NCBI GenBank assembly: GCA_947629895.1
Contig: CANRFP010000003.1
Coordinates: 1-38,285, forward strand
Reading direction: 5' to 3'
DNA length: 38,285 nt
Source: an uncultured Clostridia bacterium
GTDB lineage: Bacteria > Bacillota_A > Clostridia > Christensenellales > UBA1242
Position 1 is the stretch's first letter. Every line of letters begins with the position of its first letter. Shown one piece after another: positions 1 to 38,285 of this stretch. Made by a program: the position numbers and the translations under genes. A model generated the notes under the pieces. The model did not search any database and was not told the origin of the DNA. It saw nothing but the letters and a program-made list of their open reading frames with translations.

Positions 1-906
1 GGCGGCGGCAAACAGTTTAAGGATATTGAAAACTCACTTAACAAAATAAATTACAATTATAAGGAAAAGGAAAACAAGTTGCGCCAGACAAACTTGGAGG
101 CTCAAAAATTTATTCCAAAACAATTTTTTAAATTTTTGGGGAAGAACAGCATTTCAGAATTGGAACTTGGAAATCAGGTTAAGAAAAATGCAACAACTTT
201 GTTTTGTGACCTAAAAAGCGCCACAAACATTTCTCGAAGTTTGAGTTTGGAAGAAAATTTTAACTATATAAATTCCTATTTGAAGGTTGTTGCACCGCTT
301 ATTAGGCGTTATGACGGGTTCATTGACAAATACTTGGGTGACGGAGTGCTTTCAGTTTTTTCTAAGCCACAAGATGCCATTGAGTGTGCCCATGCAATAC
401 TGAGGGCGATTGACGTTAAGAACAAGAGCCAAAAAGAACTGCCCGCCATTGATGCTAGGCTTTCAATCAACACGGGAGAAATCATTTTTGGAATTGTGGG
501 TGATGAAGAAAGAAAGAGCCCAACGATTATTTCCGATGTTGTCAATCTTGCAAGCAAAATGGAAGAAATAAACCTCTACATTGGCACAAAACTTTTAATT
601 TCCAAAGCATCCTTAAACGAACTGCCACAAAACTATGATTTTGATTATCGTTACACGGGCGCGCTTTCTCTGGAAGGTGGAACTCAAATTCCGCTTTTTG
701 AAAGTTTGAATTATTATTCCAAAACCAAAAGAGAAAAATTGAAAAAACTTAAAAACAAATTTGAGGCTGGGGTGAGGGCTTACAACGAGAAAAATTACAA
801 GGAAGCGAAAGAAATTTTTTCCTATGTTCTGCATTATGTGGCAGATGACAAGCCGTCTTTTGTTTATTTCAACAAGGCCACAGAAAAATTGAAAGAGGCG
901 GCTTAA
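1..906 (+). CDS. Class III adenylate/guanylate cyclase domain protein, C-terminal part (5' end outside window)
   Basis: The reading frame is open from the first base of the window, so the gene begins upstream; an in-frame TTG at 79 has no clear ribosome site and is probably not the start. What is visible is a linker, then a class III nucleotide cyclase catalytic domain, then a short TPR-like C-terminal helix pair (about 760-900). Metal-binding aspartates are present in FCDL (near 208) and in YLGDG (near 340). The adenine-selecting Lys (DKYLGD) and Asp (ISDVVNLAS) are both present, which favours ATP over GTP. The helix after VVNLAS reads K where the family usually has the transition-state Arg. 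The layout of linker, cyclase and TPR-like tail resembles membrane-bound or sensor cyclases whose input domain would lie off the left edge. The product would be cAMP if active; activity is inferred. Confidence 0.85.
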   Translation, partial: GGGKQFKDIENSLNKINYNYKEKENKLRQTNLEAQKFIPKQFFKFLGKNSISELELGNQVKKNATTLFCDLKSATNISRSLSLEENFNYINSYLKVVAPLIRRYDGFIDKYLGDGVLSVFSKPQDAIECAHAILRAIDVKNKSQKELPAIDARLSINTGEIIFGIVGDEERKSPTIISDVVNLASKMEEINLYIGTKLLISKASLNELPQNYDFDYRYTGALSLEGGTQIPLFESLNYYSKTKREKLKKLKNKFEAGVRAYNEKNYKEAKEIFSYVLHYVADDKPSFVYFNKATEKLKEAA

Positions 907-937
907 AGCCTTTTGATGCAAAAACAATTGGTTTTTC

Positions 938-966
938 TTGACAAAATATGTTTTTTTTCTTAAAAT
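938..966 (+). promoter_or_regulatory. Sigma-A promoter, leaderless type, for the zinc-ribbon/TM2 gene
   Basis: TTGACA at 938-943, a 17-nt spacer and TAAAAT at 961-966. The ATG at 973 follows after only 6 nt (AAGGCT), so transcription should start at or next to the start codon. No Shine-Dalgarno site fits between. Confidence 0.75.
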
Positions 967-972
967 AAGGCT

Positions 973-2729
<1,757 letters not shown>

Positions 2730-2759
2730 TGCTGAGGTGCGTTTGATAAGTTGAAACTT

Positions 2760-2902
2760 TGAGATTCTTCGCTTCGCTCAGAATGACAAAAAGTGGAAGT
2801 GTGAGTTGAGATTCTTCGCTTCGCTCAGAATGACAGTCTGTTCATTCAGAACGACAAAAAAGTTGAAAAGTAATGAGATTCTTCGCTTCGCTCAGAATGA
2901 CA
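2760..2902. repeat. Three copies of a 28-29 bp dispersed repeat plus a partial copy
   Basis: Three near-identical copies at 2760-2788, 2807-2835 and 2874-2902 share the core TTCGCTTCGCTCAGAATGAC, each opening with TGAGATTC. A short related fragment (TTCATTCAGAACGACA) lies at 2841-2856. Each copy carries complementary ends (ATTCT and AGAAT), so it can fold. From memory, the complement of this core is a dispersed intergenic repeat seen in many unrelated bacterial genomes. The rest of the 2730-2971 gap is the palindrome described next; no gene is seen. Confidence 0.9.
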
Positions 2903-2933
2903 TGAAAAAAATTGGATGATATTAAACAACAAA

Positions 2934-2968
2934 ATATGGTGTATTACGCATTGCATAATACACCATAT
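2934..2968. repeat. Palindromic repeat, copy A
   Basis: Perfect 13-bp arms (ATATGGTGTATTA and its complement) flank a 9-nt centre (CGCATTGCA). The element sits 3 nt beyond the stop of the AlkD-like gene and, read on the minus strand, is followed by a T-rich run, so it could also end that operon. It is related to copies B (17346) and C (36330). Confidence 0.85.
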
Positions 2969-2971
2969 ATA

Positions 2972-3622
2972 TTATTTTATTTGGGATAAGATTGCTTTTT
3001 GTTCTTTTGTCACTCTGTAACTTTCAAGGGCTTTTGAGATGGCTCTTCTTTTTATAAACTCATCTTTTGTTTTTTCAATTTGCTTCTCTGCAAGTGGAAA
3101 ATTTATTGTGCAAAGTTCGGCATAAAACCACGCTGTTGCCATTTTAACATAATAATCTTGGCAGGTGATTTTTTGCAAGTTTTTTAAAATTTCTTCAATC
3201 TTATTTGTTTTGATAAAGAATTTCATCAGCCCCAAAATTCCAGCGCGAACATAAAACTCTCTGTTGTCTTTTAAAAGATTTGAAAACTTTTTGTAGGCGG
3301 CGGGTGTGTTTAACATTTTTAGGCTTGGAACTATGCAGTCACAAGTGCACCAGTTATCTAAGAAGGGCAAAACGTTGTCAAGATATTCCATTTGCTCTTG
3401 CTCGTTTTTAATTTCGCCGGCGGCAAAGCCATACAGCAAAATTTCTTCGTGACAACAAGTGGGCGAAAGTTCAATGTATTCTGGCTCAATTTCTTTTGCA
3501 TATTTTCTTAAAATTGGAAGCCGAACACCAACAATTTCATGCTGTGATTTTATGAACTTTCTATTAAAATTTGCATAACCCAAATCGGCATTTTCTTTCA
3601 AAAATTTTTGTATGTTTTGCAC
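2972..3622 (-). CDS. DNA alkylation repair protein, AlkD-like (HEAT-repeat glycosylase family)
   Basis: About 216 residues, the usual size for this family, mostly amphipathic helices in HEAT-like repeats. Recognisable family stretches are RLPILRKYAKEI near the N-terminus, FLDNWCTCDCI in the middle and YVKMATAWFYAEL towards the end. AlkD enzymes remove positively charged alkylated bases by enclosing the DNA duplex; the substrate is not predictable here. I chose the GTG at 3622 because a GGAG site lies 7 nt upstream; a TTG at 3628 would have that site only 2 nt away. It is the last gene of the MarR-ABC-AlkD operon, only a few bases after the ABC gene stop. Confidence 0.85.
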   Translation of the reverse strand: MQNIQKFLKENADLGYANFNRKFIKSQHEIVGVRLPILRKYAKEIEPEYIELSPTCCHEEILLYGFAAGEIKNEQEQMEYLDNVLPFLDNWCTCDCIVPSLKMLNTPAAYKKFSNLLKDNREFYVRAGILGLMKFFIKTNKIEEILKNLQKITCQDYYVKMATAWFYAELCTINFPLAEKQIEKTKDEFIKRRAISKALESYRVTKEQKAILSQIK

Positions 3623-3634
3623 ATTCAATCTCCG

Positions 3635-5938
3635 CTATTCTCGGCGCAAACTTTCAACAGGGTCAAGTTTGGATGCCTTATTTGCTGGATACAAGCCGGA
3701 CAGCATGCTGATGAAGATTGCAACGCCCATGCCAACTGCGAAATACCACCATCTATATGTGAGAGGGGCAAGCCCAATTGTGCTTCTTAAAACAAGCACA
3801 ACCACAAGGGTTAGGATTAAGTTGAAGATTATTCCAAAAATTCCACTCAGCACTCCCACAAGGAAACTTTCCGATGTGAAAATTCGCCTTATATCTTTTC
3901 TTCTTGCACCGATTGATTTCAAAACGCCAATTTCTTTTGTTCTTTCAGTTACACTCATATAAAGCACAACCAAAATCATCATAGCTGAAACAAGGAGGGA
4001 AATAAGAGAGATGACAATCAAACTTGTGCCGATGACGCTTGTCATACTTCTGAACATTCCAGCAAGCTGCTCTTCAATTGAGCCTGTGAATTGGCCTTTA
4101 TAATATTTGTTGAGATATTCGTTTATTGCTGCAACAATTTTTTCGTTGCCGGTTTGAACATAAAGGGCATTTGCTCCAAAATAATCTCCAGCACCTTTTT
4201 CTTCGAAAAGTTGATAAAGAAAATCATAATCAATATACATAACATTAAAGCCAGCCATAACTGAGGTGTCCATAATTCCGGTGATTTTGATGTCTTCTCG
4301 TCCAGTTTCGCTGCTTTTGCTTACAAAGTCGCTGAATGTCAATGGGATTTCTTGTGGGTTTTCGACCGTTGGTGGAATTTTGAGGTAAATTTTCACTTTG
4401 CTACCAATAACATTCGTTTTTGTTTCGACTTTTTCAAACATCCTCTTTACGCCAGCGGTGAACATTACTCCACCTTTTGAGGTTGACATTTCACCTTCAC
4501 TTACATTGTTTTTTGAATAAAATGGTGGAATTGTGTATAAGTAAATTATTCCGTCATAAGCACCACCGCTTTCGGTGATTTTTTTGAGGTCAGGTTCTTC
4601 GATTTTGGTGTTGTCTTTTGTCCAAGTGTTTTCTGGGTCGAACAAAACTTTTCCGTCAAAAATTGCTGCCATAACTTGAAGTCCGCGCGTTAGGGTTGCT
4701 TGGTTTTTGTCGATTTTTCCGTCAACTTGCTTGCCGTCTGTTACTGTAAAGTTGAAACCTTTTTCTTTTAAATAGGCGTTCAGTCCCATAAGTTCGGTTT
4801 CGCCGTCTTGGACATCGCCTACATTTCCGTTCATAAGCACTTCAATTTCTCTGTCGGTGAATGGTTTGAATTGCATCATGTCAGTTATGTTTTGAGCGCT
4901 CTTTTTGATTGTGACAATGGTTGGGTCGGAGTAAGATTTCATGGTGTCATCGATAAAGTCGGTTATGCCGCTTGAAAAGCACATCATCAAAATCAAACTG
5001 CCGATGCCGATTGCAACGCCAAGTGCCATCAAAATGTTTTTTGTTTTGCTTGCCCACATATTGTGGAAGGACAGGCGGATTGCTTGCCACAAAGAAAGGT
5101 TTTGCTTATCTTTGAAATTTCTGAAATTCCTCTTTGTTTTTTTCTCTTCTGCCTTCTCTGCGGTTTTTTGAGCAAATTTTTGGTCGATGCTAACTTCTTC
5201 CTCAGGTGCTTTTTGTTCCTCTTTAACTTCCTCTTTTGGAGCATTTTTAACATAGTTTTCGTTTTTGCGGTCGCCTATGATTTTTCCGTCTGAAATTTCA
5301 ACAACTCTTGAGGAAACGGAAGCAACTTTTTCGCTGTGCGTAACCATTATAACAAGTTTTCCGCTGTCGGCAATCTCTTTCAAGATTTCCAAAATCTGCA
5401 TAGATGTTCCACTGTCAAGTGCCCCGGTTGGTTCATCCGCAATTATGATTTCTGGGTCATTTATCAGCGCTCTGGCAATGGCAACACGCTGTTTTTGTCC
5501 GCCAGAAAGTTGAGTTGGCTTTTTCTTTAATTGGTCGGCAAGCCCAACTCTTTTTAAAATGGTTGTTGCTCGTTCAACTTTTTCTTTTTCGCTTACATTT
5601 GAAAGGGTGAGGGCAAGGGTGACATTGTCCAATATTGAAAGGTGAGAGATAAGGTTGAAAGATTGAAAAACGAAACCAACATGGTTTTTACGATATTTGT
5701 CAAGTTCCTTGTCGGTTAGTTTTGACAAATTTTGCCCGCCAGCAATTATGCCGCCAGAAAAATCACTGTCAAGCCCGCCAATCAAGTTCATAAGCGTGGA
5801 TTTTCCGCTGCCGCTTTCGCCGACTATGGACACAAGTTCGCCTTTGTCAAATTCCACATTTACATCATAAAGTGCTTGGAAATTTTCTTTGTTTGAAAGT
5901 TTATAGAATTTGTTTACATGTATAAGTTTAAGTTCCAT
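3635..5938 (-). CDS. ABC transporter, fused ATPase and FtsX/MacB-type permease
   Basis: A 767-residue protein with an N-terminal LolD/MacB-like ATPase fused to a permease. Walker A GESGSGKST is at residues ~40-48, signature LSGGQKQR near 144 and Walker B IIIADEPTGALD near 165. An acidic/Lys-rich linker (~215-280) leads to a first membrane helix near 300-325, a large extracytoplasmic domain (~330-630) and three C-terminal membrane helices. The segment MSVTERTKEIGVLKSIGARR is the FtsX-family signature, and the protein ends in DPVESLRRE. MacB-type proteins couple ATP hydrolysis to conformational work on the outer face, exporting peptides or lipids or giving antimicrobial resistance. A GGAGGG ribosome site precedes the ATG. 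It lies 8 nt after the MarR gene, so control by that regulator is likely. Confidence 0.93.
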   Translation of the reverse strand: MELKLIHVNKFYKLSNKENFQALYDVNVEFDKGELVSIVGESGSGKSTLMNLIGGLDSDFSGGIIAGGQNLSKLTDKELDKYRKNHVGFVFQSFNLISHLSILDNVTLALTLSNVSEKEKVERATTILKRVGLADQLKKKPTQLSGGQKQRVAIARALINDPEIIIADEPTGALDSGTSMQILEILKEIADSGKLVIMVTHSEKVASVSSRVVEISDGKIIGDRKNENYVKNAPKEEVKEEQKAPEEEVSIDQKFAQKTAEKAEEKKTKRNFRNFKDKQNLSLWQAIRLSFHNMWASKTKNILMALGVAIGIGSLILMMCFSSGITDFIDDTMKSYSDPTIVTIKKSAQNITDMMQFKPFTDREIEVLMNGNVGDVQDGETELMGLNAYLKEKGFNFTVTDGKQVDGKIDKNQATLTRGLQVMAAIFDGKVLFDPENTWTKDNTKIEEPDLKKITESGGAYDGIIYLYTIPPFYSKNNVSEGEMSTSKGGVMFTAGVKRMFEKVETKTNVIGSKVKIYLKIPPTVENPQEIPLTFSDFVSKSSETGREDIKITGIMDTSVMAGFNVMYIDYDFLYQLFEEKGAGDYFGANALYVQTGNEKIVAAINEYLNKYYKGQFTGSIEEQLAGMFRSMTSVIGTSLIVISLISLLVSAMMILVVLYMSVTERTKEIGVLKSIGARRKDIRRIFTSESFLVGVLSGIFGIIFNLILTLVVVLVLRSTIGLAPLTYRWWYFAVGMGVAIFISMLSGLYPANKASKLDPVESLRRE

Positions 5939-5946
5939 TTTCCCTC

Positions 5947-6342
5947 CTATTGCTCTCCCTTTGAATTTTCAATAAGTTTATCCAAAACTTTTGCAAAAGT
6001 TTGTTTTTCCTCATCAGTTACGCCTTCAAACATTTTTTCAAGCAAATTTCCTTTGCATTTGACGGCATTTTTTGCATATTCAACGCCTTTTTCGGTTAGA
6101 ACTATGCTTTTGCCAACCTTAACCAGCCCGCGCAACTGCATTTTTAAAAGCGTTCGGCTGGTGTGAGCCTTGTTGCAGTGGGCAAGTGATGACAACTCTT
6201 GCTGAGATTTGATTTCATTATTCAATAAAATTTCCGCAAACACAGCAAATGACGAGCACAATTCACTGTTTTCACTCATATTTTTTTCATATATTTTTTT
6301 TATGAGAAGAATGCGGTTTATGTCAAGAAATTCCTTTTGCAT
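5947..6342 (-). CDS. MarR-family winged-helix transcriptional regulator
   Basis: A 131-residue regulator. The sequence from LNNEIKSQQELSSLAHCNKA to RTLLKMQLRGLVKVGKSIVL is the helix-turn-helix plus wing of MarR proteins (DNA-recognition helix, then beta hairpin), followed by a C-terminal dimerisation helix. Start ATG has a TTGGAGGAAAA ribosome site. It is the first gene of the operon with the ABC transporter and the AlkD-like gene and is transcribed divergently from the metal-permease gene. Related half-sites flank its own promoter, so autorepression is probable. The effector is unknown. Confidence 0.88.
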   Translation of the reverse strand: MQKEFLDINRILLIKKIYEKNMSENSELCSSFAVFAEILLNNEIKSQQELSSLAHCNKAHTSRTLLKMQLRGLVKVGKSIVLTEKGVEYAKNAVKCKGNLLEKMFEGVTDEEKQTFAKVLDKLIENSKGEQ

Positions 6343-6361
6343 TTTTCCTCCAAGTGTCTTT

Positions 6362-6408
6362 GTTGACTACTCAACTGAGAGTATAACATATTTGAACAAA
6401 ATAGTCAA
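6362..6408 (-). promoter_or_regulatory. Sigma-A promoter of the MarR operon with flanking inverted half-sites
   Basis: On the minus strand, TTGACT (6408-6403), a 17-nt spacer and TATACT (6385-6380) form a near-consensus promoter. TTGACTA at 6363-6369 is the exact complement of TAGTCAA at 6402-6408, and GTTGA/TCAAC arms form a small dyad at 6362-6375. These repeats are plausible MarR operator half-sites; binding is inferred. Confidence 0.7.
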
Positions 6409-6440
6409 TAATTTGAGCAATAAATAAATTATAAAAAAAT

Positions 6441-6469
6441 TTGAAATTTTGTTTTCTTTGTGCTATAAT
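6441..6469 (+). promoter_or_regulatory. Sigma-A promoter of the metal-permease gene
   Basis: TTGAAA at 6441-6446, a 17-nt spacer and TATAAT at 6464-6469. This -10 box falls inside a possible upstream extension of the reading frame (ATG at 6449), which rules that start out. Confidence 0.8.
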
Positions 6470-6490
6470 AAGAAAACTTTTGAGGGAATT

Positions 6491-7441
6491 ATGAAAGAAA
6501 TCTTTGCGGCAAGTTTATATGATGCAGTTTTGGACACGTTGAAAGTGCTTCCAATCCTTTTTCTTGCGTATCTTTTGGTTTCTTTCATTTCTCATGACCA
6601 CAAACACAAGTTCAGCCACTTTTTGTCAAAGAAAAATAAAGCAAGCGTGTTTTATGCGTCTTGCCTAGGGTGCGTGCCACAATGCGGGTTCTCATCTGTG
6701 ATTGCCGATTTATATTCAGAAAGAAAAGTGACGATTGGAACGCTTATTGCGGTGTTTATTGCCACTTCTGATGAGGCCTTGCCAATCATGATTTCAAACA
6801 CAAACAAAATTGTTGACCTCTTGATTTTGATTGGCGTGAAAGTGGCTTTGGCAATAATTTGGGGCTATGCGATTGATTTTGCCATGCTGCTTTTCAAAAA
6901 GCGTTCAAACAAAAAAGTGGAAGTGACTTATTCCTCAGACGAGTCCGAGCATCATTTTCACGAATGCGGGCATATTCACACCGACCATTGCAGGCACGAA
7001 CATGAGGACTGTTGCGTGGACAATGTGTTTATTGATGCAATCGCGCACACATTTTCCATTGCAATTTACATTTTTGTGGCAACTTTCATTTTGAATATGA
7101 TTGTGTCTTGCATAGATATTTCCGCACTGCAAAACTTTTTAAACACAAATATTTATTTGCAAATTGTGCTTGCAAGTTTGATTGGGCTTATTCCAAATTG
7201 TGCTTCGTCTGTGCTTTTGGTGGAACTGTATATGGGGGTTGCTGTTTCGGGGCAAGTTGTTCAAATTTTAAGTTTTCCAGCGCTTGTTGCAGGGCTAACT
7301 GCGGGGGCGGGTGTTGGGCTTATCATTTTGTTTGCAAGAAATAGAAAGCACCTTTTAGAAAATTTGGGCGTGCTTTTGCTTCAGTTTTTAATTGGATTGA
7401 TTTCGGGCTTTGTGGTTTTTGGCTTCACATTGCTGTTTTAA
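6491..7441 (+). CDS. Putative heavy-metal exporter/permease, ArsP_2-like, with His-rich loop
   Basis: About 316 residues in roughly 8-10 membrane helices arranged as two similar halves. Motifs SCLGCVPQCGFSSV in the first half and LIGLIPNCASSVLL in the second are typical of the 10-TM putative metal-exporter/permease family. The central loop (~residues 145-185) is rich in His, Cys, Asp and Glu (for example SEHHFHECGHIHTDHC), suggesting binding of a soft or transition metal. The ATG at 6491 is chosen because the promoter -10 box lies at 6464 and a GAGGG site precedes it. It is divergent from the MarR operon and may share control with it. The substrate is not known; manganese, zinc or an arsenic compound are possibilities only. 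Confidence 0.75.
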   Translation: MKEIFAASLYDAVLDTLKVLPILFLAYLLVSFISHDHKHKFSHFLSKKNKASVFYASCLGCVPQCGFSSVIADLYSERKVTIGTLIAVFIATSDEALPIMISNTNKIVDLLILIGVKVALAIIWGYAIDFAMLLFKKRSNKKVEVTYSSDESEHHFHECGHIHTDHCRHEHEDCCVDNVFIDAIAHTFSIAIYIFVATFILNMIVSCIDISALQNFLNTNIYLQIVLASLIGLIPNCASSVLLVELYMGVAVSGQVVQILSFPALVAGLTAGAGVGLIILFARNRKHLLENLGVLLLQFLIGLISGFVVFGFTLLF

Positions 7442-7538
7442 AGTTGCAAAAAAAAGAATGCCGCAAAATAATTGCAACAAAAAAGATTGTCAAAAAAGTG
7501 GCAAAATCCAAAATCTTCAATTTTAGAGTGGCAAGTTT

Positions 7539-7790
7539 TTAGCCGTTAAGGCCGTTTGCTTGGCGCTCCATATTTTCAACGACGATGTCTTGAATGTCTC
7601 CAAGGCTGTCGCAATATTCTAAAACTTTCCAAGGTGTGTTTGTGTGGAAATGCAGGCGCAACATTTCGTCATCTCCAACAACAAGCAAGCAGTCACCTTC
7701 AATGTTTTTTGTGATGTAATCTCTCACTTTTTCGTCTGAAAGATTTTTCCCTTCCACAAGAAGTTGTGTGTCAAATTTGTATTCAATCAT
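7539..7790 (-). CDS. Stand-alone FakA C-terminal-like domain protein
   Basis: An 83-residue protein resembling only the last domain of the fatty-acid kinase FakA (formerly DAK-phosphatase-like). The matching features are a YKFDTQLLVEG opening, GDCLLVVGDDEMLRLHFHTN in the middle and VENMERQ at the end. In FakA this domain contacts the acyl-binding partner FakB; the DhaK-like nucleotide domain is missing here, so it is not a kinase by itself. The ATG at 7790 has an AGGAG site 8 nt upstream; an earlier ATG at 7832 lies inside the DivIVA-like gene. It lies 10 nt after that gene and is probably co-transcribed with it. A DegV (FakB-like) gene occurs at 13709, but no functional link is shown. Confidence 0.7.
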   Translation of the reverse strand: MIEYKFDTQLLVEGKNLSDEKVRDYITKNIEGDCLLVVGDDEMLRLHFHTNTPWKVLEYCDSLGDIQDIVVENMERQANGLNG

Positions 7791-7800
7791 GTTTTTCTCC

Positions 7801-8433
7801 TTAGTTTTGATTTGCTTGATTGTAAAAATCAAACGCTTTCATTATTTCTTCCAAATCGTCAGTTGGGTTTAGGGCTTCTTCAAAACTGAAACCGCTTTCA
7901 CTGACAGGATAGTCTTTTAATGTTTTGTTTGTTGGAATGCGAACCTCTTTTGGAGTTTGAGGCGTTTTTTTATAGTCTTGCATTTTTGTTAGAAGTAAAC
8001 GCATGCTGTCGTTATCAGAATAAATTGGGCGGGTGATGTTTGACATTTTATCATAGTTTTCTTTGAAACTTTGAACAATTCTTGTGAACTCTGTCATGAT
8101 GTCCTCAAAGTTTTGGTCGCGCCTTAGTTGTGGAAAACGAGTGTTGAGTTCCCTCAGCAAAATTTCAACTTTGTCCATGATAAGTTTGTTGAAATTTTTT
8201 GAGCCCTCTTCTTGAAACTTTTTTGCTTTTTCAATCACGTTTAGAGCGTTCAAAATATTTTTCTCTTTGTTCTCAATTTCAACCCTTTCATTCTTAACAT
8301 CCAAAAGCCTTTTTTCGCTGTCCAGAACTTTCAGTTTTTCTTCCATCAGTTTTGCTTCATAGGAAGTTTTCATCCTTTGAATAAAACTGTCAACTTCAAC
8401 TTTGTTATATCCGTTTGGCTCTTCTGAAAACAT
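7801..8433 (-). CDS. DivIVA-domain coiled-coil protein
   Basis: About 210 residues. The N-terminus, FSEEPNGYNKVEVDSFIQRM, matches the membrane-binding N-terminal motif of DivIVA/GpsB proteins. It is followed by a long charged coiled coil (~25-110) and a less ordered C-terminus. DivIVA proteins bind curved membrane at septa and poles and recruit division or sporulation partners. The ATG at 8433 is preferred because a GGAG site lies 6 nt upstream; an ATG at 8439 abuts that site, though it would overlap the upstream stop as ATGA. It sits in a minus-strand cluster with lgt, a small membrane protein and the FakA-C-like gene. Confidence 0.75.
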   Translation of the reverse strand: MFSEEPNGYNKVEVDSFIQRMKTSYEAKLMEEKLKVLDSEKRLLDVKNERVEIENKEKNILNALNVIEKAKKFQEEGSKNFNKLIMDKVEILLRELNTRFPQLRRDQNFEDIMTEFTRIVQSFKENYDKMSNITRPIYSDNDSMRLLLTKMQDYKKTPQTPKEVRIPTNKTLKDYPVSESGFSFEEALNPTDDLEEIMKAFDFYNQANQN

Positions 8434-8435
8434 AT

Positions 8436-8933
8436 TCATCTCCGTTTAAAGTGTAGGAACATTTCCAATATTAATAATACCAAAAAAGGAACAACAAAAG
8501 CAATAAAAATTGGGGTAGAAATAAAATTTTTTGTTAGAAGAAGGCTGTAAAGGCTGACGAAAAATATCGAAAAAGCAAGAATGAGGTGCAAGGCTTGTTT
8601 GCAAAAGATGTAAGTGACAACCGAGGCAAGAATAAAAGCAAGGCAGATAAAAAAGCCGGCATAGGAAATTGTGTTTGTGTATATGAAAATAAATCCAACT
8701 GTGCCAATGCCCGTTAGGAGGCTGCCAAAATATAGGCTGCTGTCAAGGCCAAACAAAAAGCCTTTTATAAGTTCAAACACTCCCAAGAAAAGACAAAATC
8801 CAAAGAACCACAAAAGTGGATTTTTAAGGACAAAAATACAAACAAAAATAAAAGCAAAAAACGCCCACGAAAACAGGAGGGCGCTTGACCGCAAAATAAG
8901 ACTTTTTTTAACCCCCAAAACTCTTCCATTCAT
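8436..8933 (-). CDS. Small polytopic membrane protein, unknown function
   Basis: A 165-residue protein made almost wholly of hydrophobic segments: five to six membrane helices at about 12-35, 40-60, 65-85, 90-110, 115-130 and 135-160, ending in a basic HFKRR tail. I do not recognise a family. The stop overlaps the upstream ATG of the DivIVA-like gene, implying coupled expression. No clear Shine-Dalgarno site precedes the ATG; a weak promoter-like pair (TTGGCA at 8971-8966, TAATAA at 8946-8941) lies close to it, so this may be another leaderless start, but the spacing is poor (19 nt). Confidence 0.65.
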   Translation of the reverse strand: MNGRVLGVKKSLILRSSALLFSWAFFAFIFVCIFVLKNPLLWFFGFCLFLGVFELIKGFLFGLDSSLYFGSLLTGIGTVGFIFIYTNTISYAGFFICLAFILASVVTYIFCKQALHLILAFSIFFVSLYSLLLTKNFISTPIFIAFVVPFLVLLILEMFLHFKRR

Positions 8934-9013
8934 ATTTTGATTATTAACAAAAAAATGGGGTTTTATGCCAAAAAGTATGTTTTTTAACGTATTTTTTCAT
9001 TTTTTTTGCGAAT

Positions 9014-9838
9014 TTATAAGTCTTTTTTGATGATTTTTATAATTTTATCTGTTACATCTTCTTTTTGGTGCTGTTTCCACCAGCAGTAAGCCAAATAGGC
9101 AACGCCACAAATTATGAACACAATTGAAAGCACTTGTGACACTCTTAGCGCACCCAAATATAGGCTGTCAGTTCGCAGGCCCTCAATCCATGCTCTGCCA
9201 ATGCCATAGAAAATTAGATAGAAGGCAAACAGTATGCCATTGTTTTTGAAGTCTGCTCTGTAAAGCATGGCGATGAGAATCCAAAACGAGACAAAGTTCC
9301 AAAGGCTTTCATAAAAGAAGGTTGCCAAATGCCAACTGCTTGTTGCATCAATATAAACCGCGAATGGAAACCACTGCATGCTTGGGTTTGTGACTTCATA
9401 GCCATAGGCCTCTTGATTGAAGAAGTTTCCCCAGCGGCCAAGTGATTGCGAAATTATGAGAGCAGGGGCAATAACATCGGCAAGAGCGAGAAGATTTTTT
9501 TTGTGAATTAGGCAATACAAAATCACGCCAAGTGCACCGCCAATAAGCCCGCCATAAAATCCAAGCCCGCCTTCCCAAATTTTGAATATGTCCACAAAGT
9601 TTTTGTAATTTTCAAGTTTAAACAAAACATAATAAATTCGCGCGCCAATTATCGCCAGCGGAATAACATAGCAGGCAAGGGTGAGAATGTCCTCTTTTTT
9701 TAAGCCTCTTTTTTTGGCGAACACCATTGCAAGCACAACGCCCAATAAATAAGAAAGGGCACTTGTTATGCCGTAAAAATAGATTTTGTGTCCAAAAAGC
9801 ATAAAACCATTTGGAATTGAGAGCAAACTGTCAGTCAT
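9014..9838 (-). CDS. lgt: Prolipoprotein diacylglyceryl transferase Lgt
   Basis: A 274-residue membrane enzyme that attaches diacylglycerol from phosphatidylglycerol to the lipobox cysteine of prolipoproteins. The Lgt signature GRWGNFFNQEAYG is intact, as are the early YGITSALSYLLG helix and the GLGFYGGLIGG segment with its conserved Tyr-Gly-Gly. About seven membrane helices are visible. The ATG at 9838 is chosen because GAGG lies 5 nt upstream; the GTG at 9844 would abut that site. A strong promoter precedes it. Confidence 0.96.
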   Translation of the reverse strand: MTDSLLSIPNGFMLFGHKIYFYGITSALSYLLGVVLAMVFAKKRGLKKEDILTLACYVIPLAIIGARIYYVLFKLENYKNFVDIFKIWEGGLGFYGGLIGGALGVILYCLIHKKNLLALADVIAPALIISQSLGRWGNFFNQEAYGYEVTNPSMQWFPFAVYIDATSSWHLATFFYESLWNFVSFWILIAMLYRADFKNNGILFAFYLIFYGIGRAWIEGLRTDSLYLGALRVSQVLSIVFIICGVAYLAYCWWKQHQKEDVTDKIIKIIKKDL

Positions 9839-9861
9839 ACACACCTCAATATTATATGCCT

Positions 9862-9890
9862 AGTATAAACATTTTTAACCAAGAAGTCAA
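9862..9890 (-). promoter_or_regulatory. Sigma-A promoter of lgt
   Basis: On the minus strand, TTGACT (9890-9885), a 17-nt spacer and TATACT (9867-9862), followed by a short leader with GAGG before the lgt ATG at 9838. Confidence 0.75.
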
Positions 9891-9913
9891 CAAAGTCAGC
9901 AAGAAAGCCAAAT

Positions 9914-9942
9914 AAAAAAGACGCTTAAAGCGGCGTCTTTTA
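9914..9942 (-). terminator. Intrinsic terminator after the Rho-like gene
   Basis: AAAAGACGC and GCGTCTTTT form a stem at about 9916-9941 with a short loop. Read on the minus strand a T-run follows. It overlaps the last codons of the Rho-like gene. Confidence 0.8.
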
Positions 9943-11118
9943 CAAATCAATTTTTTGAGAAACTTTGTAGATTGTTGATATGTATGTTTGGTCAAACATA
10001 TCGCTGTCATCAAGAGTTGTGAACAGAGTTGTGTGTTTGTGCATTTTGCCAGCTTTTGCCAAGCAAACAATTTTTTTGATAAGTTCAACAGCCATTTCTG
10101 TGTGCCCCATCAAAGCCTTTGTGTTGTTTTTAAAAGCAAAATCTATTCCGTTTGCCAAAGTTGTGACATCTTGCACAAAAATTGCAACATTTTTGCCTTG
10201 TTGTTGAAGGCGGGTGACATGGTCTATGAATGTTTTAACAACTTCATAAGTTTCAAAAGGTTTGTTGTCATATTTAATCAAAAATGCATTGTTGAAGCCA
10301 AGTGATTGAAGGTCAATAAAATCTTCATACATAACATTTGGAATGCAAGCGAGGGTGATTATGCCTTCTTTTTTCATTTTTGACAGCAAATTTTCAATTT
10401 TTTCAATGTTTTTTGTGAATTTTTCTTGTTTTAGGATATATCTTCCGCCAAGCACTATGTTATATCCGGCAAGTTTTGTTGTTGGAACGTCAAGGGCATA
10501 TTCATTGTTTGTTTCAACATATTTTTCTGCATCTTGATAGTTGATTTTTTTAATTTCGTCAAGCACATATTCTTTTTCGGAATTCATCAGCACTGCAATT
10601 CCACTCACATAGTCATTTGGAACAATTCGAGCATCCAATTCTTTTTGAATTAAAATGTGTTTGCCATTGTCTTGACTCACCAAATACAAACTGCTGTCAG
10701 AATTTTCTCTTACAATTCCGCGAACTTCCATTGGCTGCAAATGCTTTTCAACAATCGATTTTTCAGCTTGTTTAAACGCAACCGCTTTTGGTTTTGTGGA
10801 CGTTGCGCCTTGTTGATTTGTTTTTAATGTGTAGTCCCTGCCTGTTATTTGTGAAAGTTCTGCCAAAATACCTTCAATATTGCTGAGTTCTTTGTAAGGG
10901 CGGCCTTGCCTCATTGGAATTGGCTTCAACTCTTCGCCGGAAATTATTTTGTCCATAACAATTGTTATGTGGTCATTTCTCTTTAATGTGGTTGGTGAAG
11001 CATCGCCAAAAACTCTTGCCAAAGCACGCAGTTCATAAATTCCTAAACTTTCAACCAAAGATAAGCATGCTTGTTCGGTTTTTGTGAGGTTCTTGTATTC
11101 ATAGTTTGGTTTCGTCAT
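9940..11118 (-). CDS. Rho-like protein lacking the ATPase P-loop (degenerate Rho paralogue)
   Basis: A 392-residue cytoplasmic protein laid out like transcription terminator Rho (E. coli Rho is 419). Residues ~24-60 resemble the Rho N-terminal helical domain. Residues ~130-195 resemble the RNA-binding cold-shock fold (EVRGIVREN, then DARIVPNDYVSGIAVL). Residues ~210-392 follow the RecA-like core: GKNVAIFVQDVTTLANGID (308-326) aligns with Rho GKDVIILLDSITRLARAYN. The next segments, from KALMGHTE to TTLFTTL and the final KIDL, follow the Rho order. The Walker A is gone: the aligned stretch reads IVLGGRYILKQEKF. The Walker B Asp aligns with Gln, and the R-loop tail is absent. It is therefore unlikely to hydrolyse ATP. 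The ATG has an AAGGAGA site 6 nt upstream. Function unknown; possibly a regulator or antagonist of true Rho or another RNA-binding factor. Confidence 0.7.
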   Translation of the reverse strand: MTKPNYEYKNLTKTEQACLSLVESLGIYELRALARVFGDASPTTLKRNDHITIVMDKIISGEELKPIPMRQGRPYKELSNIEGILAELSQITGRDYTLKTNQQGATSTKPKAVAFKQAEKSIVEKHLQPMEVRGIVRENSDSSLYLVSQDNGKHILIQKELDARIVPNDYVSGIAVLMNSEKEYVLDEIKKINYQDAEKYVETNNEYALDVPTTKLAGYNIVLGGRYILKQEKFTKNIEKIENLLSKMKKEGIITLACIPNVMYEDFIDLQSLGFNNAFLIKYDNKPFETYEVVKTFIDHVTRLQQQGKNVAIFVQDVTTLANGIDFAFKNNTKALMGHTEMAVELIKKIVCLAKAGKMHKHTTLFTTLDDSDMFDQTYISTIYKVSQKIDL

Positions 11119-11149
11119 AAAATTCTCCTTAGTAAACTTAATCGAAATT

Positions 11150-11179
11150 AGTATAACATAAACAATCGTTAAATATCAA
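11150..11179 (-). promoter_or_regulatory. Sigma-A promoter of the Rho-like gene
   Basis: On the minus strand, TTGATA (11179-11174), an 18-nt spacer and TATACT (11155-11150), giving a leader of about 25 nt. It points away from the rnpB promoter. Confidence 0.6.
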
Positions 11180-11249
11180 CCAAGTTTACAAAATTTTTAA
11201 AAAGTAAATTAAAAACAAACAAAATTGCGCTTTTTTTGCCTTATTCCTA

Positions 11250-11278
11250 TTGATTTCTTTGCGAAATTGTGCTATAAT
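11250..11278 (+). promoter_or_regulatory. Sigma-A promoter of rnpB
   Basis: TTGATT at 11250-11255, a 17-nt spacer and TATAAT at 11273-11278. Transcription would start near 11285, exactly at the 5' strand of the terminal RNase P helix. Confidence 0.85.
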
Positions 11279-11284
11279 TTTTCC

Positions 11285-11627
11285 GTCAGTTGAACAGATG
11301 GTCGCTGCGTGTCTATGGTGGGCACGGAGAGGAAAGTCCGAGCATCAAAAGAACAGAGTGCCAGTTAACGGCTGGTGAAGGTGACTTCAAGGACAGTGCA
11401 ACAGAAATAGACTGCCATTGAAAAATGGTGATGGTGGAAAGGTAGGGTAAGAGCCTACCGAGCGATTGGCAACAACCGCTGCTCTGTAAACCCCACTCGA
11501 TGCAAGGTTAAGTTTGGAAACATGTGTGTTCTTTCACTTCCAACAAAAGCACCGCTTGAACTTGTTGGCAACAGCAAGGCTGGATAGATGACCATCCAAT
11601 ACAGAACTCGGCTTATGGTCAACTGAC
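11285..11627 (+). ncRNA. rnpB: RNase P RNA
   Basis: The catalytic RNA that trims the 5' leader of precursor tRNAs. Hallmarks are GAGGAAAGTCCGAGC near 11329 and ACAGAACTCGGCTTATGGTC near 11601. The 5' end GTCAGTTGA pairs with TCAACTGAC at 11619-11627, closing the terminal helix. Further helices such as GGTAGGGTAAGAGCCTACC near 11442 fit the class. Length about 343 nt. Its own promoter and terminator flank it. Confidence 0.95.
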
Positions 11628-11628
11628 A

Positions 11629-11650
11629 GCACCTTTTCAGGTGTTTTTTT
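11629..11650 (+). terminator. Intrinsic terminator of rnpB
   Basis: CACCT and AGGTG form a short stem with a TTTC loop, followed by seven T residues (11644-11650). The following 11651-11850 stretch is very AT-rich with scattered TTGACA boxes and no gene. Confidence 0.8.
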
Positions 11651-11902
11651 ATTGCGCTTATTTTTGCAGAGAAAATTGAAAATTGCAAAAAATTCAAAAA
11701 AAATAAGGAAAAATCACAAAAAAAGTGCAAAAAAATGCTTATTTTTACTTAATTTTTAATATTTTTTTGTGTTTAGACAATTTTTTTGGGCTGAGTTTTT
11801 GTTTTGTTGTTTTGACAAAAAAAATCATTTTTTGACAAGTTTATTTTTCCATGTTTTTGCTCTTCTGTCTCAAAAAAAGTAAAATTGGATTAGGAGAAAA
11901 AT

Positions 11903-12697
11903 ATGGCAAGAAAAATTGTTGTCACAAGTGGAAAGGGTGGCGTTGGAAAAACAACCGTTTGTGCAAATTTGGGGGTCTATCTTTCAAGGCTTGGATTTAG
12001 GACTGTTCTTATTGACATGGACATTGGGCTGAACAACTTGGATGTTATCATGGGGCTTGAAAGGCAGGTGATTTTTGATGTCACGGATGTGGTGAGTGGG
12101 AAATGTAGGGTGAGGCAGGCACTTTTGCAGGACCCCAATTTTCCTTCTTTGTATCTTTTGCCCTCTTCGCACACTTACAGTTCAAGCAAAATTTCTGGCG
12201 AGCACATAAAAAACATAATTGACATTATTGACCATTCTTTTGATTACATTTTGATTGATTGCCCTGCTGGCGTTGAGGCAGGTTTCCAACGGGCGGTGTA
12301 TCCCGCAAACGAGGCGCTTGTTGTGGTGACGCCACATCTTTCAAGTATAAGAGATGCCGACAAAGTTGTTGGGCTTTTGTCCAACTTTAATCTTGAAAGC
12401 AAGGGGCTTGTCATCAACAGAATGAGGGGCGACCTTTTGCTTTCGGGTGAGATGATGAACATTGAAAGCATTGTCAAATCCATGAACATTCCTCTTCTTG
12501 GCGTTATCCCAGAAGATGACTGCGTTGGCAAACTTTCAAGTGACGGAAGGATTATGCTGGATGGCGAAAGCGCCAGAGCGTTTACACTTCTTTCGGAAAA
12601 TATTCACAATGGCTGCAAAAAAATCTATGATTGCACCTACAAATATCGCGGATTTTTTGGCTATTTTAAAAGAAATCTCAAAAAAATTGTGGATTAG
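11903..12697 (+). CDS. minD: Septum site-determining ATPase MinD
   Basis: A 264-residue ParA/MinD-type ATPase that binds membrane as an ATP dimer and positions the division inhibitor MinC. The deviant Walker A KGGVGKTT is at residues ~10-17, with switch residues in IDMDIGLNNLD and Walker B in YILIDCPAGVE. The C-terminal stretch YRGFFGYFKRNLKKIVD is the amphipathic membrane-targeting helix. An AGGAG site lies 6 nt before the ATG. A weak promoter is possible (TTGCTC at 11857, TAAAAT at 11880). The MinE-like gene follows after 9 nt. No minC is in the window. Confidence 0.95.
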   Translation: MARKIVVTSGKGGVGKTTVCANLGVYLSRLGFRTVLIDMDIGLNNLDVIMGLERQVIFDVTDVVSGKCRVRQALLQDPNFPSLYLLPSSHTYSSSKISGEHIKNIIDIIDHSFDYILIDCPAGVEAGFQRAVYPANEALVVVTPHLSSIRDADKVVGLLSNFNLESKGLVINRMRGDLLLSGEMMNIESIVKSMNIPLLGVIPEDDCVGKLSSDGRIMLDGESARAFTLLSENIHNGCKKIYDCTYKYRGFFGYFKRNLKKIVD

Positions 12698-12706
12698 GAG
12701 GCTGAT

Positions 12707-12922
12707 ATGGACAGATTGGAAGAACTTTTGGTGAAAGACAAATTCTCAAACATATCACAGGTGGCAGAAATTTTGAAAGAAGAATTTTTGCCAATCGCAA
12801 AAAACTTTTTCCTTTTGGGAGGAGATGTTGTTGTGCGATATAAAAGAGAGGGTGCGGGCTATATTTTCAACATTGAAGTGCCAGCAACGAGAATAAAACC
12901 ATTTGGGAATAGAATTGTCTAA
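12707..12922 (+). CDS. minE: Short MinE-like protein (topological specificity domain only)
   Basis: A 71-residue protein. From about residue 17 onward (VAEILKEEFLPIAKNFFLL, then GGDVVVRYKREGAGYIFNIE and VPATRIK) it follows the C-terminal dimerisation/topological domain of MinE: a helix, then alternating beta strands with the charged KRE turn. The N-terminal part is only ~16 residues and lacks the AKERLQ-type anti-MinCD helix of E. coli MinE (88 residues). The adjacent minD with 9-nt spacing and an AGGAGG site supports the assignment. Whether it can stimulate MinD ATPase is open. Confidence 0.7.
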   Translation: MDRLEELLVKDKFSNISQVAEILKEEFLPIAKNFFLLGGDVVVRYKREGAGYIFNIEVPATRIKPFGNRIV

Positions 12923-13020
12923 TATATGATGTTTTTTAAGGCACAAAGAGGTGGCGGCAAGATTTTTTATGCTCGATTGGGGGTGTGACCGGCGATTGAA
13001 AAAATATTATGAAGGAGGGG

Positions 13021-13049
13021 TTGACAAGACGGATAAGATGTTATATAAT
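13021..13049 (+). promoter_or_regulatory. Strong sigma-A promoter for the orphan membrane protein
   Basis: Consensus TTGACA at 13021-13026, a 17-nt spacer and consensus TATAAT at 13044-13049. An AGGAGGG ribosome site follows at 13061. This is the best-matching promoter and ribosome-site pair in the window. Confidence 0.85.
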
Positions 13050-13071
13050 ATGAACATAATAGGAGGGAAAT

Positions 13072-13668
13072 ATGAATCCATACAGATTTTTATCAAAGTT
13101 TTTAAAAGGTGTTACTGTTGCAGTACCATTGTTGCTATATGGAGGAGGGCTGACTTCTTTTTGGGTTCCTTGCTCTCTTGCAGGAGGTAATGCAGATAAA
13201 GCTGTTGACAATTTTGCTCAAACAGAAATTTTCCAAGAATTAAAAGCAGAAGATGAAGCCGCATTGGATGCCATGAAAAAAGATTTGGATATTGCGCAAG
13301 AAAAGCAGGAAAAAGGCGAAATATCACTTAGAACTTACTTGGACATGAAATATGATTATGACCAAAAATTAGAAAATGTAAATTCTAGGGAATACATTGT
13401 TTCTGCGATGGAAAAATATGACAGAAACAGTTATGATGATTATAAAAATGCGGACGAAGCGTGGACAGTTTGTGCAATACTTGGAGCAATGTACACAACA
13501 GGCGGTTGTGCGTGCACAATTGCTTTTGCAGCTAATGTTGTAAAAGATTTTTGGTTTGATATTGATTACATGTATGATGGAATGGCTGAAGCATATGATG
13601 AAAAAAAGAATGCGGGAAAGAAAGAGGTCAAAGAAAACTATAAAGAAACAAAAGAGTTGGGCGAGTGA
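13072..13668 (+). CDS. Orphan membrane-associated protein, unknown function
   Basis: A 198-residue protein I do not recognise. Residues ~11-36 are a hydrophobic segment (FLKGVTVAVPLLLYGGGL) that could be a signal or anchor. The following Cys (FWVPCSLAGG) does not fit a lipobox. A charged helical region (~40-125, rich in Glu, Lys and Asp) leads to a second hydrophobic segment (~128-155) with closely spaced cysteines (GGCAC). An aromatic DFWFDIDYMYDGM stretch and a charged tail end the protein. It is a single-gene transcript with near-consensus promoter, AGGAGG ribosome site and its own terminator, so it is probably highly expressed. Confidence 0.75.
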   Translation: MNPYRFLSKFLKGVTVAVPLLLYGGGLTSFWVPCSLAGGNADKAVDNFAQTEIFQELKAEDEAALDAMKKDLDIAQEKQEKGEISLRTYLDMKYDYDQKLENVNSREYIVSAMEKYDRNSYDDYKNADEAWTVCAILGAMYTTGGCACTIAFAANVVKDFWFDIDYMYDGMAEAYDEKKNAGKKEVKENYKETKELGE

Positions 13669-13680
13669 CCCAACTTTTTT
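13655..13680 (+). terminator. Intrinsic terminator of the orphan membrane protein gene
   Basis: AGTTGGG (13655-13661) pairs with CCCAACT (13669-13675) across a 7-nt loop that contains the stop codon; a T-run follows to 13680. Confidence 0.85.
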
Positions 13681-13708
13681 ATTTTGATAAAAATTTTAAT
13701 AGGGCGAT

Positions 13709-14557
13709 TTAGGCTCTTTTTTCAAAATACACCAAGCCATAGCAGTCTGGGCCGGCGTGAACGCCAACAACGCAGCCGATTTCATGAATGTGAGTGTTGT
13801 TTTTATCAATGCCAAGTTTTTCGGCGTTTTCATCCAAAAATTTGGTGATTAAACTTGGGTTTGCAGAATGCCCAAAATAGATTGGATAATTGCGGTCTCT
13901 TTTGTTTGCACATTCAACCAAAAATTCATTTGCAGCCTTTTCGCCGCGTTTTTTGGCTATGGTGTTCACTTTTCCGCCATCCAGGCTGATGATTGGTTTT
14001 ATGTTCAAAACAGAAGCCGCAAAATAACTTGCGTTGCCCAATCTTCCGCCAAGTTTAAGATATTTTAAATCGCCGATAACAGCCACCAAATGCACTTTGG
14101 ACTTTAAGTCCTCAAGATAGTCAACAACTTGCTTTGGAGTGGCATTTTTGTGCGATTTAATGTATTTTACAAGTTCCACAATGATTGCGCCTTCTGCAAA
14201 AGTGGTTACGCGGCTGTCACAAATGTGCACATTTTTCATTTTCAAGTTGTCAACCGCATTTTTTGCGTGGGCGATTGTGCCGGCAAGGTCAGAGGGAATC
14301 ACAATGGTCAGCACAAACCAATCCTCTTTGTTCACATATGGGGTGAGGGCGGTTTCAAATTTAAACTGATTTGGTTGGCTGGTTTTTGGAATGATGCCTG
14401 TTGATTTTAATTTCTTATAAAATTGGTCGGCTGGCATTCCCTCAGGAAAAAGTTCGCCGCCAAAATTGACTTCGATTGGCAATATGGTTATGTCATTTTC
14501 TTCTGCAAATTCTTCTGGCATATCCACAGAGGCTTCTGTGATTATTTTGTAATTCAT
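13709..14557 (-). CDS. DegV-family fatty-acid-binding protein (FakB-like)
   Basis: A 282-residue cytoplasmic protein. N-terminal IITEASVDMPEE matches the DegV opening (usually DSTxDLP), followed by ILPIEVNFGGELFPEGMPAD. KTSQPNQFKF is the conserved Thr-Ser-Gln-Pro segment and LKYLKLGGRLGN is the second signature. DegV/FakB proteins hold a fatty acid whose carboxylate is phosphorylated by FakA for phospholipid synthesis. The ATG at 14557 has AAGGAG 7 nt upstream; an upstream ATG at 14572 lies before that site. Monocistronic by layout. Confidence 0.92.
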   Translation of the reverse strand: MNYKIITEASVDMPEEFAEENDITILPIEVNFGGELFPEGMPADQFYKKLKSTGIIPKTSQPNQFKFETALTPYVNKEDWFVLTIVIPSDLAGTIAHAKNAVDNLKMKNVHICDSRVTTFAEGAIIVELVKYIKSHKNATPKQVVDYLEDLKSKVHLVAVIGDLKYLKLGGRLGNASYFAASVLNIKPIISLDGGKVNTIAKKRGEKAANEFLVECANKRDRNYPIYFGHSANPSLITKFLDENAEKLGIDKNNTHIHEIGCVVGVHAGPDCYGLVYFEKRA

Positions 14558-14643
14558 AAAAAACTCCTTCATTCACTATTGTAGCAAATGAGGGAGGAAA
14601 AAATCAAATTTTTGTTGTATTTTACTTAAAATTTTTGAATTTG

Positions 14644-16329
14644 TTAATTTCGTTTGAACAGTTGGTTGGTTAAATTGTAGGAAAGTGCAACCACAACCAA
14701 ATAATACACAAGCGAAATATAGAAGTTTCCGTGGGCATATAGGGCGGTTTTTAAGAAGCCTGTTGCCATTGTTCCTCCGCCAAGGAAAGAGGTGATGTCG
14801 GCATGAATGAATGGCAGGAAGCAATAAACAAGCGAGCCATTTAAGAATATGTTGCAAATTGTGGCAAGGGCAAATATGAGAAGCGAAATTCCAAACATAA
14901 GGTCAAATCTTCTGGACAAGTTCATCAAGAAGATTGTTAAAATTGCATAGAAAATTGCTTGGAGTTCATATCCTAAAACTTTTATCAGCAAGAACAAAAA
15001 TGGGTGAATGGTGTAAGCAGAAGTGGTGTTGAACACTGCCAAAATGCTGTTTGATAGGCTTGGATAGAAGATGAGGGCGCCGAGAAGAATGGAAATTGTG
15101 TATACTGTCATCATGAAGCCTGTCACAAAAACTATCGCAGTGAATTTGCCTGCAAAGGTTTGTCTGTAAGTGACGTCTTGTGACAAAATCACATCCATTT
15201 TGCCGTTTCTTCTGTCGCGACCAAAAAGTTTGTAGGCGCAGAATATTCCAAAAATGATGTTCATAAAGCCGATTATGCTGATTATGAAATATGTGTGGTC
15301 ATAAGCGGATTCGGCATAGGAGGCAATGTTGAAGTTTAAAGGCTCTTGATATTTTGTGTAAGCAACGCTTGTGTCTTTGAGGAAAAATTTAATTTTTGAA
15401 AGTTTAACGTTTTGATTTTCGGTGTTTATGCTGTCAAAGCCATATAGGTTTTTTAAATCTCCAAAATGGTTGGTAAGCATGAGTTCCAATTCAAAAACAA
15501 CGCCATTTTTTGCGCTTTCGCAGGTGAGTTTGTAGTTGGTGATATAACTTTTCATCTTTCCAATGTCATTTTTGTCAGAAGAAGTTTTGTTTGTTGTGTG
15601 TAAGGTTGATATTGCATTTTGAATGTTTGTCAATTTGGTTGAAACGTCAGTTATGTAAATTTTCTTTATTTCGTCAAGTTTTGCTGTGTCAAAAGAAACT
15701 CGATTTGGCGAAATGTTTTGCAACCTATTGAAGTTTCCAAAATTGGCGTCATCTGCAAGGGTGTCAAATGCCTCAGTGTTTGATTTCTTGGCTGTTTCTG
15801 TGAAGAATTTGGATAACGCTTCAAGTTCGGAAAATTGCGCTTTGGTGAAAAACAACTGATTTTTAAATTTTTCCGCCGATTTGTATTTTTCAACAAGTTC
15901 GGCAAGACTTTGCGAGCCACTGTTTAACAATTTTCTGGCGGTTGCTTCATCAATGCTGCCATATTGTCCGGGGATTCTGTAGGTTGTAATTCTTTGTTTT
16001 AGGTTTGAAAATGTGTTTTTTATGGTGTTGATGGTGTCTAAATCCGTTTTTTCATCTTTGGCTGTTTGGATGAAGGCGGCGGCATCTTCATAAAGTTGAT
16101 TCAGTTTATTTTGAGTGTCAAGTTCTTCGTTGTTTGAAACAAAATTTTGATAAACTGCATCAATGGAATTTCCGGCAATGGATGCTTCATATAAAGGCGT
16201 GGTTGGGATTTTTACAACAAGCCCAACAATAAGCATAATGACAAAAACCGCAATCATGGTTGTGATTGTGAATGGGTTTGCCACTAGGCGCTTAAAGTCG
16301 TATGCTGCAATTTTAAAAATCTTTTTCAA
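14644..16329 (-). CDS. ABC-2-type transporter permease with large extracytoplasmic insert
   Basis: A 561-residue permease. The first membrane helix (~20-42) follows KIAAYDFKRLVANPF. A long, mostly helical, soluble stretch (~45-335) comes next, then five more membrane helices from ~340 to the end (for example FIISIIGFMNIIFGIFCAYKL... region and the GKFTAIVFVTGFMMTVYTI helix). The cytosolic link LFGRDRRNGKMDVILSQDVT is typical of ABC-2 exporters. The start is TTG at 16329, supported by AGGAGG 7 nt upstream and a 4-nt overlap (TTGA) with the ATPase gene stop. It forms an exporter with that ATPase; cargo unknown. Confidence 0.85.
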   Translation of the reverse strand: MKKIFKIAAYDFKRLVANPFTITTMIAVFVIMLIVGLVVKIPTTPLYEASIAGNSIDAVYQNFVSNNEELDTQNKLNQLYEDAAAFIQTAKDEKTDLDTINTIKNTFSNLKQRITTYRIPGQYGSIDEATARKLLNSGSQSLAELVEKYKSAEKFKNQLFFTKAQFSELEALSKFFTETAKKSNTEAFDTLADDANFGNFNRLQNISPNRVSFDTAKLDEIKKIYITDVSTKLTNIQNAISTLHTTNKTSSDKNDIGKMKSYITNYKLTCESAKNGVVFELELMLTNHFGDLKNLYGFDSINTENQNVKLSKIKFFLKDTSVAYTKYQEPLNFNIASYAESAYDHTYFIISIIGFMNIIFGIFCAYKLFGRDRRNGKMDVILSQDVTYRQTFAGKFTAIVFVTGFMMTVYTISILLGALIFYPSLSNSILAVFNTTSAYTIHPFLFLLIKVLGYELQAIFYAILTIFLMNLSRRFDLMFGISLLIFALATICNIFLNGSLVYCFLPFIHADITSFLGGGTMATGFLKTALYAHGNFYISLVYYLVVVALSYNLTNQLFKRN

Positions 16330-17258
16330 GCCTTGTCCTCCTGTTTAAAATAAGGCGTGAGGTTGGCAAAAATCTTGTCCGCCTTTTTGTTGATGTATCC
16401 GGCGCTGTAAACCGCCATATTTCGTTTTGTTATAAATCTGACAATTTGAGCTGTTGTGCGTTCGTCTGCCTCAAACAAAACTCTTTGCCCAAGCAGTTTC
16501 ACTTTTAAAAAGAAGTTTTCCATAATAAGTTTGCCAATATAGTGTGGGTATTTCACTTTCACATAAGCAAAAGATGTTCCGCCAGTGATGTTGTCTGCCT
16601 CTTCCTTGGTCATGGTGTTTTTTATAGCTCTGCTTTCCATGAAAATGAATCTATCACACTCGCTTTCAATTTCTTCAAGTTTTTGAGACGTTATAACCAC
16701 TGCTGTTCCGTTTTTGCGAACTTCGTTTATAAGTTGTTTTATTTGATATAAATTTTGCTTTGGAAGGCTTTTGAAAGGCTCGTCCAAAAGGAGCAATTTT
16801 GGCTTTGTCATAAAGCCGACTGCAAGTGACATGAGTTTCCTTTCAAAATAAGAGAGAAACAACACTTTTGTTTTTGCCTTTTTTTCTAAGCCAAATTTCT
16901 TTAAAGTTTCAAGAATTGTTTCCTTTTTGAAATTTGGATTTAGCATGGCGACATATTTCACGTTTTCATAAACTGACTGATATTTGAAAAATGCAGGAGG
17001 GTCAAAGCAAGTGCTGACCTTTGTTAGAATTTTTTTGTCAAAAAATATATCTTTGCCAAGCAAAAAAACTTGTCCTTGACTTATTGGCAGCGTTCCGGAA
17101 ACGGCTTTTATAAGGCTGGTTTTTCCTGACTTTTTTTCTCCAATAACGCCAACGCATTCGCCTTCATTTATGGTGAGGTTGATGTTTTTGACAAGAAATC
17201 TGTCTTTAATCAAAACTGAAAGATTTTTAACTTCCAAAACAACTTTATTTTCTTCCAT
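16326..17258 (-). CDS. ABC transporter ATP-binding protein
   Basis: About 310 residues. Walker A is GEKKSGKTSL (near residue 41; the usual second Gly/Asn is Lys). Walker B is KLLLLDEPFKSLP, followed by the H-loop-region VVITSQKLEEIE, where Gln stands in place of the usual His. The signature motif is also altered (FLSYFERKLMSLAVGF instead of LSGGQ). The C-terminal ~90 residues are an accessory domain. It drives the permease encoded directly downstream. The start ATG at 17258 is only 6 nt after the promoter -10 box; the protein needs this Met because the fold begins at VLEVKNLSV. Confidence 0.85.
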   Translation of the reverse strand: MEENKVVLEVKNLSVLIKDRFLVKNINLTINEGECVGVIGEKKSGKTSLIKAVSGTLPISQGQVFLLGKDIFFDKKILTKVSTCFDPPAFFKYQSVYENVKYVAMLNPNFKKETILETLKKFGLEKKAKTKVLFLSYFERKLMSLAVGFMTKPKLLLLDEPFKSLPKQNLYQIKQLINEVRKNGTAVVITSQKLEEIESECDRFIFMESRAIKNTMTKEEADNITGGTSFAYVKVKYPHYIGKLIMENFFLKVKLLGQRVLFEADERTTAQIVRFITKRNMAVYSAGYINKKADKIFANLTPYFKQEDKA

Positions 17259-17264
17259 ACACTT

Positions 17265-17293
17265 AGTATAACAAATATACAAAAAAAAGTCAA
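17265..17293 (-). promoter_or_regulatory. Sigma-A promoter, leaderless type, for the ABC exporter operon
   Basis: On the minus strand, TTGACT (17293-17288), a 17-nt spacer and TATACT (17270-17265). The ATG at 17258 follows after 6 nt (AAGTGT) with no ribosome site. Confidence 0.78.
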
Positions 17294-17345
17294 CTGTGTT
17301 TTGCTGACTTTAATTTAAATTCTTAAAATTTGCAATTATGCAAGA

Positions 17346-17396
17346 TGTGGTGTATTATGCATTGCATAACACCACAATATGTTGTGTGTTATGCAA
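17346..17396. repeat. Palindromic repeat, copy B, with an adjoining half copy
   Basis: TGTGGTGT and ACACCACA arms plus inner TATGCA/TGCATA arms form a near-perfect palindrome at 17346-17376 with a 2-nt asymmetry. A further half-element (TTGTGTGTTATGCA) lies at 17382-17395. It sits just beyond the stop of the DUF4364 gene. It shares the GGTGTATTA..GCATTGCATAA pattern with copy A. Confidence 0.8.
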
Positions 17397-17398
17397 AG

Positions 17399-17932
17399 TT
17401 AATCGGTGTTTATGAGGCTGTCAAAAATGTGTTCGTATATGCTTGGAGCAGATTGTTTCCATTTTTTGCATGCTTCCTCAGCCGATTGCCTTGTTGGCGC
17501 TTTAATGTTAATTTCAAACAAAGGTGCACTTATCAAACTTTCATAAATTCTTAATGTCACCAAATATGAGCCATCATCTGCATCGGCATAGTTTGCATAA
17601 TATTCCTGTGCTTGTTTGATTGAAAGGCGGTTGGCCTTGCTGTATTGGGTGATTTCTTCACGCAAATTCATTGGAATACGCTTGTAAAAATAGGACAAAC
17701 ATTCTCTTCCTTCAAAGGTTAGGCTGTATCGCATTTCTTTTTCTTTGCATTCCGTTTTGTATATGAGTTTGGCCTCTGTGAGTTGATATAAAAGGTCCAA
17801 ACAATCCATATAGTTCACCCAATTATTTTTCACTGAACAAATTTCAATGATTGAACTTTCTGTCAATGGCATTTCCATTTTGTCTAGGCAGAAAAGAATT
17901 ATCAATTTGTTTGTTACTGCATCATAATCCAT
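17399..17932 (-). CDS. DUF4364 family winged-helix protein
   Basis: A 177-residue protein. The N-terminal half (NKLIILFCLDKMEMPLTESS, then YLLYQLTEAKLI-type segments and YSLTFEGRECLSYF) is the winged helix of the DUF4364 family common in Clostridia. The middle INLREEI-like stretch (RIPMNLREEITQYSKANRL) and the C-terminal beta-rich part also match. It is presumed to bind DNA; its targets are unknown. The ATG has an AAGGAAAA ribosome site. Monocistronic. Confidence 0.82.
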   Translation of the reverse strand: MDYDAVTNKLIILFCLDKMEMPLTESSIIEICSVKNNWVNYMDCLDLLYQLTEAKLIYKTECKEKEMRYSLTFEGRECLSYFYKRIPMNLREEITQYSKANRLSIKQAQEYYANYADADDGSYLVTLRIYESLISAPLFEINIKAPTRQSAEEACKKWKQSAPSIYEHIFDSLINTD

Positions 17933-18071
17933 AAAATTTTCCTTATTTATACGATTTATTGTTTAAATCATAGCATTTATTTCAAAAAAAATCAATTTTT
18001 TTATGCTTGTTTGCAAATTTATTTGATTTTTTACGCTTTTATGTTAAAATATTTTCATATTGGAGGTTTTT

Positions 18072-18884
18072 ATGGAAGCAACAAATATTCTTGATGTTGA
18101 AAGATTTGTGGTGGCTTGCAACGATGTTCTAACAGGCAAATTTTTGGACCTTAACAAAAGACTGGACAAATTTTTGGCTGTTATGACACAAAGCGAAGAT
18201 ATTTTGAATTTGCTAGGCGACTGCTTGCAAGATTTTGACGAAGAGTTGGAGTTTTCAAAAGCCTTTTTAATTGACAAGAAAACGGGGGCAGTTAAGATTT
18301 TTTTGCCAAGTGAGGATGACAAAAAATTGGCTTTGTGTGCAACAATTTTCAATGATTTGATAAACGAAAAACTTAACACAAACAGATTTTTGGAAACTTA
18401 TTTTAAGGACAGCAAACTGACGCCAACACAAAACTTTTTGGATAAAATTGTTAAGCCTTACAGAGATGTAATTTGCAAATGTTTTGAAGTTGACCCTGCT
18501 TTAACTGCCGATGATGTGCTTAAACATGAAAGCGAGCTTCCAACGCAAGTTGAGGAGAAAGAAGAAGAGGCGGAAGAGGAGTTTCCAGAGCAAGACAAAC
18601 TTTTTGCTGCCATTGTGAAAGATTGCAATCAAATTTTGTCAATTTTGAAGTTTGAGAGAAAGAGAACGGACGTTTTGGACGATGTTGAATTTGTTACAAA
18701 TTCCATTGTGAAAGCTTGCGAGAAAAAAGATTTGATGGTTGTGAACGGGCTGGTTATTGGGCTTAATTATGTTTCAAAAAAATTTAGAAATGTGCGAGCC
18801 GTTGTGCAAAATTTAAATGATATGATTTTTGATTATTATGAATTTTTGGCCGGTGCAGCTCCTCAAAATGACGAAAATGTGTGA
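18072..18884 (+). CDS. Hypothetical helical protein with acidic linker
   Basis: A 270-residue, mostly alpha-helical soluble protein with no membrane segment. Two helical parts (~1-160 and ~185-270) are joined by an acidic linker (EEKEEEAEEEFPEQDK, ~165-182). I do not recognise a family. The start at 18072 follows a GGAGG site 5 nt upstream. It is transcribed divergently from the DUF4364 gene. The 62-nt gap to the next gene holds that gene's own promoter. Confidence 0.75.
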   Translation: MEATNILDVERFVVACNDVLTGKFLDLNKRLDKFLAVMTQSEDILNLLGDCLQDFDEELEFSKAFLIDKKTGAVKIFLPSEDDKKLALCATIFNDLINEKLNTNRFLETYFKDSKLTPTQNFLDKIVKPYRDVICKCFEVDPALTADDVLKHESELPTQVEEKEEEAEEEFPEQDKLFAAIVKDCNQILSILKFERKRTDVLDDVEFVTNSIVKACEKKDLMVVNGLVIGLNYVSKKFRNVRAVVQNLNDMIFDYYEFLAGAAPQNDENV

Positions 18885-18911
18885 TTTTGTGTTTTATTTT
18901 TGTTAAAATGT

Positions 18912-18940
18912 TTGGTATTTGTCGTTTTTTGTGATATTAT
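18912..18940 (+). promoter_or_regulatory. Sigma-A-like promoter, leaderless type, for the YhhN-like gene
   Basis: TTGGTA at 18912-18917, a 17-nt spacer and TATTAT at 18935-18940; ATG at 18947 after 6 nt (ATTTGT), no ribosome site. Weaker boxes than the other leaderless promoters. Confidence 0.55.
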
Positions 18941-18946
18941 ATTTGT

Positions 18947-19666
18947 ATGAAAGTTAAAGGTTGGAATTTATTTAAATATATTGCATCTGGCTTGCTTGCT
19001 TGCGGCATTCTTGCCACTTTTATTTACGTTTGCATTAAAGGAGATTTGAAAAACAACATCCTCTCTTGGTCTTGCGTGATTGCTTGCTTTGTTTTGTCTC
19101 TTGTTTTTGTTAAGTTTAAATCGCCAAGCATTTTCATTACGCTTGGGCTTGGAGCAAACGTTGCCGCAGATTACTTTCTTATGTATAATATTGACAGGGC
19201 GGACAGAACACAACTGCTTATTGGGCTTGGAATTTTTTGCGGCGTTCAATTTTTCTATTTTATTTACACTCTTTGCCTCAACAAAAGCATTGCTGCAAAG
19301 GTTTTTAACATTGCGTTGAGGGTTGCCGCTTGCTTGATTTTGTATTTCATTATGCCAAGATTTTATCCTACTTTGGGAACTTTGGAATATGTTTCTCTTA
19401 TGTATTTTGCAAATTTGTGCATCACTTTCTTGGAACTGCTGTTCAATGTGAAAACAAATTGGCTTTTGGCTCTTGGAATGTTTATGCTTCTTGTCAGCAA
19501 CTTTTGGCTTGGAATGGCACAAGAAGGAGCGCTTTTATTCCAGTTGCCACTTGAATTTTTGGAAATTTTGTTGAAATACAATGTTGCATTCTGGCTTTAT
19601 GTGCCATCTTTGATTGTTATTGCTTTGGGCTCAATTTTCAATTCCGCCAGTAAAAAAGAAAACTAA
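18947..19666 (+). CDS. Polytopic membrane protein, possibly YhhN/lysoplasmalogenase family
   Basis: A 239-residue protein with about eight membrane helices. The loop-helix pairs LGANVAADYFLM and LLIGLGIFCGVQFFYFIYT have the spacing of the first conserved Asp and the GLxxF...H/QxxY region of YhhN proteins, but the second Asp motif is replaced by LLVSNFW. YhhN members hydrolyse the vinyl-ether bond of lysoplasmalogens; clostridia make plasmalogens, so the role would fit. The family call is tentative because key residues diverge. No Shine-Dalgarno site precedes the ATG. Confidence 0.6.
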   Translation: MKVKGWNLFKYIASGLLACGILATFIYVCIKGDLKNNILSWSCVIACFVLSLVFVKFKSPSIFITLGLGANVAADYFLMYNIDRADRTQLLIGLGIFCGVQFFYFIYTLCLNKSIAAKVFNIALRVAACLILYFIMPRFYPTLGTLEYVSLMYFANLCITFLELLFNVKTNWLLALGMFMLLVSNFWLGMAQEGALLFQLPLEFLEILLKYNVAFWLYVPSLIVIALGSIFNSASKKEN

Positions 19667-19679
19667 TTTTCTTGTTTTC

Positions 19680-19709
19680 TTGACAAATTTAAGGCTTGTT
19701 TGCTACAAT
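19680..19709 (+). promoter_or_regulatory. Sigma-A promoter of leuS
   Basis: TTGACA at 19680-19685, an 18-nt spacer and TACAAT at 19704-19709. A short leader with TGAGG precedes the ATG at 19739. The 72-nt gap is too short for a T-box. Confidence 0.75.
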
Positions 19710-19738
19710 GTAAACAAGTTTTTTTGTGTGAGGATTTT

Positions 19739-22159
19739 ATGAATAATTACGATTTTAGAGAAGTTGAAAAAAAATGGCAAAAAAAATGGGAGAACGAAGA
19801 GCGCTTTAAGGCGGTTGATTTTCATCCAACAAAACCCAAGTTTTATGTATTGTATGAATTTCCAAATGTAAGCGGGGCGAGTTTGCACATGGGGCACTTG
19901 AAGGGGACTATTCCTGCCGATGCACTTGCAAGATACAAAAGGTTTAATGGTTTTAATGTGCTTTTTCCTATTGGAGGAGATGCATTTGGGCTTCCTGCTG
20001 AAAATGCGGCAATAAAAAATGGAACAGACCCTCATGAGTTTGTTCGCGTTGGAATGGAAAAGTTTATTCAGCAGTTTAAAGAACTTGGGCTTTCGTTTGA
20101 TTATGACAGAACAATTTGCACAAGTGACCCAGAGTTTTATAAATGGACACAGTGGATTTTCTTGCAACTTTTCAAACATGGAAAGGCCTACAAGAAGAAG
20201 GGACTTGTGAACTTTTGCCCAAATTGTCAAACAGTGCTCTCCAACGAGGACAGTCAGGGCGGAAAGTGCGACCGCTGTGGCGGAGATGTTGTGCAAAAAG
20301 AAAGAAATGTTTGGTTTTTGAAAATGCGCGACTATTGCGAAAAGATGCTTGGCAACATAGACCGGATTGATATGGCAGAAAGTTTGAAAGAGGCTCAGCG
20401 AAATTGGATTGGCAAAAGTGAAGGAATGCAAGTGAAGTTTGATATTGTTGACGATGCCGGAAAAAAGGTTGGGGATTTTGACATTTTCACCACTTGCATT
20501 GAAACGATTTATGGCATAACTTTCATGGTGCTTGCGCCAGAAAACGAGGTCGTGGACAAATTAAAAGACAAAATCAAAAACTTTGATGAAGTTGAAAAAT
20601 ACAGGCAACAAACCGCTTTGAGAAGTGAATTTGACAGAATTTCCGACCAAAAAACAAAAACAGGCTGTCATCTTGAAGGGTTGTTTGCTGTGAGCCCTGT
20701 GAACGGCAAAAAAGTTCCAATTTATCTTGCGGATTTTGTGCTTGCGGGATATGGCTCTGGGGCGGTTATGGCTGTTCCGGCGCATGACCAAAGAGATTAT
20801 GATTTTGCAAAGGCTTTCAACATTCCAATCATACAAGTGATTGAAGGTGATTGCTCAAAAGGCGCGGTTGAGAAAAAAGAATATCTTGAAAAAAACAGCA
20901 AAATGCTTAACTCTGCGGAATTTAGCGGCCTCAATGTGCGTGACGCAAAGAAAAAAATTGCCGAAAAAGTGATTGCTTTGGGCGTTGGCAAAAAGACAAC
21001 AAATTACAAAATGCAAGATTGGAGTTTCAATCGTCAGCGCTATTGGGGAGAGCCTTTTCCTATTGTCTTTTGTGACCACTGTGGAATTGTGCCTCTTGAT
21101 GAAAAGGATTTGCCTCTTGTTTTGCCAAAAACAAATGACTATTTGCCAAACAGCAAAGGCGACAGCCCAATTTCCAAAATTGATAGTTTTGTGAACTGCA
21201 AATGCCCAAAATGCGGGCGCGCGGCAAAAAGAGAAATTGACACAATGCCAAATTGGGCGGGAAGCAGTTGGTATTGGCTCAGATATTGTGACCCTCACAA
21301 TGATAAGGCGCTTGCAGATTTTGACAAGTTGAAATATTGGGGCAGTGTGGATATGTACACGGGCGGAACAGAACATATAACGCGCCACGTGCTTTATGCT
21401 TTCTTCTGGCAAAACTTCCTTTATGAAATTGGTGCTGTTCCAACGCCAGACCCATTTGTTCGCAAGATGGGAAGTGGCTTGATTTTGGATGACACCGGCA
21501 AAAAGATGAGCAAAAGTTCCAAAAATGGCGTTTCGCCACGTGAAGTTATTGAAAAATATGGCGTTGATGCCACAAGGCTTCATGTTCACTTTTTGGGTGG
21601 CTATGAGGACAACACACCTTGGACTTTTGACGGCATAACGGGCATAACCACTTTCTTGGACAGAGTTTGGGCGTTGCAAAACATGATTAAAGGAGAAGAT
21701 GTTTGCAAAGAACATATATATGACCTTAACAGACTTATCAAAAAAGTGGGCGAGGACTATGAGAATTTGAAATGCAACACAATCATATCTTCGCTTATGA
21801 TTTTCCTCAAAAAAGTGAGAGACGATGGGTTTATCACCAAAGAGGAACTTCGCATCTTTTTGATTTTGCTAAATCCACTTGCACCTCATGTTACAAGTGA
21901 GATTTTTGAAAGGGTTTTTGGCACGGAAATTCTTGATGAAGCTTGGCCAAAATATGACGAAAAATATTTGGTGGAAGACGTCATCCAAATTCCTGTTCAA
22001 ATTAATGGAAAACTTGCAAAAGTTGTGTCCATGCCAATCAATCTGACGCAAGAACAAGTTTTGGAATATCTTAAAAATAACTATCCAAATCTTGTTTCCG
22101 GCTTTGAAATAAGAAAAGTGATTTACATTCCAAACAAAATTGTGAACATCATAAAATAA
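19739..22159 (+). CDS. leuS: Leucyl-tRNA synthetase
   Basis: An 806-residue class I aminoacyl-tRNA synthetase, full length for bacteria. It charges tRNA-Leu. The ATP-binding HMGH (SLHMGHLKG, ~50-53) and KMSKS (DTGKKMSKSSKNG, ~590) motifs are both present. A zinc-binding insert has CPNCQT and CDRCGG pairs. The CP1 editing domain contains the conserved TTCIETIYGITFMVLAPE threonine-rich region, with GIT where many LeuS have GAT. The ATG at 19739 is chosen over an in-frame TTG at 19700, which lies within the promoter; TGAGG is 5 nt upstream. Confidence 0.97.
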   Translation: MNNYDFREVEKKWQKKWENEERFKAVDFHPTKPKFYVLYEFPNVSGASLHMGHLKGTIPADALARYKRFNGFNVLFPIGGDAFGLPAENAAIKNGTDPHEFVRVGMEKFIQQFKELGLSFDYDRTICTSDPEFYKWTQWIFLQLFKHGKAYKKKGLVNFCPNCQTVLSNEDSQGGKCDRCGGDVVQKERNVWFLKMRDYCEKMLGNIDRIDMAESLKEAQRNWIGKSEGMQVKFDIVDDAGKKVGDFDIFTTCIETIYGITFMVLAPENEVVDKLKDKIKNFDEVEKYRQQTALRSEFDRISDQKTKTGCHLEGLFAVSPVNGKKVPIYLADFVLAGYGSGAVMAVPAHDQRDYDFAKAFNIPIIQVIEGDCSKGAVEKKEYLEKNSKMLNSAEFSGLNVRDAKKKIAEKVIALGVGKKTTNYKMQDWSFNRQRYWGEPFPIVFCDHCGIVPLDEKDLPLVLPKTNDYLPNSKGDSPISKIDSFVNCKCPKCGRAAKREIDTMPNWAGSSWYWLRYCDPHNDKALADFDKLKYWGSVDMYTGGTEHITRHVLYAFFWQNFLYEIGAVPTPDPFVRKMGSGLILDDTGKKMSKSSKNGVSPREVIEKYGVDATRLHVHFLGGYEDNTPWTFDGITGITTFLDRVWALQNMIKGEDVCKEHIYDLNRLIKKVGEDYENLKCNTIISSLMIFLKKVRDDGFITKEELRIFLILLNPLAPHVTSEIFERVFGTEILDEAWPKYDEKYLVEDVIQIPVQINGKLAKVVSMPINLTQEQVLEYLKNNYPNLVSGFEIRKVIYIPNKIVNIIK

Positions 22160-22160
22160 A

Positions 22161-22186
22161 AAAAAGGTAGATTATTCTGCCTTTTT
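22161..22186. terminator. Convergent intrinsic terminator between leuS and the nucleoside hydrolase gene
   Basis: AAAAAGGTAGA pairs with TCTGCCTTTTT (one G-T pair) across a TTAT loop. T-runs on both strands make it usable from either side; it overlaps the end of the minus-strand gene. Confidence 0.8.
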
Positions 22187-23236
22187 CTTTGTTTTTGTTT
22201 TGTTTGTTTTGACTTGCGTTTTCTTTGCTGTTTGTGTTTTTGCAACTTTTTTTGTTGTGTTTTTGTATATGCTTTTATGGTTTTTTTCTTTTTTTAAGCG
22301 GGCAGGGTCATGAATTTCTGGCAAAATAATATTGCTCATTTCATCAAGTTTTTTGAAAAGCAGTTTTAAGAATTTATGCCTTTTTAAGCCCACAACAATT
22401 TTGAATTGTCCTCTAAAGGTGTTGTGCGCAATGGTTTGTCCGGTTTCAACATTGAGTTCTATGTTTGCTCTTTTTGTTTTATACAAATTTGGATGGGTTA
22501 GATAATAAATTGCAGCGATGTCGTTTGTGGCAATTCGTCTATCCTCATAGTTTGGCTCCCAATACGTTTCAAAAGTCTTTGCCAAAAACAAGCCAACATC
22601 ATTGGTGTTTTTTATCCTTTCAACTTGTTCCTCAGAAAAGTATCCTTCGTCTCTGCCAATGCTTGAAGGCACCATTACAATTGGAAGTTTGGAGTCAATT
22701 GTGTATTTGAAAGCAGGGGCATCGGTTCTTATGTTGAAAGAGTTGTGATGTGGATTGGATTTTATGCCATATGGAGCGCCGCCCATCATCAAAATGTTTT
22801 TGATTAAATCCTTGGCATCAGGGTGCTTTTGCAAAAGATATGCCGTGTTTGTGTGTGGCCCCAAAACAACCAAAGTGATTTGTTTTGGATATTGTTTCAA
22901 AACTTCATACATTGCATCAGCGCATTCTTTCTTCACCGTTTTGTGCGTTGTGGTTTTTGGGGGATTATAGCCGCCAAGCCCTTCAAAAGTGTGCAAAAAA
23001 GAAGCATCTTCTGTGTTGTTGCTAAGCCTTTTGTGATAGCCTTCCACAACAGGGAAGTCTTTATGGAACATATCTAAAAGATGCAACATGTTTCTGGTTG
23101 CATTTTCAATTCTTATGTTTCCCTGAGCGGTTGTAATCAATTTTATGTCAAATTGAGGGTCATTTAAAACATAAACAAGTGCATTTGTGTCATCAACGCC
23201 AGGGTCGGTGTCTATTATAACTTTGTATTTTTTCAC
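22172..23236 (-). CDS. Nucleoside hydrolase family protein with altered catalytic His and Lys-rich tail
   Basis: A 354-residue protein of the inosine-uridine nucleoside hydrolase fold, which cleaves the N-glycosidic bond of ribonucleosides. The calcium-binding DTDPGVDD loop is at residues 9-16. LVVLGPHTNTA (~122-132), MMGGAPYG and HNSFNI are family motifs. At the site that is normally HD, this protein reads TND (Asn238-Asp239), so the catalytic His is replaced while the metal-binding Asp is kept. The last ~40 residues are a Lys/Thr-rich tail not found in the paralogue at 35323. The start is GTG with AGGAG 6 nt upstream. Confidence 0.88.
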   Translation of the reverse strand: MKKYKVIIDTDPGVDDTNALVYVLNDPQFDIKLITTAQGNIRIENATRNMLHLLDMFHKDFPVVEGYHKRLSNNTEDASFLHTFEGLGGYNPPKTTTHKTVKKECADAMYEVLKQYPKQITLVVLGPHTNTAYLLQKHPDAKDLIKNILMMGGAPYGIKSNPHHNSFNIRTDAPAFKYTIDSKLPIVMVPSSIGRDEGYFSEEQVERIKNTNDVGLFLAKTFETYWEPNYEDRRIATNDIAAIYYLTHPNLYKTKRANIELNVETGQTIAHNTFRGQFKIVVGLKRHKFLKLLFKKLDEMSNIILPEIHDPARLKKEKNHKSIYKNTTKKVAKTQTAKKTQVKTNKTKTKKKAE

Positions 23237-23255
23237 AAGGAACTCCTATTGAGAT

Positions 23256-23284
23256 ATTATACAAGTTTTTCAACAAAAAAGCAA
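23256..23284 (-). promoter_or_regulatory. Sigma-A promoter of the first nucleoside hydrolase gene
   Basis: On the minus strand, TTGCTT (23284-23279), a 17-nt spacer and TATAAT (23261-23256), 20 nt before the GTG start. Confidence 0.6.
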
Positions 23285-23285
23285 A

Positions 23286-23316
23286 GAAAAAACGCATCTT
23301 AACAATGCGTTTTTAA
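23286..23316 (-). terminator. Intrinsic terminator of the acidic-tailed membrane protein gene
   Basis: AAAAACGCAT and ATGCGTTTTT form a perfect stem across a 7-nt loop, just past the stop at 23325. A T-run follows on the minus strand (and on the plus strand). Confidence 0.85.
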
Positions 23317-23324
23317 TTTTTTTA

Positions 23325-23993
23325 TTATTCTTGTGTTTCATCATCTTGGTTTTCGTTTTCATTGTTTTCAATTGGCTCTTCAACATTTTCGTTTGCTGTT
23401 TCTTCTTCAACACTCTCTTCAACGTTTACACTTTCTTCAACAGTTGAGTTTTCTTCCATATTTTCTTCAACAGAAGTGGTTGCATCTGGAAGTGTTTTGA
23501 TTGGATTGTGATTGATGAGCAAATTTTTCTTCATGGTTAAAAGTTCTGGCTGTTTTGGTTGTTCTGGTTGAACTGTTGTGATTGTTTGTTCTTCAACTTC
23601 ATCAGTTGGGGCAATGTTCTCTTCTGCGTTTTCCTCAGTGTTTTCTTTGCCATGTTTCTTTTTCTCTTTTGGCTGTCTTGGGCCTCTGTTTTTCAAGCAA
23701 GTGTTGAGAATAAGTGCAAAGCAAAGTGCCAAAAGCACATAACCAGCGGCAGCGCCAACTGAAATTGCAAGTGACATAACGGAATCATATTTAATCACAT
23801 TTAAAATGAGATATACCCAACAAAAAACTGCTAAGAATGGAAACAACAAGGTGATGACAAGAGTTACAACTCTGCCCAAATCTTTGTGTCTTGCAAAAAC
23901 GATGAAACCAGCTATTGCAAAAATTGTGAAGATGATTGCAAGTATAAAGGCTGCATATCCTTCTGCTGTAAGGTTTTCAAATGTTAACTTCAT
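23325..23993 (-). CDS. Membrane protein with three TM helices and acidic repetitive tail
   Basis: A 222-residue protein. Three hydrophobic helices lie at ~12-34, 40-65 and 72-98, then a basic stop-transfer (PRQPKEKKKHG). The remaining ~110 residues are highly acidic and low in complexity, with repeated Glu-Glu-Asn and Val-Glu-Glu units (for example VEESVNVEESVEEE), likely disordered and cytosolic. Function unknown; no family recognised. The ATG has GGAGG 5-6 nt upstream. Own promoter and terminator, so it stands alone. Confidence 0.75.
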   Translation of the reverse strand: MKLTFENLTAEGYAAFILAIIFTIFAIAGFIVFARHKDLGRVVTLVITLLFPFLAVFCWVYLILNVIKYDSVMSLAISVGAAAGYVLLALCFALILNTCLKNRGPRQPKEKKKHGKENTEENAEENIAPTDEVEEQTITTVQPEQPKQPELLTMKKNLLINHNPIKTLPDATTSVEENMEENSTVEESVNVEESVEEETANENVEEPIENNENENQDDETQE

Positions 23994-24016
23994 AAATTAC
24001 CTCCAAAACTATCTAT

Positions 24017-24045
24017 ATTCTACCACGCAAAAAAATATTTGTCAA
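24017..24045 (-). promoter_or_regulatory. Sigma-A promoter of the acidic-tailed membrane protein gene
   Basis: On the minus strand, TTGACA (24045-24040), a 17-nt spacer and TAGAAT (24022-24017). Confidence 0.75.
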
Positions 24046-24095
24046 TACACTGTTTTAAAATTATTTACTTTTTTTTGTTAAAATTGCCAAAAAAA

Positions 24096-24124
24096 TTGCA
24101 AATTACACTTTTTTTGTTTATAAT
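24096..24124 (+). promoter_or_regulatory. Sigma-A promoter, leaderless type, for the anchored extracytoplasmic protein
   Basis: TTGCAA at 24096-24101, a 17-nt spacer and consensus TATAAT at 24119-24124. The ATG at 24131 follows after 6 nt (ATTGCT), with no ribosome site. Confidence 0.75.
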
Positions 24125-24130
24125 ATTGCT

Positions 24131-25045
24131 ATGAAAGCGAAAAAAATTTTGATTATTTCTTTAATTTTGTTTGCCTTTGCGGCTGTTTGCGTGGGCTTGG
24201 GCATATATTTTTTCGCCTTTCCAACCGTTTCGGAAATTCCAAATCAAGTGGAAATTATAAAGGTTGACGGGAAATATCAACTTGTCACACAATATCACAC
24301 AGAATATTCTTATAAGTTTAAAATTGAAAAATATCTTGGAAAAGATTATGAAAGCCCTAGCGAGAAAGATTACATAATGCTTGAAGAAGTTAATTCAGCA
24401 GACAATTTTATTGAGATTGGAACAGATGAGGATTTTAAAGTGGGGGAATGTTATCGTTTTTCCGCTTGCTATATGAATGATAACAAGTCCTGCGGAAAAT
24501 ATTGCACGCCTTTTGTTTGGAACATTTCTGGGCAGTTTGAAACGCAAGTTGACTATGAAAAATTTGCTTTTGAAAACGAGACTGTTTCTTGGGAAGCGGT
24601 TGAAAACGCAGAATCCTATCATGTTGTTGTTATGCAGGGGGCAGAGAAAGTTGCTGATGAAACAACAAGTGACACAAGTTTTTCGTGCAGCGAACTTGGG
24701 CTTGGGCAATACAAAATTTTTGTGAGCGCAGGGGTGAACAATCCATATGTTGAATTTTCCGATTTTGGAAAGGGCTTTGATTTTAAGGTTGAAAGAGCAA
24801 ATGTGATTGAAAATGTGGAGCGCAGCGGCAATGTTTTGAAAGTGACTTGCACGCAGGAAGTTGATGAATTTCAAATTTTTGTTGACGGGGTTTTGAAACT
24901 CACTTTGCCAGCGGGAAAACTTGAAAACGGCGTTTACACTTTGAATGTTGCATCAGCGCAAATTGATTTTTCAGCCCAAAATGTTGAAATTTGTTCTTCG
25001 GCGTTTGGCTTTTATGTTAAAGAAAGTGCAAAAGTGAAAGTTTAA
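24131..25045 (+). CDS. Membrane-anchored extracytoplasmic protein with Ig/FN3-like domains
   Basis: A 304-residue protein. MKAKK then a ~22-residue hydrophobic stretch (~6-28) forms a signal anchor. The rest is beta-rich and predicted outside the membrane. Two or three ~85-residue units recur, each with a WxxVxxAxxYxVxV-type pattern (VSWEAVENAESYHVVVMQG, and VLKVTCTQEVDEFQIFVDG) as in fibronectin III or Ig-like modules. Four cysteines in the first unit could form disulfides. Function unknown; no lipobox. It ends 3 nt before the predicted sigma-G promoter of the ger operon. Confidence 0.7.
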   Translation: MKAKKILIISLILFAFAAVCVGLGIYFFAFPTVSEIPNQVEIIKVDGKYQLVTQYHTEYSYKFKIEKYLGKDYESPSEKDYIMLEEVNSADNFIEIGTDEDFKVGECYRFSACYMNDNKSCGKYCTPFVWNISGQFETQVDYEKFAFENETVSWEAVENAESYHVVVMQGAEKVADETTSDTSFSCSELGLGQYKIFVSAGVNNPYVEFSDFGKGFDFKVERANVIENVERSGNVLKVTCTQEVDEFQIFVDGVLKLTLPAGKLENGVYTLNVASAQIDFSAQNVEICSSAFGFYVKESAKVKV

Positions 25046-25047
25046 TA

Positions 25048-25077
25048 GAATAATAAAGGCTCATTTTCTTCATAATA
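25048..25077 (+). promoter_or_regulatory. Predicted sigma-G promoter of the ger operon
   Basis: GAATA at 25048-25052, an 18-nt spacer and CATAATA at 25071-25077 match the sigma-G consensus (gHATR, 17-18 nt, CATnhTA). Transcription would start near 25084. No sigma-A pair is seen here. Sigma-G control of ger operons is established in Bacillus; its use here is inferred. Confidence 0.65.
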
Positions 25078-25095
25078 CTTCAAAAGAGGTGAGCA

Positions 25096-26520
25096 TTGAT
25101 TGTTTCAAAAGAAATTGAAAAGATAAAAAAACAGCTTCACAACTCCATTGATGTTGCAAGCAGGACAATTCAAAAAAACGGGGTTGAGATTGGATTTGTC
25201 TATCTTAAAAGCATGACGGACAATCTTATTTTTTCGCAGGCACTGTTTGAGCCAATTTCAAACTTTGAAGGGGAAATTTCTTTTGAAGTTTTAAGCGACA
25301 TTGTTAAGGCAAATGATGTTGAAAAGTGTGAAAAACAAGATTTTATTTCAAAAATCCTTGATGGAGCGGTTTTGATTTTTTTGTCTAACAGCGAAAATGT
25401 GCTTGCCGTGGACATTTTGCATTTCAACACTCGCGCGCCACAAGAGCCGCCAACTTCGCCCGTTATTATGGGGCCAAGAGAGGGCTTCACGGAAGATTAT
25501 AAAACCAACATGACACTGCTGCGCAGGCGTTTTCACAGCGAAGAACTTGTTTTTGAAGAACTTACTGTTGGCAAAAGCACTCAAACAAAAATTGTGATAA
25601 GCTATCTTGACGGAATTGCAGACAAAAACATTGTGAAAGAAGTTAAAAAGAAGATTGAAAGCATAGATATTGACGGCATCGTGGACTCTTACTATTTGAT
25701 TGATTTGATTTCCAATAGGCCAAATTCCATTTTGAAGCAAATTGGGCAGAGCGAAAAGCCGGACATCATTTCGGCAAAGATGCTTGAAGGGCGAGTGGCG
25801 ATTATTGTTGACAATTCGCCGATTGTGCTGACTGTGCCTTTCGTTTTTTTGGAAGATTTGCAAAACAGCAATGATTATTACACAAATTATACATATTCCA
25901 CGCTTTTGCGCTTTATTAGGGTGGCGGCAATTTTGATGTCGGTGCTTGGGCAGGGGATTTATATTTCTCTTCAACTTTTTCATTACAATATTTTGCCAAT
26001 GAAATACCTCATAACCATTGCCGACAGCACGCAGCAAGTGCCGTTCACGCCTTTTATTGAAATTTTGTTTATTTCGCTGCTTTTTCAAATTTTGTATGAA
26101 GTCAGTTTAAGGCTGCCAAGTTATCTTGGCCTTGCAACATCTGTTGTTGGAGCTCTAATTTTGGGCGACACGGGCGTTAAGGCAGGGCTTTTGTCTCCGC
26201 CAACTGTTATTGTTGTGGCGATTGCAAAAATTGCCATCTACACCGTTCCCGAGCAGTCCTCACAAATCACGCTTTTGCAATATGTTTTCATTCTCATAGG
26301 TGCATCTTTGGGGCTTTTGGGCATCATTGGGGCAAGCATATATTTTCTTGCTTATGCCAACACGATTGAAAATTTTGGCGCACCATATCTTGCACCATTT
26401 TCACCTTTCATACTTTCCGATAACAAAGACGGCGTTTTGAAAGTGCCTCTGTCCAGCATGGAAAACCGCCCAAAGTCTTTCAAAAATCAAAAAAGGAAGC
26501 GGATAAATGAAAGTGATTGA
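25096..26520 (+). CDS. gerAA: Spore germinant receptor subunit A (GerA family)
   Basis: A 474-residue inner spore membrane protein, the A subunit of a germinant receptor. The soluble N-terminal domain (~1-245) is followed by about five membrane helices (~270-430). The conserved GPREGFTEDYKTNMTLLRRR segment and RPNSILKQIGQSEKPD are family signatures, as is RLPSYLGLATSVVGALILGD. The A subunit forms a ligand-gated oligomeric channel in Bacillus. The start is TTG at 25096, supported by an AGAGGTGA ribosome site. It overlaps the B-subunit gene by 14 nt. Confidence 0.93.
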   Translation: MIVSKEIEKIKKQLHNSIDVASRTIQKNGVEIGFVYLKSMTDNLIFSQALFEPISNFEGEISFEVLSDIVKANDVEKCEKQDFISKILDGAVLIFLSNSENVLAVDILHFNTRAPQEPPTSPVIMGPREGFTEDYKTNMTLLRRRFHSEELVFEELTVGKSTQTKIVISYLDGIADKNIVKEVKKKIESIDIDGIVDSYYLIDLISNRPNSILKQIGQSEKPDIISAKMLEGRVAIIVDNSPIVLTVPFVFLEDLQNSNDYYTNYTYSTLLRFIRVAAILMSVLGQGIYISLQLFHYNILPMKYLITIADSTQQVPFTPFIEILFISLLFQILYEVSLRLPSYLGLATSVVGALILGDTGVKAGLLSPPTVIVVAIAKIAIYTVPEQSSQITLLQYVFILIGASLGLLGIIGASIYFLAYANTIENFGAPYLAPFSPFILSDNKDGVLKVPLSSMENRPKSFKNQKRKRINESD

Positions 26521-27595
26521 CAGAAATATCACCGCAGGGCAGGCGGGGATTATCCTTTTTATTTTGCTGTTTGCAAACAAAGTGCTTGTGCTGCCTTCAC
26601 TGCTGTTTGAAGGCGCCGATTTTGAAGCATTTTTAATTCCTATTGTTGCAAGTGTTTTGGAACTTGGAATTTTGTATCTTTTTTACAAATTGAAAACGCG
26701 CTATCCCGAAAAAAACTTTGCAGAAATTTTGAAACAGCATTTTGGGAAAACAATTTCCATTTTGTTTTATGTTGGTTTTTCGCTTTATTTTTTAAGCAAG
26801 GCAATTTTGCTTTATAATGTGACTTTCATCTTTTTTAGAAACATGATTTATAAAGATGCGCAAAATTTGGTGTTTCTTTTTGCCCTATTGCCAATTATCA
26901 ACCACTTGGCAATTTGCGGGCTGAGAGTGCTTGGCAGAACTGCGCAACTTTTCTTTCCGGTTATCATTTCAATTGTTGTGTTCTGCATTGTTGTTGGCTG
27001 TTTTGGAATTGACAGCACTCCGCTTTTGTTTCAAGTGACTGCATCAAAGTTTTTTGTCACATTTTTCAAACATTTTGCGCCTTTCGGGGACACAATTTTT
27101 CTTTTTCTTATCATGGACAGAGTTAAAGTTGAAAAGGGGCAATGGAAAATTTTGTTTTCATGTGCAGGCGGGGCGCTCTTTTTGGTTTGTTTGGTCACTC
27201 TTGTTTTCATTTTGTCCTATTCTCACACTGCCTTTATGCACCCTTTTGCAATTTTTGAAATTATGAGTTTTGTTAAGGAATATGAGGGGCTTGGCCGCTT
27301 GGATTTGATTTCAATGGTGCTTATAATCCTTTTCACCTATTTCCAACTTGCAATTTATCTTAAAATGTTTATGTTTGCTTTTCATGGCATTTTTGACAAA
27401 ATCGACCAAATTTACAGCGTTATAACTTTCAATGTGTTGTTTTTGATTGTCATCGATTTCTTTATTGTCAACCTTGAAGGCGCGGTGATGTATGGCGAGC
27501 AAATTTTGCCATTTTTTAATGTTTTGCCTTTTGTCCTTCTGCCAATTTTCATTTTGCTGATGTTCGTTAAAAAGAAAAAGGAGCAAAAGACATGA
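26507..27595 (+). CDS. gerAB: Spore germinant receptor subunit B (GerB, amino-acid-permease fold)
   Basis: A 362-residue membrane protein with ten predicted helices, of the spore-germination branch of the APC superfamily. It opens with ITAGQAGIILFILLFANKVL, as is usual. In known receptors the B subunit binds the nutrient germinant. It overlaps the A gene by 14 nt and the C gene by 4 nt (ATGA), so all three are translated together. Confidence 0.92.
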   Translation: MKVIDRNITAGQAGIILFILLFANKVLVLPSLLFEGADFEAFLIPIVASVLELGILYLFYKLKTRYPEKNFAEILKQHFGKTISILFYVGFSLYFLSKAILLYNVTFIFFRNMIYKDAQNLVFLFALLPIINHLAICGLRVLGRTAQLFFPVIISIVVFCIVVGCFGIDSTPLLFQVTASKFFVTFFKHFAPFGDTIFLFLIMDRVKVEKGQWKILFSCAGGALFLVCLVTLVFILSYSHTAFMHPFAIFEIMSFVKEYEGLGRLDLISMVLIILFTYFQLAIYLKMFMFAFHGIFDKIDQIYSVITFNVLFLIVIDFFIVNLEGAVMYGEQILPFFNVLPFVLLPIFILLMFVKKKKEQKT

Positions 27596-28836
27596 AGCAT
27601 TTTTTTAAGCAAATAGTCAAATCTCCTATGCTGATTTTGTTTATCATAATGACAATTTTTTTGGGGCTTCCCGCACTTGGACAAACTGCAGAAATAAGCC
27701 AATACGCCATTGTGACCGCAGTTGGAATTGACAAGGTGGAGGAGGGTGAGGACAAATTTGAAGTTTCGTTTTTAACTTTCATTCCAATTGCGCAGCAAGG
27801 TTTTGCGGAAAAATATAAGGTGATTTCCGCCAAAGGAAGGAGTGTTGCTGAGGCTATGGATTTTGCCGGGCTGGAACTTGGACGGGAAATTGGGCTTTCA
27901 CACTTAAAACTCATTGTTTTGAACGAGGACTTGTTCAAAGAGGATATTTCAATGTATCTTGATTATCTTGTCAGGAACAAAGAAATAACCACTTCCGTTA
28001 GGCTTATTGCCACAGATAAATCTGCACAGGATTTTTTGAAGGCGGCGCAAAAATTGGACAGCGAAAGTTCGATAAAAGTGTCCGACCTTGTGGCATACAA
28101 CACCGATTACATCTATGCTGCGGACAGTTCGCTTGAAAGTTTTTACAAAAGCATGCTTGGGCCAACGCGCGTTGGGCTGATTTCCTTTCTTACAACTGAA
28201 AAAGAAGAAGGCGTTTCGGCAATGGCTGAATCGGAAGGGCAAAATGGGCAGTCTAGCGGCGCAGGGCAAGGCGGCGGAAAAGAGAGCGGTGCGGAAGAAA
28301 TTAAAAATTTGGGCGAAACGGCTGTTTTTAAAGACGGAATGTTGAAAATTAACCTTTCTGGGAAAGATATGAAAAAAGTGAACATTGTTAAAGGCAGTTT
28401 TAGCACGGGCTCTTTGAACATTCGAAACTTTTCCGACAGTGAATTTGATAACTGCAATTTGACTTTTGAAATTTTTAAAAAGAATTTGAAATATCATGTG
28501 GTGTTTCAAAATGGCGTTCCTGTTGTGACGCTTGATTTGCAAATCACCTTAAAACTTTCGGAAGTTGAGGACAAAGACGGCATTTTTCAGGAAAATATTG
28601 AACTTTATGTGCTTTCAAAGGATGTTGAAAACGCCATTGAAAAGAAAATCAAAACGGTTATGAGCGAAGGCTTGGAAATTATGAGGGAAAACCAAATTGA
28701 CCTTGCCGATTTCTACACATTCATAAATAACTCAAACAAAAAGCAGTTTGAGGAGTTTTTAAATCGCCTTGACGACCGCGACAACTATCTCAGTCACATT
28801 GTTTTTAAGACGAATATTTATATTATTGCAAGTTAA
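27592..28836 (+). CDS. gerAC: Spore germinant receptor subunit C (GerC), without lipobox cysteine
   Basis: A 414-residue GerC-type protein. After an N-terminal hydrophobic segment (~12-30) it reads LPALGQTAEISQYAIVTAVGID where typical GerC proteins have GCWDxREIxxLAIVxGIGID. The lipobox Cys is missing and there is no Cys in the first 100 residues, so it cannot be lipidated and may stay anchored by its N-terminal helix. Three-domain GerC body follows, with a Gly/Ser/Gln-rich insert (~residues 205-235). It closes the ger operon. A T-rich, partly self-complementary stretch at 28844-28907 may end the transcript. Confidence 0.9.
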   Translation: MKHFFKQIVKSPMLILFIIMTIFLGLPALGQTAEISQYAIVTAVGIDKVEEGEDKFEVSFLTFIPIAQQGFAEKYKVISAKGRSVAEAMDFAGLELGREIGLSHLKLIVLNEDLFKEDISMYLDYLVRNKEITTSVRLIATDKSAQDFLKAAQKLDSESSIKVSDLVAYNTDYIYAADSSLESFYKSMLGPTRVGLISFLTTEKEEGVSAMAESEGQNGQSSGAGQGGGKESGAEEIKNLGETAVFKDGMLKINLSGKDMKKVNIVKGSFSTGSLNIRNFSDSEFDNCNLTFEIFKKNLKYHVVFQNGVPVVTLDLQITLKLSEVEDKDGIFQENIELYVLSKDVENAIEKKIKTVMSEGLEIMRENQIDLADFYTFINNSNKKQFEEFLNRLDDRDNYLSHIVFKTNIYIIAS

Positions 28837-28890
28837 AATGGCAAAACAGCAAATTTTGACATAAAATTTTTGACAATTTTGCTTGTTTTG

Positions 28891-28925
28891 TTGTTTTATT
28901 TTTTTCTTTATGATAAAATATCATA
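28891..28925 (+). promoter_or_regulatory. Promoter of ftsH with a perfect palindrome over the -10 box
   Basis: TTGTTT at 28891-28896, a 17-nt spacer and TAAAAT at 28914-28919. TATGATA (28909-28915) and TATCATA (28919-28925) form a perfect 17-bp palindrome around the -10 box, a possible operator. Confidence 0.55.
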
Positions 28926-28955
28926 GTATTAACTATATTTTTTAAGGAGATTATG

Positions 28956-31238
28956 ATGGAAGAAAAGAAACGCAAAGGCTTTAAAATGATATATCTTGTC
29001 ATCTTGCTTGTGGCAGTTCTTCTTTTGTGCTTTGCCTTTATTGACTTTTCCGATAATGGCACAAAATTGACAACTGACCAAGTTAAAGCCGCTTTCAGCA
29101 CCGAGGTTGGAAATGGTAAAATTGCCGATTCCAAAGGCGTGGAACATGACATCGCATATGTTCTTATGAAAAATGGCAAAGGCTATATTATTTTGAAAGA
29201 TTCAAGCTATAAGCCAACGCAAGCGCCAAGTTATTCTGACTATTATTTTGAATACACATCAACTTTGGCAGAACAAGAATTGGCAGAACTTATTGACACT
29301 TTCAATAATTCATCATCAGATTTGCATATAACTTACGACATTCAGCCAGCGGGAACAAATATTTGGGACATAATCGTTCCAATCCTTTATGTTGCGTTTG
29401 CAATATTCATTTTCTTTATGTTTTATAGGATGCTGACAAATGCAAACCGCGGCGCTATGAGTTTTGGCAAAACAAAAGTTAAGTCTTATCAAATGTCAAA
29501 GGTTAAATTCTCTGACATTGCCGGCATGGACGAGGAAAAAGCAGAACTTCAAGAAATTGTTGAGTTCTTGAAAAATCCAAAAAAATTCACCGATTTGGGC
29601 GCAAGAATTCCAAAAGGTGTGCTTTTGGTTGGACAGCCGGGAACAGGTAAAACTTTGCTTGCAAGGGCTGTTGCAGGCGAAAGCAAAGTGCCATTCATTT
29701 CAATAAGCGGCTCGGATTTTGTTGAAATGTTTGTGGGTGTGGGCGCATCGCGTGTGAGAGATTTGTTTGACCAAGCAAAGAAAAATAAGCCTTGCATTGT
29801 GTTTATTGATGAAATTGATGCTGTTGGGCGTCAACGTGGAGCAGGCCTTGGCGGCGGCAACGATGAAAGAGAACAAACCCTCAACCAACTTCTTGTTGAG
29901 ATGGACGGTTTTGAGCCAAACGAAGGCATCATTGTGCTTGCAGCAACAAACAGAAGTGATGTTCTTGACCCAGCGCTTATGCGTCCGGGCAGATTTGACA
30001 GACAAATTTATGTTCACATTCCAGATGTTAAGGGCAGAGAGGGAATTTTACGTATTCACGCAAGAAACAAACCTCTTGACGAGAGCGTGGACTTTGGCGT
30101 TCTTGCAAGAATCACAACAGGTTTCACTGGTGCTGACATTGAAAATATGCTCAACGAGGCGGCTATTTTGGCGGCTCGTGCTGGCAGACCAAAAATTATT
30201 ATGGAAGATATAACCGAGGGCATCAACAAGGTTATCATGGGGCCTCAAAAGAAGAGCAGGCTTCTCACTGACCATGAAAGACAACTCACCGCTTATCATG
30301 AGGCAGGACACACAATTGTGGCAAAGAAGATGAAATTCTGCGAAGATGTTCAAGAGGTTTCCATCATTCCTCGTGGGCAGGCTGGCGGTTACACAATGAG
30401 CCGTCCTGAAAATGACGATATGACAATGTCCTACAACAAGGCTTGCGACACAATCGCAATGTCCATGGGCGGAAGAGTTGCTGAGGAACTTATCTTTAAG
30501 GATATAACCAGCGGTGCATCTTCCGATATTCAACACGCCACAAAAATTGCAAGAGCAATGGTGTATGATTGGGGAATGAGCAAAAAGATTGGCTTCTTGG
30601 CGCTTGGCACATCGGGCGAGGTGTTTATTGGCAGAGATTATCAAACCAAAAACGACTTCTCTGAAAAACTTGCTGGCATTGCCGATGAAGAAATTATGGC
30701 AATTCTAAATTCCAACTATGAAAGAGCCAAAAAGGTTTTGTCGGATAACATTAATATTCTTCATGAAATGGCAAAACTTTTGCTTGCAAGAGAAACAATT
30801 TACAAAGAAGAAGTTGACATGGTTATAGCCGGCAAAAAGACTGAGGAAATTGTTGCACTTATGGAAGAGAAAGAGAGAAAGCAAAAGGAAAAAGAGCAAA
30901 AACTTAGAGCACAGAAGGAAAAACTAGAAAAACTTGAAATGTTTAAGAGAAAAGTTGCCGAAGGTGAAAATTTTGTGAAAATGGGAATAATCACTGAGGA
31001 CGAACTTTCAACGCTTAAAAAGGAATATTTGGAGTTTGAAAAATCCTTGAATGAAAGTCTTGAAGAGAAAGAAGAGGAAGAAAAGCCAAAACAAGAGGGC
31101 GAGGAAGCTGCTAAAAAAGTGACAAGAAAACGCAGCACCACTCCAAGAAAGCCAAAAACCGAAGAAGAGAAAGTGGCTGAGGGTGACAAAAAAGCAGAAA
31201 GAAAACAAAATAAAAAAGATGACAATGAGGAAGGCTAA
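28956..31238 (+). CDS. ftsH: ATP-dependent zinc metalloprotease FtsH
   Basis: About 760 residues. It is a membrane AAA+ protease that degrades membrane and short-lived soluble proteins. Two membrane helices (~12-32 and ~140-162) flank an extracytoplasmic domain. Walker A GQPGTGKT (~226-233), Walker [19 protein letters not shown] motif ([10 protein letters not shown]) and the zinc site HEAGH (~449-453) are all present. The C-terminus is extended by ~130 charged residues (Lys/Glu coiled coil, then a Thr/Arg/Lys tail), longer than most FtsH (600-650). The second of two consecutive ATGs (28956) is preferred: GGAG lies 6 nt upstream. The downstream gene begins at the last base of its stop codon. 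Confidence 0.97.
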
Positions 31239-32053
31239 TGGAAGAGGAAAAAGAAAAAGTAGAGCCTGTTCCTGCAGAGGCTGAACAGAAAAAAGAACTT
31301 ACAGATGATGAACTTTATGCGCAAATTCAAACTGAAAAGCTGCTGAAAAAAAAGAAGGTTAGAAGAGCGGTTACAATTTCTTCTTTATGCCTTGCTTTTG
31401 TGCTTGCGGTTTGCTTGATTGTGCTTGCGGCAGTGCCGGTTAGCTTGAAGCCAAAATGCGCGGTTGATGGCTTTGTGGATGTGGAACTGTTTCATGGAAC
31501 ACAAAGCATGTCGCCAGATATTGAGGCAAATTTTGGAGTTGAGGAAAACACAGACAAATTCAATTTGTTTATGGAAAAATATAACCAATCTTTCAAAACG
31601 TCATATTTAACCGCAATTTTCAATGGAAGTTTGTCCTATTACAAAATTGAAGAGGGGCAGCCTGACACAAAACCTAACAATGAATTGACAGATGAGGAAT
31701 ATGAAAATTCTTGTGTTCCAAGCGCATTTACAAACAGAGATTGCTATTTTGCAAAACTCGATTTTGGCAAAGACAGAAAATTTGTTAAGCAAAACGGACA
31801 GGTTTATTTGTCGCGTTACAGCCCAAGTTCAAGCGCACTGTGGGACGGTTCGCTTAAATATAGATACGTTTTTGTGGAAATCAACAAAGCAAAAAGTGAC
31901 ACGGTTACCTTCTATGTGCTTGGCAAATCTCCTTTGAAAAAGTCAAATTCAGACGATGTTGTTGTGAATTATCATTGGGTGACTGTTGAAGTTAAAGCGG
32001 ACACAAATTCAATTTACAATGCGTGGAGCGAACTTACAAAGGTTGAAAATTAG
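31238..32053 (+). CDS. Single-pass membrane protein co-transcribed with ftsH
   Basis: A 271-residue protein. An acidic cytosolic N-terminus (~1-40) is followed by a basic KKKKVRR flank and one membrane helix (~45-68). A ~200-residue extracytoplasmic domain follows, with three cysteines and many aromatic residues. The architecture is clear but the family is not recognised. The ATG shares its A with the last base of the ftsH stop codon (TAATG) and a GAGGAAGG site precedes it, so it depends on ftsH transcription. It may be a substrate, an adaptor, or simply a neighbour. Confidence 0.75.
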   Translation: MEEEKEKVEPVPAEAEQKKELTDDELYAQIQTEKLLKKKKVRRAVTISSLCLAFVLAVCLIVLAAVPVSLKPKCAVDGFVDVELFHGTQSMSPDIEANFGVEENTDKFNLFMEKYNQSFKTSYLTAIFNGSLSYYKIEEGQPDTKPNNELTDEEYENSCVPSAFTNRDCYFAKLDFGKDRKFVKQNGQVYLSRYSPSSSALWDGSLKYRYVFVEINKAKSDTVTFYVLGKSPLKKSNSDDVVVNYHWVTVEVKADTNSIYNAWSELTKVEN

Positions 32054-32153
32054 TTTATATTTGGACATACTGAAAAAGGCTTATACTTTTTAATTTTGCC
32101 TGTATCTTGAAACATTTTGAGTTTTTCTCATTTTAAACTTTTTGTGAAAAGTA

Positions 32154-32182
32154 TTGACTTTTTCTGAAAATTATCTTATAAT
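32154..32182 (+). promoter_or_regulatory. Sigma-A promoter of a small-RNA candidate
   Basis: TTGACT at 32154-32159, a 17-nt spacer and consensus TATAAT at 32177-32182. No coding region follows; a terminator lies ~55 nt downstream of the expected start. Confidence 0.75.
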
Positions 32183-32188
32183 CTTAAA

Positions 32189-32264
32189 AGAGTTGACCCG
32201 TGATAGCTAATGACTACCGCCTAGTTGGAAACTTTAAAGGGATAGCGTTTGCTATCTCTTTTTC
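32189..32264 (+). ncRNA. Small RNA candidate (~75 nt)
   Basis: The segment runs from the expected start of a strong promoter to an intrinsic terminator (GGGATAGC with GCTATCTC, GTTT loop, then a T-run to 32264). A small AGTT/AACT hairpin lies at 32223-32233. GATAGC at 32202-32207 duplicates the 5' strand of the terminator and could pair with its 3' strand, so an alternative, non-terminating fold is possible. I match no known RNA family. It contains no convincing reading frame. It could be a free-standing small RNA or a terminated leader. Confidence 0.55.
32237..32264 (+). terminator. Intrinsic terminator of the small-RNA candidate
   Basis: Eight-pair stem (one G-T pair) at 32239-32246 and 32251-32258 with a GTTT loop and a following T-run. 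Confidence 0.8.
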
Positions 32265-32306
32265 TATATTAACTTACAAACTTTGTCAATATTTTTATCC
32301 GAAAGT

Positions 32307-32544
32307 CTAGTATAGTTTCCATGTAGCTTTTAATCGCTCTGCTGTATTGTTAGAAGCTGCGTTCTTGGCTGACTTCTTGTCGAACTGTTGCATTTTCCAC
32401 TTTATCTACCGGTTTTTCATAATGCTTGATAAGAGCATATATGCCATAACCGGCACAGCCACCTAAAAAATTGCAATCAAGAAGATTAAAACTTTTTATA
32501 TTAAAGTTTGTGTTAAAATGTTTATTAAATTTTATAAATTTTTG
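32307..32544 (-). pseudogene. Frameshifted relic of a small protein gene (tentative)
   Basis: On the minus strand, 32544-32350 is open for 65 codons with protein-like content, including CNFLGGCAGYGIYALIKHY and EKPVDKVENATVRQ, but has no ATG, GTG or TTG start. Near 32393 another frame takes over: an ATG there opens a 28-codon stretch (MQQFDKKSAKNAASNNTAER then LKATWKLY) ending at 32307. The two halves read best as one gene joined across a frameshift and missing its beginning. It may instead be chance coding-like sequence in a non-coding spacer. Confidence 0.35.
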
Positions 32545-32553
32545 TTAAAATAG

Positions 32554-32582
32554 TTGACAAGGGTAACCTCGTGTGCTATAAT
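32554..32582 (+). promoter_or_regulatory. Sigma-A promoter of rplJ-rplL
   Basis: Consensus TTGACA at 32554-32559, a 17-nt spacer and consensus TATAAT at 32577-32582, as expected for a highly expressed ribosomal-protein operon. Confidence 0.88.
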
Positions 32583-32589
32583 AACGGGG

Positions 32590-32712
32590 TATAAGAAATC
32601 TTCCAAAGACCGCAAGTGCGAAAGCGTAAACACTTCTTGTGTGCTTGCCGAGGAAAAGAACAGTTGATTGAATTTTTTCTCTGTGCCTTTTCCGTGTGCA
32701 GAGATTTTTTAT
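32590..32712 (+). promoter_or_regulatory. Ribosomal protein L10 leader (autoregulatory RNA)
   Basis: The untranslated region before rplJ carries the L10-leader core: AAAGACCGCAAGTGCG near 32604 and GTGCTTGCCGAGGAA near 32641, in which GCAAG pairs with CTTGC. L10(L12) complex binds this RNA to repress its own operon. A hairpin TCTCTG/CAGAGA (32678-32704) followed by six T residues is an attenuator-like terminator. Confidence 0.85.
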
Positions 32713-32746
32713 ATAAACGCAAAATCTAACAAAAGGAGGTATAGAC

Positions 32747-33262
32747 GTGAGTGCTAATTTAGAGGCAAAAAAACAACTTGTTGAAGAGATTAAAGAAAAA
32801 TTCTCTAAGGCAAAAACCATTGCTTTTGTGGACTATCGTGGGCTTACAGTTGCCGAAGACACCGCTTTAAGAAGAAAGTTCCGTGCTCAGGGCTGTGACT
32901 ACAAAGTTTACAAAAACCGCTTGATGTTGAAAGCACTTTCTGACCTTGGTATTGAGTGTTCTGCAAATTACTTTGAGGGAACAACCGCTGTTGCTATTGG
33001 TTACACTGATGAAGTTGCACCTGCAAAAATCATCTGCGACACAATCAAAGCAACCAATAAAATGGCTATCAAATTTGGAATTTTAAACGGCGTTGCTGTT
33101 GATGCTCAAAACATTGAGGCACTTTCAAAACTTCCATCGAAGGAAGAATTGATTGCAAAACTGCTTGGAACTTTGAACAACACTGCTGCAAGTTTGTGCA
33201 GAGTTCTCACGGCCCCAACTCGTGGGCTTGTTGTTGCTTTGAATGCGATTGCAACCAAATAA
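32747..33262 (+). CDS. rplJ: 50S ribosomal protein L10
   Basis: A 171-residue protein that forms the base of the ribosomal stalk and binds L12 dimers through its C-terminal helix. N-terminal KKQLVEEIKEKFSKAKTIAF and VDYRGLTVAEDTALRRKFR are family features, as is VYKNRLMLKAL. The start is GTG with a strong AAGGAGGT site. It is followed by rplL after 43 nt, the standard order. Confidence 0.97.
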   Translation: MSANLEAKKQLVEEIKEKFSKAKTIAFVDYRGLTVAEDTALRRKFRAQGCDYKVYKNRLMLKALSDLGIECSANYFEGTTAVAIGYTDEVAPAKIICDTIKATNKMAIKFGILNGVAVDAQNIEALSKLPSKEELIAKLLGTLNNTAASLCRVLTAPTRGLVVALNAIATK

Positions 33263-33305
33263 AAATCGCATAAAACTTAACTTATTTTAAAAAGGAGAAA
33301 ATAAA

Positions 33306-33686
33306 ATGGCTGATATCAAAAATCTTGTTGAAGAAATCAAAAAATTAACTATCGTTGAAGTTGCAGACCTCGTTAAGGCTCTTGAAGAAGAGTTTGGCGT
33401 TAGTGCTGCTGCTCCAGTTGCTGTTGCTGCTGCTCCAGTTGCTGGCGCTGCACCTGCAGAAGCTGCTGAGGAAAAGAGCGAATTCAACGTATTCTTGAAA
33501 GAAGTTGGAGCAAACAAAATTGCTGTTATCAAAGTTGTTAGAGAAGCCACAGGACTTGGACTTTCTGAAGCTAAAGCAATCGTTGATGGCGCTCCAAAAA
33601 TGGTTAAAGAAAACGTTGCTGCTGCTGAAGCTAAAGAACTTGAAGCTAAATTCAAAGAAGCTGGCGCTGTTGTTGAATTGAAGTAA
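33306..33686 (+). CDS. rplL: 50S ribosomal protein L7/L12
   Basis: A 126-residue stalk protein that recruits translation GTPases. N-terminal dimerisation domain ([20 protein letters not shown]), an Ala/Pro-rich hinge ([20 protein letters not shown]) and the globular C-terminal domain with [20 protein letters not shown] are all present. AAAGGAG precedes the ATG. Confidence 0.98.
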
Positions 33687-33715
33687 TTTTAAGTAAAAAG
33701 ATTTTGCGTTTAAAA

Positions 33716-33745
33716 AATACACTTGTTTTATCAGGTGTATTTTTA
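33716..33745 (+). terminator. Intrinsic terminator of rplJ-rplL
   Basis: ATACACTT pairs with AGGTGTAT across a TGTTTTATC-like loop and is followed by a T-run. Confidence 0.85.
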
Positions 33746-33801
33746 TTTTCATATTGATTTTAGTCAATTTGTGTGTTACAATTATAATGTAGAGGTGATT
33801 T

Positions 33802-35238
33802 ATGCAGGAAGACGAAGCAAGATTGAAGTTTTTGAAAAAGATTGTAGGAAATCAAACAGTTGATATGGTTGACCTTTTTAAAGACCTTTTGCCAGAAAAA
33901 ATGAAGGGCTACAGAGGCTATTCAGTCATTATCCACAGAGATAGAATTGCGGGCGGAGACACGCCTGCCGGTGGGCTGATGCAATTTTCCAAGACGGCTT
34001 ATGACATTTGGTATGATTATATTATGGGGCTTGACGAAAAGCGGGTTGTGGACGACGAAGTGAGGGCTGCATTGCACGAAATTAAGCAGTCGGCAGAGCT
34101 TCAAAAACAGAGGATGACGCCAGAGAGGTGTTATGAATTTATTTTTGAGTTGTTCCCTAAAAAGTATAGCAAAAAAATGTGTGAAACGTTGATGCCTGCG
34201 TGGGCTCAAAGTGGAAATGAGCCAATTTATAAGGGGCAAGTAGGCTATGATTTTATTCATTTTTGCCCACAAATTGCCGGCAAACACGCCGAGTGTAGGC
34301 TTTATTTAAACTTGAAGCCGGAAAATTCGTGGCAAGTTGCAGACATCCTTGTGAAGAGGTGCAAGGCAGAGGGGTTTTCGCTTTACGGCAAGTTTTGGAC
34401 TTTGGGCTCGGACAGAAGTGACTCATTTTTGGTTTACACATCTTTTAAAAATGTGGAGAGAATGGTTGAAATTTTGGAGGACATTCGCAAAGAGAACCCA
34501 GAATTGTTTGAGGGTGCTGAAAAAATGAACCCATTTGTGTGCAAAGTTAATTCATTTATTGGTTATGGCGACGAGCCACAATATATGCACTCTTCTTTCA
34601 ATGAGGAAAGGGCAAAGGCTGCCGACGAATTCTTTGGAGATTTGATTGCCAAAGAGTATAAGGCAATTGGAAACTTTTTTGGAAAGGTGACCACAAGCAA
34701 GGGTGAGGTTTTGGGGCTTAGAGAGTATTTGATTTACAGAATCAGGTCAGAATTTGTAAGTAAGGTGAGCCAATGTTACAACGGTGCCGTGAACGGCAAT
34801 GTCTCTGAGGAGTTTGCTGACCCTACAAGAAGAAAAAGCCTTGTGGAATTTTATGACAAACTTCGAAAGGCTTGTAGAACTGGCCTTCCAGAGCAAATAA
34901 CCAAGCAATTTGAGATTTTGGCTGACAAGGCAATTGAAAGCTTGAAACTTGGCAAAAGGCCTATGATAGGTGATGTGAAAATAAAATCCAGTAGGTCAGA
35001 AATCTTTCATGATTGGGCACAAAACAACGTGAAAAGTTCCATAAAACAAAACGGATATGCGGAATATCCAATTGGGCTGAGCGATTATGATTTGAGCGAA
35101 AAGTTGTTTAAGGTGTTTGGAAGCGAGGAAAGGCTAAAAAAACAAATTACAAGAGAGAATATCAAGCCTTATTGTGACAAGCATCATATCTCAATTGACC
35201 ATCCATGCTTGAATTTGGAAAGCGATAGATGCCTTTAA
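33802..35238 (+). CDS. Orphan 478-residue protein, resembles the HopA1 family
   Basis: A soluble protein with no membrane segment. The central part (~165-285) has the look of HopA1-family proteins: a strand RLYLNLKPENSWQVADIL, then YGKFWTLGSDRSDSFLVYTS, then VERMVEILEDIRKENPELFE, then FIGYGDEPQ and a closing SFNEERAKAADEFF helix. The N-terminal ~150 residues and the C-terminal ~190 (helical) residues are not recognised. HopA1 proteins include plant-pathogen effectors and partners of lanthipeptide synthetases; no such cluster is visible here. The ATG has GAGGTGA upstream and a TATAAT at 33783; the -35 is weak. It is monocistronic and ends at a strong terminator. The family call is from pattern only. 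Confidence 0.7.
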   Translation: MQEDEARLKFLKKIVGNQTVDMVDLFKDLLPEKMKGYRGYSVIIHRDRIAGGDTPAGGLMQFSKTAYDIWYDYIMGLDEKRVVDDEVRAALHEIKQSAELQKQRMTPERCYEFIFELFPKKYSKKMCETLMPAWAQSGNEPIYKGQVGYDFIHFCPQIAGKHAECRLYLNLKPENSWQVADILVKRCKAEGFSLYGKFWTLGSDRSDSFLVYTSFKNVERMVEILEDIRKENPELFEGAEKMNPFVCKVNSFIGYGDEPQYMHSSFNEERAKAADEFFGDLIAKEYKAIGNFFGKVTTSKGEVLGLREYLIYRIRSEFVSKVSQCYNGAVNGNVSEEFADPTRRKSLVEFYDKLRKACRTGLPEQITKQFEILADKAIESLKLGKRPMIGDVKIKSSRSEIFHDWAQNNVKSSIKQNGYAEYPIGLSDYDLSEKLFKVFGSEERLKKQITRENIKPYCDKHHISIDHPCLNLESDRCL

Positions 35239-35265
35239 AAAACGAGTTTAATGCTCGTTTTTTTT
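35237..35265. terminator. Convergent intrinsic terminator
   Basis: AAAAAACGAG pairs with CTCGTTTTTT across a 7-nt loop. T-runs on both strands suit the two converging genes on either side. Confidence 0.88.
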
Positions 35266-35322
35266 GTTAATTTTATCTTCTTTGTTGTGTTTTTACGGTT
35301 TTTTGTTATGTTTTAATAACTT

Positions 35323-36240
35323 TTATTTGTATGTTTGCAAAGCCTTGAAAATGTCATATTTAAACATGGTGATGTCTAGGTCCATGCAAACTGTTGCGTT
35401 TGGGGTTTTGTTGAAATCAATGTCGATGTAGCCATAGTTTTCGTTATCGGCAGTGTAATATTTAACTTCAATGAAGGCTTTTTCTTGTTTGACAAACTCG
35501 GGGTGAGTGAGATAATAAATTGCACAAGCATCGTGAACTGCTGCACCAAGATTGCCAACATGATAATCATGATAGCCTTTAAACATCTTGCCAAAAATTT
35601 TGCCGGTTTCATTGCATTCTTTGAAGCGCTTGATGTCTTGTTTATCCAAATATGCAAAATGGCCAAGTTCCATTGGTATCATAACAAGTGGCACGCCGCT
35701 TTTGAATACCACTTCGCTGGCTTCTGGGTCGTAGCCGGTGTTGAAGGATTTGTATGGTTTACCAATAATTTTTTCTTTTGTTCCGCTTTCAAATATGACT
35801 TCTTTTATTAAGTTTTTACTGTCGGGATATTTTAAAAGCATCTTTGCAATGTTTGTCATTGGGCCTATGCTGACAATTGATGTGCTCCCTTTATTTTCTT
35901 TCAACTTTTTGTATATGACATCACATGCTTCACCATCAACGCATTTGTGCTTGATTTTTGTTCTGTCATAGGAATAATCGCCCAAGCCCATTTTTCCTTG
36001 TGCGGCTGGGGCATAGGCGGGCTCTCGCTTTAAAGGCTTGGCTGAGCCTTGCGCAACAGGAATATCTTTGTTAAACAAATCCATGAGATGTAGTGCGTTT
36101 TGTGTGATGTTTTCAATTGGGCTGTTTCCGCCAGCGGAAGAGATGAGGCTGATTTCAAGTTGTTCACAGGTGAGGGCATACATAATGGCAATGGCATCGT
36201 CAACGCCGGGGTCGGTGTCTATAATAATTTTTTGTTTCAT
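35323..36240 (-). CDS. Inosine-uridine-preferring nucleoside hydrolase family protein
   Basis: A 305-residue nucleoside hydrolase, typical length. The calcium loop DTDPGVDD is at residues 8-15, SIGPMTNIA at ~124-132, KSFNTGYDPEASEVVFKSG is the middle motif, and the catalytic HD is intact (AAVHDACAIYYL, His236-Asp237). The usual MGG motif is replaced by FESGT. It is a diverged paralogue of the gene at 22172, which lacks the catalytic His. Likely role: nucleoside salvage; substrate not predictable. AAGGAA precedes the ATG. It is divergent from the spoIIA operon. Confidence 0.92.
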   Translation of the reverse strand: MKQKIIIDTDPGVDDAIAIMYALTCEQLEISLISSAGGNSPIENITQNALHLMDLFNKDIPVAQGSAKPLKREPAYAPAAQGKMGLGDYSYDRTKIKHKCVDGEACDVIYKKLKENKGSTSIVSIGPMTNIAKMLLKYPDSKNLIKEVIFESGTKEKIIGKPYKSFNTGYDPEASEVVFKSGVPLVMIPMELGHFAYLDKQDIKRFKECNETGKIFGKMFKGYHDYHVGNLGAAVHDACAIYYLTHPEFVKQEKAFIEVKYYTADNENYGYIDIDFNKTPNATVCMDLDITMFKYDIFKALQTYK

Positions 36241-36329
36241 AAAAATTCCTTTTTTAATTTTTGACTATATTATATTTTACCATATTTTTGATATTTGGTG
36301 CAAAGGATTTTGCATATTTTATCACACAT

Positions 36330-36376
36330 TATATGGTGTAGTATGCAACATAATACACTACATAAAGTGTATTATG
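36330..36376. repeat. Palindromic repeat, copy C (compound)
   Basis: TATATGGTGTAGTATG opens an arm that pairs with CATAATACAC (one mismatch). The same CATAATACAC (36349-36358) also pairs perfectly with GTGTATTATG (36367-36376). The core matches copies A and B. It lies in the 317-bp gap between the nucleoside hydrolase gene and spoIIAA; apart from the repeats, only weak promoter-like boxes are seen in this gap. Confidence 0.75.
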
Positions 36377-36386
36377 CAACGGCCAA

Positions 36387-36418
36387 GAGGTTATTTCACT
36401 TTGTTTAGAATGGCAGAC
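36387..36418. repeat. Degenerate copy of the 28-bp dispersed repeat
   Basis: GAGGTTATTTCACTTTGTTT then AGAATGGCAGA aligns with the repeat at 2760 with several changes. It adjoins palindrome copy C, as the better copies adjoin copy A. Confidence 0.5.
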
Positions 36419-36557
36419 AAGAAGGATAAAAAATTTTTTCATATATTTGTTAGCAACGATTACAACAAAAATAAGAGGACAAATTAAGTTATTTTTCGCT
36501 AAAACCTTTCAAAATCTAACAAATTTGTTGTGCTACACTTTTTGCGAAGGAGTGGTT

Positions 36558-36866
36558 ATGCAAGTTAAAAGTCGTGTTCACAACAAATGTTTGTATGTGC
36601 TGCTTTGCGGGGAGTTGGATGAGCATTCTGCCTCCTACACAAGGCTTACTTTGGATGAAATTTTTGATAAACCAGATTTTGACAAAATCATTATTGACCT
36701 TTCCGAGCTTTCCTTTATGGATAGCACTGGAATTGGCGTTTTGATTGGCCGATACAAAAGGATGAAGGAAAAGGACATCCCTATTTTTATTACAAATCCT
36801 TCAACGCATGCTGAGAAAATTTTTAAGATGACGGGGCTTTATGACATTATGCCCAAAATTGTTTAA
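36558..36866 (+). CDS. spoIIAA: Anti-sigma-F factor antagonist SpoIIAA
   Basis: A 102-residue STAS-domain protein. When dephosphorylated by SpoIIE it binds SpoIIAB and frees sigma-F in the forespore. The phosphorylated Ser is in SFMDSTGIGVLIGRY (Ser56). FITNPSTHAEKIFKMTGLYD is the conserved C-terminal part. The ATG at 36558 follows AAGGAG; a longer frame from 36447 has no ribosome site and no family match. The stop overlaps the next gene's ribosome site. No convincing sigma-H -10 box was found upstream. Confidence 0.96.
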   Translation: MQVKSRVHNKCLYVLLCGELDEHSASYTRLTLDEIFDKPDFDKIIIDLSELSFMDSTGIGVLIGRYKRMKEKDIPIFITNPSTHAEKIFKMTGLYDIMPKIV

Positions 36867-36875
36867 GGAGTGTTT

Positions 36876-37322
36876 ATGAAATATTCAAATTTTATGGAAG
36901 TCACTTTTAAGGCTTTATCGGTGAATGAGGGCTTTGCAAGAGTTTGTGTTGCCTCTTTTTGTGTGCAACTAAATCCTTCAGTTGACGAAATTACCGACAT
37001 CAAAACCGCTGTTTCAGAGGCTGTTACAAATTGCGTTGTTCATGCTTATCCAACTTCTGTTAAGGGCGATGTTGTTTTGCGCTGCGAACTTGAAGATGAC
37101 ATGGTGACAATCACTGTTTCTGACAAAGGGGTTGGAATTAAGGACATTGAAAAGGCGCGCGAACCCTTTTACACCTCAAAACCTTCCGCTGAGCGTTCTG
37201 GAATGGGGTTCACTGTTATGGAAAGTTTTATGGATGACGTGCAAGTTTTGTCAAACAGTTTTGGAACTTCGGTGAGGATGACCAAAAAAATTTCCGCTGC
37301 GGTTTCTTCTAAGGTGGGTTAG
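36876..37322 (+). CDS. spoIIAB: Anti-sigma-F factor / serine kinase SpoIIAB
   Basis: A 148-residue GHKL-fold protein that binds sigma-F and phosphorylates SpoIIAA. The N-box is AVSEAVTNCVVHAY (Glu48, Asn52), the G1 box is SDKGVGI, and SGMGFTVMESFMD is the G2 region, all present. The ATG at 36876 has AAGGAG 5 nt upstream; a GTG at 36870 would overlap that site. The stop codon directly abuts the sigF ATG, with no gap. Confidence 0.96.
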   Translation: MKYSNFMEVTFKALSVNEGFARVCVASFCVQLNPSVDEITDIKTAVSEAVTNCVVHAYPTSVKGDVVLRCELEDDMVTITVSDKGVGIKDIEKAREPFYTSKPSAERSGMGFTVMESFMDDVQVLSNSFGTSVRMTKKISAAVSSKVG

Positions 37323-38048
37323 ATGCTGGGGCAAGAAGAGACCCTTGAACTGATTAGAAAAGCTCAATCCGGTGACGAACTTGCCAAAGAAACTTTGGTT
37401 AAGGAAAATTCGCCGCTTATCAAAAGCGTTATAAGATGGTTTAAAGACAAAGGCATTGAAAATGACGACCTTTTTCAACTTGGCTGTTTGGGATTTTTGA
37501 AAGCCATAAACAATTTTGACTTGTCTTTTAATGTGAAATTTTCCACTTATGTTGTGCCGATGATTGTGGGCGAAATTAAGCGATTTATGCGTGATGATGG
37601 GGCTGTTAAGGTTTCAAGGGCGATTAAGGGGCTAAATCTTAAAATAAACAAATTCTCTGATGAGTTTTTTGTTCAAAATGGGCGAAAAGCAACCATTTCT
37701 GAGATTGCAAAACACTTTAAAATAAGCGAGCAAGATGTGGTTTTGGCAATGGATAGCGCGAAAATGCCTGTTTCTCTTTACACGCCGTTTGACGATGGCG
37801 AAGAAGATGGGCTTACATTCATTGACCGTTATGACAGCCAAGAAAATGAAAATTTTGTTGATAAATTTGCACTCAACGACATCATAAACAAACTTGAAGA
37901 GAGGGATAAGAAAATTATCCTCATGCGTTATTTTTATGACAAAACGCAAAGCGAAATTGCCAAGCGTTTAGGCGTTTCGCAGGTGCAAGTCTCGCGTTTG
38001 GAAAACAAGATTCTGGAAAATATAAAGAAAAAATTGAAAGGTGATTGA
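37323..38048 (+). CDS. sigF: Sporulation RNA polymerase sigma factor sigma-F (SpoIIAC)
   Basis: A 241-residue sigma-70-family factor that directs early forespore transcription. Region 2 includes DDLFQLGCLGFLKAINNFD and KFSTYVVPMIVGEIKRFMRD; region 3 follows; region 4 holds the helix-turn-helix QSEIAKRLGVSQVQVSRLE. Gene order spoIIAA-spoIIAB-sigF, with AAGGTGG in the end of spoIIAB as ribosome site, makes the assignment secure. The 3' end carries the hairpin that serves the converging gene. Confidence 0.96.
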   Translation: MLGQEETLELIRKAQSGDELAKETLVKENSPLIKSVIRWFKDKGIENDDLFQLGCLGFLKAINNFDLSFNVKFSTYVVPMIVGEIKRFMRDDGAVKVSRAIKGLNLKINKFSDEFFVQNGRKATISEIAKHFKISEQDVVLAMDSAKMPVSLYTPFDDGEEDGLTFIDRYDSQENENFVDKFALNDIINKLEERDKKIILMRYFYDKTQSEIAKRLGVSQVQVSRLENKILENIKKKLKGD

Positions 38049-38057
38049 CCTTTCAAT
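38025..38057 (-). terminator. Intrinsic terminator of the right-edge gene, inside the end of sigF
   Basis: ATTGAAAGG (38033-38041) and CCTTTCAAT (38049-38057) form a perfect 9-bp stem across a 7-nt loop that contains the sigF stop codon. A T-run follows only when read on the minus strand. Confidence 0.8.
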
Positions 38058-38285
38058 TATAAGCCAAGTTCATATTCTGTTGCAAGGGTGTTTTGGAAGT
38101 ATGACGAGGCGGATTTGTCTGTTTGTTGATATAAGCCAGAAAGTTTTAAATCTGTGAAACCTGCATCGTGTTCAAAGGAAACAATCATTCCATCGATGCT
38201 GACAACGGCTGTGTTGTAGGAGGTTAGGATGCCGTTAGCATTTGTCATCTCGTTGTTGTCTTTTGAGAAAGATGCTGAGCCAGAA
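38057..38285 (-). CDS. Unidentified protein, C-terminal part (5' end outside window)
   Basis: The frame is open to the right edge, so the start lies outside; an internal ATG at 38248 is probably not the start. About 75 residues are visible: SYNTAVVSIDGMIVSFEHDA then a polar region ending in LATEYELGL. The NTAVVSIDGMIVSFEHDA strand pattern is reminiscent of FMN-binding-domain repeats (TAAVTVDxDGKIxxxxxD), but the evidence is slim. It converges on sigF. Confidence 0.6.
   Translation of the reverse strand, partial: SGSASFSKDNNEMTNANGILTSYNTAVVSIDGMIVSFEHDAGFTDLKLSGLYQQTDKSASSYFQNTLATEYELGL

Follow-up and report, generated by a model that had tools for sequence, protein, structure and literature searches.

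The window, meaning the whole stretch of DNA that was analysed, is 38,285 nucleotides long. A gene on its minus strand encodes a protein of 392 residues, which we call motorless Rho. The features at and around this gene are listed below.

9014..9844, minus strand: lgt (prolipoprotein diacylglyceryl transferase), downstream of motorless rho
9916..9941, minus strand: intrinsic-terminator-like hairpin at the stop codon of motorless rho, from a hairpin scan
9940..11118, minus strand: coding sequence of motorless Rho, 392 aa, from the ORF translation and the Rho fold
9949..10461, minus strand: RecA-like core without ATPase motifs, residues 220-390, ending at E. coli Rho 345
10162..10197, minus strand: former Walker B strand GKNVAIFVQDVT, residues 308-319, from the alignment
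10399..10443, minus strand: former P-loop segment, residues 226-240, no GKT/S, from the alignment
10531..10737, minus strand: OB/cold-shock-like domain, residues 128-196, from the fold and from Pfam Rho_RNA_bind, matched in 8 of 67 genus members
10879..10911, minus strand: GRPYK motif, residues 70-80, with G72, R73, P74 and K76 invariant in 67 genus rows
10933..11061, minus strand: Rho_N helical bundle, residues 20-62, pattern LGIYELRALAR..G..SPTT.KR, from invariant columns and the profile
11125..11130, minus strand: ribosome-binding site AAGGAG, identical in the 97% relative L009
11150..11179, minus strand: promoter-like site TTGATA-18-TATACT, a consensus match only
11286..11630, plus strand: RNase P class A RNA gene, upstream of motorless rho and divergent from it

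Promoter and terminator scans around motorless rho gave scores only modestly above those of shuffled sequence. The divergence from the RNase P RNA gene was considered as a conserved arrangement and rejected, because the rnpB motif that we assumed for the scan was so placed in 3 of 85 genus loci. Past lgt, two small overlapping ORFs on the minus strand (7801-8439 and 8436-8933) have no Pfam match; they belong to recurrent neighbour families (clusters 3 and 1), which occur in 57 and 78 genomes, respectively, with the window counted.

The initial annotation described a full-length Rho-like protein with the domain order of Rho and suggested a structural comparison, which confirmed the description. 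The AlphaFold2 model of the 392-residue protein (pLDDT 86.9) shows a Rho fold with the domains in the same order as in Rho, and all 50 matches listed in a PDB fold search with this model are Rho. Homology to Rho over the OB and RecA parts was found by profile and fold comparison. In the profile searches, the window protein alone scored below every family cut-off, and TIGR00767 was absent from its NCBIfam matches at E 10. Pfam Rho_N matched 32 of the 67 genus members; at E 0.01 it did not match the window protein. VIA-align scarcely covers residues 1-105, and the Rho_N fold is assigned there from the Pfam and profile matches and from the helices of the model. The primary RNA-binding aromatics F62 and F64 are mostly substituted or gapped in the genus, in a region where the alignment is weak, and most RNP1 aromatics at the OB site have disappeared from the genus rows. 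A viral relative was rejected, as the viral fold search gave four matches at E <= 0.001 with TMq values of 0.18-0.25. The nearest named record to the window protein is an uncultured Clostridia MAG, and a protein with 59% identity carries the label Candidatus Caccovivens.

The roles of the Rho residues (E211, D265, R366 and others) follow the excerpts of PMC11718236 that treat them, and the E. coli Rho numbering was read off the alignment. The residue table omits two fragments (L006 and L008), exact duplicates, and L150-L155, which repeat other loci; its 90 genus rows represent 90 of the 95 genus genomes with a match, the other five being left out. K181, G183, K184, T185, E211, R212, D265, R353 and R366 are present in 49/49 canonical rows, a count that is partly by construction because these rows were sorted after their motifs had been seen. 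The loss of the ATPase motifs, with a P-loop lacking GKT and a Walker B lacking its Asp, was noted at first from the window sequence and is borne out across the genus by the orthologue alignment. The Walker A GKT/S, the catalytic Glu (E211) and the Walker B Asp (D265) are each found in 0/90 genus rows, so the P-loop is lost in all of them. K184 occurs in 4 of the 90 and E214 is retained in 86. R353 and the arginine finger R366 are gaps in 90/90 rows, and the model stops at E. coli 345, which leaves about 74 C-terminal residues (346-419), the arginine finger included, absent.

A relative of motorless Rho was found in 95 of 101 genomes of the genus, two of the matches listed having an internal stop. 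The genus profile matched none of the remaining six, among which G011 alone matched the family profile, through a 139-residue Rho_N protein (L206). Two of these six are nearly complete (G105, 98%; G010, 94%), and in such genomes motorless rho may be dispensable or very diverged. In G130 (L200; rated 100% complete and 4% contaminated), a protein of about 205 residues carries only Rho_N, GRP and OB, and three frames past its stop contained no RecA part. None of 147 family genomes and none of 13 genus genomes passed the Rho cut-off (TIGR00767); weak family matches (129/147) were set aside because they include other P-loop ATPases (model positions 144-211, frames of about 300 residues). In the draw from the order, 77 of 121 genomes passed the same cut-off, and in that from the class, 104 of 127 did. 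The class genomes outside the order comprise 102 of 120 with a full Rho, one with a Rho cut by a contig end and 17 with nothing Rho-like in these searches. By the family profile, these 17 showed either no match or matches from model position 207 onward, plus one of 100-182, in frames of 438-650 residues, which we take for other ATPases.

We refer to the family holding the genus of the window as f1 and to other families of the order as f4, f9, f12, f14, f25 and f27. In the other genera of f1 the loss of the motor is graded: E211 is present in 5/51 rows, D265 in 20/51 and K184 in 6/51. A true GKT/S is present in three of the 51 (L102, L105 and L106); the pattern GK[ST] occurs in four, of which L137 was discounted as not being a P-loop. 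Degenerate Rhos were also found in f4, f9, f14, f25 and f27; their P-loops are graded too, among them PPKTDPT, PPDSGKR, PPQTGKA and PGKYEVN. These graded intermediates link canonical Rho to motorless Rho. The initial annotation had regarded orthologues with an intact Walker A as a possible sign of a sequencing or lineage-specific error. Such orthologues do exist, limited to the three sequences of one other f1 genus and to the canonical Rhos outside the family; the three carry Lys where the catalytic Glu would be, and the pattern points to an evolutionary series rather than to a sequencing error. Judged by their sequences, L102, L105 and L106, which retain GKT or GKS, could perhaps bind ATP without hydrolysing it.

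Two further observations concern single families of the order. In f12, neither a canonical nor a degenerate Rho was found in G251 and G273, and G291 has a canonical Rho. At L196 and L203 of f27, the degenerate rho is directly followed by a putatively secA-like frame.

The number of motor losses was estimated on a midpoint-rooted RpoB tree of 28 genomes, from which G291 (partial gene) was dropped and G142 (fragment) was excluded. The label of P-loop kept or lost must change five times in the order (5-6 times across bootstraps), and at least four of these changes are forced by well supported branches. If an intact motor was never regained, the tree implies six losses, namely in f1, f27, G021, G264, G352 and f4. 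Several losses may be hidden within f1, because one of its genera keeps P-loops in some members.

The gene neighbourhood was compared by counting distinct genomes, with the genes named from a single representative of each cluster. The gene comes after spoIIR, sleB and ypeB, in the same orientation, in some genomes of the other f1 genera; among 46 genomes, ypeB is a neighbour in 21, spoIIR in 18 and sleB in 15. Of 39 long loci from these genera, 13 have all three genes, 19 have at least one and 20 have none. Outside f1, spoIIR-sleB-ypeB precede rho at two of six loci of the order, one with a canonical Rho (G018) and one with a degraded P-loop (G021), and were not seen at rho in the other four (G014, G015, G016 and G020). 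In the genus of the window, lgt is the neighbour in 86 of 90 genomes and in the window, and spoIIR-sleB-ypeB are absent beside the gene. The idea that the genus lost sporulation along with the rho neighbourhood proved wrong, as spoIIR is present elsewhere in 11 of 12 genus genomes. On these counts the neighbourhood is an ambiguous sign of membership in Rho, and no probability given here leans heavily on it. Because some of the related genera have this neighbourhood in common with canonical rho, the reading that suits the 392-residue protein best is the rho orthologue and not a regulator of a second Rho. Motorless rho is very probably the rho gene that a family-level clade of Clostridia with small genomes inherited vertically, now encoding a pseudo-ATPase; of descent from Rho with loss of the motor we are almost certain.

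Motorless Rho is under purifying selection, the dead RecA part included. Whole-gene dN/dS could be computed for 11 of 12 close pairs, where it is 0.035-0.165; the values are rough, since several dS values exceed 1. For the RecA part alone, dN/dS is 0.05-0.22 in seven of eight pairs and undefined in one. The distribution of constraint along the protein has shifted. Mean pairwise identities, calculated after dropping rows that cover <60% of the columns, are 0.75 for RecA, 0.47 for OB, 0.34 for Rho_N and 0.14 for GRPxK in the canonical rows. The corresponding values in the genus are 0.29, 0.27, 0.55 and 0.65, and those in the other f1 genera 0.18, 0.20, 0.42 and 0.42. Constraint in f1 is thus inverted, with the Rho_N bundle and GRPxK now the best conserved parts. 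The inversion is not a general rule for degenerate Rhos, as it is not seen in 14 of them from other families of the order (OB 0.29, Rho_N 0.27, RecA 0.25 and GRPxK 0.21). The GRPxK motif itself is present in 19/49 canonical rows, 43/51 rows of the other f1 genera, 90/90 genus rows and 1/14 of the other degenerate Rhos. We take this motif to be AT-hook-like and presumably, by prediction, a DNA-binding motif.

Known Rho and other RecA-type motors give reason to expect no translocation without the residues that are missing here. With the P-loop, the catalytic Glu, the Walker B Asp and the arginine finger absent, ATP-driven translocation is very unlikely. We therefore lean, by a little, towards a motorless Rho that works by binding nucleic acid or the transcription complex. 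Such a protein would keep the Rho_N, GRPxK, OB and RecA scaffold without hydrolysing ATP or translocating. Its N-terminal module of Rho_N and GRPxK would dock on nucleic acid or the transcription complex, a step to which we give even chances, and OB and RecA would serve as a structural platform, perhaps an oligomerising one. If it affects transcription, which we rate as less likely than not, it would do so passively or allosterically rather than by means of a motor. A passive or allosteric factor is favoured because the N-terminal module is the best kept part, an allosteric model exists for Rho itself and NusG is retained (above the cut-off in 26 of the 29 genomes examined). It would go too far to assign all importance to the N terminus, because purifying selection acts on the RecA part as well.

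The alternative that survives best is that motorless Rho is a simple binder, which we consider rather unlikely. The concentration of conservation in Rho_N and GRPxK and the low GC of the loci (0.33) would suit it, but a binder would not need OB and RecA, which are kept under purifying selection in nearly all orthologues seen.

Somewhat less likely still is termination without a motor, in which the N-terminal domains would grip the elongation complex and transcription would be terminated or silenced allosterically through inactivation of RNA polymerase, with no translocation. Its precedent is the allosteric Rho model, set out in the sections of PMC11718236 on termination, in which Rho contacts the elongation complex through its N-terminal domains and inactivates RNA polymerase without using its motor; the motor (tethered-tracking) model stands beside it in the same sections, which weakens the precedent. 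The conservation of the N-terminal module and the retention of NusG fit this reading. The genus shows no enrichment of intrinsic terminators, which were found at 48/280 of its 3' ends as compared with 39/116 at Rho-keeping loci, but the other f1 genera have them at 69/168, so the scan points no single way; the count is crude, being based on crude gene calls, on syntenic and duplicate loci and on differing GC. The part lost here, E. coli 346-419, may also matter for complex formation, which argues against it. On balance, it is unlikely that motorless Rho is a natural motor-free Rho that terminates or silences by allosteric capture of RNA polymerase and so represents the isolated ATP-independent half of the mechanism.

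A decaying gene, which would drift as a remnant after Rho became dispensable, is disfavoured already and appears very improbable. It could account for the fast divergence between genera (18% mean pairwise identity of RecA in the other f1 genera), the repeated loss of the motor in the order, the shortened copy in G130 and the few genus genomes without the gene. Against it stand the retention of the gene in 95 of 101 genus genomes, even with the two internal stops among the matches listed, and the low dN/dS values. The initial annotation had also held that the gene is not decaying, arguing from its own promoter, ribosome site and terminator; the conclusion stands on selection and retention, and the promoter amounts to a consensus match.

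Inactive paralogues are known to poison oligomers, and the window protein had been proposed to regulate a canonical Rho of the same cell or to act as its antiterminator. We hold this to be extremely unlikely, since no family or genus genome searched passes the Rho cut-off and the dead gene itself occupies a rho neighbourhood in some of the related genera. RNA binding without translocation, and perhaps antitermination, may still be among its roles. A sequencing error or one-off decay is rejected on the spread of the gene in the genus and its low dN/dS.

Among known systems, Rho (TIGR00767; PDB 1pv4, 3ice and 7oqh) has in common with motorless Rho the domain order, the OB and RecA folds, the Rho_N bundle and, in part of the related genera only, the gene neighbourhood. 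Motorless Rho differs from it in lacking the P-loop, E211, D265, R353, R366 and the roughly 74 C-terminal residues, in scoring below the cut-off and in the shift of conservation to the N terminus. As far as its sequence tells, it may be called a Rho by descent and so far not by function. The model NF041509 paralog_Rho2 ('Rho, short form') matches residues 282-385 weakly (E=0.033), but with 13.5 bits against a cut-off of 628; motorless Rho is not paralogue-like, because no second Rho was found in its relatives. Plant plastid RHON1 likewise has a Rho_N domain without the Rho motor, a likeness by description, but it is a nuclear-encoded plant protein of other architecture. According to the parts of PMC6085346 concerned with it, RHON1 binds mRNA and single-strand DNA and terminates rbcL transcription. 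The Rho inhibitors Rof and Psu differ from motorless Rho in that they bind a working Rho. To our knowledge, their folds are unrelated to it. According to PMC11018626 and PMC11718236, Rof and Psu act on Rho-dependent termination. We found no report of a motorless Rho family in the open-licence PMC literature.

Rho, which normally stops transcription, is described as a hexameric RNA motor, and the portions of PMC11718236 on its mechanism discuss termination with and without the motor. In Bacillus subtilis 168, loss of rho alters antisense transcription and the timing of sporulation (PMC5540618). A large group of gut Clostridia has kept the rho gene and lost its ATP-burning parts, and a clade that keeps the body of Rho under selection with the engine discarded offers natural material for separating motor from non-motor functions. 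A rho gene can thus become a pseudoenzyme instead of simply vanishing, a route that stands out because the sampled class genomes outside the order have either a full Rho or nothing Rho-like. Elsewhere in the window, a ribosomal protein L10 leader lies at 32585-32718 on the plus strand (57.8 bits).
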